This document shows, one piece after another, positions 1 through 64,000 of a stretch of DNA of 64,000 nt. Numbering within the stretch: position 1 is the first letter of the stretch; each line of letters begins with the position of its first letter. The notes below the pieces were generated by a model. It made no database searches. It was not told where the DNA came from and saw nothing but the letters and a program-made list of their open reading frames with translations. The position numbers and the translations under genes were made by a program. The stretch spans positions 1,560,980 through 1,624,979 of the forward strand of contig NC_011886.1 in assembly GCF_000022025.1 (NCBI RefSeq), given 5' to 3'. This stretch comes from Pseudarthrobacter chlorophenolicus A6. Its GTDB lineage: Bacteria > Actinomycetota > Actinomycetes > Actinomycetales > Micrococcaceae.

Positions 1-1587
1 GCCGCGCTCAAGGACACCACCCTGCTGAACATGGGCATTTTCGGCCTGTTCGTGGCCGTCACCATGGTGATCGTGTTCCGTGCCAGCCGGAACAACAAGA
101 CCGCCGCCGACTACTACGCCGCCGGCCGCTCCTTCACGGGATCGCAGAACGGCACCGCCATCGCCGGCGACTACCTTTCCGCAGCTTCGTTCCTGGGCAT
201 CACCGGCGCCATCGCCATCAACGGGTATGACGGCTTCATGTACTCCATCGGATTCCTGGTGGCGTGGCTGGTGGCGCTGCTCCTGGTGGCTGAGCTGCTC
301 CGCAACACCGGCAAGTTCACCATGGCCGACGTGCTGTCGTTCCGGCTCAAGCAGCGGCCCGTCCGCATCGCCGCCGCCATCTCCACCCTGGCTGTCTGCT
401 TCTTCTACCTCCTGGCCCAGATGGCCGGAGCCGGCAGCCTGATCTCCCTGCTGCTGGGCATCAGCGACTGGGGCGGACAGGCCTTGGTGATCATCGTGGT
501 CGGCGCGCTCATGATCATGTACGTCCTCATCGGCGGCATGAAGGGCACCACGTGGGTGCAGATCATCAAAGCCATCCTGCTGATCGCCGGTGCCGCCGTC
601 ATGACGCTCTGGGTCCTGGCCATCTACGGGTTCAACCTTTCGGCGCTCCTGGGCGGTGCCGTGGAAACGGCCAACAACCCGGCGGTCCTCAACCCGGGCC
701 TGCAGTACGGCAAGAGCGAAACCTCCAAGCTGGACTTCATGTCCCTGGGCCTCGCCCTGGTCCTGGGCACAGCGGCCCTGCCCCACGTCCTGATGCGCTT
801 CTACACGGTCCCCACGGCCAAGGAAGCCCGCAAATCGGTGGTCTGGTCCATTTGGCTGATCGGCCTGTTCTACCTGTTCACCCTGGTCCTCGGCTACGGT
901 GCTGCTGCACTGGTGGGTGCCGACACCATCAAGTCCGCTCCCGGCGGCGTGAACGCTGCGGCTCCGCTGCTGGCCTTCCACCTCGGCGGCCCGCTGCTGC
1001 TGGGCTTCATCTCCGCCGTGGCGTTTGCCACCATCTTGGCAGTGGTGGCCGGCTTGACCATCACCGCAGCCGCCTCGTTCGCCCATGACATCTACGCCAA
1101 CGTGATCGCCAAGGGCAAGGCGGACGCCGCAACGGAGGTCCGGGTGGCCCGCCGCACGGTGGTGGTGATCGGCATCCTGGCCATCCTTGGCGGCATCCTG
1201 GCCAATGGCCAGAACGTGGCGTTCCTGGTGGCGCTGGCCTTCGCCGTTGCTGCCTCAGCCAACCTGCCCACCATCATCTACTCACTGTTCTGGCGGCGGT
1301 TCACCACCCAGGGCGCAGTGTGGAGCATGTACGGCGGACTCGGTGCAGCCATCATCCTGATCATCTTCTCGCCGGTGGTCTCCGGCGGGGCCACCTCGAT
1401 GATCAAGGACGCACACTTCGCCATCTTCCCGCTCAGCAACCCCGGCATCGTTTCCATCCCGCTGGCGTTCTTCCTCGGCTGGCTCGGTACGGTGCTGGAC
1501 AAGAAGCGGGAGGATCCGGCCAAGCAGGCCGAGATGGAGGTCCGCTCCCTCACCGGTGTTGGTGCCGAAAAGGCAGTCGACCACTAA
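1..1587 (+). CDS. actP: Acetate/cation symporter of the sodium:solute symporter family (5' end outside window)
   Basis: The reading frame is open from base 1, so the true start lies upstream; 528 residues are visible and only a short N-terminal part (probably tens of residues) is missing. The protein is a multi-pass inner-membrane permease with a dozen or so hydrophobic segments. The first loop carries the SSS-family pattern DYYAAGR followed by GDYLSAASFLG, typical of ActP/MctC-like monocarboxylate (acetate, propionate, pyruvate) sodium symporters. The C-terminal tail is short and charged. The family is well recognised, but the substrate is inferred. In this family a small DUF485 membrane protein often precedes the gene; that region is not visible here. 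A strong hairpin follows the stop codon. Confidence 0.88.
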   Translation, partial: AALKDTTLLNMGIFGLFVAVTMVIVFRASRNNKTAADYYAAGRSFTGSQNGTAIAGDYLSAASFLGITGAIAINGYDGFMYSIGFLVAWLVALLLVAELLRNTGKFTMADVLSFRLKQRPVRIAAAISTLAVCFFYLLAQMAGAGSLISLLLGISDWGGQALVIIVVGALMIMYVLIGGMKGTTWVQIIKAILLIAGAAVMTLWVLAIYGFNLSALLGGAVETANNPAVLNPGLQYGKSETSKLDFMSLGLALVLGTAALPHVLMRFYTVPTAKEARKSVVWSIWLIGLFYLFTLVLGYGAAALVGADTIKSAPGGVNAAAPLLAFHLGGPLLLGFISAVAFATILAVVAGLTITAAASFAHDIYANVIAKGKADAATEVRVARRTVVVIGILAILGGILANGQNVAFLVALAFAVAASANLPTIIYSLFWRRFTTQGAVWSMYGGLGAAIILIIFSPVVSGGATSMIKDAHFAIFPLSNPGIVSIPLAFFLGWLGTVLDKKREDPAKQAEMEVRSLTGVGAEKAVDH

Positions 1588-1631
1588 CGCCGTAGCCGAC
1601 CACTAACGCCCTGTCCGGAAACGGGCACGCA

Positions 1632-1676
1632 AAAGGCCCCCGCCAACGTGGACTGTCCATGGTGGCGGGGGCCTTT
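1632..1676. terminator. Bidirectional hairpin terminator between convergent genes
   Basis: A near-perfect inverted repeat (AAAGGCCCCCGCCA pairing with TGGCGGGGGCCTTT) sits between the stop of the symporter gene and the stop of the minus-strand membrane protein. The A-run at one end and T-run at the other suit termination in both directions. Confidence 0.8.
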
Positions 1677-1687
1677 GGGTTGCGTTG

Positions 1688-2365
1688 CTAGGCGGCCGGG
1701 CGCAGCTTGATGTTCGTCATCTTCAGCTCGTCCGTGCCCTCGAACCGGTAGGCCAGGTCAACCTTCTTACCCTCGCAGGTGATGACCCCTCCCACGTCCG
1801 CCGACTTGACGCCGTTCTCGGTGGCAACCTGCATGCTGTTGTAGGCGGGCGAGCAGGTTCCGTCCATTTTCAGGCTCTCGACGCCGGAGATGAAGGCTTC
1901 CTTGGACAGCTGCTCCTGCAGTGCCGGGTCCAGGTAGTCGTCGTACGCTTTGGAGCTGTCTCCGGCAATGACGAGCTTGGTGAAACCGTCAGCCAGGTCT
2001 TTGGCGTGGTTGGTGGCGCTGCCGGCCACATTGACCAGGATGACGATGCCCACCACCACAAGGAGCAGCACGCCGCCGATGGCCGTCAGGATGATCCACA
2101 GCCGGGGCCGCTTCCTTGCCGGCGGTTCTCCGCCGGGGAGCCCGAACGGACCTGCGCCCCGGTACTGCTCCGGTTGTTGCTGGGCGTACGGGTTGTTCGG
2201 GTTTCCGGCGGGTTGGGCGCCTGGAGACGGGCTGCCCTGCTGCGGCTGGCCGTACGGGGGATTCGGGGTGGCGCCGGGGTATCCGGCGGGAGGCTGCTGC
2301 GGCGGCTGTGGCAGCTGCCCGGAGCCTGGGTGTCCGGGCTGGTACGGTTCCTGGGGATTGCTCAA
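1688..2365 (-). CDS. Membrane-anchored protein with Pro/Gln/Gly-rich cytoplasmic N-terminus
   Basis: With a TTG start at 2365 (GGAAAGG lies just upstream) the product is 225 residues. Residues 1-85 are low-complexity, rich in Pro, Gln, Gly and Tyr, ending in a basic KRPR stop-transfer patch. One membrane segment spans about 89-112. The outer domain (113-225) contains two cysteines (GTCSP and ITCEG) that could form a disulfide. This architecture is common among actinobacterial cell-envelope proteins of unknown function; the outer domain looks like the small DUF4878-like fold, but that is a guess. The frame stays open upstream to 2443, but that extension lacks the low-complexity character and is probably not translated. 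Confidence 0.7.
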   Translation of the reverse strand: MSNPQEPYQPGHPGSGQLPQPPQQPPAGYPGATPNPPYGQPQQGSPSPGAQPAGNPNNPYAQQQPEQYRGAGPFGLPGGEPPARKRPRLWIILTAIGGVLLLVVVGIVILVNVAGSATNHAKDLADGFTKLVIAGDSSKAYDDYLDPALQEQLSKEAFISGVESLKMDGTCSPAYNSMQVATENGVKSADVGGVITCEGKKVDLAYRFEGTDELKMTNIKLRPAA

Positions 2366-2514
2366 AGTGGAGCCTTTCCGGATGTGGTGCCTGGCACCGC
2401 CTGGTGCGGGCCTGTTCAGGCTCCGCACGGATAACTGCCACAAGCCTATAACCCGTGCCGCCGGCTCAGCCCGCGCCGGCCATATGCTTCAGGCCACTCC
2501 GGCCATACAGAGGG

Positions 2515-2988
2515 TCAGCTTCCCTGCGGACCCCGCTCGAGCAGCGGCTGCACGCGGAAAGGGATGAGCTCGCCCATGGCCAGCGCAGTGTCCGCCCGTT
2601 CCACGCCATCGCACGCGAGGATTTTGCCGTTGATGCGGAAAAGGTCCTCGGCATCCTGGGCCACTACGCGCAGCAGCAGGTCTGCGGACCCGGTCAGGCC
2701 GTAGCCCTCCAGGATCTCCGGGATGGCCGCCAAATCCTGTGCCAGCCGGGTGAGCTTCTGCTGCTGGACGTGGACGGAAATGAAAGCCATCAGCGGGTAC
2801 CCCAGGGCGGCAGTATTGATCCTGCGTTCGAAGGACAGGAAGACGTGCTTCTTTTCGAGCTGGGCCATCCGCGCCTGCACAGTGTTCCTGGACAGTCCCA
2901 GTTTCTGCGCGAGGGCCACCACGGTCCTCCTGGGGTCCTGGGCCAGTGCCGAAAGCAGGCGGGTGTCAGTGCCATCCAGAGCTTGCAT
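2515..2988 (-). CDS. Lrp/AsnC-family regulator, candidate BkdR
   Basis: 157 residues from the ATG at 2988; the frame extends 10 codons further upstream, but family proteins begin at MQALDGTD. Residues 1-55 form the winged helix-turn-helix (LAQKLGLSRNTVQARMAQL), and the rest is the Lrp-type ligand-binding/oligomerisation domain (GSADLLLRV). It is transcribed away from bkdABC, starting 193 bp from it. Divergent Lrp-type BkdR activators of branched-chain oxoacid dehydrogenase operons are known in Pseudomonas, so this is the likely local regulator, responding to branched-chain amino acids or oxoacids. A dyad-symmetric site in the shared promoter region (3026-3049) fits an Lrp operator. Confidence 0.85.
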   Translation of the reverse strand: MQALDGTDTRLLSALAQDPRRTVVALAQKLGLSRNTVQARMAQLEKKHVFLSFERRINTAALGYPLMAFISVHVQQQKLTRLAQDLAAIPEILEGYGLTGSADLLLRVVAQDAEDLFRINGKILACDGVERADTALAMGELIPFRVQPLLERGPQGS

Positions 2989-3025
2989 AATGCGCAACGG
3001 TAGCACGGTGCAGACCACTGCCTTA

Positions 3026-3049
3026 GGGCATTCTGCTCAATAAATGCCC
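3026..3049. promoter_or_regulatory. Candidate Lrp/BkdR operator (perfect 7-bp dyad)
   Basis: GGGCATT at 3026-3032 and AATGCCC at 3043-3049 form a perfect inverted repeat with a 10-bp A/T-richer centre, in the intergenic region between the Lrp gene and bkdA. Size and position suit an Lrp/AsnC dimer. No binding data. Confidence 0.45.
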
Positions 3050-3072
3050 CGGTGGTTGTACCCCCTGAGCAT

Positions 3073-3088
3073 TGTGAGTAGGGTCACA
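3073..3088. promoter_or_regulatory. CRP/GlxR-type binding site upstream of bkdA
   Basis: The sequence TGTGAGTAGGGTCACA has both perfect CRP-family half-sites, TGTGA-N6-TCACA. It lies about 93 bp upstream of the bkdA start and 24 bp beyond the Lrp-type dyad. Actinobacterial CRP/GlxR proteins recognise this pattern, so cAMP-linked control of the bkd operon is likely. Confidence 0.7.
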
Positions 3089-3180
3089 GTATTCGGGCGA
3101 AGGGGCCCGGAAGGCCGCGGTTTGCAGGACCACAAGTCCCGGCTCCGCAGGTCACCGACGACAGAAGTTGCGGGGCTATC

Positions 3181-4368
3181 GTGTCTACAGACAAAACGGG
3201 CCAGGGCGGCGCACAAGCCCATGAGGGCGCCGGGGAATTTCAGGAGCCGGGGTCATCCGGCGTTCCGGTACAAGGGCTGGTCCAGCTGATCACACCGTCG
3301 GGGGAGCGGGTGAGCCATCCCGAATTCGATCTCTGGGTGCAGGACATCACGGACGAACACCTTTGCTCGCTATTCGAGGACATGACCGTCATCCGGCGCA
3401 TCGATGTCGAGGCAACGGCTCTCCAGCGCCAGGGCGAACTCGCCCTGTGGCCCCCTCTGCTGGGGCAGGAAGCGGCACAAATAGGATCCGGCAGGTCGCT
3501 GCGCAGCGACGATTTCGTCTTCTCCAGCTACCGTGAAAACGGTGTGGCCTACTGCCGCGGCGTGGACCTCACAGACCTCCTGCGGGTGTGGCGCGGCAAC
3601 GCCTCCGGCGGCTGGGATCCGTACGCCATCAACATGGCAACGCCCCAGATCATCATCGGCGCCCAGACCCTGCATGCCACCGGCTACGCCATGGGCATCC
3701 AGAACGACGGCGCAGATTCCGTGGCCGTCACCTATTTCGGTGACGGCGCGACGAGCGAGGGCGATGTCAATGAAGCCCTGGTCTTCGCGGCCAGCTTCCA
3801 GGCTCCCGTAGTGTTTTTTTGCACCAACAACCACTGGGCCATTTCGGAACCGGTCCGGCTCCAGTCGCACATCCAGCTCGCGGACCGCGCTGCCGGCTTC
3901 GGGATCCCCAGCCTGCGGGTGGACGGTAACGACGTCCTGGCCGTCATGGCGGCCACTCGCGTTGCCCTCGACCGGGCGCGGCGCGGCGGCGGGCCCACCT
4001 TCATCGAAGCCGTCACCTACCGGATGGGGCCGCACACCACCGCTGACGACCCCACCCGGTACCGCGACGCCAACGAACTGGAGGACTGGGCCGCCAAGGA
4101 CCCGATCAGCCGGGTGGCGGCGCTGCTGGAACGCAAGGGGCTCCTGACCGACGAACTGCAGGAACACGTCAGGAACAGCGCGGATGCCGTGGCCCGCGAG
4201 ATGCGGAAAGGCTGCACCACCATGCCGGACCCGCAGCCCATGGACGTTTTCAAGCACGTCTACAGCGCACCGAACTCGTGGCTGGACCGCCAGCAGGACC
4301 ACTACGCCCGTTACCTGGCCTCTTTCGGGGACTCCGCAGGTGCCGTTTCAGGAGAAGGTGCACGCTGA
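3181..4368 (+). CDS. bkdA: Branched-chain 2-oxoacid dehydrogenase E1 component, alpha subunit
   Basis: 395 residues from a GTG start; the ribosome site is weak, and the first ~30 residues (Gly/Ala-rich) are poorly conserved, so a later start is possible. It is the thiamine-diphosphate E1alpha subunit that decarboxylates branched-chain 2-oxoacids. The thiamine diphosphate/Mg motif begins GDGATSEGDVNEA at residue 187 and ends at the Asn pair near 215; the SSYRENG and RMGPHTTADDP motifs are also present. Its stop overlaps the bkdB start by one base. With bkdB and bkdC it forms the decarboxylase-acyltransferase part of the complex; no E3 gene is in the window. Branched-chain rather than pyruvate specificity is inferred from the neighbouring leucine-degradation operon. 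Confidence 0.9.
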   Translation: MSTDKTGQGGAQAHEGAGEFQEPGSSGVPVQGLVQLITPSGERVSHPEFDLWVQDITDEHLCSLFEDMTVIRRIDVEATALQRQGELALWPPLLGQEAAQIGSGRSLRSDDFVFSSYRENGVAYCRGVDLTDLLRVWRGNASGGWDPYAINMATPQIIIGAQTLHATGYAMGIQNDGADSVAVTYFGDGATSEGDVNEALVFAASFQAPVVFFCTNNHWAISEPVRLQSHIQLADRAAGFGIPSLRVDGNDVLAVMAATRVALDRARRGGGPTFIEAVTYRMGPHTTADDPTRYRDANELEDWAAKDPISRVAALLERKGLLTDELQEHVRNSADAVAREMRKGCTTMPDPQPMDVFKHVYSAPNSWLDRQQDHYARYLASFGDSAGAVSGEGAR

Positions 4369-5378
4369 TGACTTCCATGACCTTTGCCCGCGCCATCAAT
4401 GCGGGACTGCGCAAGTCGCTCGACCATGACCCCAAGGTTGTCCTTCTCGGTGAGGACATCGGCACCCTCGGCGGCGTGTTCCGGGTGACCGACGGACTGC
4501 AGAAGGACTTCGGCAAGCACCGCGTGGTGGACACGCCCCTGGCCGAATCCGCCATCGTGGGTGCCGCCGTCGGCCTTGCCTACCGCGGCTACCGCCCCGT
4601 GGTGGAAATCCAGTTCGACGGGTTCATCTATCCCGCGTTCGACCAGATTGTCAGCCAGGTGGCCAAGCTGCATTACCGCACCCGCGGCGCAGTGAAAATG
4701 CCCATCACCATCCGGGTGCCGTTCGGCGGCGGCATCGGCTCGCCGGAGCACCACTCCGAGTCGCCGGAAGCCTACTTCACGCACACCTCCGGACTGCGGG
4801 TGGTCACCGTTTCGAACCCCCAGGACGCGCACACGGTGATCCAGCAGGCTATCGCCAGCGACGACCCCGTTCTCTACTTCGAGCCGAAGCGGCGGTATCA
4901 CGACAAGGGCGAGGTGGATGAGGCCGCCGGACTGGACGCTGCAGTTCCAATGGGCCAGGCCAGGGTCCTGACCGACGGAACCGACGTCACCCTCGTGGCT
5001 TATGGCCCGCTGGTGAAGACCGCCCTGGACGCCGCCTCGGCTGCTGCCGACGAAGGCATCTCCATCCAGGTCATCGACCTGCGCTCGCTGTCACCGGTGG
5101 ACTACGGCACCGTGGTGGCTTCGGTCCGGAAGACCGGCCGCCTGGTGATCACGCACGAGGCCGGGCAGTCCGGCGGGCTGGGGGCCGAGGTGGCCGCCAG
5201 CATCACCGAGCGGTGCTTCTACCACCTGGAAGCCGCACCCGTCAGGGTTACCGGCTTCGACATCCCGTACCCCTATTCGAAACTCGAGATGCACCACCTG
5301 CCGGGCCTGGATCGGATCCTCGATGGCGTGGACCGTGCACTGGGGCGGCCGAATTCACTGAGCGGGCTGGAAGGATGA
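4368..5378 (+). CDS. bkdB: Branched-chain 2-oxoacid dehydrogenase E1 component, beta subunit
   Basis: 336 residues from the ATG at 4368, which shares a base with the bkdA stop and has GGAGAAGG upstream. The longer upstream frame (from 4278) is only bkdA read in another frame. The N-terminal half contains the transketolase pyrimidine-binding domain (LGEDIGTLGGVFRVT, DTPLAESAIVG), and the C-terminal half the transketolase C domain. E1alpha and E1beta form the alpha2beta2 heterotetramer that transfers the acyl group to the E2 lipoyl arm. Length is normal for the family. Translational coupling to both neighbours implies a fixed stoichiometry. Confidence 0.92.
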   Translation: MTSMTFARAINAGLRKSLDHDPKVVLLGEDIGTLGGVFRVTDGLQKDFGKHRVVDTPLAESAIVGAAVGLAYRGYRPVVEIQFDGFIYPAFDQIVSQVAKLHYRTRGAVKMPITIRVPFGGGIGSPEHHSESPEAYFTHTSGLRVVTVSNPQDAHTVIQQAIASDDPVLYFEPKRRYHDKGEVDEAAGLDAAVPMGQARVLTDGTDVTLVAYGPLVKTALDAASAAADEGISIQVIDLRSLSPVDYGTVVASVRKTGRLVITHEAGQSGGLGAEVAASITERCFYHLEAAPVRVTGFDIPYPYSKLEMHHLPGLDRILDGVDRALGRPNSLSGLEG

Positions 5379-6838
5379 GCGTCACCATGATCAAGGAATT
5401 CCGGCTTCCCGACCTCGGGGAAGGGCTCACCGAGTCAGAAATCCTCAGCTGGAAAGTGGCCGTGGGTGACACCGTCAGCCTGAACCAGGTCATTGCCGAG
5501 GTGGAGACAGCCAAGGCGGTGGTGGAGTTGCCGTCCCCTTTCGCCGGCGTCATCAGGGAACTGCATGAGCAGCCAGGGACGGTTGTTGAGGTGGGCAAGC
5601 CCATCGTCTCCTTCGAGGTAGCGGACGACGCCGGGCCGGCACCGGCGGGGCACGCCGCACCGTCGCAGGGCGTTACGCCAGCCGGGCAGGCGGCGGCGGG
5701 AGAGGAACCGGCGGCTCCCAAACGGGAACCCAACCTGGTGGGGTACGGTGCCGTCGTCGAAAGCTCCGGCCGGCCCGCGCGCCGCCCACGGATCTTTGCC
5801 CCGGTGGTTGAGCCCGCCGATGCCGGGTCCCCGGTGGTTGAGCCTGCCGATGCCGGGTCCCCGGTGGTTGAGCCTGCCGATGCCGGGTCCCCGGTGGTTG
5901 AGCCTGCCGAAACCATGGTTAGGGAGGCCCGGGCGGGCGTACCCTCCGGCGACCGGCCGCGCTCCACGCCTCCGGTCCGCAAGCTGGCCAGGGACCTCGG
6001 TGTTGACCTGGCGGTGGTTCCCGGCACCGGCCCGGAAGGCCTGATCACGCGCGAGGACGTCCGGGAGTTCCTGCGGCAGGGCAGTGCCGGGCAGCCCGAC
6101 GCGCCCGCCGGCCAGGCGCCTGCGGGGGACGGGGGAGAGCGGGAAACCCGGACGCCCATCAAGGGCGTCCGCAAGCACACGGCCGCCGCGATGGTCTCCA
6201 GCGCTTTCACCGCCCCGCACGCCACCGAGTTCCTCACCGTGGACGTCACCCCCACCATGGAGCTGCTGGCGAAACTGCGGGGGACCCGGGCGTTCGCCGG
6301 GCTCAAGCTGACACCTCTGACACTCGCCGCCAAGGCGGTGCTGATCGCGCTGCGCCGCCATCCGTCGCTGAACTCCCGCTGGGATGAGGCGAACCAGGAG
6401 ATCGTTACTTTCAACTACGTGAACCTGGGCGTCGCGGCTGCCACCCCGCGGGGACTGACGGTGCCGAACATCAAGGATGCGCACTCGCTGACCCTGGAGC
6501 AGCTGGCGGAGGCGCTGGCGGTGCTGGCGGACACCGCGCGGTCCGGGAAAACGGCGCCGTCAGACCTGTCCGGCGGAACCATGTCCATCACCAACATCGG
6601 CGTTTTCGGCATCGATGCCGGGACGCCCATCCTCAACCCCGGCGAAGCCGCCATCCTGGCATTGGGTGCCGTGCGGTCCATGCCGTGGGAGTACCGCGGT
6701 GAGGTGGCCCTGCGGCAGGTGATGACCCTGAGCCTGTCCTTCGACCACCGCCTGGTGGACGGTGAGCAGGGCTCCCGGTTCCTGGCCGACGTCGGGGCAG
6801 TCCTGGCAGAGCCGGGAATGGTCCTGACAATGGTCTGA
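5375..6838 (+). CDS. bkdC: Branched-chain 2-oxoacid dehydrogenase E2, dihydrolipoamide acyltransferase
   Basis: 487 residues from ATG 5375 (overlaps the bkdB stop); ATG 5387 is an alternative with better spacing to GGAAGG. A single lipoyl domain spans about 5-80, with lipoyl lysine K47 in VETAKAVVE. The Pro/Ala/Gly linker contains three perfect PVVEPADAGS repeats plus part of a fourth (residues about 143-180). The peripheral-subunit (E3/E1) binding domain is near 200-234, and the catalytic domain ends with the active-site motif H458-R-L-V-D-G. The enzyme transfers the branched acyl group from lipoyl to CoA in the complex core. The repeat-bearing linker is unusual; see the repeat entry. Confidence 0.92.
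   Translation: MSVTMIKEFRLPDLGEGLTESEILSWKVAVGDTVSLNQVIAEVETAKAVVELPSPFAGVIRELHEQPGTVVEVGKPIVSFEVADDAGPAPAGHAAPSQGVTPAGQAAAGEEPAAPKREPNLVGYGAVVESSGRPARRPRIFAPVVEPADAGSPVVEPADAGSPVVEPADAGSPVVEPAETMVREARAGVPSGDRPRSTPPVRKLARDLGVDLAVVPGTGPEGLITREDVREFLRQGSAGQPDAPAGQAPAGDGGERETRTPIKGVRKHTAAAMVSSAFTAPHATEFLTVDVTPTMELLAKLRGTRAFAGLKLTPLTLAAKAVLIALRRHPSLNSRWDEANQEIVTFNYVNLGVAAATPRGLTVPNIKDAHSLTLEQLAEALAVLADTARSGKTAPSDLSGGTMSITNIGVFGIDAGTPILNPGEAAILALGAVRSMPWEYRGEVALRQVMTLSLSFDHRLVDGEQGSRFLADVGAVLAEPGMVLTMV
5801..5914 (+). repeat. 30-bp in-frame tandem repeat in the E2 linker
   Basis: A 30-bp unit occurs at 5801-5830, 5831-5860 and 5861-5890 (units differ by a single C/T), followed by a partial fourth copy that diverges after 20 bp. 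The unit encodes PVVEPADAGS. The last copy continues as GGTTGAGCCTGCCGAAACC, which on the other strand is one base off GTTTCGACAGGCTCAACCAC, a short sequence I remember as widely dispersed in Micrococcales genomes. Confidence 0.9.
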
Positions 6839-6858
6839 CTCCGCCCGGAACCAGGACG

Positions 6859-7521
6859 TCAGCGCGTTTGCGGGCTGTCCACCGTCAGTGCGGCGAGCGC
6901 CATCTCCTCGAGCAGCGGCCGGGCTGCGGCCGCCATCCGGCGGCCGTGGCTCCGGACCGAGTGCGGGGTGGAGTTGATCAGCCCGAACGTGGCGTGCGCC
7001 CGGGTCCGGAGTTCGGCGGCGTCCGTGCCGGGGTGGAGCCTGGACAGGACATCCACCCACACCTCCACGTAGCTGCGCTGCAGCGCCCGCACGGCTGACT
7101 GGTCCTGTTCGGAGAGGTTGCTGAGGTCCCGGTCCTGCACGCGGATCACCTCGGGTTTGCCGAGGGCGAAGTCCACCTGGAACTCCACGAGGCGGCGCAG
7201 GGCCAGGCGCGGATCCGCGTTCTCTGCGACCACCTTCCGCCCGCCGTCCAGCAGCTCCCGGCTGACGGTGGCCAGCAGGTCCGCCAGGACAGCCTGCTTG
7301 CCGGGGAAGTGCCGGTAGACGGCCGGTCCGCTGACCCCCGCCGCCGCTCCGAGGTCTTCGAGGGAAACGCTCTTGAACCCGTTGACGGCGAACAGCGAAG
7401 CGGCCGCGGCAAGCAGGGCCTGGCGGCGGTCTTCCTTGGCTTTGCTGCGCTGGGTTGCGCCGGCGGGCCGGGCGGCGGGGGCGTCAGTCCCGGTGCTGTT
7501 GGCTTCATCGGTTGTGGGCAC
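6859..7521 (-). CDS. TetR-family repressor, candidate regulator of the leucine/isovalerate operon
   Basis: 220 residues. After a Thr/Ala-rich N-terminal stretch the HTH lies about residues 45-75 (SLEDLGAAAGVSGPAVYRHF), followed by an all-helical ligand-binding domain. It is convergent with bkdC (20 bp apart) and divergent from the carboxylase operon, 178 bp from it. The M. tuberculosis homologous locus also carries a TetR gene (Rv2506). Two matching palindromes in the shared promoter are the likely operators. The ligand is probably an acyl-CoA of the pathway, by inference from position. Confidence 0.85.
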   Translation of the reverse strand: MPTTDEANSTGTDAPAARPAGATQRSKAKEDRRQALLAAAASLFAVNGFKSVSLEDLGAAAGVSGPAVYRHFPGKQAVLADLLATVSRELLDGGRKVVAENADPRLALRRLVEFQVDFALGKPEVIRVQDRDLSNLSEQDQSAVRALQRSYVEVWVDVLSRLHPGTDAAELRTRAHATFGLINSTPHSVRSHGRRMAAAARPLLEEMALAALTVDSPQTR

Positions 7522-7562
7522 ATTTCCTCCTCAAACCCGCAGAGTCTAACAAGGCTGCCGCC

Positions 7563-7578
7563 TGTGTTGGACATCACA
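7563..7578. promoter_or_regulatory. CRP/GlxR-like site upstream of the carboxylase operon
   Basis: TGTGTTGGACATCACA matches TGTGA-N6-TCACA at 9 of 10 half-site bases. It abuts the first TetR-type palindrome and lies about 120 bp upstream of accD1. Together with the perfect site before bkdA it suggests shared cAMP-linked control of both leucine operons. Confidence 0.55.
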
Positions 7579-7594
7579 GTTAATAGAGACTAAC
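7579..7594. promoter_or_regulatory. TetR-type operator, copy 1
   Basis: GTTAATAGAGACTAAC: inverted half-sites GTTANT and ANTAAC around a 4-bp centre. The second copy has the same architecture with its centre 26 bp away. Located between the divergent TetR gene and the carboxylase operon. Confidence 0.65.
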
Positions 7595-7604
7595 CTGAAT
7601 TTCA

Positions 7605-7620
7605 GTTACTGGGCACTAAC
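7605..7620. promoter_or_regulatory. TetR-type operator, copy 2
   Basis: GTTACTGGGCACTAAC: same GTTANT-N4-ANTAAC layout as copy 1. Paired sites suggest cooperative binding of two TetR dimers. A further TCTAAC half-site-like sequence lies near 7544-7549. Confidence 0.65.
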
Positions 7621-7699
7621 CGAGTCCGTTGTTTGGTGGCCTTGCCCACTGACCTTTGCCACCGGATTTGCCCGCCGAATGAGAGAACAGGAAGCGTCG

Positions 7700-9307
7700 A
7701 TGGAGACCCTTGCCAGCAGGCTGGACCCCTCAAGCGGGGCTTTCGCCGCCAACAGGAATGCGCAGCTGCAACTGGTGGAGGACCTCCGGAAACGGCTGGC
7801 GGACGCTGCCCTGGGAGGCCCGCAGAAGTCGCGTGAACGGCACGTGGCCAGGGGCAAGCTCCTGCCGCGGGAGCGCATCGACCAGCTGCTGGATGACGGC
7901 AGCCCGTTCCTTGAGATCGCTCCGCTGGCAGCCAACGGAATGTACAACGATGATGCACCGGGCGCGGGCGTGATTGCCGGCATCGGACTGGTGCACGGCC
8001 GCCAGGTGCTGGTGATCTCCAACGACGCCACCGTCAAGGGCGGCACCTACTATCCCATGACGGTCAAGAAGCATCTCCGCGCCCAGGAAATCGCCCTCGA
8101 AAACAACCTGCCGTGCATCTACCTGGTGGACTCGGGCGGAGCGTTCCTGCCCAGGCAGGACGAGGTCTTTCCGGACAAGGACCATTTCGGGCGGATCTTC
8201 TACAACCAGGCACGCCTGTCCGCGGCAAAGATCCCCCAGCTGGCCGCCGTGATGGGCTCCTGCACCGCGGGCGGCGCCTACGTCCCGGCAATGAGTGACG
8301 AAACCGTGATTGTCCGGAACCAGGGCACCATCTTCCTGGGCGGGCCGCCCCTGGTGAAGGCCGCAATCGGAGAGATCGTCACCGCCGAGGAGTTGGGCGG
8401 CGGTGACGTGCATTCCAGGATCTCCGGCGTGACGGACCACCTGGCCGACAATGACGAACACGCGCTGCAGATCCTTCGCGACATCGTGGCCACCCTGCCG
8501 CCCGCTGCGGCGCCAGCCTGGCAGGTGGAACCCGCCGTCGAGCCGGCCGAGGACCCGGAGGGGATCTACGGTGCCGTGCCCGTGGACGTCAACGCCCCGT
8601 ACGACGTCGGCGAGGTGATTGCCCGGCTGGTGGACGCCAGCAGGTTCCACGAGTTCAAGAAGGACTACGGCACCACCCTGGTTACCGGGTTCGCCAGGAT
8701 CCACGGGCACCCCGTAGGGATCGTGGCGAACAACGGCGTCCTTTTCAGCGAGTCCTCGCTCAAGGGCGCACACTTCATCGAACTTTGCGACCAGCGGGGG
8801 ATTCCACTCCTCTTCCTGCAGAACATTTCCGGCTTCATGGTGGGCCGGGACGCCGAGCAGGGCGGCATCGCCAGGAACGGCGCCAAGATGGTCACGGCGG
8901 TAGCCACAGCGCGGGTTCCCAAGCTGACGGTGGTGATCGGCGGATCGTTCGGCGCAGGAAACTACTCGATGTGCGGCCGCGCCTATTCCCCGCGGTTCCT
9001 CTGGATGTGGCCCGCGGCAAGGATCTCGGTGATGGGCGGGAACCAGGCCGCCAGCGTGCTGGCCACGGTCAAACGCGACCAGTTCGAGGCCGCCGGGGAA
9101 GACTGGCCGGCGCAGGATGAGGAAGAGTTCAAAGCCCCCATCCGCCGGCAGTACGAGGACCAGGGGAGCCCCTACTACTCCACTGCCCGCCTCTGGGATG
9201 ACGCCGTCATCGATCCCGCTGACACCCGGACCGTCCTGGGCCTTGCCCTGGACGTTGTCTCCCGCACGCCACTGCCGGAGACCTCCTTCGGCCTGTTCAG
9301 GATGTGA
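7700..9307 (+). CDS. accD1: Acyl-CoA carboxylase beta subunit, 3-methylcrotonyl-CoA carboxylase type
   Basis: 535 residues from ATG 7700, chosen over ATG 7679 because AGGAAG sits about 6 bp upstream of it and the length fits MccB/AccD1. It is the carboxyltransferase that moves CO2 from biotin to the acyl-CoA (3-methylcrotonyl-CoA in leucine breakdown). Two crotonase-fold halves are visible: the N half with [15 protein letters not shown] and [15 protein letters not shown], the C half with [11 protein letters not shown] and [16 protein letters not shown], the latter typical of methylcrotonyl rather than propionyl carboxylases. First gene of the operon; its stop overlaps the accA1 GTG start. AccA1-AccD1 of M. 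tuberculosis has been shown to be a methylcrotonyl-CoA carboxylase, which supports this assignment. Confidence 0.92.
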
Positions 9308-11517
9308 GCCGGCACATGACCACGCCTTCATTGACCTCCACCGCCACCACTTCCGCCGACGCCACCCCGGCGTCCGGCCAGCCGTTGTTCGGCACCGTCC
9401 TGGTGGCGAACCGGGGAGAGATCGCCTGCCGGGTGATCCGAACCCTGCGTGCCCTGGGAATCCGCTCCGTGGCCGTGTACAGCGATGCCGACGCCGGCGC
9501 CCGGCACGTGCGCGAGGCTGACACGGCCGTGCGGATCGGCCCCGCCGCCGCCACCGAAAGCTACCTCAAAATCGGCAACATCATTGCCGCGTGCCGGGAG
9601 TCCGGCGCCGAAGCCGTGCACCCGGGCTACGGGTTCCTCAGCGAAAATGCAGACTTCGCCCGCGCCCTGGACGCTGCGGGAATCGCGTTCATGGGCCCCG
9701 GGGTGGAAGCGCTCAACATCATGGGCGACAAGATCCGCTCCAAGAACCATGTGGCCGGCTACGGCGTCCCGGTGGTACCCGGCGTTGCCAGGCCCGGCAT
9801 GACTGACGCGGAACTGATCGAAGCAGCCCCCGCCGTCGGCTTCCCCCTGTTGATCAAGCCGTCCGCCGGCGGTGGCGGCAAGGGCATGCATGTGGTGGAG
9901 AAACCCGGCGACCTTCCGGCCGTCCTGGCCACCGCCCGGCGCGTGGCCGCGAGCGCCTTCGGTGACGACACCCTATTCCTGGAACGCCTGGTCACCACCC
10001 CCCGCCATATCGAAGTGCAGGTGCTGGCGGACAGCCACGGCAACGTCATCCACCTGGGCGAACGCGAATGCTCCCTGCAGCGCAGGCACCAGAAAGTGAT
10101 CGAGGAGGCACCGTCGCCGCTGCTCGAGGGCCTGCCCCACGGGGCCGACGTCCGGGACCGCATCGGTGAGGCCGCCTGCAACGCCGCGCGCAGCGTCAAC
10201 TACACGGGCGCGGGTACCGTGGAATTCCTGGTCTCCGATGACGCGCCGGACGAGTTCTTCTTCATGGAGATGAACACCCGCCTCCAGGTGGAGCACCCTG
10301 TCACCGAAATGGTCACCGGACTGGACCTCGTGGAATGGCAGGTGCGCATCGCCGCCGGCGCGGAACTCACCGTCCGGCAGGCCGACGTCGAACTTTCCGG
10401 CCATGCGGTGGAGGCGCGCGTCTACGCCGAGGTGCCGGAGAAGAACTTCCTGCCGTCCACCGGAACCGTGTACCTGCTCGACGAGTTGCCCGGTGATGCC
10501 GGCGGCCGGATCCGCGTGGACTCGTCCCTGGTGGAAGGGCTCCAGCTGTCCTCCAGCTACGATCCCATGCTGTCCAAGGTCATCGCCTGGGGAGCGGACC
10601 GGGCCGAGGCTTTGGACACGCTGGACCGGGCGCTCGCCGGGTACACAGCACTGGGTGTGGACACCAATGTCGAATACCTGCGGCTCCTGGTCAACGATCC
10701 CGAGGTCCGGGCCGGCCGGCTCGACACAGGACTGATCGCCCGGAAGCTGCCTGGCCTTGCGTTCCGCCAGGTGGGGGAGGTTGAACTCGTGGCCGCGGCG
10801 CTCGCCTCCGTGGCAGTCACGGCAGCGTCCGCCAAGGCAGCGTCCGCCACCCGGGAGAGCAATTCCAGCGGAAGCCCGTGGCAGGCACGCAGCGGCTGGC
10901 GGCTGGGGGCACCGGCACCCCGCCGGGTGAGCCTTGGAACGCCCGACGGCGGAGTGGCCACCATAGCTCTCTACGGGGACCCCGCATCCGGCCCGGTTGA
11001 GGTAACGGTCGACGGCGGCACGCGCCACACAGCGGTGCTGCGCCTTTCCGGGCCAGGCCATGCGGAGCTGACCCTGGACGACGCTGTGCACGGCTTCTCC
11101 GTGGCACCGGCGCCGGAAGCCCCGGCGCACATCTACCTCGGCAACGGAGGCTGGTCCTGCCGCCTGGAGGTCCTGACCCGGGAGGCGCGGCTGGAACGGG
11201 TCCGGGCAGCCATCCAAAGGGACGAAGGCGATGCCGATCCTGCCGTGCGCTCGCCGATGCCCGGCACGGTGGTGTCCGTCCCGGTCAAGGACGGCGACGC
11301 CGTCGAGGCGGGCCAGGTCCTCGCGTCCGTCGAGGCCATGAAGATGGAGCACCAGCTGGTGGCGCCGCTGGCCGGGACCGTTCACCTGGCCGCCAAACCC
11401 GGAGACCTGGTCAAGGCGGACCAGGTCCTGGCCACCATCCATCCCGCACCACGTTCCGAAAATACCCGGGACAACAGCACGAACGGTGAAACCACCAACG
11501 GCGAAGGAGCCCAGTAG
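9304..11517 (+). CDS. accA1: Acyl-CoA carboxylase alpha subunit (biotin carboxylase + biotin carrier)
   Basis: 737 residues from GTG 9304 (overlapping the accD1 stop) or 733 from ATG 9316. Residues about 25-475 form the biotin carboxylase ATP-grasp module ([39 protein letters not shown]). A middle linker/BT region follows, and the biotinyl domain is at the C-terminus with the biotinylated lysine K680 in EAMKMEH. It carboxylates its own biotin with ATP and bicarbonate and hands CO2 to the beta subunit. The C-terminal 20 residues are Asn/Thr-rich and disordered. Ends 2 bp before the dehydrogenase gene. Confidence 0.92.
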
Positions 11518-11519
11518 AC

Positions 11520-12695
11520 ATGTCCGGCTTTGAACTCAGCGAGGAATACCAGGACCTCAGCGACACCGTCCGGGACTTCGCGGACAACGTGGTGGCCCCG
11601 GTGTCCGCCAAGCACGACGAGGAACACAGCTTTCCCTACGAAGTGGTCAAGCAGATGGCCGACATGGGCCTCTTCGGCCTGCCGTTCCCCGAAGAGTACG
11701 GCGGCATGGGCGGAGACTACTTCGCCCTCGCCCTGGCACTGGAGCAGCTGGGGCGGGTGGACCAGTCCGTGGCCATCACCCTGGAAGCAGGCGTTTCCCT
11801 CGGAGCCATGCCGGTCTACCGTTTCGGGACCGAAGAACAGAAGCAGCAATGGCTGCCCCAGCTGGCCTCGGGCCAGGCGCTCGCCGGGTTCGGCCTGACC
11901 GAACCCGAGGCAGGTTCGGACGCCGGCGGGACCAAGACGCACGCGCACCGGGAGTCCGTGGGGGACAAGACCGAGTGGGTGATCAACGGCAACAAGGAAT
12001 TCATCACCAACTCGGGGACGGACATCACCAGGCTGGTCACGGTCACCGCAGTTACCGGGCAGCATGACCGCGGGGACGGCACGGTCCGGAAGGAAATCTC
12101 CACCATCCTGGTGCCCACCGACACGCCCGGCTTCAAGGCAGAAAAGGCGTACAACAAGGTGGGCTGGAACGCCTCGGACACGCACCCGCTGACCCTGAAG
12201 GACGTCCGGGTGCCGGAAGCGAACCTGCTGGGCGAGGAGGGCCGGGGCTACGCCAACTTCCTGTCCATCCTTGATGAGGGCCGCATCGCCATCGCCGCCC
12301 TCGCCACCGGAGCAGCCCAGGGTTGCGTTGACCTGTCGGTCCGGTACGCCAGGGAACGCAAGGCGTTCGGCCACGAAATCGGCAAGTACCAGGCAATCTC
12401 GTTCAAGATCGCCCGCATGGAGGCGAGGGCCCACACGGCCCGCCTGGCCTATTACGACGCAGCCGCCAGGATGTTGGCCGGCAAGCCGTTCAAGACCCAG
12501 GCGGCCATCGCTAAGATGGTCGCAGGTGAGGCGGCCATGGACAACGCGCGGGATGCCACCCAGGTATTCGGCGGCTATGGCTTCATCAACGAGTTCACCG
12601 TGGCCCGCCACTACCGCGACTCCAAGATCCTTGAAGTGGGGGAGGGCACCACGGAGGTCCAGCTGATGCTGATCGCCCGCGAACTGGGACTGTAG
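11520..12695 (+). CDS. Acyl-CoA dehydrogenase (FadE19-like, isovaleryl/2-methylbutyryl-CoA step)
   Basis: 391 residues, FAD-dependent. N-terminal helical domain, middle beta domain ([18 protein letters not shown]) and C-terminal helical domain ([20 protein letters not shown]). The catalytic base appears to be E375 in VGEGTTEV, the position used by short/medium-chain and 2-methyl-branched enzymes. The alternative site used by classical isovaleryl-CoA dehydrogenases, within the LDEGR stretch near residue 255, has Gly where those enzymes have Glu. Context (between the carboxylase and the CoA-transferase) points to isovaleryl-CoA to 3-methylcrotonyl-CoA, with possible activity on other branched acyl-CoAs. 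Electrons would go to ETF. Confidence 0.88.
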
Positions 12696-12741
12696 CGGCC
12701 GGTTCGCTGCACCCGGGACTGTAGCCGGCCTGAAAGGATCG

Positions 12742-13512
12742 ATGATGATTGACAAGGTTGTTGCAAGCGCCGACGAGGCTGTGGCGGACATTCCGGACGG
12801 TTCCTCGCTGGCCGTGGGCGGGTTCGGCCTCTGCGGCATACCGGTCACCCTCATTGACGCCCTGCACCGGGCCGGCACGTCAGGGCTGGAAACCGTCAGC
12901 AATAACTGCGGCGTGGACGACTGGGGGCTGGGCATCCTGCTCCGCGACGGCAGGATCCGGCGCACCATCAGCTCCTACGTGGGCGAGAACAAGGAGTTCG
13001 CCCGGCAATACCTGGCCGGCGAACTGGAAGTGGTGCTGACCCCGCAGGGCACCCTGGCCGAGAAACTCCGGGCCGGCGGCGCGGGCATCCCCGCCTTCTA
13101 CACCAAGGCGGGGGTCGGTACCCAGGTGTCCGACGGCGGCCTGCCGCAGAAATACGACGCCGACGGCGGCATTGCGGTCGCCTCAGCCCCCAAGGAGGTC
13201 CGCCCCTTCGGCGGGGTGGACTATGTGCTCGAGGAAGCCCTCACCCCGGACTTCGGCCTGGTCCATGCCTGGAAGGGCGACCGGCACGGGAACCTGGTGT
13301 TCCACGCCACGGCCATGAACTTCAATCCGCTCTGCGCCATGGCAGGAAGGGTCACCATCGCCGAGGTGGAGGAACTCGTGGAGCCCGGCGAACTGGACCC
13401 CGAACACATCCACACCCCCGGCATCTTCGTGCAGCGGGTGGTACTGGCTCCTGACGCGGAAAAACGCATCGAAAAGCGGACTGTTGCCATCAGCCGGGAG
13501 GCAGGAGCATGA
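12742..13512 (+). CDS. scoA: Succinyl-CoA:3-oxoacid CoA-transferase subunit A
   Basis: 256 residues; start at ATG 12742 or 12745, after GAAAGGA. Family I CoA-transferase alpha subunit with the early glycine-rich [10 protein letters not shown] motif and the [11 protein letters not shown] segment. With subunit B it moves CoA between succinyl-CoA and 3-oxoacids such as acetoacetate, the final product of leucine cleavage, making acetoacetyl-CoA available for thiolysis. In the related M. tuberculosis locus the pair is ScoA/ScoB, also discussed as an itaconate-activating transferase. Four-base stop/start overlap with scoB implies coupled translation. Confidence 0.9.
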
Positions 13513-14321
13513 ACATGCAGAAAACCGGGGCACAGAGCGCCGGCACGGAACCGAACAGCCCCGACGCACCGCGGCCCGAAGCCGTCCGCCACGAGTACCG
13601 CCGCTCGGCTTCCCAGCCGCACGCGGGAGCCGCCGGTTCCACGGCACCGGCGGACAGCAAGGGCTGGACGCGCAATGAGCTGGCGGCCCGGGTGGCCAAG
13701 GAACTCCATAACGGCCAATACGTGAACCTCGGCATCGGCATGCCCACGCTGATCCCCAACTACATTCCGGACGGCGTGGAAGTGGTGCTCCACTCGGAAA
13801 ACGGCATCCTGGGCGTCGGACCCTACCCGGCAGAAGACGCCATCGATCCGGACCTGATCAACGCCGGCAAGGAAACCGTCACGGTCAACAAGGGCGCTGC
13901 GTTCTTCGATTCGGCGGCGTCGTTCGGCATGATCCGCGGCGGGCACGTGGATGTCGCCGTCCTGGGTGCCATGGAAGTTGCGGCCAACGGGGACCTCGCA
14001 AACTGGATGATCCCGGGCAAGATGGTCAAAGGCATGGGCGGTGCCATGGACCTGGTGTTCGGGGCCAAACGGGTGATCGTGATGATGGAACACGTGGACC
14101 GGAACGGCAAACCGAAGATCGTCCAGCAGTGTTCGCTGCCGCTGACCGGCAAGGGCTGCGTGGACCGGATCATCACGGACCTGGCCGTCATCGACGTGGT
14201 CCGCGACAGCTCCGGATCCCGCCTGGTGCTGCAGGAACTGGCGCCGAACGTCTCGGTGGAGGATGTCATCGCTGCCACCGGCGCGGACCTTTTCGAGGAA
14301 GACCGGGAACTGACGGTATGA
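13509..14321 (+). CDS. scoB: Succinyl-CoA:3-oxoacid CoA-transferase subunit B, with N-terminal extension
   Basis: 270 residues from ATG 13509 (ATG 13515 also possible). The catalytic glutamate is E97 in the SENG motif, which forms the glutamyl-CoA thioester. The family domain starts about residue 52 ([14 protein letters not shown]), so roughly 50 N-terminal residues, rich in Ala, Pro, Ser and Arg, are extra compared with typical 210-220-residue B subunits. No start codon with good spacing is evident nearer the domain, and the extension begins exactly at the overlap with scoA, so it may be real and unstructured. Ends in an ATGA overlap with the MaoC gene. Confidence 0.88.
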
Positions 14322-14845
14322 CGGACAAGGTTTCGACGGGCCCAGCCACCGGGGCCCGGGTTATTGAACAGCGCGGGCTGTACTACGACGAATTGGAAGA
14401 GGGCGTGGTCTACGCTCACCGTCCCGGCCGGACGGTGACCGAAGCGGACAACGTCCTGTTCACCACCCTCACCATGAACACCCAGGCCCTCCACCTCGAC
14501 GCCGCCTGGAGTGCCACCCAACCGTTCGGCCAGCGCCTGGTTAACTCAATGTTCACGCTGGCCACCCTGGTGGGCCAGTCCGTCACCCAGCTGACCCAGG
14601 GAACCATCATCGCGCAGCTGGGCCTGACCGATGTGTCCTTCCCGCACCCGCTGTACCACGGGGACACGCTCTACACGGAGACCGTCATCAGCGGCAAACG
14701 GCCCTCGGGCTCACGGCCGGGGCAGGGAATCGTCACCATGGAACATACCGGCCGGAACCAGGACGGCACCGTGGTGGCCCTGGCCACCCGCAGCTGCCTG
14801 ATGTGGACCCGTGCCGCGCACGCTGAGGCGCAACACGGAAAATAA
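14318..14845 (+). CDS. MaoC-family (R)-type enoyl-CoA hydratase, candidate 3-methylglutaconyl-/itaconyl-CoA hydratase
   Basis: 175 residues from ATG 14318 (overlapping the scoB stop); the longer frame from 14129 is scoB read out of frame. Single hotdog fold of the MaoC/NodN type, with the region around [14 protein letters not shown] corresponding to the hydratase active-site helix. In the equivalent M. tuberculosis locus this position is held by Rv2499c, proposed to hydrate the unsaturated CoA ester ahead of the CitE-like lyase. Here it would convert 3-methylglutaconyl-CoA to HMG-CoA, or itaconyl-CoA to citramalyl-CoA. The N-terminal codons resemble the dispersed repeat noted in the E2 linker (14329-14350). 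Confidence 0.82.
14329..14350 (-). repeat. Possible degenerate copy of the dispersed 22-bp element
   Basis: The 22 bases match the element ending the E2 linker repeat (consensus core GTTTCGACAGGCTCAACCAC on this strand) at 19 of 22 positions and form codons 5-11 of the MaoC gene. Chance resemblance cannot be excluded. Confidence 0.35.
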
Positions 14846-14878
14846 GCCCGGCACCAAAAATCATCGGAGAATGGCTGT

Positions 14879-15718
14879 ATGACCTTTGTGATGGGCCCCG
14901 CCCTCCTCTTCTGCCCCGCCGACCGGCCCGAGCGGTACCGGAAAGCCGCCGCCCGCGCCGACGCCGTCATCCTTGACCTCGAGGACGCCGTGGCCCCGGC
15001 GGACAAGCAGCGCGCCCGGGGCGCCATCCTTGCCCAGGTGGGTTCGACAGGCGAGGAACCCGAGCTCGATCCCAGCCGCACCATCATCAGGATCAACCCT
15101 GCGGGCACTGAAGAGTTCGAAAAAGACCTGCACTGCCTGGCGCACACGCCCTACAGGACGGTGATGCTGGCCAAAGCCGAAAGCGCGGACCAGCTCGCGG
15201 CGCTGGAGGGGTACCAGGTGGTGGCCCTGTGCGAAACGGCACTGGGTGTCCTGAACGCTCCCGCCATTGCCGCCGCCCCCAACGTCGTGGCGCTCATGTG
15301 GGGTGCCGAGGACCTGCTCGCCACCCTGGGCGGCACCTCCAGCAGGACGGACGACGGCGGCTACCGGGCCGTCGCCCTCCACGCCCGGTCAACGGTGCTG
15401 GTGGCTGCCCGGGCCTTCGGCAAGCAGGCCGTTGACGCCGTGTATGTCAACATCCCCGACACCGACGGGTTGGCCGCCGAAGCGGCCGATGCCGTCGCAT
15501 CGGGATTCAGCTCCAAAGCCTGTATCCACCCCACGCAGGCTGCCGTGGTGCAGGAAGCCTACGCACCGTCCGATGCCGACGTCGCCGCTGCCGCAGAGCT
15601 GCTGGACGCTGCCGCCGAGGCCGGCTCCGGCGTTTTCCGGCATCACGGGAAAATGATCGACGGGCCCATCCTCAAGCACGCCGAATCCATCCTCCGGCGG
15701 GCCGGCCAGAAAGCCTGA
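14879..15718 (+). CDS. citE: CitE-like beta-hydroxyacyl-CoA lyase (HMG-CoA/citramalyl-CoA lyase candidate)
   Basis: 279 residues, HpcH/HpaI-CitE TIM-barrel family; GGAGA lies 8 bp before the start. Visible motifs are LDLEDAVAP near residue 33 (substrate carboxylate loop), ALCETALGVLNAP with the Mg-binding Glu, MWGAEDL with the second Mg ligand, and KACIHPTQ near the C-terminus. No citrate-lyase alpha or gamma genes are present, so it is not part of citrate lyase. The M. tuberculosis counterpart Rv2498c is reported to cleave (R)-HMG-CoA and citramalyl-CoA, serving leucine and itaconate breakdown. Here it is the last gene of the operon and the only candidate for the HMG-CoA lyase step. Confidence 0.85.
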   Translation: MTFVMGPALLFCPADRPERYRKAAARADAVILDLEDAVAPADKQRARGAILAQVGSTGEEPELDPSRTIIRINPAGTEEFEKDLHCLAHTPYRTVMLAKAESADQLAALEGYQVVALCETALGVLNAPAIAAAPNVVALMWGAEDLLATLGGTSSRTDDGGYRAVALHARSTVLVAARAFGKQAVDAVYVNIPDTDGLAAEAADAVASGFSSKACIHPTQAAVVQEAYAPSDADVAAAAELLDAAAEAGSGVFRHHGKMIDGPILKHAESILRRAGQKA

Positions 15719-15762
15719 CCGTCCGGGGCGGTCCGTGGCCGGTCGGGCGGCCGGCTGCCCTG

Positions 15763-17232
15763 CTAGCCTTGCCGTCCCTGCGAGCGCCGCAGCGACAGGG
15801 GCGGGATGGGCTCCGAAAGGAACGCTCGCATCCAGCGGTTCCCGGACGCCCGGAACTCCGCCCGGGTGGCGAACCGGTAGTGGTACCGGCGCACGCGCAC
15901 CCAGCGCGGCGCACCGCCGTCGAACGGGTCATGCCGGAGCAGCCGCAGGGTGGTGCGGTCCGCTTCCAGCAGCTTGCCGAGGAAGGCATAGAACCATTCC
16001 TCGTGGACGGTCCGCAGCGGCAAGAACCACATCAGCCAGTCCAGCCTCAAATGGTACGGCGCCCACTGGCGGGGTACCCGGCGCACGTCACCGGGCTTGC
16101 CCTTGAACCCGTATTCACGCCAGTCAGAGGAATCATCGGGGTCATCGTCGAGGGTTCCCGACACCACGATTTCAATCCGTTCCTTGGTCACAGTTCCGAA
16201 GGCGCCGTAGGCGTTGACCAGCTGCCAGCGGTTGAAACTGGCGTTCATCAACTGGCGGCGCGAGAACAGGTTGCGCAGCGGCTGGTAGCTCAGCGCCAGC
16301 AGCAGGGCCGTGGCCGTCAGCGTGAAGGCCAGCCACCACAGGGGCGTTTCCGGCGTGCCGGGATGCCAGTCCAGCGGGATCACAGGCAGGACAGCATGGG
16401 CCACCGGATCGCTGACCGCAGCGAACGCCAGCACAATCGCTATCCAGTTCAGCCAGGCGAAGTTCCCGGACGCCACCAGCCAGAGCTGGGTGGCGATGAT
16501 GATGGCTGCAGCGGCGCTGCCCACCGGCTGGGGAGCAAACAGCAGGAACGGCACCACCAGCTGGGCGAAGTGGTTGCCAACCACTTCGACCCGGTGGAAC
16601 GGCTTGGGCAGCAGGTGGGCCTGCCTGCTCAGCGGACCCGGCATGGGCTGGGTTTCGTGGTGGTAGTAGAGGGCGGTGAGGTCCCGCCATTCGCGGCCGC
16701 CGCGGATCTTGATCATCCCGGCACCGAATTCGAGCCGGAACACCAGCCACGCAATTAGGATCAGGATGCTCCGCGGCGGATCGGTTTGGTCCGAGCCCAG
16801 GAAGGCCACGGTGAATCCGGCCTCCAGCAGCAGCATCTCCCAGCCGAAGCCATAGAACGTCTGGCCCACGTTCACGATGGACATGTACAGCAGCCACAGG
16901 GCCAGGAAAGCGATCAGGGGCACCCATGGCGGTCCCAGCTGAGGAACGCCGGCTACCAGGAGGGCCGAGACCACCAGCCCGGTTGCACAGACGCCCCGCA
17001 GCAAGCCGTCCGAGTAGCCCCAACGGAACAGGGTAGGCCGGCGCAGGCGGCTGAAACCAGCCAGGTAGTCGGGGGCCGGCAGCAGTCCACGCTCACCCAA
17101 CAGGGCCGGGAACTGGTTGAGCGAGGACAGGAACGCCACGAAGAACAGCGCGGCCACCCCCCGCTGCAGCACCTGACGCGCGAACTCGTAGTCCGCCGCA
17201 TCGAACCAGGAAAGCCAGTCCACGAAATCCAC
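15763..17232 (-). CDS. Lipase maturation factor-like multi-pass membrane protein
   Basis: 489 residues from GTG 17232 (GTG 17223 also possible); the frame runs further upstream but only through non-conserved Arg-rich sequence overlapping dxr. About eight or more hydrophobic segments, with the family motif around RGVAALFFVAFLSSLNQFPALLGERGLLP near the N-terminus and GQTFYGFGWEMLLLEAGF. The C-terminal part (PRQWAPYHLRLDWLMWF, then EEWFYAFLGKLL) is the conserved extracytoplasmic LMF1-like domain. In animals LMF1 helps lipases fold in the ER; the bacterial role is unknown. Divergent from dxr with 77 bp between starts. Confidence 0.82.
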   Translation of the reverse strand: MDFVDWLSWFDAADYEFARQVLQRGVAALFFVAFLSSLNQFPALLGERGLLPAPDYLAGFSRLRRPTLFRWGYSDGLLRGVCATGLVVSALLVAGVPQLGPPWVPLIAFLALWLLYMSIVNVGQTFYGFGWEMLLLEAGFTVAFLGSDQTDPPRSILILIAWLVFRLEFGAGMIKIRGGREWRDLTALYYHHETQPMPGPLSRQAHLLPKPFHRVEVVGNHFAQLVVPFLLFAPQPVGSAAAAIIIATQLWLVASGNFAWLNWIAIVLAFAAVSDPVAHAVLPVIPLDWHPGTPETPLWWLAFTLTATALLLALSYQPLRNLFSRRQLMNASFNRWQLVNAYGAFGTVTKERIEIVVSGTLDDDPDDSSDWREYGFKGKPGDVRRVPRQWAPYHLRLDWLMWFLPLRTVHEEWFYAFLGKLLEADRTTLRLLRHDPFDGGAPRWVRVRRYHYRFATRAEFRASGNRWMRAFLSEPIPPLSLRRSQGRQG

Positions 17233-17309
17233 GTTACGCCCGGCCGCGGCGGGGTCAAGGCGTGCAGGATGCGGCGCACCGGACCACGACGGTGCGGGAT
17301 ACTTAACCC

Positions 17310-18494
17310 ATGCAGCCACGCAGAATCGCCATCCTCGGATCCACCGGTTCCATCGGCACCCAGGCAATTGACGTCGTCGACGGCGCCCCGCATCTTTTCG
17401 AGGTCGTGGCCCTGAGCGCCGGAGGCGGCAACCTCGCGCTCCTGGCCAGGCAGGCCGTCCACACCGGTGCGGCGGCCGTCGGGATCGCCGCCGGAGACCC
17501 ACGCGAGCTTGCCGTGCTCATCGATGAAGCAGCCGCCGCAGCGGGCCGCTCCGGCTACCGCCCGGAGATCATCGCCGGACCGGATGCCTCCACGCGGATC
17601 GCCGGGCTTGATGCGGATGTTGTGCTCAACGGCATCACCGGCTCCATCGGCCTTGCACCCACCCTTGCCGCGCTGAAGTCCGGCGCCACGCTGGCGCTGG
17701 CCAACAAGGAATCGCTGATCGTCGGCGGTTCGCTGGTAAAGGCTGCTGCGCGCGACGGGCAGATTGTTCCCGTGGACTCCGAGCACTCCGCCATCGCCCA
17801 ATGCCTGCGCTCGGGCAGCGCAGCGGAAGTGGACAAGCTGGTACTCACCGCCTCCGGCGGGCCCTTCCGCGGCCGGAGCGGGGAAGAACTGCACGGGGTC
17901 ACCCCGCAGGAAGCCCTCGCCCACCCCACCTGGGACATGGGGCTGATGGTCACCACCAACTCCGCCACCCTGGTCAACAAGGGACTCGAAGTCATCGAAG
18001 CCCACCTCCTGTTCGACATTCCGCTGGACCGGATCGACGTGGTGGTCCATCCCCAGTCCGTGGTGCACTCCATGGTGCAGTTCGTGGACGGCTCCACCAT
18101 TGCGCAGGCCTCCCCGCCGGACATGCGGCTGCCCATCGCGCTGGGGCTTGGGTGGCCGGGCCGGGTACCCAATGCCGCCGCGCCGTGCGACTGGACCAAG
18201 GCAGCCACCTGGACCTTCGAGCCGCTGGACGCAACAGCCTTTCCCGCCGTGGACCTTGCCAAGGACGCAGCGAAGCAGGGGAGTACCTTCCCCGCGGTCT
18301 TCAATGCCGCCAACGAGGAAGCCGTCACCGCCTTCCACGGCGGGCGGATCCGCTTCACGGACATCGTGGACACCGTGGATGCCGTCCTCAGCGAACACAC
18401 AGGTTCTTCCCGGCTGACGGTGGAATCCGTGCTGGATGCTGAGAGCTGGGCACGGGCCCGCGCGCACGAACGTTTAGCAGTCAGCAGTCTCTAG
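17310..18494 (+). CDS. dxr: 1-deoxy-D-xylulose-5-phosphate reductoisomerase
   Basis: 394 residues, normal length. Second step of the non-mevalonate (MEP) isoprenoid pathway: NADPH-dependent conversion of DXP to MEP. NADPH-binding GSTGSIG at residues 9-15, [11 protein letters not shown], and the metal/substrate motif [12 protein letters not shown] are all present, followed by ASGGPFRG and NAANEEAV. The upstream sequence GGATACT ends 8 bp before the ATG, suggesting a -10 element very close to the start and a short or absent leader. It is followed after 18 bp by the M50 protease gene, a conserved pairing in bacteria, with ispG of the same pathway 3 kb downstream. Confidence 0.95.
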
Positions 18495-18512
18495 GGAAGC
18501 AGCAGCACCTCC

Positions 18513-19844
18513 ATGACCCCCGTTCTACTTTTCATCCTCGGCGTCGTCTTCGTAGCCATCGGCATCGCCGCGTCCATCGCGCTGCACGAAGTGGGACACT
18601 TGGTGCCCGCCAAGCTTTTCAAGGTGCGCGTCACCAAATACATGATCGGTTTCGGCCCCACCCTCTGGTCCCGGCGGAAGGGCGAAACCGAATACGGCGT
18701 GAAGGCCATCCCGCTGGGTGGCTACGTGTCCATGATCGGCATGTACCCGCCCAACAAGGAGGACGGCTCCGTGCGTCCCTCCAGCACCGGGATGTTCCAG
18801 ACGCTGGCCACCGAGGCCAGGTCCATGGCGCATGAGGAAGTGGGCCCCGGCGACGAAAAACGCGTCTTCTACCGCCTACCGGTATGGAAGAAAATCATCG
18901 TCATGCTGGGCGGACCCGCCATGAACATGATCCTCGGCGTCCTCCTCATGGCCATCCTCCTCATGGGCTTCGGCACGGCCACGGCAACCACCACCATTTC
19001 GGATGTCTCCAAATGCCAGGTTGCCGCAGGTGAAACCGTGGACCCGGACTCGGCCGACTGCCAGCTCACCCCGGCGGCCGCGGCCGGGCTCCAGCCCAAC
19101 GACACCGTCACGTCCTTCGACGGAAAAGAAGTCACCAGCTGGGACCAGCTGACCGAATGGATCCGGGCCTCCGCAGGCCGGGAAGTGGCCATCACGGTTG
19201 AGCGCGGCGGGTCTTCAGTGTCCACCACTGTCACCCCCGTTCTCTCGGCCAGGCCCATCATCGGCGTCGACGGCCGGCAGGAAACCGATGCGTCCGGCAC
19301 CCTGCGCTACCAGGACGTGGGCTTCCTCGGCATCGGGTCACAGACAGAACTGGTGCCGCAGCCGGCGTCGTCCGTCCTGCCCATGGCGGGGGAGAACATC
19401 CGGCAGGTGGCAGGCGTGATCTTTAATCTCCCGGCCCGTGTGGTGGGCGTGGCCAAGGCTGCCTTCAGCGAGGAACCGCGCGATCCCAACGGACCCATCA
19501 GCGTGGTGGGCGTGGGGCGGGTGGCCGGCGAGGTGGCCGCCATGGAGGAAATTCCGCTGCAGTCACGCGTGGCCACCCTGGTGGGGTTGCTGGCCGGACT
19601 GAACTTTGCGTTGGCCGTCTTCAACCTGGTTCCGCTGCTGCCCCTCGACGGCGGCCATGTGGCCGGCGCCCTGTACGAGGGTGCACGGCGCCAGGTGGCG
19701 AAACTGTTCGGAAAGCCGGACCCCGGTGCCTTCGACATCGCCAAGCTGCTCCCGGTCACGTACGTGGTGGCCGCCCTGCTGATGGGCATGAGTGCGCTGC
19801 TGATCTACGCCGACATCGTCAAACCCGTGAACCTGTTCGGCTGA
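18513..19844 (+). CDS. Site-2 intramembrane metalloprotease (RseP/Rip1 family, M50)
   Basis: 443 residues. First membrane helix holds the zinc motif H25-E-V-G-H29; the second catalytic motif LVPLLPLDGGH lies near residue 370-380. Between them is one PDZ domain (about 175-260, AAGLQPNDTVTSFDGKEV). Typical members cut transmembrane anti-sigma factors after a site-1 cut and thereby release ECF sigma factors; M. tuberculosis Rip1 is the nearest studied example and its gene also follows dxr. Coexpressed with dxr (18 bp spacing). The substrate cannot be told from the window. Confidence 0.92.
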   Translation: MTPVLLFILGVVFVAIGIAASIALHEVGHLVPAKLFKVRVTKYMIGFGPTLWSRRKGETEYGVKAIPLGGYVSMIGMYPPNKEDGSVRPSSTGMFQTLATEARSMAHEEVGPGDEKRVFYRLPVWKKIIVMLGGPAMNMILGVLLMAILLMGFGTATATTTISDVSKCQVAAGETVDPDSADCQLTPAAAAGLQPNDTVTSFDGKEVTSWDQLTEWIRASAGREVAITVERGGSSVSTTVTPVLSARPIIGVDGRQETDASGTLRYQDVGFLGIGSQTELVPQPASSVLPMAGENIRQVAGVIFNLPARVVGVAKAAFSEEPRDPNGPISVVGVGRVAGEVAAMEEIPLQSRVATLVGLLAGLNFALAVFNLVPLLPLDGGHVAGALYEGARRQVAKLFGKPDPGAFDIAKLLPVTYVVAALLMGMSALLIYADIVKPVNLFG

Positions 19845-19896
19845 CAGGTACGCCCCTCGACGGGATCCAACAGCATCCGAATGGCTGAATGCTCAT

Positions 19897-19931
19897 AATC
19901 AGCCAAATATAGCTGATATTAAATAATCAGC
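19897..19931. promoter_or_regulatory. AT-rich promoter with three ATCAGC half-sites (candidate SatD-like autoregulation)
   Basis: Within a markedly AT-rich stretch (19890-19955) three copies of AATCAGC or its complement occur: 19897-19903 forward, 19912-19918 reverse (GCTGATA) and 19925-19931 forward. The first two form an inverted repeat. They lie 45-80 bp before the start of the HTH protein gene. Confidence 0.5.
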
Positions 19932-19975
19932 TGTTTATGATTGATTGTTTGATATCACCCGCCTACGGTTGAGGT

Positions 19976-20707
19976 ATGTACGTACTGACAATCGACCAGC
20001 GGGGGAGCACCTCCGACGTTGACCGCGTGCCTGGCCTGATCGAGGAACTGCGCAGCCTCACGGGTGCCCACTTCGAACGCTCCGTCGGCGACGAACTCCA
20101 GGGCACCGTGGGCGACGCCCGGGAAGTAGTGGACATTGCACTGCATGCCCTGCGGAGCGGGCACTGGTACGTCGGCATCGGCATCGGCGACGTCCGCCTG
20201 GAGCCTGGCCGGAGCCCGCGCGAAGGGACCGGAAGTGGCTTCGTGGCGGCGCGCAAGGCAGTGGAAACCGCCAAAGGCGCGGCCGGCCACGTTCCGTTGT
20301 CGGTGGTGGCGGGCACCATGGACAGTGTCAAGGGTGCCCCCCGGAATTCCCGGGAAGGGCCCGCCGGCACAAACAACGGAGCCAGCGCTGGAACGAACGC
20401 CGAAACGAATGATGCAGCGGGTGCAGCCATGAACGCCGCAGCGAATGCCCAGGCCGTCCTGCGCCTGATAGGACGGCTCGTGCAGCAGCGGACGGAGGCA
20501 CAGTGGCGGGTGGTTGACCGGCTGCGGGCAGCAGGCGGAGCAGGAAGGCATGGCAGCCAGAAGCCCGTTGCCCGGGAACTGGGAATTACGGAACAGTCGG
20601 TGAGCCGCGCCGTGCTTCGTTCCGGGTGGCAGGAAGAATGGGCTGCCAGGCCGGCAGCAGCAATGCTCCTGGAATACGCCCTTGCCCAGACCAAAGGAGA
20701 CCGGTGA
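19976..20707 (+). CDS. SatD-like protein with C-terminal helix-turn-helix
   Basis: 243 residues. Residues 1-115 resemble the SatD family (short beta-strand start VLTIDQRGSTSDVD, then SVGDELQGTVGDAREVVDIALHAL), which is of unknown biochemical role. Residues 118-150 form an Asn/Ala/Gly-rich linker. Residues about 165-225 form an HTH (QKPVARELGITEQSVSRAVLRSGW) like that of sigma-70 region 4 or MarR proteins. GAGGT lies immediately next to the ATG, so the start or leader may be unusual. The gene overlaps by four bases a DUF3307-like membrane gene, the frequent partner of SatD genes. Function unknown; regulation of its own AT-rich promoter is a fair inference. Confidence 0.7.
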   Translation: MYVLTIDQRGSTSDVDRVPGLIEELRSLTGAHFERSVGDELQGTVGDAREVVDIALHALRSGHWYVGIGIGDVRLEPGRSPREGTGSGFVAARKAVETAKGAAGHVPLSVVAGTMDSVKGAPRNSREGPAGTNNGASAGTNAETNDAAGAAMNAAANAQAVLRLIGRLVQQRTEAQWRVVDRLRAAGGAGRHGSQKPVARELGITEQSVSRAVLRSGWQEEWAARPAAAMLLEYALAQTKGDR

Positions 20708-21207
20708 CCGCATTGTGGATCGCTGCCGCACTGCTGGCGGCAGGTTTTGGCGGCTGGCCCGTCACCGCCCTCGTCTTCCGGCTGGCCCGGACGATTGACG
20801 ACAAGGCGGACGCGGCAGCCAAGGGACGCGACGCTGCAGACGATCCCTCGGCCGACGTTACGGTGGACCTCCCGGGCCGGGCACCGGACCAGGCTGACCA
20901 GGCTGTCAACGGTGAGCTGACGGCGGCGGCCGGCCAGCCGGCGTCGGACGTTCCCGCCGCACCCGCCCAGCGGATCCTCCGTGGCGGTGCCATTATCGGA
21001 GTCCTGGAGCGGCTCGGTGTCTGCCTGGCCATCCTGGCCGGCCAGCCTGTTGCCATCGCGTACATTGTCGCCATTAAGGGGCTGGGCCGGTTCGCCGAAC
21101 TCAAGGAAACCCCGGTGGCGGCGGAGCGGTTCATTATCGGGACGCTGGCGTCCATGCTGTGGGCAGCGGGGATAGCGGCAGCCGTGAAGGTGATTTTCCT
21201 GGCGTAG
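20704..21207 (+). CDS. DUF3307-like small membrane protein paired with SatD
   Basis: 167 residues from GTG 20704, which overlaps the previous stop (GTGA). One hydrophobic segment at residues 3-22, a charged Ala/Asp-rich loop about 30-90, then two or more membrane segments. The C-terminal part (GVLERLGVCLAILAGQP, AIKGLGRFAELKE, RFIIGTLASMLWA) resembles the C-terminus of DUF3307 proteins. Translationally coupled to the SatD-like gene, so the two probably act together. No known function; the coupling and membrane location suggest a sensor or effector for the HTH partner. Confidence 0.65.
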   Translation: MTALWIAAALLAAGFGGWPVTALVFRLARTIDDKADAAAKGRDAADDPSADVTVDLPGRAPDQADQAVNGELTAAAGQPASDVPAAPAQRILRGGAIIGVLERLGVCLAILAGQPVAIAYIVAIKGLGRFAELKETPVAAERFIIGTLASMLWAAGIAAAVKVIFLA

Positions 21208-21232
21208 GCCGGCGGAGCGATAGGGTAGCGCT

Positions 21233-21526
21233 ATGACAGTTTTTGCCGTTGAGTACGTTTACGCCGCCGATTCCACCGAAGCCCGCAACGAGGCACGGCC
21301 CGCCCACCGCGAATGGACCGGCGGCCTGGCCGAGGACGGCGTGATCCTTGCCAGCGGACCCTATGGAGACGGAGCCGGCGCGCTGCTGATCTTCAAGGCG
21401 GACAACGAAGCATCCCTGAATTCGGTCCTCAAGCAGGATCCGTTCGCTGCTGCCGGGGTTATCGCCGGCATCCGCGTCACCGAATGGTCACCCGTGACCG
21501 GCATGCTCGCCGGCCTCGCAGCCTAA
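21233..21526 (+). CDS. YciI-family protein
   Basis: 97 residues, a single ferredoxin-like alpha/beta domain. It has the family's His near residue 25 (RPAHREW) and an Asp in the conserved loop (LKQDPFAAAGV), the residues thought to form a small active site in YciI proteins. Some relatives act as muconolactone-isomerase-like or dehydrochlorinase enzymes, but most have no known role. It lies 25 bp after the DUF3307-like gene and 30 bp before ispG, so it may share a transcript with either. Confidence 0.82.
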   Translation: MTVFAVEYVYAADSTEARNEARPAHREWTGGLAEDGVILASGPYGDGAGALLIFKADNEASLNSVLKQDPFAAAGVIAGIRVTEWSPVTGMLAGLAA

Positions 21527-21556
21527 GCCGTTTCCCCTTCACCTCTAGGAGTCCAC

Positions 21557-22723
21557 GTGACCTCGGTCAGCCTGGGAATGCCCGCAGCACCGCCGCCCGT
21601 CCTTGCCCCGCGCCGCAAGACGCGCCAGATCAAAGTCGGTTCGGTGGGAGTTGGCTCGGATTCCCCCATCAGCGTGCAGTCGATGACCACCACGCCCACC
21701 ACCGACATCAACGCCACATTGCAGCAGATCGCGGAACTGACCGCCTCCGGTTGCGACATCGTGCGCGTTGCATGCCCGTCGGCCGATGATGCCGAAGCAT
21801 TGCCCATCATTGCCCGCAAGTCCCAGATTCCGGTCATCGCGGACATCCACTTCCAGCCCAAGTACGTCTTCGCTGCCATCGAAGCCGGCTGCGCGGCCGT
21901 CCGGGTCAACCCCGGCAACATCCGCAAGTTCGACGACCAGGTCAAGGAAATTGCTGCGGCCGCCCGGGACCACGGAACGTCCATCCGCATCGGCGTCAAC
22001 GCCGGCTCGCTGGAACCGGGGATCCTCAAGAAGTACGGCAAGGCCACCCCCGAAGCCCTCGTTGAATCCGCCGTCTGGGAAGCCTCGCTGTTTGAAGAGC
22101 ACGGCTTCCACGACTTCAAGATCTCGGTCAAGCACAACGACCCCGTGATCATGGTGGCCGCCTACGAGATGCTCGCCGAAAAGGGCGACTGGCCCCTCCA
22201 CCTCGGCGTGACCGAGGCCGGTCCGGCATTCCAGGGAACCATCAAGTCCGCCACCGCCTTCGGCGCACTGCTCTCCCGTGGCATTGGCGACACCATCCGC
22301 GTCTCCCTCTCGGCCCCGCCCGTTGAGGAGATCAAGGTGGGGAACCAGATCCTGCAGTCGCTGAACCTGCGGCCCCGCAAGCTCGAAATCGTGTCCTGCC
22401 CGTCCTGCGGCCGCGCGCAGGTGGACGTCTACACGCTCGCGGAGCAGGTCACAGCCGGCCTGGAAGGCATGGAGATCCCGCTGCGCGTCGCCGTCATGGG
22501 CTGTGTGGTCAACGGGCCGGGCGAGGCACGCGAAGCCGACCTCGGCGTCGCTTCCGGCAACGGCAAGGGACAGATCTTTGTGAAGGGTGAAGTCATCAAG
22601 ACTGTGCCGGAGAGCCAGATTGTTGAGACACTGATCGAAGAGGCCATGCGTATCGCGGAAGAGATGGGGGAGGCCGATGGCGAAGATGCTGTCAAAGGTG
22701 GCCCCGTGGTTAGCGTCTCGTAA
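21557..22723 (+). CDS. ispG: 4-hydroxy-3-methylbut-2-enyl diphosphate synthase
   Basis: 388 residues from a GTG start preceded by TAGGAGT. Penultimate step of the MEP pathway, converting MEcPP to HMBPP with a [4Fe-4S] cluster. The TIM barrel opens with [14 protein letters not shown], and the cluster ligands C281, C284 (CPSCGRAQ) and C316 ([10 protein letters not shown]) are present, with the conserved Glu following in NGPGEA. Same pathway as dxr upstream. The last 47 bases overlap the next gene in another frame. Confidence 0.95.
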
Positions 22724-23576
22724 GGACGAGCCGGACCCGCCGGGGATATCCGTCCGCACCCTGGACGGCGGGGACACCGCCGCGCTCAGGCATTTGGCTG
22801 AGAAGGACCGTGTGGCCAACGTGTTCATCCTCGCGCATCTGCGCACTGCCGGTACCGCCGCTCCCACCAGCGGCGGTGCCGGCATCGTCGGAGTTTTCGA
22901 CGACGGCATCCTGGTGGGTGCCTGCTGGGCGGGCGCCAACCTGGTCCCCGTCCAGCTCGACCCGGCCTTCGCGCCGCTGGTGGCCGAAGCCGCCAACCGG
23001 TCCGGCCGGCGCTACGCATCGGCTTTCGGCCCGGCGGATGCGGTGCTGGCCCTACACGGGGAGCTCGCCGAACTGGGCCACCGCGCCCACGAGATCCGCC
23101 CTGACCAGCCCCTGATGGTGATCGACGGGCCCGCTGACGTTCCACCCAACCCGGGCTTGGGACTGGGCGACCTGGCAGACTTCGAGCGCATCCTGCCCGC
23201 CTGCGCCGCCATGTTCGAAGAAGAAGTGGGCTACTCGCCGTTCCTGGGCGGCCGGGAGTTCTACAGCCGCCGGGTTGAAGGGCTCATCCGGCAGGGCTAT
23301 TCGCTGGTCCACCTCAACGAAGCCAGGGAAGTGGTCTTCAAAGCGGAGCTCGGCGCGGTCACCGCCGATGTCACCCAGGTCCAGGGGGTCTGGATGAATC
23401 CCCTCTACCGCGGGAAGGGGCTGAGTTCCGGCTACATGTCCGCCGTCGTAGAGCAGGCCCAAAAGATCGCGCCGCTGACCAGCCTTTACGTCAACGGCTT
23501 CAACGTCAGGGCCAGATCCACCTATGAACGTGTCGGCTTCCACCAGGTGGGCACGTTCGCTACAGTTCTCTTCTAG
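22677..23576 (+). CDS. DUF4081-GNAT acetyltransferase
   Basis: 299 residues from ATG 22677, preceded by GGGGGAGG, both lying inside the ispG coding region (47-bp overlap). Residues about 25-125 fit the actinobacterial DUF4081 domain ([16 protein letters not shown]), and residues about 140-299 the GNAT fold with the acetyl-CoA loop near [17 protein letters not shown] and the final [12 protein letters not shown] strand-helix. Substrate unknown. In Actinobacteria this gene regularly follows ispG, as here, perhaps with a role in protein or small-molecule acetylation. Confidence 0.85.
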
Positions 23577-23595
23577 CGGCCCGACGCGGGGCCGC
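23576..23595 (+). terminator. GC hairpin after the acetyltransferase gene
   Basis: GCGGCCC at 23576-23582 pairs with GGGCCGC at 23589-23595, beginning on the last base of the stop codon. No U-run follows, so it may be an mRNA 3' structure rather than a full terminator. Confidence 0.35.
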
Positions 23596-23614
23596 ATGTG
23601 GACTTGGGGGAAAA

Positions 23615-24373
23615 TTGAAGACTTCTGTGCTGGGTACTTTTGCGGTTTCTACGGCTCTGGTGATCGGTGTTTCGGCGTGCGGGGGCAGCTCGGCACCCGA
23701 GGGCGCGGCTGCCTCGGCGGGGAGCCCCGCATCTGCCGGAACATCGGCGGAAACACCCACTCCCTCGCCCACCCCAACGACGGACAAGGCGTACACCAGT
23801 GAGGAGCTGGCCGGGGTTGTGCGCGAGGTGCGGGACTCGGCAGACCGGCGGCTGACACCAGTCCCCGGCGAAGAGTTGGCCAGCACCTTGCAGCAGTCCA
23901 AGGACATGCTGTCCTCCATCGAGGTTGAGCCGGCGGCATGCAAGGAACTGGCGGCCTCCGGCCAGGTACCGTCCTTGGATGGGGCGGCAATTGCCCTGGG
24001 ACTCAGCACGGACGCCTCCTCCGGCATGGTCACCGCACTCTCCCTGATGTCGGGACTGGACCAGGCCGCGCTGGCGAAGGTTTCCGACCCTTCGGAGCAG
24101 CTGGAGAAGTGCTCGAACATGGTCATGACGGTGGCGGGCGTCGAGGTGGCGGTTGCCATCACCCGCATCGACGGCGTCAGCGGGGTTGCGGGAACCACCG
24201 CGTTCCGCACCGAAACGACGCTGCCTAACGGCCAGGTCCAGTCGGTGACCACCGCCCAGGTTGTCCACAATGGCGTGGTGCTGTCCGCCGTCGCATCCGG
24301 CGGAACCGACGGTGCGGCTGCCCAGGAGCAGGCAGGTTCGCTCCTGGATTCCGCGGCAGCCCTTATCAAGTAG
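23615..24373 (+). CDS. Secreted lipoprotein of unknown function
   Basis: 252 residues from a TTG start (GGGGGA 5 bp upstream). The N-terminal signal peptide ends in a lipobox with lipidated C22 (GVSAC). A Ser/Ala/Pro/Thr-rich linker spans about 25-60, followed by a soluble domain with two cysteines (AACKE, LEKCSN) that could pair. The domain ends in alternating strands (TTLPNGQVQSVTTAQVV). I do not recognise the family beyond a general actinobacterial lipoprotein. Separate transcription unit between the acetyltransferase gene and proS. Confidence 0.78.
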   Translation: MKTSVLGTFAVSTALVIGVSACGGSSAPEGAAASAGSPASAGTSAETPTPSPTPTTDKAYTSEELAGVVREVRDSADRRLTPVPGEELASTLQQSKDMLSSIEVEPAACKELAASGQVPSLDGAAIALGLSTDASSGMVTALSLMSGLDQAALAKVSDPSEQLEKCSNMVMTVAGVEVAVAITRIDGVSGVAGTTAFRTETTLPNGQVQSVTTAQVVHNGVVLSAVASGGTDGAAAQEQAGSLLDSAAALIK

Positions 24374-24405
24374 GCCGCCCGGCGGCGTACTGTCCGGCTT
24401 TTTCT
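24374..24405 (+). terminator. Possible terminator after the lipoprotein gene
   Basis: A short GC palindrome (GCCGCCCGGCGGC, 24374-24386) follows the stop codon, with a CTTTTT run at 24399-24405 that is slightly far from the stem. Confidence 0.35.
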
Positions 24406-24437
24406 TCCGGTCAGAAGTCCTCCAAGGAAGAAATTAC

Positions 24438-24466
24438 TTGTCAACGTGCCCGCCATCACATAGGTT
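24438..24466 (+). promoter_or_regulatory. Probable sigma-A promoter of proS
   Basis: TTGTCA (24438-24443) and TAGGTT (24461-24466) are separated by exactly 17 bp. Transcription from about 24473 would give a leader of roughly 230 nt before the proS start. The 330-bp gap between the lipoprotein gene and proS holds this promoter and the hairpin at 24537-24603. Confidence 0.5.
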
Positions 24467-24536
24467 CGATCTAGCTGCGCTGAGTGGAGTGGGCGGTCTC
24501 ACCAGTCCTCACCTGTAATAAGGCGATAACGGCGTT

Positions 24537-24603
24537 GAGCCACGCCCGGATGCAATGACCAGCCCTATTGGGGGGCCAGGGGCTTTGCAACCGGGCGTGG
24601 CTC
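24537..24603 (+). ncRNA. Structured leader hairpin of proS (unassigned RNA element)
   Basis: A 13-bp perfect stem (GAGCCACGCCCGG, 24537-24549, with 24591-24603) is continued, after a single A-A mismatch, by TGCAA/TTGCA (24551-24555 with 24585-24589). A 5-nt bulge and AGCCC/GGGCT (24561-24565 with 24580-24584) then close a 14-nt loop. No U-run follows, so it is not a simple terminator. It lies about 100 nt before the proS start, inside the predicted leader. I cannot match it to a known RNA family; the missing T-box sequences argue against a T-box. Confidence 0.55.
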
Positions 24604-24703
24604 TACTGTTTCCGGGCGAGTGGTGCTGTGCCGGTAGATTAGTATGCAGACGAATTTGTCCGGCCCTGCTGATCCAGCACTTTTCCAGAAACGGATACCA
24701 CCC

Positions 24704-26515
24704 GTGGTCCTTAGAATGTCCCAGCTTTTCCTGCGCACCCTGCGTGAAGATCCCGTCGACGCAGAGGTGGCCAGCCACAAACTGCTGGTCCGTGCCGGCT
24801 ACATCCGCCGCGCGGCTCCCGGGATCTACACCTGGCTGCCGCTGGGCCTGAGCGTACTCCGCAAGGTGGAGCAGGTCATCCGTGAGGAAATGGCCGCCAT
24901 CGGTGCCCAGGAAGTCCACTTCCCGGCCCTGCTGCCGCGGGAACCCTACGAGGCAACCAACCGCTGGACCGAATACGGCGAGGGGCTGTTCCGGCTGCAG
25001 GACCGCAAGGGCGCTGACTACCTGCTGGCCCCCACACACGAGGAAATGTTCACCCTCCTCGTGAAGGACCTGTATTCCTCCTACAAGGACCTGCCGCTCA
25101 GCCTCTACCAGATCCAGAACAAGTACCGCGACGAGGCACGTCCCCGGGCGGGCCTCCTCCGCGGCCGCGAGTTCATCATGAAGGACTCCTACTCCTTCGA
25201 TGTGGACGACGCCGGCCTGGACGCCAGCTACGCGGCGCACCGGTCCGCTTACCTCAAGATCTTCGAGCGGCTCGGCCTCGATGTTGTCCCCGTAGCAGCC
25301 ACGGCGGGCGCCATGGGCGGCTCCCGGAGCGAGGAGTTCCTCTTCCCCACGGAAATCGGCGAAGACACCTTCGTCCGCTCTGCCGCAGGTTACGCAGCCA
25401 ACGTCGAAGCCGTCACCACCGTGGTGCCCGCGGACATCGACTTCACGGGTGCACCTGCCGCGGAGGTACTGGACACCCCGGACACGCCCACCATTGAGAC
25501 CCTGGTCAACGCGTCCAACCAGATCGCGCCCCGGGCCGAGGCCGACGGCGGCCCCTGGACTGCCGCTGACACGCTGAAGAACGTTGTCCTTGCGGTGACG
25601 CTGCCCACCGGTGAACGCCAGCTGGTGGTCATTGGCCTTCCCGGCGACCGCGGTGTGGACCTGAAGCGCGTCGAAGCCAACATTGGCTCGTTCCTGCCGA
25701 TGGCCGGCGAGATCGGACTCGAGCAGGCAGGCGAAGAGGACCTCAAGAAGCAGCCCCTGATCGTCAAGGGATACCTGGGCCCGGGCCTGTCGCTGGACGC
25801 CCCGCTCCTGGGCTCCGAAGGAACCACCAAGCTGCTGTACCTGGTGGATCCGCGGGTGGTCAGCGGCACCAGCTGGATCACCGGCGCCAACGAAGCCGGC
25901 AAGCACGTCTTCGGCCTCGTTGCCGGCCGCGACTTCACCTGGGACGGCGTCATCGAGTGCACCGAGGTCCGTGCCGGCGACCCCGCACCGGACGGTTCCG
26001 GACCCCTGGAAACGGCGCGGGGCATCGAAATGGGCCATATCTTCCAGCTCGGCCGCAAGTACGCCGCAGCCCTGGACCTCAAGGTGCTGGACCAGAACGG
26101 CAAGCAGGTCACGGTCACCATGGGTTCCTACGGAGTCGGCGTTACCCGCGCGGTGGCTGCCCTGGCCGAGGCCAACCACGATGCCAAGGGCCTCACCTGG
26201 CCCCGCGCCGTGGCACCTGCCGACGTCCACGTGGTGGCGGTGGGCAAGGGCGAGGACATTTTCGCCGCCGCTGAGCAGCTGTCCGTCGGCCTCGAAGCCG
26301 CCGGCCTCGACGTCATCTACGACGACCGCTTCAAGGTGTCCCCGGGCGTGAAGTTCGGTGACGCCGAACTGCTGGGCGTGCCCACCATCCTGGCCGTCGG
26401 CCGAGGGCTGGTTGACGGCGTCGTGGAGATCAAGGACCGCCGCACCGGCGAAGCCGAGAACGTCGCTGTGGACAAGGCCGTTGACTACGTGGTCAACGCC
26501 GTCCGCAACAGCTGA
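24704..26515 (+). CDS. proS: Prolyl-tRNA synthetase
   Basis: 603 residues from GTG 24704 (reads [16 protein letters not shown], the usual family start); ATG 24719 and an extended start at 24644 are less likely. Class II synthetase of the bacterial long type. Motif 1 region [11 protein letters not shown], the [10 protein letters not shown] segment and motif 2 ([21 protein letters not shown]) precede the inserted editing (INS/YbaK-like) domain at roughly 220-400, and motif 3 with GSYGVGVTR and the anticodon-binding domain follow. It charges tRNA-Pro in the cytoplasm. The long structured leader suggests regulated expression. Followed after 8 bp by the exporter gene. Confidence 0.95.
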
Positions 26516-26523
26516 TCCCGGGC

Positions 26524-27318
26524 GTGGACTTTGGTGTTGAGCACCTCCAGCTGACCACCCTCATCCTCATTGTCCTGGCCGGCTTCGGTGCCGGCTGGGT
26601 CGATGCGGTGGTGGGCGGGGGAGGGCTGATCCAATTGCCCGCCCTGCTGCTGGTCCCGGGCATCACGCCGGTGCAGGCGCTGGCAACCAACAAACTGGGG
26701 TCGATTTTCGGGACAACCACCAGTGCCGTCACCTATTACCGCAGGGTGGGGCCGGACCTGAAGACGGCGCTGCCCATGGCGGTGATTGCCCTCGCGGGGA
26801 GCTTCGGCGGCGCGATCCTGGCGGCGAACCTGCCCGCCAGCGTCTTCAAGCCGATCATCGTCGCCGCGCTGGTCGCCGTCGCGCTGTTCACTGCCCTCAA
26901 GCCCAACGTCGGGGACATCACGGCGCTGCGGCACGACGGCCACAAGCACTACGTGGTGGCTTGCCTGATCGGTGCGGTCATCGGCTTTTACGATGGCCTG
27001 ATCGGTCCGGGCACCGGATCATTCCTGGTCATCGCACTGGTATCGGCCATGGGCTACGCCTTCCTGGAGGCCAGCGCCAAGGCCAAGATCGTGAATATGG
27101 CAACCAACGCCGGCGCCCTCATGTTCTTCCTCCCGCACGGCTCGATCCTGTGGGGGCTCGGGCTGCTGCTGGGCGTTGCCAACATGGCCGGCGGCTACCT
27201 TGGCGCCCGGACAGCGGTCAGGCAGGGAAGCCGGTTCGTCAGGGTGGTTTTCCTGGTGGTGGTGGCCGCCCTGATCGTTAAACTCGGGTTTGACGTGTGG
27301 CAGGAAAACTTCGCCTGA
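26524..27318 (+). CDS. TauE/SafE-family membrane exporter
   Basis: 264 residues from GTG 26524. Seven to eight membrane segments arranged as two repeats, with the family signature GFGAGWVDAVVGGGG in the first helix and the related GFYDGLIGPGTGSF at the repeat start. Members export sulfite, sulfoacetate or similar anions, or are uncharacterised. Only 8 bp separate it from proS, so it is probably read from the same transcript; a functional link to proline charging is not evident. Confidence 0.87.
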   Translation: MDFGVEHLQLTTLILIVLAGFGAGWVDAVVGGGGLIQLPALLLVPGITPVQALATNKLGSIFGTTTSAVTYYRRVGPDLKTALPMAVIALAGSFGGAILAANLPASVFKPIIVAALVAVALFTALKPNVGDITALRHDGHKHYVVACLIGAVIGFYDGLIGPGTGSFLVIALVSAMGYAFLEASAKAKIVNMATNAGALMFFLPHGSILWGLGLLLGVANMAGGYLGARTAVRQGSRFVRVVFLVVVAALIVKLGFDVWQENFA

Positions 27319-27395
27319 CCGGACCTGCCCCGGCATGGTCCGGACCCCGTGGTGGCACCCTCCCCGCTGCCCCGGACAGCGCGTAGCATGCTGGT

Positions 27396-28787
27396 ATGTC
27401 ACATGGCGACGACGCCTACAGGCCGGCCCTCGAATCTGCCGCGAGGCATGCCTCGGCCTGGCTGAAAAGCCTTGCGGACCGGAGCGTGGGCCCTGCCGTC
27501 CAGGCGCACGACCTCACGGACGTGTTTGGCGGACCAATTCCGGATCACGGTCTGCCTGCGGACGACGTTGTGGACTTTCTGGCACGCGCTGCCGAACCAG
27601 GACTCATGGCAATGCCCTCCGGCCGCTTCTTTGGCTGGGTCATCGGAGGAAGCCTGCCCGCGGCATTGGCCACGGACTGGCTGGTCAGTGCCTGGGACCA
27701 GAATGCCGGGCTGCGCTACGCCACCCCGGCCATGGCTGCCATTGAGGAAGCCGCCGGGGCGTGGCTCCTGGACCTGCTCGGATTGCCGGCAGGTTCCGAC
27801 GTCGGCTTCGTGACAGGTGCCACGATGGCCAACTTCACCGGAATGGCTGCCGGCCGGTGGCGCCTCCTTACGGACGCCGGCTGGGACCTGGACCGCGACG
27901 GCCTGGCCGGGGCTCCGCGGATCCGTTGCTTCGTGGGCCGTGAGCGGCACGACACCGTGGACCTGGGACTGCGGTACCTGGGGCTGGGACAACCTGCAAT
28001 CGTTGAGGCCGACAGCCAGGGGCGGATGATTCCTGCCGCCCTGGATGCCGCACTGGGGGCTGGCGGCGGCCCGGCGCTCGTGTGCCTGCAGGCAGGGAAC
28101 CTCCACTCGGGTGCCTTCGACCCCTTCACTGAAGCCATCAGGGTGGCCAGGAAACACGGCGCCTGGGTGCACGTTGACGGTGCCTTCGGGCTGTGGGCCG
28201 CGGCGTCGCCCGAACTCCGGCACCTGACGGACGGATTCGACGCCGCCGATTCGTGGGGGACTGATGCCCACAAAACCCTGAACGTCCCCTACGACTGCGG
28301 CATCGCCATAGTCCGTGACGCGCCAGCCCTGCGTGCAGCCATGGGACTGCATGCGAGCTATCTGGTGCACGACGCCGAAGGCCCGGGTGACCCGTTCGAA
28401 AAGGTCCCCGAGTTCTCCCGGCGGGCCCGGGGCGTCCCGGTGTGGGCAGCGCTGAGGAGTCTTGGCAGGAACGGCGTTGCCGCACAGGTTAACGGGCTTG
28501 CAGGCGCAGCTGCACGGATCGCCGCCGGACTGGGCAGCATCGACGGGGTCGAAATACTCAACGACGTCCAGTACACGCAGGTCAGCCTGTCATTCGGCGA
28601 CGACGACACCACCCGGGCCGTGACCGCCCGCATCATCGCGGACGGCAGGGTGTGGATGTCCGGCTCCCGGTGGCGGGACCGGGACATCCTTCGCGTCTCC
28701 GTCAGCAACTGGCGCACCGGCGCCGAGGACGTTGAAACGGCAGTGGACGCTGTCAGGTCCGCCCTCGGGGCCGTGCGGGCGCACTAG
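27396..28787 (+). CDS. PLP-dependent group II decarboxylase-like enzyme
   Basis: 463 residues. Fold-type I PLP enzyme of the aromatic-L-amino-acid/glutamate decarboxylase family: GFVTGATMANFTGM phosphate-binding region, HVDGAFGLWA (PLP-ring Asp), and the Schiff-base lysine K293 in TDAHKTLNVPYD. The early part (FGGPIPDHGLP, PSGRFFGWVIGGSLP) is also typical. The substrate cannot be told; aspartate and aromatic amino acids are possible, and some relatives are aminotransferase-like. Its end overlaps the convergent kinase frame by 35 bp, but this overlap disappears if the kinase frameshift is corrected. Confidence 0.85.
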   Translation: MSHGDDAYRPALESAARHASAWLKSLADRSVGPAVQAHDLTDVFGGPIPDHGLPADDVVDFLARAAEPGLMAMPSGRFFGWVIGGSLPAALATDWLVSAWDQNAGLRYATPAMAAIEEAAGAWLLDLLGLPAGSDVGFVTGATMANFTGMAAGRWRLLTDAGWDLDRDGLAGAPRIRCFVGRERHDTVDLGLRYLGLGQPAIVEADSQGRMIPAALDAALGAGGGPALVCLQAGNLHSGAFDPFTEAIRVARKHGAWVHVDGAFGLWAAASPELRHLTDGFDAADSWGTDAHKTLNVPYDCGIAIVRDAPALRAAMGLHASYLVHDAEGPGDPFEKVPEFSRRARGVPVWAALRSLGRNGVAAQVNGLAGAAARIAAGLGSIDGVEILNDVQYTQVSLSFGDDDTTRAVTARIIADGRVWMSGSRWRDRDILRVSVSNWRTGAEDVETAVDAVRSALGAVRAH

Positions 28788-29880
28788 CGGCTTGCCTGCA
28801 ACCCGGTGGCGGAACCGGCCCGTCAGGGGAGTGCTCCGGACCCACTGCCATGCCCCGGTTCAGGAAGCGAACGGGCCGGCGGCAACCCGGGCAGCGTCCG
28901 TCCCGCCAGCGTACTGGCCACCCAGAGGGACCTGGCAAGATCGCCCCGATGGCGGGGGTTGCTGCATACCCGAGGGCATTCGCCACCTCCCGGGCCACCG
29001 CCCACTGCCGTGCCACCTCCGGGTCAAGACCTGCAGCGGCACTGAAGTCCGCACAACGGCGCCGCAGCGCCGCCTCCGGACCGTCCGCCGCCAGGTCGCC
29101 AAGCCGGTTCCACAGCAGCGGCGCCACGGCGAACTCGGCCTCGCCGATCAGCGGCTGGGGGTCGATCGCAACGTACCGCCCGGCCGGTTCTGTGTTTCCG
29201 TCCCGCCCGGTGCCAGGACGGGCCAGGATGTTCAGGAAGTGCAGGTCCGCGTGGACCAGGACGTCGTGGGCGGAGCGGCGGCCTACAGCGCCGCGGGTCT
29301 GGCAGACCTCAAGGGCAGCCTCGAGCAGCCACCGCGGAAACGGCCGGCCCAACTGGTTCCAGTCCGCGGGAAATTCATCGCTCCATTGCTCGGCGCGGGC
29401 CGCGATGTGTTCGAAGGAGCTCCACTCCGGCCGGGCATCGGGGACCAGGCTGAGCTGCCGGACCAGGCCGCCCCACACTGCTGCCGCCTCGTCCAGTGGC
29501 ACGTCGGCGAGGGAATCGTCCGCCTCCAGCCGTTCCAGGAGCATGGAGCACGTTGGACCGTCCTGCTCCAGCAGGCCCACGGCGCCGCGGCCGGCCCACA
29601 GCGCCAGGGCGTGGGGCTCGCCGAGGGCCTCGTCATGGGGGTAAGCCACCTTGAGGGCGGCCCGTGTGCCGTCCTCCGTCAGTACGGGCACCACCACTGC
29701 CCCATGGCCGCTCCAGGGCAGGGCTCCCGGCAGGAGGGCAGGCGCCAGGTTCCACTGTTCCATCCGGCCGGCGACCAGGCCCGGCAGTGAAGCGAGCCAG
29801 GCCCGCCCGGAACGGCTGCGCCGGTACCGTGCATCGAGTCCGGGCGGGATGGGCACGCTCGTTGCTGGAGTCATCGGCAT
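28753..29880 (-). CDS. Aminoglycoside/streptomycin-type phosphotransferase-like kinase, C-terminus apparently frameshifted
   Basis: 375 residues as read. Kinase-like fold with ATP-lid lysine in RAALKVAYP, catalytic H210-A-D212-x4-N217 (HADLHFLNI) and metal-binding Asp in AIDPQPLIGE, as in the APH(6)/streptomycin 6-kinase group. After about residue 305 (NALGYAATPAIG) the frame becomes Arg/Pro/Gly-rich and unlike the family. In the neighbouring frame the sequence reads GDLARSLWVASTLAG, the expected family C-terminus, and stops at 28823. A missing base near the G/C runs at 28943-28958 would explain this. Substrate unknown; resistance should not be assumed. Confidence 0.75.
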   Translation of the reverse strand: MPMTPATSVPIPPGLDARYRRSRSGRAWLASLPGLVAGRMEQWNLAPALLPGALPWSGHGAVVVPVLTEDGTRAALKVAYPHDEALGEPHALALWAGRGAVGLLEQDGPTCSMLLERLEADDSLADVPLDEAAAVWGGLVRQLSLVPDARPEWSSFEHIAARAEQWSDEFPADWNQLGRPFPRWLLEAALEVCQTRGAVGRRSAHDVLVHADLHFLNILARPGTGRDGNTEPAGRYVAIDPQPLIGEAEFAVAPLLWNRLGDLAADGPEAALRRRCADFSAAAGLDPEVARQWAVAREVANALGYAATPAIGAILPGPSGWPVRWRDGRCPGCRRPVRFLNRGMAVGPEHSPDGPVPPPGCRQAASAPARPRGRT

Positions 29881-29904
29881 CAGCCTAGTGGCTGCAGGAC
29901 CGGG

Positions 29905-31092
29905 CTATTCGGCGGCCGGCAGTGCGGGCAACCCGGCGGTGTCCAAGACCATGCCCGGAACCGGGCCCGGGTCGGCGCCCCAATGGACGGTCCGGGTAAC
30001 AGCAGCTTCAAGCATCGAAAGGGCCCACGTCCGGTCCGCACCCCCGGTCAAGGCAACCAGGTCGCCGTAGACGGGCAAAGCAGCTGCTTCGAGCGTGCCC
30101 AGCCCGGTGGCCGGGGCGCCGAGGAAATCCGGGTCCAGGGCGTATCCCGGCGGTTGCGGCAGGGCCGCCTGGCAGGCCAGCCGGAGCCGGATTTCGGTTT
30201 CTTCCGCGGCGGCCCGGTGCTGCTGGAGGAATTCCGACGCCGGCCCGGCCTCTTCCGCGGCCAGGCGCGGCATGGCTGCCTGGTAGCCGTAGGCCGCCTG
30301 CTGCTCGGCCTGCAGGACGGCCGTAAGCGCGGCCCCGGCAGTCCCTGCATCAACAGTTCCGGCGGCAGGCTTTCCGGCAGGGCTCTCCGCGGGAAGGCTT
30401 CCGCCCGCGGGCGCCGCTCCGCCCGTTGTGGAGCCCAGGGGCGCGGTGGTGGCGTCAGGTGCCGCAAATGGGCAGTCCGCCGAGAACGGGGTGGGGGCGG
30501 AGCCGGCCTGCGGGCCGGAACCTGCGGCCGCGGCCGCCTGGTCCGGGGCAGCCCCCTTGACTGCGCCAGGCTCGCCGGCGTCCGCGGCCAGTTGCCGGGC
30601 TGCCAGCAGCTGTGCGGTCCCGGCGCCCGCGAGCAGGCGCGCCATCCCGCCGTCGGCCTCCTGCGCATCCTTGAGCCGGCGGGAACCGCTGGCGGCCAGG
30701 GCCTTGGCGAGCTCCACGGCGGTGGCCGTGGCAGCAGGCGCCGGTGGCGCCGGCGCAGATGGTGAGGGAGTCTCGGCCGGGCCGGGCGACGCGGACGGGC
30801 GGGCAGATGGTGAAGCCGGCGACCCGGCAGGCAGGAAGGCGCGGGCCTGAAGAGTCAGCAACGTCACAAGGGCTTGCCCGGAACGTCCTGTAGCGGTGTC
30901 AGCGGCCACCGCGCCGGCAAGGTCCAACCCTGCTGCCCGCAGCTCGAGGGCGTCTTCCAGGGCGGCGGCGCGGGCCTGTTCGGTAAACGTCGGCGCGGCC
31001 GGAGCGGGCTGCTCGCCCGGAATTACGGCAAATCCGAGGCTGAGGACCAGCACGGCTGCCAGCAGGAAGACGACGTACCGGACGTAGCGCAT
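29905..31092 (-). CDS. DUF4439 ferritin-like-fold protein, exported and membrane-anchored
   Basis: 395 residues from ATG 31092 (GGAAAGAAA upstream on that strand); the frame continues 17 codons upstream without support. An N-terminal membrane/signal segment at about 6-25 (VVFLLAAVLVLSLGFAV) is followed by a long Ala/Pro/Ser-rich region. The C-terminal ~140 residues are the DUF4439 helical bundle: AALTAVLQAEQQAAYGYQ, FLQQHRAAAEE and WALSMLEAAVTR. Ferritin-like residues (Glu, and H in QQH) are visible, but metal binding is unproved. Divergent from rimP, a common actinobacterial arrangement. Function unknown. Confidence 0.82.
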   Translation of the reverse strand: MRYVRYVVFLLAAVLVLSLGFAVIPGEQPAPAAPTFTEQARAAALEDALELRAAGLDLAGAVAADTATGRSGQALVTLLTLQARAFLPAGSPASPSARPSASPGPAETPSPSAPAPPAPAATATAVELAKALAASGSRRLKDAQEADGGMARLLAGAGTAQLLAARQLAADAGEPGAVKGAAPDQAAAAAGSGPQAGSAPTPFSADCPFAAPDATTAPLGSTTGGAAPAGGSLPAESPAGKPAAGTVDAGTAGAALTAVLQAEQQAAYGYQAAMPRLAAEEAGPASEFLQQHRAAAEETEIRLRLACQAALPQPPGYALDPDFLGAPATGLGTLEAAALPVYGDLVALTGGADRTWALSMLEAAVTRTVHWGADPGPVPGMVLDTAGLPALPAAE

Positions 31093-31232
31093 CCGCGGAT
31101 TTCTTTCCTGGCTGACGTCTTTCACAACAGACCATGGTGTCACGGCGGAGGGGGATCCGCGTGCACCACTGGACCGCTAAAATGGCTACGCTAGTACACA
31201 CCACATTATCTATAAGGGAGGCGGCCGGCATC

Positions 31233-31850
31233 GTGAGCAATGCAGAAGCCCAGGCTTCATCAGACCACACCGCACCGGGGAAGGCTGATACCGCGCCGGC
31301 CCACAACCCGGAAGCCGACCGGCTCCGGGCCCTCCTTGAACCGTCCGTACTGGCCAACCGGCTGTACCTCGAGGACGTAGTAATCAACGTTGCCGGCTCC
31401 CACCGGGTGGTCCACGTGGTGGTGGACCTGCCGCAGGAGGAAACCGGCGGTGTAAGCCTCGATGTCATCGCTGACATCTCGAAGGTACTCTCGGACGCCC
31501 TGGACAACGATCCCGGCGCCGACACCCGCCCGTACGACCTCGAAGTCTCTTCGCCCGGCGTCGGCCGTCCCCTGACCGAACCCCGCCACTGGCACCGCGC
31601 CAAAGGCCGGATTGCCACAGTCAAGGTCATCCAGGGTGAGAACGTCACCGGACGCATCCAGTCGGTGGATGACGGGGGAGTCACCCTGGTACCCGAAATC
31701 GCCGTCAAGAAGGGCATGAAGCCCAAGCAGGGCGATCCCGTAAAACTTCCTTTCGACAGGATCCGTACCGGAAAAGTCGAGATCGAATTCAGCCACCTTT
31801 CGGAAGATGGCCTGGAACCAGAACACAATGGACCTTCCGAGGAGGCCTGA
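31233..31850 (+). CDS. rimP: Ribosome maturation factor RimP
   Basis: 205 residues from GTG 31233, 12 bp after GGGAGG; the open frame upstream to 31134 is promoter region. Needed for 30S subunit assembly. The N-terminal alpha/beta domain ends in [16 protein letters not shown] (DVSSPGxxRPL motif reads [11 protein letters not shown]), and the C-terminal SH3-like domain follows ([16 protein letters not shown]). First gene of the rimP-nusA unit; its stop shares a base with the nusA start. The N-terminal 30 residues are an unconserved extension. Confidence 0.93.
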
Positions 31851-32830
31851 TGGATATTGACATGAGCGCACTGAGACTTTTGGAGCGTGAGCGTGAAATT
31901 CCGCTGGACCTCCTGATTCCCACCATCGAGCAGGCGCTGCTGGTGGCCTATCACAAGTCGCCCGGAGCCTTCGAGAAAGCCCGTGCCGAGCTTGACCGCA
32001 AGAGCGGCCACGTGACCATCTGGGCTGTCGAAATTGACGACGACGGCGCCCCGATCGGCGAATTCGAAGACACGCCCGCGGGCTTCGGCCGCATCGCTGC
32101 CAGCACCGCCCGCCAGATCATCCTGCAGCGCCTGCGCGACGTTGAGGATGACAACGTGCTGGGCGAGTTCAAGGGCCGCGAAGGCGAACTGGTGTCCGGC
32201 ACCATCCAGCAGGGCAACAACCCGCACATGATCCAGGTGAACCTCGGTTCGCTGGAAGCGCTGCTGCCGCCGCCCGAGCAGGTGCCGGGGGAGAAGTACA
32301 TCCACGGCAACAGGCTCCGTGCCCTCGTCATCGACGTCCACCGCGGCACCAAGGGTCCGTCCGTCACGCTGTCCCGCTCCCACCCGGGCCTGGTCCGCAA
32401 GCTGTTCGAACTGGAGGTCCCGGAAATTGCGGACCACTCAGTGGAGATCGTGGCGCTGGCCCGCGAAGCAGGGCACCGGACCAAGATCGCGGTGAAGGCC
32501 AACGCATCCGGCATCAACGCCAAGGGTGCCTGCATCGGTGAGATGGGTTCCCGCGTCCGCGCCGTCATGACGGAGCTCAACGACGAAAAGATCGACATCG
32601 TGGACTTCAGCGAGAACCCGGCGACGTTCATCGCCAGCGCCCTCTCGCCGTCGCGCGTGAATTCCGTCACCATCACCGACGAAGCAACCCGCTCCGCGCG
32701 GGTGGTGGTCCCCGACTACCAGCTCTCCCTGGCGATCGGCAAGGAAGGCCAGAACGCCCGCCTCGCCGCCAAGCTGACCGGTTGGCGTATCGACATCGTT
32801 TCCGACGCCGCCGCGCCGAAGGAAAACTGA
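31850..32830 (+). CDS. nusA: Transcription termination/antitermination factor NusA
   Basis: 326 residues, the usual short actinobacterial form without the C-terminal acidic repeats of E. coli. N-terminal RNA-polymerase-binding domain (about 1-100), S1 domain (about 110-175, [13 protein letters not shown]), and two KH domains ([34 protein letters not shown]). Start overlaps the rimP stop, with GGAGG upstream. Acts on paused RNA polymerase and rRNA antitermination. Confidence 0.95.
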
Positions 32831-32854
32831 AGCACTTTCAGCGCCCCGTCCCAG

Positions 32855-32881
32855 GTGGCCTGCCACACGGTGGCAGGCCAC
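32855..32881 (+). terminator. 12-bp perfect hairpin after nusA
   Basis: GTGGCCTGCCAC pairs perfectly with GTGGCAGGCCAC around a 3-nt loop. No U-run follows, so it may only partly terminate. A TAGAAT box at 32910-32915 downstream could be the -10 of a promoter for ylxR-infB. Confidence 0.5.
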
Positions 32882-33004
32882 GGGTTCGGGCAGAACGGCC
32901 CGAAGGGGCTAGAATAGATAGGTCCGCGCCTAACGGCCGGCAGCAGTGCGCCTTCGCGTGCCCGTTCCGCAACTGCGGCACAGGGGTTGCGGGGGCCAGC
33001 AGAT

Positions 33005-33367
33005 ATGAACGTCAGGACGATCACCGTGGCAGCAACACCTACCAGCGGAAATCGGCCGGAACGTACCTGCATCGGCTGCCGGAAGAAGGGTCCGCAGACT
33101 GAGTTACTCCGGCTCGTCGCCGGGGGCAGCGGATCATCCGCTGTCCTGGTGGATGGACGACGCCGGATGGCTGGCCGGGGTGCATGGCTGCATCCCAGCG
33201 AATCGTGCCTTGCCCTGGCGCTCAAACGGCGGGCATTCGGACGGGCCCTGCGGGGCGCAACCGAAACCGCCGACGTCGAACGCCGGATCAAGCCAGGCCC
33301 GACCGCCGCAGTCGCCCCGGTGGCTGCAGCACCAACCGTCCAACCTGAAAGCGGGTCAGAAGTCTGA
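33005..33367 (+). CDS. ylxR: YlxR-family RNA-binding protein
   Basis: 120 residues from ATG 33005 (a TTG at 32987 would add six). DUF448/YlxR fold: RTCIGCRKKGPQTELLRL at residues 19-36 includes the conserved CIGCR motif, then GRGAWLHPSESCLALALKRRAF. A basic nucleic-acid-binding protein found between nusA and infB in most bacteria; in some it binds RNase P RNA or acts as a regulator. The tail is Ala/Pro-rich. Confidence 0.9.
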   Translation: MNVRTITVAATPTSGNRPERTCIGCRKKGPQTELLRLVAGGSGSSAVLVDGRRRMAGRGAWLHPSESCLALALKRRAFGRALRGATETADVERRIKPGPTAAVAPVAAAPTVQPESGSEV

Positions 33368-33439
33368 TGGAAACCCGATGAGTTCCCAGCGATGAGTGCG
33401 TAACGATGACAACTTTGTTGCGCTCTGCAATGGGCCCTT

Positions 33440-33505
33440 CCGCACCAACCGCGGCCAGGGTCCGCAGTAAGAAGTAGACGGTTCGTACCTGGCTCGGTGC
33501 GGACC
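33440..33505 (+). promoter_or_regulatory. infB leader with two mutually exclusive pairings
   Basis: CCGCACC (33440-33446) can pair with GGTGCGG (33496-33502), and GGTCCGC (33459-33465) can pair with GCGGACC (33499-33505). Both need 33499-33502, so only one can form. The second ends 5 nt before the AGGAGA ribosome site of infB. This is a candidate switch in the 152-bp ylxR-infB spacer. Confidence 0.4.
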
Positions 33506-33519
33506 GAGACAGGAGAAAT

Positions 33520-36384
33520 GTGGCCAAGGTCCGCGTACATGAGCTCGCCAAAGAGCTCGGTATCACTTCCAAAGATGCAGTAACAAAACTGCAGGAACTG
33601 GGCGAATTCGTTCGCTCCGCCTCTTCTACCATTGAGGCCCCCGTCGTGCGGAAGCTCCGTAACGCCTTCCCCGACGCCGCCAACAAGGCTGCGGCACCCG
33701 CCGCCCCCAAGGCACCCGCCCCCGCGGCAGAATCACGCCCGGCAGCTCCGGCTCCCGGCCCCGCCGCGCCCAAGGCTCCGGCCCCCAAGGTCGAGGCACC
33801 AGCTCCGGCAGCTCCGGCAGCTTCCGCTCCGGCGGCACCCCAGGCGTCGTCTGCGGCACCCGCGGCTCCGTCCACCGGCGCCAAGCCCGGTGCCCGTCCC
33901 GGCCCCAAGGCTGAGACCCCCGCCCCGGCACCCCGCCAGGGCGGCTCCTCGCAGGGTTCCTCGGCACCCCGTCCCGGCGGCCCCCGTCCGGGCAACAACC
34001 CGTTCGCTACCTCGCAGGGCATGCCCCGCGGCCGTGGCGGCGACGGCGACCGTGCACCCCGTCCGGGCAACAACCCGTTTGCAACTTCCCAGGGCATGCC
34101 CCGTCCGGGCCGCAGTGACGGCGAACGTCCCGGCGGTCCCCGCCCGGCGGCAGGTGCGGGTGGTCCCCGTCCCGGTGGTCCCCGTCCCGCTCCCGGTGCA
34201 GGCGGTCCCCGTCCCGCAGCAGGTGCCGGTGGCCCCCGTCCCGGCGCTCCGCGTCCCGGTGGTCCCCGTCCCACTCCCGGCATGATGCCCAACCGCACTG
34301 AGCGTCCCGCACCTGCCGGTGCAGGGCGTCCGGGCGGCGGCGGCCGCGGTCCGGGACGTCCCGGCGCGCCCGGCACCGGTGGTCCCGGTGGCGGCGGCGG
34401 TGCTCCCGCCGGCGGTGGCTTTGGCAAGGGCGGCCGCGGTCGCGGCGGTACCCAGGGTGCCTTCGGTAAGGGCGGCGCAGGCCGTGGCAAGCAGCGCAAG
34501 TCGAAGCGCGCAAAGCGCCAGGAACTTGAGCAGATGAGCGCACCGTCGCTGGGTGGCGTTAGCGTACCCCGCGGCGATGGCAACACTGTGATCCGCCTGC
34601 GCCGTGGCTCGTCCATCACGGACTTCGCCGACAAGATCGAGGCGAACCCCGCCGCACTGGTGACCGTACTGTTCCACCTCGGTGAAATGGCTACCGCCAC
34701 GCAGTCGCTGGACGAAGACACCTTCGCGCTCCTCGGCGAGGAGCTGGGCTACAAGCTCCAGGTCGTTTCCCCCGAGGACGAAGAGCGTGAACTGCTCTCC
34801 ACGTTCGATATCGACGTCGAGGCCGAACTTGAGGCCGAAGGCGACGAGGAACTCGAACCGCGTGCTCCGGTGGTAACCGTCATGGGCCACGTTGACCACG
34901 GTAAGACCCGGCTCCTGGACGCCATCCGCAACTCGGATGTCGTGGCCGGCGAACACGGCGGCATCACCCAGCACATCGGTGCCTACCAGATCAGCCACGA
35001 ACACGAAGGCGTCGAGCGCGACATCACCTTCATCGATACCCCGGGCCACGAGGCGTTCACCGCCATGCGTGCCCGTGGTGCGAAGGTCACCGACATCGCC
35101 ATCCTCGTGGTGGCCGCCGATGACGGTGTCATGCCGCAGACCGTTGAAGCACTCAACCACGCCCAGGCGGCCAACGTGCCGATCGTCGTGGCAGTGAACA
35201 AGATCGACAAGGAAGGCGCCAACCCTGACAAGGTCAAGGGCCAGCTGACCGAGTACGGCCTGGTTCCCGAAGAATACGGTGGCGACACCATGTTCGTAGA
35301 GGTCTCTGCCCGCCAGAACCTCAACATCAACGAACTGATCGACGCCGTGCTGCTGACCGCAGACGCCGCGCTGGACCTCCGGGCCAACCCGGACAAGGCC
35401 GCCCGCGGTATCGCGATCGAAGCAAACCTGGACAAGGGCCGCGGTGCCGTTGCCACCGTCCTGGTGCAGTCCGGAACGCTGGCAGTCGGCGACACGATCG
35501 TGGCAGGCACGGCCCACGGCCGCGTCCGCGCCATGTTCGACGAAGACGGCCAGGCACTCGACGTGGCACTGCCGTCCCGCCCCGTCCAGGTCCTCGGCCT
35601 GTCCAACGTGCCGCGCGCCGGTGACACCTTCCTGGTGACCTCCGACGAGCGGACCGCCCGCCAGATCGCCGAAAAGCGTGAAGCAGCTGACCGTAACGCC
35701 CAGCTCGCCAAGCGCCGCAAGCGCATCAGCCTTGAAGACTTCGACCAGGCAGTGGCCGACGGCAAGATCGACACCCTCAACCTCATCCTCAAGGGTGACG
35801 TGTCCGGTGCCGTGGAAGCCCTCGAAGACGCCCTGCTCAAGATCGACGTCGGCGAAGGCGTGCAGCTGCGCGTCATCCACCGTGGTGTGGGTGCCATCAC
35901 GCAGAACGACGTCAACCTGGCAACAGTGGACAGCGCCGTCATCATCGGCTTCAACGTCAAGCCCGCCGAGCGGGTTGCCGACCTGGCAGACCGCGAAGGC
36001 GTCGACATGCGCTTCTACTCCGTCATCTACGCAGCCATCGATGACATCGAAGCAGCGCTCAAGGGCATGCTCAAGCCGGAATACGAAGAATTCCAGCTGG
36101 GCACGGCCGAGGTTCGCGAAGTCTTCCGTTCTTCCAAGTTCGGAAACATCGCAGGCTCGATCGTCCGCTCCGGCATCATCCGCCGCAACACCAAGGCACG
36201 GATCAGCCGCGACGGCAAGATCATCGGCGACAACCTCACCATCGAGACGCTCAAGCGCTTCAAGGACGACGCCACCGAGGTCCGCACGGACTTCGAATGT
36301 GGTATCGGTCTTGGCTCGTACAACGACATCACCGAAGGTGACATCATCGAGACGTTCGAGATGCGCGAGAAGCCGCGCGTCTAG
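33520..36384 (+). CDS. infB: Translation initiation factor IF-2
   Basis: 954 residues from GTG 33520, after AGGAGA. GTPase that places initiator tRNA on the 30S subunit. The IF2_N helix-turn domain is at 1-52 ([18 protein letters not shown]). A very long Ala/Pro/Gly/Arg-rich disordered region spans about 53-330, including a duplicated 15-residue block ([14 protein letters not shown] at about 156 and 180) and GGPRP repeats. A second IF2_N segment follows, and the G domain begins at about residue 450 with GHVDHGKT, then DTPGHEAF and NKIDKEG. Domains II-IV complete the C-terminus. The start codon ATG at 33518 is out of frame. Confidence 0.96.
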
Positions 36385-36405
36385 GCTGTTCCTGAACCAG
36401 TGGCT

Positions 36406-36522
36406 GGGCGCCTCCGAATTTGGGGCGCCCGCCCCTACGCTGGGCGGCTTGGGATCTTCGATCCCGAGCCGCCCAGCTCCGGTAGGCCCGATGCCACTCC
36501 CGGGCGCCCCCAAACTCTCCGG
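36406..36522. repeat. Long imperfect palindrome between infB and rbfA
   Basis: The core is a near-perfect hairpin at 36440-36476 (CTGGGCGGCT, one mismatch, GGGATC, TTC loop). Outer arms at about 36413-36431 and 36501-36522 (GGCGCCC plus AATTTGG-like versus CCAAACTC sequence) also pair imperfectly, and GGGCGCC at 36406-36412 can pair with 36424-36430. No U-run follows. It fills most of the 239-bp spacer. Confidence 0.6.
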
Positions 36523-36623
36523 CATCGTCGTTGGCCCGCCTTTAGTGCGTGGCAGATAACTGAAACGTCCGATCGCAGCCGCCGTGCCGCCGTCGTGCGT
36601 CCCAAATTTTTCAGGAGGTTGTA

Positions 36624-37151
36624 ATGGCTGATCCGGCACGTGCTGCCAAGTTGGCGCAGCGGATTAAGGTTGTTGTTGCTGAGGCTCTTGGCCGGAAGGT
36701 CAAGGATCCGCGGCTTGAGGGTGTCACCGTGACTGATGCCCGCGTGACCAACGACCTGCAGCACGCCACCGTGTACTACACGGTCTTCGGCGACGAGACC
36801 GCCCACGCCGACGCTGCCAAGGGCCTGGAGAAGGCCAAAGGCGTCCTGCGGCAGGAAGTCGGCCGCAACATCACCGTCCGGCTGACGCCGACCCTGGAGT
36901 TTGTCGCCGACCAGATCCCTGTGGTGGCTTCCAACCTGGAGGAACTGCTGCGGGAAGCCAGGAAGCGCGACGCCGAGGTGGCCGCCCTGGCTGCCACCGC
37001 CAAGCACGCAGGGGAGGCCGATCCCTACAAGAGCGATGCTCCCGAGGACGTTGACATTGACGAAGACGACTTCGACGAAGAGGACATTGACCTCGCCGGC
37101 GACGATGACATCGATGAAGACGCCAACAAGGACGCGGACAGCAGCAAGTAA
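36624..37151 (+). CDS. rbfA: Ribosome-binding factor A with acidic tail
   Basis: 175 residues, preceded by AGGAGG. Cold-shock and 30S-maturation factor: KH-like core in residues 1-125 (RIKVVVAEALGRKVKDPRLEG, VTDARVTNDLQHATVYYTVFG, RLTPTLEFVADQ). The last ~35 residues are almost entirely Asp and Glu, an acidic extension beyond the roughly 120-residue minimal protein and common in Actinobacteria. Last gene of the infB cluster here; truB, usually next, is displaced 3.6 kb downstream. Confidence 0.94.
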   Translation: MADPARAAKLAQRIKVVVAEALGRKVKDPRLEGVTVTDARVTNDLQHATVYYTVFGDETAHADAAKGLEKAKGVLRQEVGRNITVRLTPTLEFVADQIPVVASNLEELLREARKRDAEVAALAATAKHAGEADPYKSDAPEDVDIDEDDFDEEDIDLAGDDDIDEDANKDADSSK

Positions 37152-37166
37152 CGCCTGACCGCAGCC

Positions 37167-37205
37167 GCAGGCCCGGACTGACAACCACCGTCAGTCCGGG
37201 CCTGC
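37167..37205. terminator. Strong hairpin terminator after rbfA
   Basis: A perfect 16-bp stem: GCAGGCCCGGACTGAC (37167-37182) pairs with 37190-37205 around a 7-nt loop; CTTTC follows at 37210-37214. It sits between convergent genes (rbfA and the ScyD-like gene) and could serve both. Confidence 0.75.
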
Positions 37206-37235
37206 TGCGCTTTCAAAAGATGGCCTGCTGCCTGC

Positions 37236-38396
37236 TTAGCGGATACTGGCCTTGATGAGCTTGCCGGTCGCCGGCGGAGGGCCGGCAGGGGGTTCAGGCC
37301 CCAACATTGCCGGCAGTACATCCGTGGTGGCGTACAGCGTCCGCCCTTGGATCTCCACATCTGCCGGCTGGTTGACCGCGAGGAACTCGGTGCGGTGCCC
37401 CTTGCCTGCATGGAACTTCAGGATTTGGTTGCCGAACAGCGACGCGGCATATACGTCTCCGTTGTCCGCCACAGCCAGGCCCGTGGGGCTCAGGATGTAG
37501 TCAACCCAGACCTTCGTCCTGCCGTTCCACGGGTTGATCCGGAAAATCGCACCCCGGTCACCAAGGGCCGGGCTCTCCGGGCCGCCCGGAAGCGAAGACA
37601 CGTACAGCCAGCCGTCCGGGCCGATTTCCACGTCTGTGGGAACAGGTTCGAAGGCGTATTCGTGTCCCGCGACGCAGGCGGGCACGCCGAGGCCGCCCTC
37701 CGCCTCCGGACGGGCAGCAGCTTCAGGAATGACGGTTGGCCGCGGCGGCAGGACGGCCAAGGTGGAAATCTCGCCGGACCGCAGGTTGACCGTGAGGATG
37801 GCGTTCATTCCGGCGTCAGCCACGTAGGCGGTATTGCCCTGGACAGCCAGTGCGTAGGGGTGGGAGTCGACGGTGCCCGTGTAGCGGGCAGGAGCAGGCG
37901 ACTCCTTGGGCCACTGTTGCAGGCATGCGTCGCTGACGTCGTCACCGAAGCCGTACTCCTGGTTGCCGTCAGGGTTCTCTTCCCGCTCGTAGTCGGCGAA
38001 GTTGGCGATGGTCCTGACATCCCCGTTCGGGCTGATGGCCTCCAGGTAGCCCTCGAGGTTCTCCGGCTTGCCCAGCCCGGCACCGGTGCTTTCCAGGAAG
38101 AACGTTGTGGCACCGCGGGTGTCCACCCCTGCCACGTCCCACCCTGGCTTGGGACTGGTGTAGACATCGTCGACGGTGCCGCCCCGGTTGACCCGGCTCA
38201 GCTTGCCGGCAAAGTCCTGGCTGACGTAAATCGATTTCGCTGTCCCGAGGGCCAGGTGCAAGGGCGTGGCCAAGCCGGTGGCAACTTCGTCCGGTTTGAC
38301 GTCGTCACCGCCCTTGTCCGATGCTGTCGACGGGCTGGCTGGGGCAAACGCCACTACAGCCGCCACGAAACCAATAATGGTGATCTTCTTATTCAT
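37236..38396 (-). CDS. ScyD/ScyE-family secreted beta-propeller-like protein
   Basis: 386 residues from ATG 38396; the upstream frame to 38498 lacks coding character. N-terminal signal peptide (MNKKITIIGFVAAVVAFAPA) with cleavage near the Ala-rich stretch. The rest has repeated strand blades with Asp/Gly turns (VEIGPDGWLYVSSLPGGP, VADNGDVYAASLFGNQI), as in NHL/SMP-30-like six-blade propellers. Related ScyD/ScyE proteins occur in scytonemin gene clusters of cyanobacteria, but in Actinobacteria no function is known. Probably extracellular. Monocistronic, with a 180-bp divergent promoter region shared with the deaminase gene. Confidence 0.8.
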   Translation of the reverse strand: MNKKITIIGFVAAVVAFAPASPSTASDKGGDDVKPDEVATGLATPLHLALGTAKSIYVSQDFAGKLSRVNRGGTVDDVYTSPKPGWDVAGVDTRGATTFFLESTGAGLGKPENLEGYLEAISPNGDVRTIANFADYEREENPDGNQEYGFGDDVSDACLQQWPKESPAPARYTGTVDSHPYALAVQGNTAYVADAGMNAILTVNLRSGEISTLAVLPPRPTVIPEAAARPEAEGGLGVPACVAGHEYAFEPVPTDVEIGPDGWLYVSSLPGGPESPALGDRGAIFRINPWNGRTKVWVDYILSPTGLAVADNGDVYAASLFGNQILKFHAGKGHRTEFLAVNQPADVEIQGRTLYATTDVLPAMLGPEPPAGPPPATGKLIKASIR

Positions 38397-38576
38397 TGTG
38401 GGTACTCCGGGTGCGTGCCCTTTGCGGGCCGGATAGGAAGCCTCCCAAGAGGCAAAAAATGCGGACCCCCGCGGGCAAGGATATGCCTGCAGCGCCATGA
38501 TGTCATCGGTACTTTCCCCCTAAAACGGACCCCATTTTCATCGCCTTACGGCCGGCCGCATGGCTAGGATCGAGCT

Positions 38577-39062
38577 ATGACCACGGCGCCTGAGCAGAAC
38601 AGCCCTTCCCGCTACCTTCAGCAGGCCGTGGGCCTGGCAACGGACAACGTGGACCGCGGCGGCGGCCCGTTCGGCGCTGTGGTGGTGACCGCCGACGGGC
38701 GGGTCTTCGAAGGCGTCAACCGCGTCACCCTCGACAACGACCCCACCGCCCACGCCGAAGTAGTGGCCATCCGGGCTGCAGCTGCGGGAACGGCGAACTT
38801 CAACCTGCAGGGCGCGGTCCTCTACGCGAGCTGCGAGCCTTGCCCGCTGTGCCTCGCCTCGGCGCTCTGGGCCCGGATCGACCGCGTTTATTTCGCAGCA
38901 GACCGCCACGGTGCTGCCGCTGCCGGATTCGACGACGCGCTGTTCTATGAGTACTTCGACGGTTCACGCACGGACCTCATGCCTGTCACCCGTGGTGACC
39001 TCCCGGCGTCGGACGCCCCCTTCAAGGCGTGGGGCGCCAACACGGAACGGACGGAGTACTGA
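38577..39062 (+). CDS. Nucleoside/guanine deaminase (CDA fold)
   Basis: 161 residues. Cytidine/deoxycytidylate-deaminase fold with zinc ligands H59 (HAE, with E61 as proton shuttle), C89 and C92 (PCPLC). Spacing, length and the C-terminal helix with a terminal aromatic residue fit guanine deaminase (GuaD, B. subtilis type) better than tRNA adenosine deaminase TadA. It would hydrolyse guanine to xanthine and ammonia in purine salvage. The next gene starts 1 bp after its stop. Confidence 0.83.
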   Translation: MTTAPEQNSPSRYLQQAVGLATDNVDRGGGPFGAVVVTADGRVFEGVNRVTLDNDPTAHAEVVAIRAAAAGTANFNLQGAVLYASCEPCPLCLASALWARIDRVYFAADRHGAAAAGFDDALFYEYFDGSRTDLMPVTRGDLPASDAPFKAWGANTERTEY

Positions 39063-39063
39063 C

Positions 39064-39501
39064 GTGGAAACCACACTCATGGCCTGTCCCGCGTGCGGCA
39101 AGACCAACAGGATTCCGGCACAGGCTGCGGGCAGGCCCCGTTGCGGCAACTGCAAGGCCGGGCTGCCATGGATCGTGGACGCGGGAGACGCCGATTTTGG
39201 CCGCGTCGCCGAAGAGTCCCCGGTACCCGTGCTCGTGGACTTCTGGGCCGCTTGGTGCGGCCCGTGCCGCATGGTCAGCCCGGTACTGGACAAGCTGGCG
39301 CGGGAGCGGCCGGGCGCGATCAAGCTCGTCAAGGTGGACGTGGACAAGTCGCCGGCGCTGTCCCGCAGGTTCGACGTCCAGGCCATCCCCACGCTGATGG
39401 TGCTGGTGGACGGCAAGGTGGCCGCGCGACAGGCCGGCGCCGCTCCTGCCGATGCGCTGCGGTCCTGGCTGGATAAGGCCCTGTCCGGAGCCGGCCGCTA
39501 A
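39064..39501 (+). CDS. Thioredoxin with N-terminal zinc ribbon (thioredoxin 2 type)
   Basis: 145 residues from GTG 39064 (GGAG 7 bp upstream); ATG 39079 would still keep the whole zinc ribbon. Two CxxC pairs (C8/C11 and C27/C30) form a zinc-binding module as in E. coli Trx2, followed by a standard thioredoxin domain with active site W64-C-G-P-C68 and cis-Pro in QAIPT. It reduces disulfides in the cytoplasm; the zinc ribbon in Trx2 responds to oxidative stress. The stop overlaps the stop of the convergent aminotransferase by 4 bp. Confidence 0.9.
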   Translation: METTLMACPACGKTNRIPAQAAGRPRCGNCKAGLPWIVDAGDADFGRVAEESPVPVLVDFWAAWCGPCRMVSPVLDKLARERPGAIKLVKVDVDKSPALSRRFDVQAIPTLMVLVDGKVAARQAGAAPADALRSWLDKALSGAGR

Positions 39502-40682
39502 CGGGCCTGCAAGCCGCCACCCGAACGCGCCGGGAGCCTTGACAGGCCATCCAGCAGGTCCTGCTGCCTGCCGCAGAGGGCAATCCGCACCCAGCCTTCG
39601 CCGATGGAACCGAACGCCGTGCCGGGAGCCAGCGCAACGCCGGAATCGGCCAGGAAGCGGCGCACCCACTGCCGGACGTCCCCGCCGCTGGCGTGGGACA
39701 TGTCTGCCCACAGGTAGAACGCACCCTGGGCCTGCAGGTAGGGGATGTTCTTGCCGTCGAGGACTGCGGAGGCGGCGTCCCGATTGGACCGGTAATGCCG
39801 GTGGGCGTGCTCCACGTAGTCCTGCGGCCCGGTCAAGGCCGCCAGCGCCGCGTATTGGGAAGGTGCGGCGACGCAGGACACGATCGATTCCATGACGTTG
39901 TCCATCTGCTGCTGCAGCCCCGGGGGGCAGATGAGCGCTCCGATCCGCAGCCCCGTCAGGCCGTACGTCTTGGACAGTGTCAGGGAGGTGAAGACGCGCG
40001 CCTCATCCGGTGTACCGCCGTCGTACCGGGCCGGACTGACGTGCTGCACATCGTAGGTGAACGCCTCGTAGCATTCGTCTGAAATGACCCACAGATCGTG
40101 CCGGCGGGCAAGCTCCATCAGTTCCCGGACCGAGCCCTCACTGAGGACGGCGCCGAGCGGGTTGGAGGGGGAGTTCAGCACCAGCACCCGGGTCCTGGCC
40201 GTGATCAGGGCCTCGATGTCCGCCGTACGCGGCTGGAAGCCGTGGTCCGGGTACAGCGGGTAGCCAACGGGTTCGGCGCCCAGCAGCCGGCTGGTCATCG
40301 CAAAGGTGGGGTAGCCGGGATTCGGTATCAGGATCCCGTCACCGGGGGACAGCAGCAGGCTCATGGCAAAGTGCAGGCCCTGCTGGGCCCCGGAGACCAC
40401 GTAGACCCTGTCGGCGCCCACGTCGACGCCCTGTTCTTCGCGGAACCTCGCTGCGAACGCCTCCCTGAGGGCGGGAAGCCCGGCGTTCGGCGTGTAGTTC
40501 GTCTCGTCCCGGTCCAGGCAGGCCATCCCGGCGTCCAGGACGTGGCGGGGGAGTGCGAAGCCGGGCTCGCCGATGCTGAGTACCAGTGCACCGGGGGTGC
40601 GCCACGCAGCCTCGGTGATCTCGCGGATCTGGTTGACGGGCACGTCGCGGACATGGGCGGCAAGCTCAGGCATGCCAGCCAT
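39498..40682 (-). CDS. PLP-dependent class I/II aminotransferase
   Basis: 394 residues from ATG 40682; ATG 40673 gives better spacing from AGG. The minus-strand frame upstream (to 42212) is only antisense to truB. Fold-type I aminotransferase of the AspC/DapL-like group: SIGEPGFALP near the N-terminus, NPGYPTF, VLNSPSNPLG (cofactor Asn), ISDECYEAF (PLP-ring Asp), Schiff-base lysine in TLSKTYGLTGLRIG, and substrate-carboxylate Arg in GWVRIALCG. The amino donor is not predictable; a general aspartate/aromatic/alanine transaminase is likely. Divergent from truB. Confidence 0.87.
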   Translation of the reverse strand: MAGMPELAAHVRDVPVNQIREITEAAWRTPGALVLSIGEPGFALPRHVLDAGMACLDRDETNYTPNAGLPALREAFAARFREEQGVDVGADRVYVVSGAQQGLHFAMSLLLSPGDGILIPNPGYPTFAMTSRLLGAEPVGYPLYPDHGFQPRTADIEALITARTRVLVLNSPSNPLGAVLSEGSVRELMELARRHDLWVISDECYEAFTYDVQHVSPARYDGGTPDEARVFTSLTLSKTYGLTGLRIGALICPPGLQQQMDNVMESIVSCVAAPSQYAALAALTGPQDYVEHAHRHYRSNRDAASAVLDGKNIPYLQAQGAFYLWADMSHASGGDVRQWVRRFLADSGVALAPGTAFGSIGEGWVRIALCGRQQDLLDGLSRLPARSGGGLQAR

Positions 40683-40751
40683 CCTAGCGCTGCCACCGGG
40701 CAGGGACGGGCGTGCGCTGTGCCCCCAACCAGCGCCGATATACTGGTAGGC

Positions 40752-41687
40752 GTGCTTTCTGGACTGGTGATAGTGGACAAGCCGCAGGGATGGACCAGCC
40801 ATGATGTGGTTGGCCGGATGCGGCGCATCGCGGGGACCCGGAAAGTGGGCCACGCCGGCACGCTTGATCCCATGGCCACGGGCGTACTGGTGGTCGGCAT
40901 CAACAAAGCCACCCGCCTGCTCACCTATATCGTGGGAACGTCCAAGACCTACACGGCCACCATCCGCCTGGGCCAGTCCACAGTGACGGACGACGCCGAA
41001 GGGGACGTTATTGCCTCGGCCGGCACGTCCGCGGTGGCAGAGCAGGCCATCCACGACGGCGTCGCGGCGCTCACCGGCGGCATCGAGCAGGTGCCCAGCA
41101 GCGTCAGCGCCATCAAGGTCAACGGCGAACGCGCCTACGCCCGGGTGCGCTCCGGTGAGGATGTGAAGCTCGCCGCCAGGCCCGTCACCATCCACAGGTT
41201 CGAAGTGCACGCCATCCGCCGCGACGCCGGGGCCGACGTGATCGATATCGATGTAACCGTCGAGTGCTCCTCGGGTACCTACATCCGCGCCCTCGCCCGC
41301 GACCTGGGCAACGGCCTTGGCGTGGGGGGACACCTCACGGCCCTCCGCCGGACCCACGTTGGCCCGTACTCCCTGGAGCAGGCCCGCACGCTGGAACAGC
41401 TCGCCGAAGAGCTGGACGTGCTGGAAATGTCCCAGGCCGCCCGGGCGCTTATGCCCAACCGCGAGTTGAGCGCCGAGGAAACCACTGAAATTTCCTATGG
41501 CCGCCGGATTGCGGCCGGGGCGGCCCCGGGAAGCCCTGGTGCCGCCACCGCCGACCACCCCGCAGCCGCCTTCGCTCCCGACGGGAGCCTGGTGGCACTG
41601 CTGGCGGACAGCGGGAACTACGCCAAGCCGGTCCTGGTGTTCGCTCCAGGCAACGGCAACACCGCTGCGGCCGGCGGGGAGGCCTGA
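40752..41687 (+). CDS. truB: tRNA pseudouridine(55) synthase
   Basis: 311 residues from GTG 40752 (GGTAGG upstream, and TATACT at 40739-40744 as a probable -10). Catalytic aspartate D39 lies in GTLDPMATG, preceded by VDKPQGWTSHDVV. It makes pseudouridine 55 in the T-loop of all tRNAs. The C-terminal extension (after about 235) is the actinobacterial PUA-like region. Followed with no gap by a small membrane protein gene. Confidence 0.94.
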   Translation: MLSGLVIVDKPQGWTSHDVVGRMRRIAGTRKVGHAGTLDPMATGVLVVGINKATRLLTYIVGTSKTYTATIRLGQSTVTDDAEGDVIASAGTSAVAEQAIHDGVAALTGGIEQVPSSVSAIKVNGERAYARVRSGEDVKLAARPVTIHRFEVHAIRRDAGADVIDIDVTVECSSGTYIRALARDLGNGLGVGGHLTALRRTHVGPYSLEQARTLEQLAEELDVLEMSQAARALMPNRELSAEETTEISYGRRIAAGAAPGSPGAATADHPAAAFAPDGSLVALLADSGNYAKPVLVFAPGNGNTAAAGGEA

Positions 41688-42041
41688 GTGGACGCGTATT
41701 TCTACATCATCCTGGCCATTGGACTCCTCTCCACCATCATCTGCCTGGCCGCGGGCATCATGAAGAAGGCGCCCAACGACGCCACCATCCTGTCCGTCGC
41801 GGCAGTGGAGGTGGCCCTGGTGGTCTACCTGGTGGGGTCGATCATCAGGGTCATCGCCGGCGAACCCATTGCCGGGGAAGCCTGGGAGTTCTGGGGTTAC
41901 CTGGTAACTGCCATGCTGCTGCCCCCGGCCGCCGTCTACTGGTCCATCCTGGAACGGACCCGATGGAGCAACTTCGTCCTTGCCGCCGTCGGCGTGACCG
42001 CCCTGGTGATGGCCGCCCGAATGAACCAGATCTGGTACTGA
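41688..42041 (+). CDS. Small integral membrane protein, four predicted helices
   Basis: 117 residues starting at the GTG that directly follows the truB stop. Four hydrophobic segments: 4-24, 36-58, 67-85 and 94-112, with the polar loops short. No recognised domain, but the truB-adjacent location is shared by related actinobacteria to my knowledge. Function unknown. Confidence 0.72.
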   Translation: MDAYFYIILAIGLLSTIICLAAGIMKKAPNDATILSVAAVEVALVVYLVGSIIRVIAGEPIAGEAWEFWGYLVTAMLLPPAAVYWSILERTRWSNFVLAAVGVTALVMAARMNQIWY

Positions 42042-42042
42042 A

Positions 42043-42549
42043 GTGGAAGAAGCACGCAACGTGAATGACCAGCACCCACAGTCCGCCGACGCTTCGCTGG
42101 GAGACCAGGGCGGCACGAACACGGCGCGCACCGGCGCCAAGGGCAACACCCGCAATACCGGTCCGGGCCGGCTGCTGATTGCCGTGTACGCCGTCTTCGC
42201 CATCTCCGCCACCGCCCGCGCCGGCTACCAGATCCTTACCAAGTTTTCCGATGCCCCTGTGGCCTACCTGCTGTCCGCCTTCGCAGCGCTGGTGTACGCC
42301 GTGGCCACGGTGTCGCTGGCCAAGGCGGGGAGCACCTGGTTCAAGGTCTCCGTGGCGGCAGTCCTGGTGGAGCTGGTGGGCGTTGTGGTGGTGGGTTCCC
42401 TCAGCATCTTCGATTCCGTGGCGTTCCCGCATGAAACCGTCTGGTCCCTGTTTGGCCGCGGCTACGGGTTCATCCCGCTGATCCTCCCGGTCCTTGGCCT
42501 GGTATGGCTCTACCGGCGCCGGCCCTCGCTGGGAAAAGCGGACCGGTGA
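42043..42549 (+). CDS. Integral membrane protein of unknown function
   Basis: 168 residues from GTG 42043; GTG 42061, with GGAAG upstream, may be the true start. About 38 polar N-terminal residues rich in Asn, Thr, Gln and Gly, then four membrane segments (LLIAVYAVFAISATARAG, VAYLLSAFAALVYAVATV, VSVAAVLVELVGVVVVGSL, YGFIPLILPVLGLVWLY) and a basic tail. No known family. Likely cotranscribed with truB and the preceding membrane gene. Confidence 0.72.
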   Translation: MEEARNVNDQHPQSADASLGDQGGTNTARTGAKGNTRNTGPGRLLIAVYAVFAISATARAGYQILTKFSDAPVAYLLSAFAALVYAVATVSLAKAGSTWFKVSVAAVLVELVGVVVVGSLSIFDSVAFPHETVWSLFGRGYGFIPLILPVLGLVWLYRRRPSLGKADR

Positions 42550-42571
42550 ATGCGGGTAACCTTGAAGAGTT

Positions 42572-42592
42572 CCGCGGCCGGGATGGCCGCGG
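42572..42592 (+). terminator. GC hairpin before ribF
   Basis: CCGCGGCC and GGCCGCGG form a perfect 8-bp stem with a 5-nt loop in the 78-bp spacer. No U-run. It may be an attenuator or weak terminator between the membrane genes and ribF. Confidence 0.35.
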
Positions 42593-42627
42593 ATCATTGA
42601 TGCTGCAGGCAGTTTAAGGCGAGGTTG

Positions 42628-43611
42628 ATGGTCTACATCTGGCACGATCCGTCCGAGGTCCCGGCGGACTTTGGCCCATCCGTTGTCACCTTTGGCAACT
42701 TCGACGGCGTTCACCGCGGGCACCAGCAGGTTCTGTCCCAACTGATCCGTTCCGCCAGGCTGACGCACTCCAAAGCCGTAGCCGTCACGTTCGATCCGCA
42801 CCCGGCCGTCATCCACCGCCCGGAGAGCGCCCCCCGCCTGATCATGGGCCTGGAGGACAAACTCGAAGCCCTCGGCGAGCTGGGCCTGGACGCCATCCTG
42901 GTGGTTAAATATTCACTCGACCTCGCCAGCCTTACGGCAGAGGAATTCGTGGAGCAGTACCTGGTGGACTGCCTGCACGCCAGCCACGTGGTCATTGGCC
43001 ATGATGCCCGGTTCGGCCGCGGCAACTCCGGGGACCTGGAAACCATGAAGGCACTGGGCGGGAAGTTCGGCTTCGAAGTCCAGGTCATCAGCGAGTTCGG
43101 CTCCGAGGGTTACCCGCTGCATGACGACGACGGCACGGACCGCCGCTGCTCCTCCACCTGGGTGCGCGAAGCACTGCAGGAAGGCGACGTTGCCACGGCG
43201 GCGGAGGTGCTGGGCAGGGCGCACCGGATGCGCGGCGAAGTAGTCCACGGCGCAGCCCGCGGCCGCGCCCTCGGGTTCCCCACGGCGAACCTGGCCAGCG
43301 ACTCCACCGGCCTGATTCCGGCAGACGGCATCTACGCCGGCTGGCTCGTGGACGAGGCCGGAAAACGCTGGCCGGCGGCCATTTCCGTTGGCTCCAACCC
43401 CACGTTCGACGGCGTCAGCCGGCAGGTGGAAGCCCATGTCATCGACCGGCCCCGGGAAGCCGTGGAGGACTTCGATCTGTACGGCCAGACAGTGATCGTG
43501 GAATTCGTGGCGCGCCTGCGCGGCATGGTGGCCTACCGTGGTCCCGAAGCCCTGGTGGACCAGATGAAACTGGACGTGGTGCAGGCGCACCAGCTGCTCG
43601 CACGGCACTAG
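42628..43611 (+). CDS. ribF: Bifunctional riboflavin kinase/FAD synthetase
   Basis: 327 residues from ATG 42628 (TTG 42625 also possible). The N-terminal FMN adenylyltransferase domain has the nucleotidyltransferase motif TFGNFDGVHRGH near residue 22 and a STWVREAL segment. The C-terminal riboflavin kinase domain has GxxRGRALGFPTANL and NPTFDG. It makes FMN and then FAD, cofactors used by the acyl-CoA dehydrogenase in this window. Normal length. Confidence 0.95.
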   Translation: MVYIWHDPSEVPADFGPSVVTFGNFDGVHRGHQQVLSQLIRSARLTHSKAVAVTFDPHPAVIHRPESAPRLIMGLEDKLEALGELGLDAILVVKYSLDLASLTAEEFVEQYLVDCLHASHVVIGHDARFGRGNSGDLETMKALGGKFGFEVQVISEFGSEGYPLHDDDGTDRRCSSTWVREALQEGDVATAAEVLGRAHRMRGEVVHGAARGRALGFPTANLASDSTGLIPADGIYAGWLVDEAGKRWPAAISVGSNPTFDGVSRQVEAHVIDRPREAVEDFDLYGQTVIVEFVARLRGMVAYRGPEALVDQMKLDVVQAHQLLARH

Positions 43612-43642
43612 GACCACCCAGGAAGCACGCGAAAGGCTGTAC

Positions 43643-44497
43643 GTGTCCGTCGAGAAGAACACCCGCAAGCTGGACAAGGGAATCGTCCGCGACTTCAGCT
43701 CCCGGATGAGTTACGGCTCGTACCTTCAGCTGCCCACGCTGCTGAGTGCCCAACAGCCGGTCAGCGAGCCCGAGCACCACGATGAGCTGCTGTTCATCAT
43801 CCAGCACCAGACCACCGAGCTGTGGCTGAAGCTGGTGCTGCATGAGCTGCGCAGTGCCGCGGCGTGGCTGCGGACGGACGACCTCGGTTCGGCACTGAAG
43901 GGCATCGCCCGCGTCAAGCACATCCAGAAGACCCTCACCGAGCAGTGGTCCGTCCTCGCCACGCTCACGCCCACCGAGTACTCGCAGTTCCGCGGGTTCC
44001 TGGGGAACTCCTCGGGGTTCCAGTCGGCCCAGTACCGTGCCGTGGAGTTCGTGCTCGGCAACAAGAACCGCAAGATGCTCCCGGTCTTCGAATCCGACCC
44101 CGAAGCGCACGCCATGCTGGAGGAAGTGCTCACGGCTCCCAGCATCTACGACGAATTCCTGGCCTACCTCGCCCGCCAGGGCTTCGAGGTGCCCGAAGCC
44201 GTCCTGAACCGCGACGTTACCCGCGCCCACGAATTCACGCCCGGACTGGTTCCACTGTTCAAGTACATCTACGAGCATGCGGCAGAGAACTGGGGCGCCT
44301 ACGAGGCCTGCGAAGAGCTCGTGGACCTGGAAGACAATTTCCAGCTCTGGCGCTTCCGCCACCTGCGCACGGTGCAGCGCACCATCGGGATGAAAACGGG
44401 CACCGGCGGCTCGAGCGGGGTGGCGTTCCTGCAGAAAGCCCTGGAACTGACGTTCTTCCCGGAACTATTCGCCGTCAGGACGGAGATCGGACAATGA
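43643..44497 (+). CDS. kynA: Tryptophan 2,3-dioxygenase
   Basis: 284 residues from GTG 43643. Haem enzyme opening the indole ring of tryptophan to N-formylkynurenine. Family motifs SYGSYLQLPTLLSAQ, HDELLFIIQHQTTELWLKL (the substrate-region His and the Arg/Glu helix) and WRFRHLRTVQRTIG with the C-terminal GSSGVAFL loop are intact. The stop overlaps the kynU start. No arylformamidase gene is adjacent. Confidence 0.95.
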   Translation: MSVEKNTRKLDKGIVRDFSSRMSYGSYLQLPTLLSAQQPVSEPEHHDELLFIIQHQTTELWLKLVLHELRSAAAWLRTDDLGSALKGIARVKHIQKTLTEQWSVLATLTPTEYSQFRGFLGNSSGFQSAQYRAVEFVLGNKNRKMLPVFESDPEAHAMLEEVLTAPSIYDEFLAYLARQGFEVPEAVLNRDVTRAHEFTPGLVPLFKYIYEHAAENWGAYEACEELVDLEDNFQLWRFRHLRTVQRTIGMKTGTGGSSGVAFLQKALELTFFPELFAVRTEIGQ

Positions 44498-45762
44498 GCA
44501 TCCACCAGCAAGGCGCCGGGCCTGCAGCGGTTCCGGCGGACGAGGAACTCCGGCAGCGCGCCGCCGACCTCGACCGGGAAGATCCGCTGGCGCACTACCG
44601 GGAGCTCTTCATCGGAACGGACACGCCGCTGTCCTACCTGGACGGAAACTCGCTGGGCAGGCCGCTGAAGCGCACGTCCGCGGACATCGCCGCCTTCATC
44701 AGCGACGAATGGGGCGGCCGCCTGATCCGTGGCTGGGACGAGAAGTGGCTGAACCTGCCGCAGGCCACTGGCGACCAGCTGGGCCGGGCGGTCCTCGGCG
44801 CGGCCCCGGGCCAGACCATCATTGCCGACTCCACCACCGTGGTCCTTTACAAACTGATCCGGGCCGCCCTGGCAGCTGTCCACGACCCGGACCGGAACGA
44901 GCTCGTCCTCGATACCGGTAACTTTCCCACCGACAGGTACCTGGTGGAGGGCATCGCCCTCGAAGAGGGCCTCACGCTGCGCTGGATCGAAACGGATCCC
45001 GCAGCGGGGGTGACCGTTGAGCAGGTGCGCCAGGCCACCGGGCCGCGCACCGCCGTCGTACTCCTCAGCCAGATCGCCTACCGCTCAGGGCACCTCGCGG
45101 ACCTCCCGGCGATCACCAAAGCAGTGCACGACGCCGGGGCGCTGGTGGTGTGGGATCTTTGCCATTCCGCGGGGTCGGTGGAGATCGGCCTGGACAGTGC
45201 CGGCGTGGACTTCGCCGCCGGCTGCACATACAAGTACCTCAACGGCGGTCCGGGATCGCCGGCCTTCGCCTACGTGAACGCCCGGCACCTGCCATCACTG
45301 AACCAGCCCATCTGGGGATGGATGGGCCGCAAGGATGCCTTCGAGATGGCGGCCGGGTATGAGCCTGCGCCGGGCATCCGCGGCTTCCTGAGCGGAACGC
45401 CGGCCGTCTTCGGCATGCTGGCCATGCGGGGCACCCTCGACCTCATCGAGGAAGCGTCGATGGGAGCCATCCGGGCCAAGTCGGAAAAACTCACGGCGTT
45501 CGCCGTCGAAATCTTCGAGGCCCTGCTGGCGCCGCTTGGTGCCGAACTGGCGTCGCCCCGCGATCCGGCGGAACGCGGCAGCCACATCACCGTGGACCAT
45601 GCTGACTTCACCAAGGCCACCGTTGAGGCCCTGTGGGACGGGGACGTGATACCGGATTTCCGGTCGCCCAGCGGGCTCCGGGTGGGGCTGTCCCCGCTCA
45701 GCACCAGTTTCGCGGAAGTCCTGCACGGCATGGCTGCCATCAGGGACAGGCTCGCGGCCTGA
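44494..45762 (+). CDS. kynU: Kynureninase
   Basis: 422 residues from ATG 44494, overlapping the kynA stop (ATGA). PLP fold-type I hydrolase converting kynurenine to anthranilate and alanine. Motifs: LDGNSLGRPL, DTGNFPTDRYL, VWDLCHSAGSVE (PLP-ring Asp), Schiff-base K247 in TYKYLNGGPG, and the RVGLSPLST C-terminal substrate motif. With kynA it gives tryptophan degradation to anthranilate; a kynB-type formamidase must be elsewhere or the step is spontaneous. Confidence 0.95.
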   Translation: MSIHQQGAGPAAVPADEELRQRAADLDREDPLAHYRELFIGTDTPLSYLDGNSLGRPLKRTSADIAAFISDEWGGRLIRGWDEKWLNLPQATGDQLGRAVLGAAPGQTIIADSTTVVLYKLIRAALAAVHDPDRNELVLDTGNFPTDRYLVEGIALEEGLTLRWIETDPAAGVTVEQVRQATGPRTAVVLLSQIAYRSGHLADLPAITKAVHDAGALVVWDLCHSAGSVEIGLDSAGVDFAAGCTYKYLNGGPGSPAFAYVNARHLPSLNQPIWGWMGRKDAFEMAAGYEPAPGIRGFLSGTPAVFGMLAMRGTLDLIEEASMGAIRAKSEKLTAFAVEIFEALLAPLGAELASPRDPAERGSHITVDHADFTKATVEALWDGDVIPDFRSPSGLRVGLSPLSTSFAEVLHGMAAIRDRLAA

Positions 45763-45839
45763 CCCGGTTTCCGGCGCCGTGCCGCCGCCGGGCCGCCGCC
45801 GGCCCTGTTTCGACAACATTGGGCAGCGACCGGTAAACT

Positions 45840-45981
45840 GGACGATGGATCCGGCTGCAGTCCGTGGCGGCTGGTTCCTGCTGTGTACGGCTGCACCCGG
45901 TTTTCACCGGGCTGGCCGCAGCGGCAGACCCGGCAGTGAATTACTGACCTGGGCCCTCACGGCACATCCCAAGGAGTTATT
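45840..45981 (+). promoter_or_regulatory. rpsO leader, with candidate promoter just upstream
   Basis: The 219-bp gap before rpsO contains TAAACT at 45834-45839 as a possible -10 and GACAAC (45812-45817) as a possible -35. The leader includes a CCCGGT-TTTC-ACCGGG hairpin (45896-45911) flanked by GCTGC/GCAGC. S15 leaders in other bacteria bind S15 for autoregulation, so that is a reasonable but untested role. Confidence 0.35.
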
Positions 45982-46251
45982 GTGGCACTTGACGCCGCTG
46001 TAAAGCAGTCCATCATCAAGGAATACGCAACCGGCGAAGGCGACACCGGTTCGCCCGAGGTCCAGGTTGCAGTCCTGACCCAGCGGATCAAGGATCTGAC
46101 TGAGCACATGAAGGAGCACAAGCACGACTACCACACCCAGCGCGGTCTGCTGGCCATGGTTGGTCGCCGCAAGCGCATGCTGAGCTACCTCAAGAAGACT
46201 GACATTGCACGCTACCGTGCGCTCATCGAGCGCCTCGGCCTGCGCCGCTAG
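45982..46251 (+). CDS. rpsO: 30S ribosomal protein S15
   Basis: 89 residues from GTG 45982, after AAGGAG. Standard length; conserved [14 protein letters not shown] and [11 protein letters not shown]...RRKRML regions bind 16S rRNA helix 22. Followed by a terminator and pnp, the usual order. Confidence 0.97.
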
Positions 46252-46261
46252 TCGGACTTTC

Positions 46262-46295
46262 GGGCGGCCCTGTCCCATTCGGGCCCGGGCCGCCC
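46262..46295 (+). terminator. Hairpin terminator after rpsO
   Basis: GGGCGGCCC at 46262-46270 pairs with GGGCCGCCC at 46287-46295 just after the stop codon; the following T content is low. Confidence 0.6.
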
Positions 46296-46325
46296 TGCTT
46301 CACCTAAAAAACTAAACAGGAGGAT

Positions 46326-46464
46326 CAACCGCATCACGCATTCGCGGTCCTCGGTAGTGATCCCCGGGAACGGCAGCATCGAATCGCTGCCCCGGCCCGT
46401 GGGTCTCGATCGACGACCGGGTGCAGGGCCAGTCGACATATGCTGGCCTGGGTTGATGCGGCTG
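46326..46464 (+). ncRNA. Actino-pnp-like leader RNA of pnp
   Basis: The 5' leader of pnp folds as a closed domain: CCGCATCA (46329-46336) pairs with TGATGCGG (46454-46461). Inside are a GGCAGC/GCTGCC hairpin (46372-46377 with 46386-46391) and a GGCCAG/CTGGCC hairpin (46427-46432 with 46443-46448). Actino-pnp RNA is a described conserved structure upstream of pnp in Actinomycetales, so position and architecture fit. I cannot check the exact consensus here. It may control pnp by self-processing. Confidence 0.65.
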
Positions 46465-46498
46465 GACTTCCGTAAAACAGAAACGGAGGTGACTCTCT

Positions 46499-48757
46499 AT
46501 GGAGGGTCCCGAAATCCAGTTCTCAGAAGCCGTCATTGACAATGGCCGCTTCGGCAAGCGTGTAATCCGCTTCGAAACCGGCCGCCTCGCCAAGCAGGCC
46601 GCCGGCGCAGCCATGGTGTACATCGACGAAGACACCGCGCTGCTCTCCGCCACCACCGCAGGCAAGCACCCGCGCGAAGGCTTCGACTTCTTCCCCCTGA
46701 CGGTTGACGTCGAAGAGCGCATGTACGCTGCCGGCCGTATCCCGGGCTCGTTCTTCCGCCGCGAAGGCCGCCCGTCCACCGAAGCCATCCTGGCTTGCCG
46801 CCTCATGGACCGCCCGCTGCGTCCGGCCTTCGTCAAGGGCCTGCGCAACGAAGTCCAGATCGTGGTGACCGTCCTGGCCATCAACCCCGACGAGCTCTAC
46901 GACGTGGTGGCCATCAACGCCTCCTCCATGTCCACCCAGCTCTCCGGCCTGCCCTTCTCCGGCCCCATCGGCGGCGTCCGCGTTGCCCTGGTCGCCGACG
47001 AGAACGGCTCGCAGTGGGTTGCCTTCCCCAAGCACTCCCAGCTCGAGAACTCCGTGTTCAACATGGTTGTTGCCGGCCGTGTCGCCGGTGACGACGTTGC
47101 CATCATGATGGTGGAAGCCGAAGCCACGGACAACTCCTGGAACCTCATCAAGGAGCAGGGCGCCACCGCCCCCACCGAAGAGGTTGTTTCCGAAGGCCTC
47201 GAGGCCGCCAAGCCGTTCATCAAGGCACTGTGCGACGCCCAGGCAGACCTTGCTGCCCGCGCAGCAAAGCCGACCGTTGAGTTCCCGGTCTTCCTGGACT
47301 ACCAGGACGACGTCTACGCCGCTGTTGAAGCCGCTGCCGCCGACAAGCTGGCCGCCGTCTTCCAGATCGCTGACAAGCAGGAGCGCGACACCGCTTCGGA
47401 CGCGCTCAAGGACGAAGTCACTTCTTCCCTGGCCGGCCAGTTCGAAGGACGCGAGAAGGAGCTGTCCGCAGCGTTCCGCTCGGTCACCAAGCACGTTGTG
47501 CGCCAGCGCATCCTCAAGGACCAGATCCGCATCGACGGCCGTGGCCTGACGGACATCCGCCAGCTCACCGCCGAGGTTGAGGTTCTGCCCCGCGTCCACG
47601 GTTCGGCCATCTTCGAGCGCGGCGAAACCCAGATCATGGGTGTCACCACGCTGAACATGCTGAAGATGGAGCAGCAGATCGACTCGCTGTCGCCGGTAAC
47701 GCGCAAGCGCTACATGCACAACTACAACTTCCCGCCGTACTCCACCGGTGAGACCGGCCGCGTTGGTTCGCCCAAGCGCCGCGAAATCGGCCACGGTGCC
47801 CTGGCAGAGCGCGCCCTCGTGCCCGTCCTGCCGTCCCGCGAGGAATTCCCCTACGCCATCCGCCAGGTATCCGAGGCACTCGGTTCCAACGGTTCGACGT
47901 CGATGGGTTCCGTCTGCGCCTCCACCCTGTCCATGCTGAACGCCGGTGTGCCGCTGAAGGCAGCCGTTGCCGGTATCGCCATGGGCCTGGTTTCCGACCA
48001 GGTTGACGGCCAGACCCGCTACGCCGCGCTGACCGACATCCTCGGCGCCGAAGATGCTTTCGGCGACATGGACTTCAAGGTTGCCGGTACCTCCGAGTTC
48101 GTCACGGCCATCCAGCTGGACACCAAGCTCGACGGCATCCCCGCCTCGGTCCTGGCTGCAGCCCTGAAGCAGGCCCGCGAAGCCCGCCTGCACATCCTCG
48201 AGGTCATCAACTCGGCCATCGACACCCCGGACGAGCTCTCCGAGTTCGCACCGCGCGTCATCGCCGTGAAGATCCCCGTGGACAAGATCGGCGAGGTCAT
48301 CGGCCCCAAGGGCAAGATGATCAACCAGATCCAGGAAGACACCGGCGCCGACATCTCCATCGAGGACGACGGCACCGTCTACATTGGCGCCACCAACGGT
48401 CCGTCTGCCGACGCAGCACGCTCCGCCATCAACGCCATCGCGAACCCGCAGGTTCCGGAAATCGGCGAGCGTTACCTGGGTACGGTCGTCAAGACCACCA
48501 CCTTCGGTGCCTTCGTGTCGCTGACTCCGGGCAAGGACGGCCTCCTGCACATCTCCGAGCTCCGCAAGCTGGCCAACGGCAAGCGCGTGGACAACGTTGA
48601 TGACGTTGTTTCCGTGGGCCAGAAGGTCCAGGTGGAAATCACCAAGATCGACGACCGCGGAAAGCTCTCGCTCTCCCCGGTTGTGGCCGAGGAAGAAGGC
48701 GCTGAAGGCGCCGAACGCGCCCACGCCACGGAGCCTGCTGAAGGCGCCGAGATCTAA
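46499..48757 (+). CDS. pnp: Polyribonucleotide nucleotidyltransferase
   Basis: 752 residues, after GGAGGT. Phosphorolytic 3'-5' exoribonuclease and polymerase. Two RNase PH cores (first half [27 protein letters not shown]; second half [34 protein letters not shown]) flank an alpha-helical linker, then the KH domain ([21 protein letters not shown]) and the S1 domain ([17 protein letters not shown]). The Ala/Glu-rich tail is disordered. Its leader looks like an Actino-pnp RNA and the gene ends in a strong hairpin. Confidence 0.97.
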
Positions 48758-48787
48758 TCGTTCCCTGACAGGAACACCAGTAAGAAA

Positions 48788-48823
48788 CGGCGGGGCCGGT
48801 GGGATGATCCACCGGCCCCGCCG
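48788..48823 (+). terminator. Strong hairpin after pnp
   Basis: A perfect 15-bp stem: CGGCGGGGCCGGTGG (48788-48802) with 48809-48823, 6-nt loop. It is only 47 bp before the M16 peptidase start, so it may attenuate rather than fully block that gene. Confidence 0.75.
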
Positions 48824-48870
48824 CTGTTACGATGACAGCCAGATCCGGCTGCACCACCTGAAAGGCCTCA

Positions 48871-50214
48871 ATGACTGTTGTACCCCTGCCCCTTGAGCAG
48901 AACCACCTCGGCGACACCCTGGTCCATGGCTCCGACGGCGGCTCCGAAGTCCGCCGGTCCGTGCTGCCCGGTGGCGTGCGGGTTCTGACCGAAGCGATGC
49001 CCGGCCAAAGGTCGGCCACCATCGGTTTCTGGGTAGGCGTGGGGTCCCGCGACGAGGCCCACGGACAGCACGGCTCCACCCATTTCCTGGAGCACCTGCT
49101 CTTCAAGGGCACCAAACGGCGCACCGCGCTGGAGATCGCTTCGGCCTTTGACGAGGTGGGCGGTGAATCCAATGCAGCGACGGCAAAGGAAAGCACCTGC
49201 TACTTCGCCCGCGTCCTGGACACGGACCTGCCCATGGCCATCGATGTCATTGCCGACATGATCACCGGTGCCGTCCTCGACCCAGACGAGATGGAGCAGG
49301 AACGGGACGTCATCCTTGAGGAAATCGCCATGGACAGCGACGACCCCACGGATGTAGCCCATGAGCACTTCGTCGCTTCGGTTCTTGGCAGCCACCCCCT
49401 GGGCCGCCCCATCGGCGGAACCCCGGACGCCATCCGCGCCGTAGCCCGTGACTCTGTCTGGGAGCACTACCAGCGCTACTACCGGCCCGACGAACTGGTC
49501 ATCACCGCTGCCGGCGGGCTGGAGCACGACGTCGTGTGCGGCCTCGTGGTGGATGCCCTTGAGGCTGCAGGCTGGTCGCTTGAGACGAATGCGTCGCCGG
49601 TTGATCGCCGGCCCACCGAGCGTGCCCTGATCACGGGAACCGCCGGACTCCAGGTGGTAAAGCGTGCCGTTGAGCAGGCGAACATCATCATGGGCTGCCC
49701 CACGATTGTTGCCACGGATGAGCGCCGTTACGTCATGAGTGTCCTCAACGCTGTCCTCGGCGGAGGAATGTCCTCACGGCTGTTCCAGGAGATCAGGGAA
49801 AAGCGCGGCCTCGTGTACTCCACCTACTCCTTCGCGTCTTCCTACGCTGATGCCGGCTACTTCGGCATGTATGCAGGCTGCACGCCCTCCAAGGTGCGGC
49901 AGGTCCTTGAACTGCTGGGCATCGAGTTGGACAAGCTCGCCGAAGACGGCATCTCGGAGGATGAACTCCGCAAGGCCGTGGGGCAGCTCTGCGGCGGGAT
50001 TGTGCTGGCCCTGGAGGACACCGGCTCCCGGATGTCACGCCTGGGCCGGGCAGAACTGGTGTCCGGTGAGTACCAGGACATCGACGAGACCCTGCGGCTG
50101 ATCAAGTCCGTTACCGCTGAACAGGTACAGGAACTGGCCGCCGAACTGGCTGCCGCGCCCCGGACCGTCACCGTGGTGGGACCTTTCGACGAAACCGAGA
50201 CCTTCGGGCTCTGA
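48871..50214 (+). CDS. M16-family zinc peptidase
   Basis: 447 residues. The inverted zinc motif H71-F-L-E74-H75 is in STHFLEHLLF, with the third ligand Glu in the ILEEIAMD stretch near residue 150. C-terminal half has the non-catalytic M16 domain (SVLNAVLGGGMSSRLFQEIREKRGLVY). The family includes mitochondrial processing peptidase beta; the pnp-linked actinobacterial members are single-chain and cytoplasmic. Substrate unknown. Position after pnp is conserved. Confidence 0.93.
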   Translation: MTVVPLPLEQNHLGDTLVHGSDGGSEVRRSVLPGGVRVLTEAMPGQRSATIGFWVGVGSRDEAHGQHGSTHFLEHLLFKGTKRRTALEIASAFDEVGGESNAATAKESTCYFARVLDTDLPMAIDVIADMITGAVLDPDEMEQERDVILEEIAMDSDDPTDVAHEHFVASVLGSHPLGRPIGGTPDAIRAVARDSVWEHYQRYYRPDELVITAAGGLEHDVVCGLVVDALEAAGWSLETNASPVDRRPTERALITGTAGLQVVKRAVEQANIIMGCPTIVATDERRYVMSVLNAVLGGGMSSRLFQEIREKRGLVYSTYSFASSYADAGYFGMYAGCTPSKVRQVLELLGIELDKLAEDGISEDELRKAVGQLCGGIVLALEDTGSRMSRLGRAELVSGEYQDIDETLRLIKSVTAEQVQELAAELAAAPRTVTVVGPFDETETFGL

Positions 50215-50365
50215 GCAACGGACAACCGAAGCCCGGGTACCGGGGGAGGCTGCCGAGCGCCCAGCGGTAATGGTCCAGGGGAGCGTTGGGACTACTCGCG
50301 GGGCGCAGGCTGCAGGACTACGATGAGGCCATCCGACGTTGCCGTGCTGGTGAGGAGTGGAAGGC

Positions 50366-50950
50366 GTGACCGTACTCCGGCTGGGCCATGATGGCGTCCC
50401 GGAGGCGCCGCGACCTGGTGTTCCTGCCGGTATTCATCCGGCGCTGGCGGGCCTCCTCGGCGCCTGGCGGGGGAGTACCGAGCTGGCCGCCGGGCCCTGG
50501 GGGCCGCAGCGGACGGTGGATGCCGAGGTGGCCTACCGGCGGGCAGCCGGGGGATTTGCGGTGGTCCAGAGCTACCGGCATGTGGAGGCCAACGGTTCGC
50601 ACTTTGAGGGTCACGGAGTATTCACCCTGGATCCCGACCACCATGATGTGTTCTGGTACTACGTCGACAGCACCGGTGGGCCTCCCGGCAGTCCGTCCCG
50701 GTGCACGTGGCATGACGGCGTGCTCCGGGTGGAGCGGCGCTCAGCGACGGGCTGGACGCGGCACAGCATCATGCTCACTGGGGCCTCTGGCTCAGTGCCA
50801 CAGAGCGAGGTGCTCGTGCACATCACGGAACTTCGGACGGGGGGAAAGCCCGACGCCGTCGACGAATCGAATGCTGGCGCAAACGGCAAACGCCCGGCCT
50901 TTACCCCGTTCATGACGTCCACCTTCCGACGGGTTGTGACCGCTGGCTGA
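50366..50950 (+). CDS. DUF1579-like/FABP-like protein
   Basis: 194 residues from GTG 50366, 8 bp after GAGGAG; GTG 50357 would add three. The core reads LAGLLGAWRGSTELAAGPWGPQRTVDAEV at the start and GHGVFTLDPDHHDVFWYYVDSTG in the middle, as in DUF1579-type lipocalin-like beta-barrels. This small family has no established function. Isolated gene, 150 bp after the peptidase gene. Confidence 0.75.
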   Translation: MTVLRLGHDGVPEAPRPGVPAGIHPALAGLLGAWRGSTELAAGPWGPQRTVDAEVAYRRAAGGFAVVQSYRHVEANGSHFEGHGVFTLDPDHHDVFWYYVDSTGGPPGSPSRCTWHDGVLRVERRSATGWTRHSIMLTGASGSVPQSEVLVHITELRTGGKPDAVDESNAGANGKRPAFTPFMTSTFRRVVTAG

Positions 50951-51048
50951 AGATCACGCCGAGGCGCCATCAACCCCGTTCCCCAGGCGCGAGTCCGCTG
51001 GTGGGCAGGGATCCCTACCGGGCTTGGACTCCTAACAGGTTTGGAGAC

Positions 51049-51801
51049 CTAAGGGGTCTTGGGCGGCGTGAGGGCTGTTGCGTAGAAGTCTCTCCACACG
51101 GGGTCATCGGGATAGGACTCGGCTACGGGCTCGTCGATCGGTGGCTCGTAGTCGTCGGGTGGGTCGGCGAGGACGTATACGGGGCATACGGGCAGGCCCG
51201 CGAGGATCTGTTCCTCCAGGGAGTCCCGGCTCTCAGGTCCCCATTTGATGGTCGCACTGCCAGGCTTCATAGCCGTCCCCTGGGGCAAACCCTGCTGGCG
51301 CGGGGAATCAAGACCTCGCCTGTTTAGTCCGGGTGGCCAGTGTGGTGGTTGCCATCCGGGTTGTTGGGCCGGGTAGTGGCGGCCTGTGGGTGAGGTCCAG
51401 CCGGGTGGTCCGGTTGGGGTGGCGGGTGTGGGGGTCCAGCCGCTGTTGTGTTTGAGGCGGTGGTGTCTCGGGCAGAGTTGTGCCAGGTTGCTCACCCCGG
51501 TTGTCCCGTCGTGCTGCCAGGCGGTGAGGTGGTCGGTGTCGTTGTCGGTGCTGGGGTTGCTGCAACCGGGGAACGTGCAGTGTCCATCGCGCATCCTGAT
51601 CCAGCGCTTCATGGCCTCGGGGAGCCGGTAGCTGGTCCGTCCAATCTCGAGCGGTGCCCCGTCGCGGGGGTCGACCAGGACCCGGTATAACGAGGTCGCC
51701 CCGTCGGCGACGAGCTTCCGGGCCATGGCGGCAGGGATGGGTCCGTGCCCGTCGAGATCGGCGGGTTCGTCCGTCTGACCCGTCAGGGTGAAGATCGGCA
51801 C
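51049..51801 (-). pseudogene. C-terminal HNH part of a frameshifted DUF222/HNH (13E12-type) protein
   Basis: Reads as 250 residues from a GTG, but the sequence starts in mid-domain. The frame also continues upstream without stop through AVDLSTIPAPKAIVLVTV, as expected for an intact relative. It holds the HNH endonuclease motif: RDGHCTFPGCSNPSTDNDTDH, then AQLCPRHHRLKH with the last His residues, giving a beta-beta-alpha metal site. The C-terminal 80 residues are specific to the family. The true gene would run from 52850 in one reading frame; about 113 bp separates the two open frames. Expressed HNH domain alone is possible but unlikely. Confidence 0.75.
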
Positions 51802-51914
51802 GGTGACGAGGACGATGGCCTTCGGTGCTGGGATTGTGCTGAGGTCAACGGCGTAGGGGCCGGTGCCGGCGTTACTGTCACGTTCGCTGCCGCCGGCAAC
51901 CCCGTGGGCGGCGG

Positions 51915-52850
51915 CTACGTTGCCGGGCCCGTGCCGTCGCCGGACCGGCCCGTAGCATCGCCGCCATCCTGGGCGCCGAGCAGGAGCGCGGAGGCGACGT
52001 CGGGCCGGAGCTGGGTGAGGGTGCGGGTCTCGCCGGGTCCCTGCAGGCCGCGGGCGAGCGCTGTCGTTTTGTTCCAGACGGCGCAGGCGGTGTCCCCGGG
52101 CAGGATCAGGGTAATCGATGCCATCCCGTCGGCGTCGGGGCGGTATTCCATCCGCCGGTTGGCCACACAGGCCACGTGGCGTTCCTGGAAGGAACCGGGG
52201 TAGGTGCGTTCGCGCCAGCTCCGTACTTTGCGTCGGAACAGGTGCGGGACGAGGTGGCCGGGAGCTGAACCGCGGGCCAGGTTGGGGGCGTCGGGGTCGA
52301 AGAAGTGCGCCACCAGCGCCGCAGTACGTTCCTGGTCAAGGCAGTCGGTTTCGTCGGCGACGATGACCGCGTGCCGCCAGGACATCGCCCCATCGGCCAG
52401 CGCGGTCAACACCGGTGGTATCGCGCAGACTGTCCGGGACTGGCTGATGAATGCTGAAGCGGCGCCCGGGCTGAGCGTCAGGACCCCGGCGACCTCCGCC
52501 GTCGTGGACATCTCCACAAACGCCCGCTCCAACCCTGTGGCCTCCGACGGTGTCATTGCCTCCTGGAACTCAGCGAAATCAGCGGCGTCCCGGGCCTTAC
52601 CCGCCGCGACCTGGGCTTCAAGACGGCTCCAGAACGCCAGCCGCTGCAGCCGAAGCTCCGACTTCCGCTCCAACACATCAACGTCCGTCGGAACCGTGGG
52701 GCCAGCAGCGCGCGCATCATCAGGAGTAGCCATGGCGGCAGAGCCGACTACGCGGTCCAGCTCGGAGTCCTCCCGGAACAGCGCGTCAAGCCCGGCTACA
52801 GAAGCTCGAACAGCCTCCATCGCCACACTCTGACTCGCCGCTTTTCCCAT
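51915..52850 (-). pseudogene. N-terminal DUF222 part of the same frameshifted gene
   Basis: 311 residues from ATG 52850; the frame stops at 51915 in a Gly/Thr-rich linker. DUF222 helical domain: LRLQRLAFWSRLEAQVAAGK, MSTTAEVAGVLTLSPGAASAFI, and VADETDCLDQERTAAL. DUF222/HNH (13E12) proteins are a large paralogous family in Actinobacteria, often several copies per genome, usually 450-600 residues when intact; here N and C parts together fit. Loss of one base in the linker (about 51905-51960) explains the split. Could be a natural pseudogene or a sequencing error. No SOS box is seen upstream of 52850. Confidence 0.75.
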
Positions 52851-52963
52851 AACAACATCATCCAGCGAGGGTCTGACATTGGGTGCGTCGGGCCAAAACG
52901 GCACTCGTGCACAAGCCCACTACGGCACTACAGCAGAACTCCGCAGTGGCACTGCCGCGGGGG

Positions 52964-53230
52964 CTACCCTCCGGCGAACGGTGGCAGGACGTCCAGGACG
53001 TCGTCGGCGCCCACAACCGTGGCACGGTCCCGCACGGCCACCTCGTTCAACAGGAAGCTGCTGCGCGACAGGATGCGTGCCAGCGGAGGGGTCCCGGCAG
53101 GTGGCTCCTCCCGGGGCACGGCCAGGACGGCGTCCAGGAGGTCCGCCACAGTTGCCCCGGCAGGGAGGTCGAACTTCTCCTCCTCGAACCCGGCAGCGGC
53201 GCGTGCGGCAGCGAAGTAACGTACATGCAT
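52964..53230 (-). CDS. moaD: Molybdopterin synthase small subunit (sulfur carrier)
   Basis: 88 residues, beta-grasp fold, ending in the GlyGly tail (PPFAGG) that is adenylated and thiocarboxylated. It delivers sulfur to precursor Z together with MoaE. Its ATG lies 5 bp after the moaA stop, so moaA-moaD form one unit. The partner moaE is in the divergent unit 5 kb away. Confidence 0.92.
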   Translation of the reverse strand: MHVRYFAAARAAAGFEEEKFDLPAGATVADLLDAVLAVPREEPPAGTPPLARILSRSSFLLNEVAVRDRATVVGADDVLDVLPPFAGG

Positions 53231-53235
53231 TCCGG

Positions 53236-54378
53236 TCAGCCCCCGATGGCGCTCATGCTGCGGTCCGGCTGGACGAAGTCCGGAGCGTCGAGTCCCACAT
53301 GGTCCATGCCGTGGGCTTTTGGCTTAATCCACATTGCGTCCTGCCACCGGCGCGCCAGGGCGTCGTCGTCGGCGCCGGATCGCAGCAGGCCCAGGAGATC
53401 GTACTCTTCACGGGAGAAGAGGCAGCTCATGATCTTGCCCTCGGCAGTGATCCTCGTCCGGCGGCAATCCGAGCAGAACGGCTCCGTGACCGAGGCGATG
53501 ATTCCCACCGTTCCCAGGACGGGGCCGTGCGCGGAAGGGGCACCGCCGGCATCCAAGCCGGGCACCCGGCGTCGTACCTCAAACCTTTCGGCGGGCGCCC
53601 CGTCGCGTTCCCGCGGATCGGCGCTCAGGACGTACTCGGCGGACAGGATTTCGCGGATCTCGGCGGCGGTGATCATGTTCCGGCGCGTCCAGCCGTGGTC
53701 GGCGTCGAGCGGCATCTGTTCGATGAAGCGCAGCTCGTAACCCCGGTCCAAAGCCCAACCCAGCAGGGCAGGGGACTCGGCATCGTTGATCCCGCGCATC
53801 AGGACGGCGTTCAGTTTGACCGGACCAAGTCCGGCCGCCCACGCGGCGTCCACGCCTGCCAGCACCTGGTCGAGGAAGGGGCGGCGCGTGAGCTTCGTAA
53901 ACGTCTCTTCGTGCAGGGAATCGAGCGAAACATTGATCCGTGTCAGGCCCGCGGCCTTGAGCGGGGCGGCCTTCTTCGCCAGCCCCACGGCGTTGGTGGT
54001 CATTGAGATGGGCAGGTCCGGATGGTTGCTGCGCAGCGCGGAAATGATGTCCACCAGGTCGTGCCGCACCAGGGGTTCGCCGCCGGTGAGCCGCAGCTCG
54101 CGGACGCCGAGCTGCTCCACCCCGATCCGGACGATCCGGACAATCTCCTCGGCCGTCATGACGGCCTGCTTTGCCAGCCATTCCAGGCCTTCGGCGGGCA
54201 TGCAGTAGGTGCAGCGGAGGTTGCATTTATCGGTCAGGGACAGCCGCATGTCGGTGGCCCGGCGCCCGTACCGGTCCGCCAGGCCCGCAGGCGCGTCAGC
54301 CGGACGCGCAGCCGGGACGGACGGCAGCGCCGGGCCCGCTTCTTCGCGGGGCTGGGGCATGCCTAGCTGGACACTCAT
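53236..54378 (-). CDS. moaA: GTP 3',8-cyclase
   Basis: 380 residues. Radical SAM enzyme starting molybdopterin synthesis from GTP. N-terminal cluster cysteines C52, C56, C59 (CNLRCTYC), TGGEPLVR SAM-binding motif, and the second-cluster motif EPFCSDCRRTRITAEG...CLF near the end. The C-terminus ends SAIGG; the essential terminal GG of MoaA is present. The ~40-residue N-terminal extension rich in Pro/Ala is unconserved. Divergent from the sulfite-oxidase-like gene. Confidence 0.95.
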   Translation of the reverse strand: MSVQLGMPQPREEAGPALPSVPAARPADAPAGLADRYGRRATDMRLSLTDKCNLRCTYCMPAEGLEWLAKQAVMTAEEIVRIVRIGVEQLGVRELRLTGGEPLVRHDLVDIISALRSNHPDLPISMTTNAVGLAKKAAPLKAAGLTRINVSLDSLHEETFTKLTRRPFLDQVLAGVDAAWAAGLGPVKLNAVLMRGINDAESPALLGWALDRGYELRFIEQMPLDADHGWTRRNMITAAEIREILSAEYVLSADPRERDGAPAERFEVRRRVPGLDAGGAPSAHGPVLGTVGIIASVTEPFCSDCRRTRITAEGKIMSCLFSREEYDLLGLLRSGADDDALARRWQDAMWIKPKAHGMDHVGLDAPDFVQPDRSMSAIGG

Positions 54379-54496
54379 GAATTCAGGCTACGCCACGATG
54401 GGCTCCACATCACACCCGTGACGGCTGCTGCCCGGGAGCGGCAGGAATCCGTGCCGGGCAACCGGCGTAAGGGCCGCGCGAACCTATGCTTGAAGG

Positions 54497-56113
54497 GTGA
54501 ACAGCGCCCGGCAGCAGGCCACGCACGACGACGGTACCCGCCACGGCGGATTGGCGGAACCCAGCGCCGGGGAACAGCGGGAACGGCGCCCCCTGGGCGG
54601 GCACGCTGCGGCCGCAGGCGTGGTGTCCGTGGCCGGCGGGGTGGTCGTTGGAGAATTGTTGGCCGGCGTGTGGAGCCCGTCGGTGTCACCGCTGACGGCG
54701 GTGGGCGGAGCGGTCATTGATGCCGTCCCGCCGGCAGTAAAGGACTGGGCAGTCTCGCTCTTCGGCACGGCGGACAAGGCGGCCCTCCTGGCCGGCATGG
54801 CCCTGGTCATCGCCGTCCTCGCGGCCTTTGCAGGGGTGGTGGAACGGCGGCGGCGCTTTGCCGGACTGGCCGTGATTTCCCTCTTCGGGCTTGCCGGCGT
54901 GGCCGCTGTTGCCGGCCGCGCCCAGGCCACGCCGGTGGCCCTGGCGCTTCCAGTGGCTGCGGCGGCGGCCGCTGCTCTGATCCTCCGCCTGCTGACGCGG
55001 AAGCTGAAGGCCTGGGAAGGGGCGGCTGGCAGCGGGAATGCACCAGCCCGCCGCACGTTCCTGCGGAACCTCGCCGCCGGGGCCGTCCTGGCCACCGCCG
55101 GCGGCGTCCTGGCGGGAACCTGGCGCGGGACCGTAATAAAGATTAACGATGCCCGCGCCCGGGTGGCGTTACCCCGGGCGGCGGAACCGGCGCCCGCTAT
55201 CCCTGCCGGAGCGGAGGCGGGCGTGGAGGGCATGCCGCCGCTCGTCACCCCCGTCAACGACTTCTACCGGATCGACACGGCACTGGTGGTACCCGCCGTC
55301 GACCCCGATACCTGGGTCCTCAGGGTCACGGGGATGGTGCAGCGCGAGGTGGAACTGACCCTCGCCGACCTCCTGGCCAAGCCGCTGACCGAACGCCACA
55401 TCACCATCGCCTGCGTGTCCAACCCGGTAGGCGGGGACCTCATCGGCAACGCCCGGTGGCTAGGCTGGCCGGTCCGCGAAGTCCTGGCGCTGGCCGGGCC
55501 GGTCCGGGGCGCGGACATGGTGTTGTCCCGGAGCGCTGACGGATGGACTGCCGGCACGCCGCTGGAAGTGCTTACGGACAACCGGGACGCGATGCTGGCC
55601 GTGGGAATGAACGGCGGCCCGCTGCCGCTCGAACACGGGTTCCCCGTCCGGCTGGTGGTGCCGGGCCTGTACGGCTACGTTTCCGCCACCAAGTGGGTTA
55701 CCGAGCTGAAAGTCACCACCTATGCGGAGGACACCGCCTACTGGACCACGAGGGGCTGGTCCGACCACGGACCCATCAAACTGTCCTCCCGCATTGACGT
55801 CCCCCGCAGCGGCAGGCCCGTCAATGCCGGTACGGTCACCTTTGGCGGCATTGCCTGGGCCCAGCACACCGGCGTCAGCGCCGTTGAACTCAGGGTCAAC
55901 CGCGGTTCCTGGCAGCCTGCAGAGCTGTCATCCGGGATCTCCACGGACACGTGGTACCAGTGGAAACTCAGCATGGACCTGACGCCTGGGCAGTACGAGG
56001 TCCAGGTCCGGGCCACGGACCTTGCCGGCACCGTCCAGGACGAAGCATCCCGGCCTGTGGTCCCGGACGGCGCCACCGGATTCCACACGGTTAGAGTGGA
56101 CGTGAAATCCTGA
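54497..56113 (+). CDS. Membrane-anchored molybdopterin oxidoreductase (sulfite oxidase-like)
   Basis: 538 residues from GTG 54497. The N-terminal part has five or so hydrophobic segments (about 40-160), then a twin-Arg-like RRTFLRNL at 185-192 followed by a hydrophobic stretch, suggesting an exposed C-terminal domain on the outer face. The sulfite-oxidase Mo domain begins near 255 (TPVNDFYRIDTALVVP), with the Mo-coordinating C306 in IACVSNP. The C-terminal dimerisation domain ends with TGFHTVRVDV. No haem or cytochrome domain is evident, so an external electron acceptor is needed. It starts the moeA-moaC-mogA-moaE unit, so the cofactor enzymes may serve it. Confidence 0.88.
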   Translation: MNSARQQATHDDGTRHGGLAEPSAGEQRERRPLGGHAAAAGVVSVAGGVVVGELLAGVWSPSVSPLTAVGGAVIDAVPPAVKDWAVSLFGTADKAALLAGMALVIAVLAAFAGVVERRRRFAGLAVISLFGLAGVAAVAGRAQATPVALALPVAAAAAAALILRLLTRKLKAWEGAAGSGNAPARRTFLRNLAAGAVLATAGGVLAGTWRGTVIKINDARARVALPRAAEPAPAIPAGAEAGVEGMPPLVTPVNDFYRIDTALVVPAVDPDTWVLRVTGMVQREVELTLADLLAKPLTERHITIACVSNPVGGDLIGNARWLGWPVREVLALAGPVRGADMVLSRSADGWTAGTPLEVLTDNRDAMLAVGMNGGPLPLEHGFPVRLVVPGLYGYVSATKWVTELKVTTYAEDTAYWTTRGWSDHGPIKLSSRIDVPRSGRPVNAGTVTFGGIAWAQHTGVSAVELRVNRGSWQPAELSSGISTDTWYQWKLSMDLTPGQYEVQVRATDLAGTVQDEASRPVVPDGATGFHTVRVDVKS

Positions 56114-56136
56114 CGGCCCACACTGAAGGCGCATCC

Positions 56137-57384
56137 ATGACCAGCCCGCACCGCCACGCCCCTGCGGGCACGCCTCGCCAGGCCCGCTCCGTTGCCCGCC
56201 ATGTCGCCGCCGTTGCGGACCTGCTGGCACCCTTGCGGTCAGAATCCCGCACCGAAACCGTTCCGTTGCCGGGGGCCCTCGGCAAGTCTTTGGTGCACGG
56301 GTTCCTGGCACCCGTCAGCCTCCCGCCCTTCGCCAACTCCCAGATGGACGGGTACGCGGTAAATTCCGCAGACATGCACGACGACGTCACGGAGTTCGCC
56401 GTCGCGGCGCCGGTCCCGGCGGGGATGCGTCCGCCCTCGCTGGCCCGCGGGACGGCGGCGCCCATCATGACAGGCGCCATGCTCCCGGACGGCGCTGACG
56501 CCGTCGTACCCATTGAGCGTGCGGTGCCGGACAGCTTTCCGGCTCCCGGCACGGGCGCCCGGGTTACGCTGCCGGCAACGGCGGCGGGAACCTATGTCCG
56601 CCCGGTGGGCAGCGACATTGCCGCAGGGGAGCGCGCCCTGGCCGGCGGAACGTGCCTTGGTCCCGCCCAGCTGGGGCTGCTTGCCGCGCTGGGCATCCCT
56701 GAGGTGGAGGTCTACCGCGCCGTCCGGATCCTGCTCGTCACCACCGGGGACGAGGTGGTGGAACCAGGGAAGGACCTGACAGCCGGCAAGATTTACGACG
56801 CCAACGGCACCCTCCTCGAAGCCGCCATGGCGCAGGCAGGCCTGGAGGTGCGGCGGGCCGGTATCTCCACCGACGATCCCGCGGAACTGCAGAAGCTGCT
56901 CCGGAGCCAGGGCGCGGATGCCGATGTCATTGTGACCACCGGCGGCGTCAGCAAGGGCGCCTACGAGGTTGTCCGGCAGGCCATGGAAGGCCAGCCGGTG
57001 GAATTCCTGCACGTGGCCATGCAGCCGGGCGGACCGCAGGGGATCGGAATGTTCGACGGCGTGCCCTTCCTGGGATTCCCCGGGAACCCCGTCAGCTGCC
57101 TGGTGTCCTTTGAAATGTTCCTCCGGCCGGCCCTCGCGGCAGTCCTTGGGGCTCCGGCCCTCCGCCTCCCTGTCCGCGCCAGGCTCAGCCAGCCGCTGAC
57201 ATCCCCGGAGCACAAGCACCAGGTCCGGCGCGGCAACCTGCAGCCCGACGGCACCGTCCGGCTCGAGGGCGGCGAGAGCTCCCACCTGGTCCGTGCGCTG
57301 GCCGGTTCCAACGCCCTGGTCCACGTCCCCGCCGGCGTAACGGAACTCGCAGCCGGGGACGAGGTGGAAGTATGGATGCTGTGA
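56137..57384 (+). CDS. moeA: Molybdopterin molybdenumtransferase
   Basis: 415 residues. Inserts molybdate into MPT-AMP. N-terminal and domain II elements ([29 protein letters not shown]), the MoCF domain with [10 protein letters not shown]...DANG and [11 protein letters not shown], then [10 protein letters not shown], and domain IV C-terminus. 24 bp after the oxidoreductase gene and overlapping moaC by 13 bp. Confidence 0.94.
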
Positions 57385-57866
57385 ATGCAGAACAGACCCC
57401 GGCCGCCCTGACGCACCTGCGCCGGGACGGCAGCGCACAGATGGTGGACGTGTCCGCCAAAGCCGAAACCACCCGCGAAGCCACGGCAACAGCCACGGTC
57501 CGCACCACGGCGGAGGTGATGGGCCTGCTCGGTTCCGGCGGGCTTCCCAAGGGGGACGCGCTGGCCGTTGCCCGGGTGGCCGGCATCATGGCCGCCAAGA
57601 AAACGCCCGAGCTGATTCCGCTGTGCCACCCCCTTCCGCTGTCCAAGGTCACCGTCGACTTCGGGCTCGAAGCCGAGTCCGTCGAGGTAGTGGCGACGGT
57701 CAAGACCCGCGGCGTGACCGGCGTGGAAATGGAAGCCCTTACGGCGGCGTCCGTGGCCGCGCTGAGCGTTTACGACATGATCAAGGCCGTGGACAAACAC
57801 GCCGTCCTGACCGATATCAAAGTGCTGGCCAAAAGCGGCGGCAAGAGCGGGGACTGGACCCTATGA
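57372..57866 (+). CDS. moaC: Cyclic pyranopterin monophosphate synthase
   Basis: 164 residues, start within the moeA end. Converts the MoaA product to cyclic pyranopterin monophosphate. Core motifs [37 protein letters not shown] and YDMIKAVDK match the family. The C-terminal overlap with mogA (ATGA) is 4 bp. Confidence 0.95.
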
Positions 57867-58423
57867 CCCACCATGACACCTCTGGCGACACCCATTCCCA
57901 CGGAAGCCTGTCCCACGCCGATGAGCCGCACCGGCACGGCGACGTCCAGGGCCGGAAGGCCGGCGTGGTAATCGCCTCCACGCGGGCAGCGGCAGGCATT
58001 TACGACGACGAGACCGGCCCGGTGATCACGGACTGGCTCACCGAGCACGGCTTCGAGGTCTTCCCGGCGATGGTGGTCCCCGACGGCGAGCCCGTCGGCG
58101 CCGCGATCAGGGCCCTGCTGACCCAGCGTCCCGCCGTCGTGATCACCAGCGGCGGCACCGGCCTGAGCCCGGACGACCGGACCCCCGACGTCACCCGGCC
58201 CCTGCTGGACCGCGAAATCCCCGGCATCATGGAGGCCATCCGGCGTGAAGGGGCCGCCAAAACGCCGCTGGCGGCGCTCAGCCGCGGCTACGCGGGTGCG
58301 GCCGGGAAGTCGTTCATTGTTAATCTGCCCGGCTCACCGAAAGGCGTCATGGACGGACTTACCGTCCTGGACCCGCTGATCGGGCATCTCTGCGACCAGT
58401 TGGAAGGCAACCATGGGCACTGA
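57863..58423 (+). CDS. mogA: Molybdopterin adenylyltransferase, with His-rich N-terminus
   Basis: 186 residues from ATG 57863 (overlapping the moaC stop); the longer frame from 57623 is moaC read out of frame. The MoCF domain ([25 protein letters not shown]) fits the MogA/MoaB adenylylation step. The first ~30 residues carry several histidines ([21 protein letters not shown]), an uncommon extension that could bind a metal. It overlaps moaE by 11 bp. Confidence 0.9.
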
Positions 58424-58883
58424 AGCATTCGAGGTGGTATCCGCGGTCCTCAGCGCGGAGCCGATCTCCGTAGACCAGGCCATCGCGGCCGTGGAAGGCG
58501 ATACCGCAGGTGCGGTGGTCAGCTTCAGCGGCGTGGTGCGCAACCACGACGGCGGCAAGGCAGTTGACCGCCTCAGCTACAGCGCGCACCCCACGGCGCA
58601 CCAGGTGATGGCCGACGTCGTTGCCCGGCTGGTTGCCGAACAAAACACCGGCGGGGGTGCGGGGGAGGACGACGGAAAGCCGGTCCGCATCTGGGCGGCC
58701 CACCGGATCGGCATGCTGCAGATCGGCGACCCCGCACTGGTATGCGCGGTGTCCGCAGCGCACCGGGGGCAGGCGTTTGCCGTGTGCTCCGAACTGGTGG
58801 ACCGCATCAAGGAACAGGTGCCCATCTGGAAGGAACAGTTCTTCTCCGACGGCACCGTTGAGTGGGTGGGCGCCGGCGGCTGA
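58413..58883 (+). CDS. moaE: Molybdopterin synthase catalytic subunit
   Basis: 156 residues. Completes molybdopterin dithiolene formation with MoaD. GAVVSFSGVVRNHDGGK at the front, MLQIGDPALVCAVSAAHR and the catalytic-lysine motif KEQVPIWKEQFF near 133-145. The last gene of the unit; dapB starts 84 bp later. Confidence 0.94.
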   Translation: MGTEAFEVVSAVLSAEPISVDQAIAAVEGDTAGAVVSFSGVVRNHDGGKAVDRLSYSAHPTAHQVMADVVARLVAEQNTGGGAGEDDGKPVRIWAAHRIGMLQIGDPALVCAVSAAHRGQAFAVCSELVDRIKEQVPIWKEQFFSDGTVEWVGAGG

Positions 58884-58966
58884 TGCCGGCCTGCTGACGC
58901 TTCCTGCGAGGTAACGCACACTGTCCGGTTCCGGGGCGCCCCGGGCCCGACGGTAGGGTTAACGGC

Positions 58967-59737
58967 ATGACCGAACAACACTCCGAAGCCAAGCGCGTCG
59001 CCATCCTGGGCGCCAACGGACGCATGGGCGCCGAAGCCGTCAAAGCCGTTGAAGCCGCACCCGACATGGAGCTCGTCGCAGCACTGGGACGGGGCGACTC
59101 CCTGGACCAGGTTACCGCCGCCGGAGCGCAGTACCTTGTGGACCTGACAGTTCCCGAAAGCACCGAAGCCAACGTCCGCTTCGCCGTCGAAAACGACATC
59201 CACGCCGTTGTGGGGACCACCGGCTGGGATGCCGGCCGCCTGGCCGCGCTCGAAGCCCTGCTGGCTGGGCACCCGGAAACCGGCGTGCTGATCGCCCCCA
59301 ACTTTGCCGTGGGATCGGTGCTGGCCTCGGCCTTCGCCGCCAAGGCTTCCAAGTACTTCGAGTCGGTGGAGATCATTGAGCTGCACCACCCGGACAAGGT
59401 GGACGCCCCTTCCGGAACCGCTGTCCGCACCGCCCAGCTCATCGCCGCTGAGCGCGGGGCCGCCGGAGTGCCGGCAAGCCCTGATGCCACCACCAGCGAA
59501 CTGGACGGCGCCCGCGGCTGCGACGTTGACGGCGTCCGCGTCCACAGCGTCAGGCTGCGCGGCCTGGTGGCCCACCAGGAAGTCCTCCTCGGCAGCGCCG
59601 GTGAGCAGCTGACGCTGCGCCACGACTCCTTCGACCGCGCGTCCTTCATGCCCGGCGTTTTGCTCGGCGTCCGCAACGTGGCCGCCCACCCCGGGCTTAC
59701 CGTGGGGCTGGACGGCTACCTGGACCTGGGTTTCTAG
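58967..59737 (+). CDS. dapB: 4-hydroxy-tetrahydrodipicolinate reductase
   Basis: 256 residues. NAD(P)H-dependent step of lysine/diaminopimelate synthesis. NAD motif GANGRMG at 15-21, GTTGWDAGR, active HHPDKVDAPSGTA with catalytic His/Lys. The C-terminus is complete. Start 3 kb from dapA, the gene of the preceding step; the next gene begins 3 bp after the stop. Confidence 0.95.
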   Translation: MTEQHSEAKRVAILGANGRMGAEAVKAVEAAPDMELVAALGRGDSLDQVTAAGAQYLVDLTVPESTEANVRFAVENDIHAVVGTTGWDAGRLAALEALLAGHPETGVLIAPNFAVGSVLASAFAAKASKYFESVEIIELHHPDKVDAPSGTAVRTAQLIAAERGAAGVPASPDATTSELDGARGCDVDGVRVHSVRLRGLVAHQEVLLGSAGEQLTLRHDSFDRASFMPGVLLGVRNVAAHPGLTVGLDGYLDLGF

Positions 59738-59740
59738 GCG

Positions 59741-60220
59741 ATGGACGGGTTCCTGGCAGGCTTCCGCAAGAACCGCACCAAGATCTGGGTGGGGCTTGTC
59801 ACGCTGCTCCTGGTGTTCTACCTGGTGGTTTCGCTGCAGCGCTCCATCCTGCTCCTGACGGACGGCAACCTCACGGCGCAGGCCATCGGAGCCGCCTACC
59901 TGGTCCTGCCGATCGTCGGTGCCTGGGCATTGATCCGCGAGTTGATGTTCGGGGCCCGGACGGAGCAGATGGCGAAGGTCCTCGAAGCCGAGGGCGGCCT
60001 CCCCGTGGATGAACTGCCGCGGACACCGGCCGGGCGGATCGTCCGGGAAGCGGCCGACGCAGAATTCGAAAAGTACAAGGCTGAAGCAGAAGCGGCACCC
60101 GACGACTGGCGGTCCTGGTTCCGGCTCAGCTGCGCCTACGATGCCGCCGGCGACCGGAAAAGGGCCCGGGCGTCCATGCGCGACGCCGTCAGGCTCTTCC
60201 GCGGCAAGGTTCCGGCCTAG
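59741..60220 (+). CDS. Membrane protein with TPR-like tail, dapB-linked
   Basis: 159 residues. Two membrane segments (about 14-37 and 46-65), then a soluble helical part (about 90-159) with AAPDDWRSWFRLSCAYDAAGDRKRARASMRDAV, a single TPR-like repeat. The basic N-terminus predicts cytoplasmic ends. No known family function; located directly after dapB in Arthrobacter-type genomes. Its stop is 3 bp from the stop of the convergent acyltransferase gene. Confidence 0.76.
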   Translation: MDGFLAGFRKNRTKIWVGLVTLLLVFYLVVSLQRSILLLTDGNLTAQAIGAAYLVLPIVGAWALIRELMFGARTEQMAKVLEAEGGLPVDELPRTPAGRIVREAADAEFEKYKAEAEAAPDDWRSWFRLSCAYDAAGDRKRARASMRDAVRLFRGKVPA

Positions 60221-60223
60221 CCC

Positions 60224-61459
60224 CTACCGAGGGAGTTTCAGCTGCCCGCGGCCCAGCTGGCTGGCAGCATGGCCCACCCACTCCAGCGGCCCCCGCCACT
60301 TCAGCAGCACGAAGGCCATGCCCACCAGCACAGCTGCGGCTGCCTGGGCAAAGTACATGCCGTCCTCGGTCCAGCCGGCAGGCAACGGCTTCAGGTAGAA
60401 ACCTGACACTACCCACACATGGGCCGTGTACAGGGTCAGCGTCATGGCACCGGCGCCGCGCAGGGGGAGCAGCAGGTCCAGGTCTATCCACTCCGCCAAC
60501 CGACCAAGGAGCAAGCAGGCTCCGATGACCGCCGCCGCCACTGCCGAGGTGTGCACCAGGTCCAGGGTGGTACCGGAATGCGGGGCCGCGGACGCCAGCC
60601 ACCACCACGACCCTTCCTGCCTGATTCCGGTCAGGTTCACCTGCAGGACGCTGTCCAGCGGATACCCTGGCGCATTGAGGACCTCCTCGAGTGCGGCACG
60701 GCCGCCCCAGTCCTCCATCGCCGTCACGCCCAGCACCTTCGCGGCGATCGCAACGACGGTCCCGCCGGCCAGCAGCAGCACCGGGACCAGGGCCTTGCTG
60801 AGCACCAGCCGGCCAATGGCGAGTCCCACCAGCAGGTAGGACATCCACTGGAACACCGGGTAATAGCCGGTGAGGAACACATCGGCGACCAGCCGCGCGG
60901 GTGTTGCCAGGTCCTCCCAGCCGGGATTATGGCCAAGCTGCAGGGGTGGCTCCGCGGCCAACAGCCAGGGCCGCAGGAGGTAGGCCAGGACCGGGGAACC
61001 GACGATCCATCCGGCAGCCCAGGCGCAGAGCTGCTTCAGGCCCATGCCCAGGAACGGCAGGATGCAGAGGAAGAGGACTGCGTAGTGGACCAGGATGACG
61101 GCAAGGTTGACTTCGAGGCCACCCAGGCTGAGCCCGACGGCGGCGATCACCAGCGCGCGGAGGGCTACCCCGCGGCGCGCAGCCGAGAGTTCGCCGGCCG
61201 CCAGCGGCCTCTGCTTCCCGGTAGACAGCGCCAGCCCGACGCCGGCCAGTACAGCGAACAGGGCTGCTGCCCGCCCGGAGAATGCCAGCCCGATCCAGGT
61301 GGGGGTGAGGCCGGCGTTGGATTCAAAGGTGGGGAGCAGATGGGTGGCCATCATGCCCAGCAGGGCAATCCCGCGCGCAGCATCGATGCCGTAGAGCCGC
61401 CCCGGCACTTGGCCCGCTGCCGTTTTCCGGGGTGCCCTGGCCGGGTTGCGGGAAGTCAT
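60224..61459 (-). CDS. Multi-pass membrane acyltransferase of the HGSNAT/DUF1624-DUF418 type
   Basis: 411 residues from ATG 61459; the frame continues upstream through the SOS box region but lacks support. About ten to eleven membrane segments. The first helix has the signature YGIDAARGIALLGMMATHLLP (with the active-site His), then GRAAALFAVLAGVGLAL. HGSNAT-like bacterial proteins acetylate periplasmic glycans or have unknown roles. Divergent from the short SOS-boxed gene at 61573; the SOS box lies in the shared 113-bp region. Confidence 0.82.
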   Translation of the reverse strand: MTSRNPARAPRKTAAGQVPGRLYGIDAARGIALLGMMATHLLPTFESNAGLTPTWIGLAFSGRAAALFAVLAGVGLALSTGKQRPLAAGELSAARRGVALRALVIAAVGLSLGGLEVNLAVILVHYAVLFLCILPFLGMGLKQLCAWAAGWIVGSPVLAYLLRPWLLAAEPPLQLGHNPGWEDLATPARLVADVFLTGYYPVFQWMSYLLVGLAIGRLVLSKALVPVLLLAGGTVVAIAAKVLGVTAMEDWGGRAALEEVLNAPGYPLDSVLQVNLTGIRQEGSWWWLASAAPHSGTTLDLVHTSAVAAAVIGACLLLGRLAEWIDLDLLLPLRGAGAMTLTLYTAHVWVVSGFYLKPLPAGWTEDGMYFAQAAAAVLVGMAFVLLKWRGPLEWVGHAASQLGRGQLKLPR

Positions 61460-61551
61460 GAACCGAATCGTCTCATACGCTCGGCGGGGCCGGCTGTCAC
61501 GGGCGGAAGTCCTCCCTGGCAGCCGCGCAGATAAAGCAGCAACCCTTGTAT

Positions 61552-61567
61552 TCGAATATATGTTCGA
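61552..61567. promoter_or_regulatory. LexA (SOS) box
   Basis: TCGAATATATGTTCGA matches the actinobacterial SOS box TCGAAC-N4-GTTCGA with a single C-to-T change, and flanking bases extend the palindrome. It lies 6 bp before the ATG of the short gene on the plus strand and about 93 bp upstream of the minus-strand acyltransferase gene. Confidence 0.75.
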
Positions 61568-61572
61568 ATACG

Positions 61573-61959
61573 ATGGACCGCATGCAGACGCCAACGCCGG
61601 AGATTCCCGCCTACGGGGCGGGCCGCCACGAGTCCGCCAGCCACAGCTCCGGCCGCGGACCGGCGTGCCCCGAGCCGGGAACGGGCCTCCTGAAAGCCAT
61701 GAGCCCCGGGGTAGTGGACTTCCTCTTCCGCCAGCTCGTAGCCGGGAAGCCCGCGGAGGATCTGCAGTGGCAGCAGGAGGGCGTCAGCCTGGCGGCCCAG
61801 CCCGAAGGTGCCGAGCTTGCCCGCCGCCTGGCTGAAACGGATTTGGATGCCCTGACGCCCCTGGAACTGTTCCACTACGTCCGGGCCGCCCAGCGTCTCT
61901 CAGACTGGGCCGAGGAACTCCGCCGGGCAGCCGTCGGCCGGTACTGCGGCACCCCGTGA
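61573..61959 (+). CDS. Short SOS-box gene with DUF222-like helical segment
   Basis: 128 residues from ATG 61573 (or 125 from ATG 61582); the frame's first ATG at 61546 overlaps the SOS box and is unlikely. The first ~45 residues are Pro/Ser/Gly-rich. The rest is helical: VVDFLFRQLVAG, then LAETDLDALTPLELFHYVRAAQR and LSDWAEELRRAAVGRYCG. That last portion resembles the N-terminal segment of DUF222/HNH proteins, whose 13E12 members in M. tuberculosis include SOS-induced genes. Probably a short relative or a remnant. Not otherwise recognised. Confidence 0.55.
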   Translation: MDRMQTPTPEIPAYGAGRHESASHSSGRGPACPEPGTGLLKAMSPGVVDFLFRQLVAGKPAEDLQWQQEGVSLAAQPEGAELARRLAETDLDALTPLELFHYVRAAQRLSDWAEELRRAAVGRYCGTP

Positions 61960-62038
61960 CTCCGGGAACCCCCAATTTGACGTTCATCACGCTCCCGGCA
62001 TTGTCCTAACCAGCGGGGAACAGGGTAACGTTTTTCCC

Positions 62039-62947
62039 ATGGCTGACTCTTCCGCGCACATCCCTGCCCTCGGTACGCTCCTGACCGCCATGGTCACGCC
62101 GTTCACCAAGGACGGCGCCGTGGATTACGACCAGGCAGCGGCCCTGGCCAGCAAGCTCGTGGACGACGGCTGCGACGGCCTTGTGGTCACCGGCACCACC
62201 GGCGAAACGTCCACTCTGACGGATGAAGAGAACCTCGGCATGTTCCGCGCGGTCAAGGACGCCGTGGGCGGCCGCGCCGCCGTCATCGCCGGCACCGGAA
62301 CCAACGACACCGCGCACTCCGTCCACCTTTCCCAGCAGGCCGCGGCCCTCGGCGTCGACGGCCTCCTGCTGGTGACGCCCTACTACAACAAGCCCAGCCA
62401 GGCGGGCGTCCAGGCGCACTTCGAGACCATCGCCTCGGCAGTGGACGTCCCCGTCATGCTCTACGACATTCCCGGCCGGTCCTCCATAGCCATCGAACCG
62501 GACACCATGATCCGGCTGGCGCAGCACCCCAACATCGTTGCCGTCAAGGATGCGAAGGCGGACCTGGTTGCTGCAGCCCGCGTCATGGCCGAGACGGACC
62601 TCCTCTTCTACTCCGGCGACGACGGACTGACCCTGCCCTGGATGGCGCTGGGCGCTGTCGGCCTCGTGGGCGTCACCACCCACGTGGCCACCCGCCGGTT
62701 CCGTGAGCTCATTGACGCCGTCAACGCCAACGACCTCGGCACCGCCCGGAAGATCAACTTGGAACTCCTGCCCGTGGTGCGCGCCACCATGACCAGGGTC
62801 CAGGGCGCCGTGGCCGCCAAGCAGATTCTTAAATGGCAGGGAGTCCTGCCCAACTCGATCGTCCGTTTGCCCCTCGTGGAGCCGGACGAAGCCGAGATCG
62901 AAACCATCCGCGGGGATTTGGCGGAAGCGGGGCTGGTCTACTCCTGA
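62039..62947 (+). CDS. dapA: 4-hydroxy-tetrahydrodipicolinate synthase
   Basis: 302 residues. Condenses pyruvate and aspartate semialdehyde at the first committed step of lysine/DAP synthesis. TIM barrel with TGTTGETSTL (substrate carboxylate site), the Tyr in YNKPSQ and the LYDIPGR segment, and the Schiff-base lysine K170 in VAVKDAKADL. Followed after 41 bp by rnj, a conserved dapA-rnj pairing in Actinobacteria. Confidence 0.95.
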   Translation: MADSSAHIPALGTLLTAMVTPFTKDGAVDYDQAAALASKLVDDGCDGLVVTGTTGETSTLTDEENLGMFRAVKDAVGGRAAVIAGTGTNDTAHSVHLSQQAAALGVDGLLLVTPYYNKPSQAGVQAHFETIASAVDVPVMLYDIPGRSSIAIEPDTMIRLAQHPNIVAVKDAKADLVAAARVMAETDLLFYSGDDGLTLPWMALGAVGLVGVTTHVATRRFRELIDAVNANDLGTARKINLELLPVVRATMTRVQGAVAAKQILKWQGVLPNSIVRLPLVEPDEAEIETIRGDLAEAGLVYS

Positions 62948-62988
62948 GGACGACGACCGGCACCCTTCCGCCTGGAAAGTAGTGCAAT

Positions 62989-64000
<1,012 letters not shown>

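Follow-up and report, generated by a model that had tools for sequence, protein, structure and literature searches.

Comparative evidence for a probable (R)-HMG-CoA route of leucine catabolism at a MaoC-CitE locus of Pseudarthrobacter chlorophenolicus A6

A locus of Pseudarthrobacter chlorophenolicus A6, at positions 3181-15718 of the window (the whole stretch of 64,000 nucleotides analysed), very probably encodes leucine and isovalerate catabolism by the (R)-HMG-CoA route (we put the probability at about 0.85). Already described from mycobacteria, this route is encoded here in a rearranged gene order and looks to be the norm among Micrococcaceae; what may be new is the either/or exchange of the hydratase-lyase pair at one regulated locus, which was not met in the literature searched. 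The initial annotation had read the locus as a leucine pathway with a MaoC-CitE pair, and this reading proved largely right, withstanding comparative tests able to refute it. It is supported because no HMGL-family protein of the genome exceeds the NCBIfam cut-off, because MaoC and CitE travel together and fill the MCC loci that have no HMGL, and because the regulator is conserved together with its two operators and the gene set matches that of mycobacteria.

Gene content and predicted control of the locus

All eleven genes, from bkdA to citE and including tetR, have uninterrupted frames, and every gene of the set originally claimed (bkdABC, AccD1, AccA1, an acyl-CoA dehydrogenase, CoA-transferase A and B, MaoC and a CitE-like protein) was found intact. 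The features are as follows.

3181-4368, + strand: bkdA, E1 alpha of a 2-oxoacid dehydrogenase (GTG start as listed; over the TIGR03181 (PDH E1 alpha) cut-off)
4368-5378, + strand: bkdB, E1 beta (ATG within the bkdA stop)
5375-6838, + strand: bkdC, lipoyl E2
6859-7521, - strand: TetR regulator gene, BkaR-like (over the NCBIfam SACE_7040 family cut-off; best PDB chain 4g12)
7579-7594, + strand: predicted BkaR-type operator 1 (no mismatch to the core motif published in PMC3920632)
7605-7620, + strand: predicted BkaR-type operator 2 (again without mismatch to the PMC3920632 core motif)
7679-9307, + strand: accD1, 3-methylcrotonyl-CoA carboxylase beta
9304-11517, + strand: accA1, biotin carboxylase/BCCP alpha subunit
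11520-12695, + strand: fadE, acyl-CoA dehydrogenase, in the FadE19/AcdH position
12742-13512, + strand: scoA, 3-oxoacid CoA-transferase A
13509-14321, + strand: scoB, 3-oxoacid CoA-transferase B
14318-14845, + strand: maoC, proposed 3-methylglutaconyl-CoA hydratase yielding (R)-HMG-CoA
14879-15718, + strand: citE-like gene for a proposed Rv2498c-type (R)-HMG-CoA lyase

Intergenic spacing within the bkd and acc units ranged from -4 to 46 bases. These units had been described as adjacent and divergently controlled; they are indeed adjacent, but both lie on the + strand. The tetR gene is divergent from accD1 only, and it converges with bkdC, 20 bases separating the two. The leucine pathway also takes an aminotransferase, an E3 subunit and a thiolase, none of which is among the eleven locus genes. 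Because bkdA passes a PDH model, the branched-chain role of its product rests on the operon and on its mycobacterial kin.

The PDB chain closest to the TetR regulator is presumably the product of M. tuberculosis Rv2506. The tetR-accD1 gap, of 157 bases, holds both perfect BkaR-type operators, and two copies of GTTANTNNNNANTAAC lie in the tetR promoter region, as in the BkaR regulon. The pairing of a BkaR-like regulator with two operators was conserved across related loci. Judging from the DNA, the regulator would repress its own gene and the accD1-citE unit via the two operators. In PMC3920632, a bkaR mutant of M. smegmatis is reported to have the genes from accD1 to bkdC derepressed, citE and Rv2499c included. 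A motif search found no BkaR-type operator 5' of bkdA, and TetR control of bkd is therefore unsupported here. The promoter scan found one site (1.1 expected), terminator-like sites between 2400 and 16200 numbered seven (7.5 by chance), and no convincing terminator was found 3' of citE (fold z -0.54).

The gene set is shared with M. tuberculosis Rv2495c-Rv2506 and M. smegmatis MSMEG_4710-4718 (the BkaR regulon with AccA1-AccD1 and Rv2498c) and the gene order differs, in agreement with both parts of the comparison made in the initial annotation. The likeness extends to the regulator type, the operator pair and the best-matching lyase, with its active-site residues. In P. chlorophenolicus, however, bkdABC lies upstream of tetR rather than at the operon end, scoAB is placed between fadE and maoC, and the fadD35 gene is absent from the locus.

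Proposed route and its enzymes

On the basis of homology and linkage, BkdABC would generate isovaleryl-CoA, which FadE would convert to 3-methylcrotonyl-CoA and AccD1-AccA1 would then carboxylate to 3-methylglutaconyl-CoA. MaoC would add water to this intermediate to give (R)-HMG-CoA, the Rv2498c-type lyase would probably cleave the latter into acetyl-CoA and acetoacetate, and ScoAB would convert acetoacetate to acetoacetyl-CoA. The glutamate of FadE, which we take to be of the short-chain rather than the isovaleryl type, counts against the isovaleryl role. AccD1 was nearer to MCC beta (AccD1 match, 875.6; MCC beta of P. aeruginosa, 760.7) than to the beta subunit of propionyl-CoA carboxylase, propionyl-type chains scoring at most 284.6, with the exception of one named propionyl-CoA carboxylase (9tps, 758.8). 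Mycobacterial AccD1-AccA1 is an MCC, according to PMC4347857.

The best PDB matches of the CitE-like protein were the Rv2498c structures (270.9 bits), the next protein being human CLYBL (117.9). All eight contact residues named in PMC6689899 are present in the CitE-like protein, each being kept in 90 to 97 of 97 loci, and an rv2498c mutant did not grow on leucine in the same study. Assignment to citrate lyase beta CitE (TIGR01588) was rejected (136.6 bits, with a cut-off of 443.4). At the P. chlorophenolicus A6 locus the MaoC step and its stereochemistry are inferences, as would be any itaconate role. Rv2499c had earlier been put forward as the hydratase of branched-chain degradation (PMC3920632).

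Distribution and proposed exchange of the lyases

The class set comprised 98 Actinomycetes genomes and the family set 120 Micrococcaceae genomes, each an even draw from a larger group with some incomplete genomes among them (17/98 and 3/120, respectively, lie outside the 90%/5% quality line). The loci named individually were the 80 top-ranked of 567, with a bias towards close relatives. Among the 38 MCC carboxylase loci of the class genomes, HMGL was found alongside in 17, maoC and citE in nine, neither in 12 (some of these stretches stop at contig ends, and that of L045 has only 7 kb) and both in none. The P value for this lack of overlap was 0.0018, a value that ignores relatedness; the tree count is a better guide, with nine of the 35 inner branches open. 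The maoC gene adjoins 15 of the 17 strong citE genes in the class genomes. CitE was present in all 99 AccD1-bearing Micrococcaceae (120 genomes), no more than 10 kb away in 96, and 87 of the 99 had no HMGL over the cut-off. The other 12 also had such an HMGL, away from the locus; eight of these genes lie on contigs other than that of AccD1, with no distance measurable. Strong CitE and over-cut-off HMGL were likewise found together in seven of the 37 class genomes with leucine-locus-type AccD1, and both can therefore coexist in one genome. Eight genomes had CitE without leucine-locus AccD1 (G024 and G061 in the class; G138, G139, G162, G163, G185 and G203 in the family).

In other actinomycetes, a classical HMG-CoA lyase gene takes the place of maoC-citE at the equivalent regulator-carboxylase locus. 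On balance, we favor a scheme in which actinomycete leucine catabolism comes in two mirror-image forms that share a single conserved and regulated locus, with either a lone (S)-HMG-CoA lyase, the hydratase being encoded elsewhere, or a linked cassette of (R)-hydratase and (R)-lyase; the cassette would have been exchanged whole at least three times, and the Rv2499c-type MaoC would be its (R)-forming 3-methylglutaconyl-CoA hydratase, matched to the lyase in stereochemistry. The two genes would constitute one exchangeable cassette presumably because the stereochemistry of hydratase and lyase must agree. From this either/or pattern follows a precise stereochemical assignment for the linked MaoC that can be put to the test; the pattern also distinguishes the Streptomyces-type clusters, which still lack their hydratase gene (PMC9636800). 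The Streptomyces liu cluster (sco2775-sco2779) has regulator, accD1, accA1 and acyl-CoA dehydrogenase genes arranged alike, but it encodes the HMGL-family lyase LiuE and lacks a hydratase gene, maoC, citE and scoAB. When first described, in the tuberculosis bacterium alone, the (R)-HMG-CoA route was reported to be without precedent. The present comparison suggests that a large soil-bacterial family ordinarily degrades leucine in this way, so harmless strains could serve for its study, and the lyase need not be interpreted as a special adaptation to host itaconate.

Alternative enzymes and alternative roles

The absence of an HMGL-family lyase and a crotonase, as originally claimed, holds for the region (0/11 genes), and the genome search for such a lyase, called for beforehand, returned none over the NCBIfam NF004283 cut-off; the genome does contain one HMGL-like protein below it. 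Leucine flux might then depend on other loci that encode a classical HMG-CoA lyase and a crotonase, with MaoC-CitE as an accessory: this lone protein has what we take to be the HMGL catalytic motifs, there are seven crotonase-family matches elsewhere in the genome, broad-specificity types included, and an over-cut-off HMGL occurs in 12 of the 120 Micrococcaceae genomes. General crotonases could hydrate 3-methylglutaconyl-CoA, and the NCBIfam matches listed for the seven include no model named for methylglutaconyl-CoA hydratase. We nevertheless consider this arrangement highly improbable, given the score of the HMGL-like protein (193.5 and 193.6 bits in two scans, with a cut-off of 246), the 87 AccD1-bearing family genomes without such an HMGL, and the position of the gene in an operon unrelated to the leucine locus, with a GntP permease, a CoA-transferase III, a reductase and a glycerate kinase. 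Itatartarate would be a guess at the substrate of that operon; passages of two Pseudomonas papers mention no lyase route of this kind.

The MaoC-CitE pair resembles the RipABC/Ict-Ich-Ccl system of itaconate degradation, which also combines a hot-dog hydratase with a PF03328 lyase, their CoA-ester substrates being parallel in stereochemistry. RipB and RipC are the nearest NCBIfam models, cleavage of (S)-citramalyl-CoA by Rv2498c is almost as efficient as that of (R)-HMG-CoA (PMC6689899), and G024 and G061 have maoC-citE pairs without leucine-locus AccD1. It is nonetheless very unlikely that the pair acts mainly on itaconyl-CoA and citramalyl-CoA within a leucine operon, leucine use being secondary. 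RipB/RipC membership was rejected, both proteins being well under the curated cut-offs (MaoC, 149.8 vs 340 bits for RipB/Ich, NF038241; CitE-like protein, 145.3 vs 375 bits for RipC/Ccl, NF038242), the pair tracks AccD1 in 99 of 99 family genomes and ScoAB is of the 3-oxoacid type. The genome has no protein of PF02550, presumably the RipA family, although other CoA-transferase types could serve. A main role for the CitE-like enzyme as a malate/methylmalate synthase-thioesterase on glyoxylate is scarcely credible, as the operon has no gene known to make glyoxylate, and Rv2498c, which does have weak activity of this kind, is thousands-fold less efficient in it (kcat/Km ~100 vs 390,000; PMC6689899).

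Organization of the locus and its operators

The locus comprises eleven genes in the gene listing of the window. Their names in the initial annotation were right for the whole region, but the description of two divergently controlled units was not, as both units lie on the + strand and the sole divergence is that between tetR and accD1:

3181-6838, + strand: unit one, bkdA-bkdB-bkdC
6859-7521, - strand: TetR gene
7679-15718, + strand: unit two, accD1-accA1-fadE-scoA-scoB-maoC-citE

Intergenic gaps within both units range from -4 to 46 bases. The start of maoC was placed at 14318, overlapping the end of scoB, in preference to the longer frame beginning at 14129 in the ORF list. The linker of the bkdC-encoded E2 protein (about 5800-5910, in translation) contains the ten-residue sequence PVVEPADAGS in tandem, as three copies and a partial fourth. 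Upstream of bkdA, on the same strand, lies a gene (31-1587, +) for an MctC-type monocarboxylic acid transporter scoring over the NCBIfam cut-off, which may act together with the locus in uptake. The citE-dxr interval contains a bacterial homologue of the lipase maturation factor LMF1 (15763-17502, -), with both Pfam LMF1 domains.

Two perfect copies of the operator (BkaR-type TetR-binding motif; published core from PMC3920632) are present at 7579 and 7605, within the 157-base tetR-accD1 gap, where they would mediate repression. The rest of the window contained no further perfect copy and three other sites with two mismatches, and the window motif scan found no site upstream of bkdA. Genome-wide, sites with up to one mismatch were little commoner than those of a reversed control (18 vs 13), so that it is their clustering, rather than mere occurrence, that counts. 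Perfect matches occurred in six places; the other four (G000:C3 of the A6 genome, 1548604, 1734643, 1857861 and 2535908) all read GTTACT-N4-AGTAAC, unlike the two accD1 operators, and may be sites of a different regulator.

The closest named record, among the best 80 of 567 named loci, was that of Arthrobacter sp. Leaf137 (97% in CitE and AccD1). These 80 loci included accD1 in 73 cases, maoC in 76 and also scoAB in 40, with a single HMGL match (locus L118, 26%). Judged by eye, 29 of the 30 loci among them titled Arthrobacter, Pseudarthrobacter, Paenarthrobacter or Sinomonas share the gene order of the window from tetR through citE; in the sole exception, L076, citE lies at a contig end. By contrast, whole Mycobacterium and Mycolicibacter loci from the same 80 have the order accD1-accA1-fadE-maoC-citE, with bkdABC after citE in some (L133, L138) and scoAB before accD1 in others (L111, L119, L142).

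Predicted functions of the encoded enzymes

The (R)-HMG-CoA route is already known from M. tuberculosis, in which Rv2498c, according to the available text of PMC6689899, cleaves (R)-HMG-CoA as well as (S)-citramalyl-CoA, but not citryl-CoA, and is required for growth on both leucine and itaconate. Rv2498c was the best PDB match of the CitE-like protein (270.9 bits), followed by human CLYBL (117.9 bits). The eight metal, carboxylate, hydroxyl and methyl contact residues named in the same text are all present in the window protein, as placed by eye on a pairwise alignment. They are conserved in 90 to 97 of 97 CitE loci, drawn from the window, 37 class loci, 10 further loci and the best 80 of 567 named loci (match of at least 200 bits).

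The relatives of MaoC include mesaconyl-CoA hydratase and RipB/Ich, with a score under the RipB cut-off. Residues N54, L58, H59 and D61 were present in 92 of 92 loci, the asparagine occupying what we take to be the aspartate position of PhaJ-type (R)-specific enoyl-CoA hydratases. The assignment of MaoC as the hydratase is not new, since the mycobacterial counterpart, Rv2499c, was earlier proposed as a branched-chain-degradation hydratase (PMC3920632, available part); the available text of PMC6689899 has no mention of Rv2499c and treats the itaconate-route transferase and hydratase as yet to be identified. The present data suggest, in addition, a stereochemical pairing of MaoC with the lyase. 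What the analysis establishes is the gene content and order, the operators, the conserved residues, the mutual exclusion at the locus and the maoC-citE linkage; the individual enzymatic steps in A6, their stereochemistry and the repression are predictions.

AccD1 gave its best PDB matches with chain 9yx0_G (883.2 bits) and mycobacterial AccD1 (875.6 bits), followed by the methylcrotonyl-CoA carboxylase beta subunit of P. aeruginosa (760.7 bits); propionyl-CoA carboxylases scored no more than 284.6 bits, except 9tps, which is so named (758.8 bits). Mycobacterial AccA1-AccD1 is a 3-methylcrotonyl-CoA carboxylase, as given in the accessible part of PMC4347857. ScoA and ScoB each score over their 3-oxoacid CoA-transferase cut-offs. 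BkdA exceeds the cut-off of a pyruvate dehydrogenase model (TIGR03181), so that its probable branched-chain role rests on operon context. The FadE glutamate within the motif GEGT was kept in 93 of 93 loci; it presumably corresponds to the base position of short-chain acyl-CoA dehydrogenases, not of isovaleryl-CoA dehydrogenase, and the likely substrate of FadE is therefore deduced from the place of its gene.

Distribution of the two lyase types

An even draw of 98 class genomes yielded 38 AccD1 loci (at least 70% identity) in 37 genomes. HMGL was found at 17 of these loci, maoC and citE at nine, neither at 12 (a few of which may be cut, some stretches ending at contig ends) and both at none. 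Seven families had HMGL loci and four CitE loci, with both types in no single family, and the AccD1 tree, with the 12 "neither" rows left out, required at least three changes between the types. Genome-wide (HMGL over its cut-off, CitE at least 200 bits), seven of the 37 genomes had CitE only, 22 HMGL only, seven both and one, G085, none. This genome carries a second kind of cluster (L062, 6718-14821), with distant maoC (52%), citE (37%), accA1, accD1 (38%) and fadE relatives. An operator with up to one mismatch lay near the accD1 start in 24 of the 38 loci (13/17 HMGL, 6/9 CitE and 5/12 "neither"), and two of the three CitE loci lacking it there (L027, L033) have sites elsewhere; the regulator and operator are thus part of the locus irrespective of its lyase type.

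The gene maoC adjoins citE in 15 of the 17 class genomes with a strong CitE (exceptions G054 and G037), and all 15 MaoC matches of at least 180 bits are CitE neighbours. Hydratase and lyase were probably exchanged jointly, presumably because their stereochemistry must match, which fits the remark in the available part of PMC9636800 that a Streptomyces cluster has LiuE without liuC. In that study, tests of four candidate crotonases did not settle the matter, and all five query genes of this cluster type occurred in only 4.5% of Actinobacteria strains but >52% of Streptomyces. In the open-access papers covered by the search, we found no paper on the route in Arthrobacter or Micrococcaceae, or on the either/or pattern of HMGL and maoC-citE; this comparative pattern may be new.

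The 120 family genomes contained AccD1 in 99, CitE in 105 and HMGL over its cut-off in 12. CitE was present in all 99 AccD1 genomes (Fisher P = 1e-14, relatedness ignored), within 10 kb of AccD1 in 96; the two lay on different contigs in G133 and G202 and 25 kb apart in G213. Where HMGL and AccD1 shared a contig (4 of the 12 HMGL genomes), they were at least 35 kb apart. Fifteen genomes lacked both AccD1 and CitE, and six (G138, G139, G162, G163, G185 and G203) had CitE without AccD1. The class genomes include six with the maoC-citE pair away from an AccD1 locus (G088, G038, G072, G056, G024 and G061), the last two (loci L057 and L058) having no AccD1 at the 70% threshold. In these two and the six family genomes the pair may serve another purpose, e.g. 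on itaconate.

The HMGL-like protein of the A6 genome

The search for an HMGL-family lyase proposed in the initial annotation found none over the NF004283 cut-off in this genome. Three PF00682 matches were obtained. On frame length, one of 584 aa was taken to be LeuA and one of 1136 aa to be pyruvate carboxylase, which leaves a 326-aa HMGL-like protein that scores 193.5 bits (cut-off, 246) and is encoded outside the window:

L011 6005-12625 (G000:C3:209000-228000): HMGL-like operon

The operon encodes a GntP permease, a CoA-transferase III, the HMGL-like lyase, a glyoxylate/hydroxypyruvate reductase and a glycerate kinase, with an IclR gene on the opposite strand. This content points to a free hydroxy-dicarboxylate, rather than leucine, as the probable substrate, and looks like that of an undescribed route in which the acid would be activated, its CoA ester split and a C3 acid converted to glycerate; itatartarate would be a guess. 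In a genus mate (G002), an HMGL over the cut-off adjoins a CoA-transferase III and an IclR gene.
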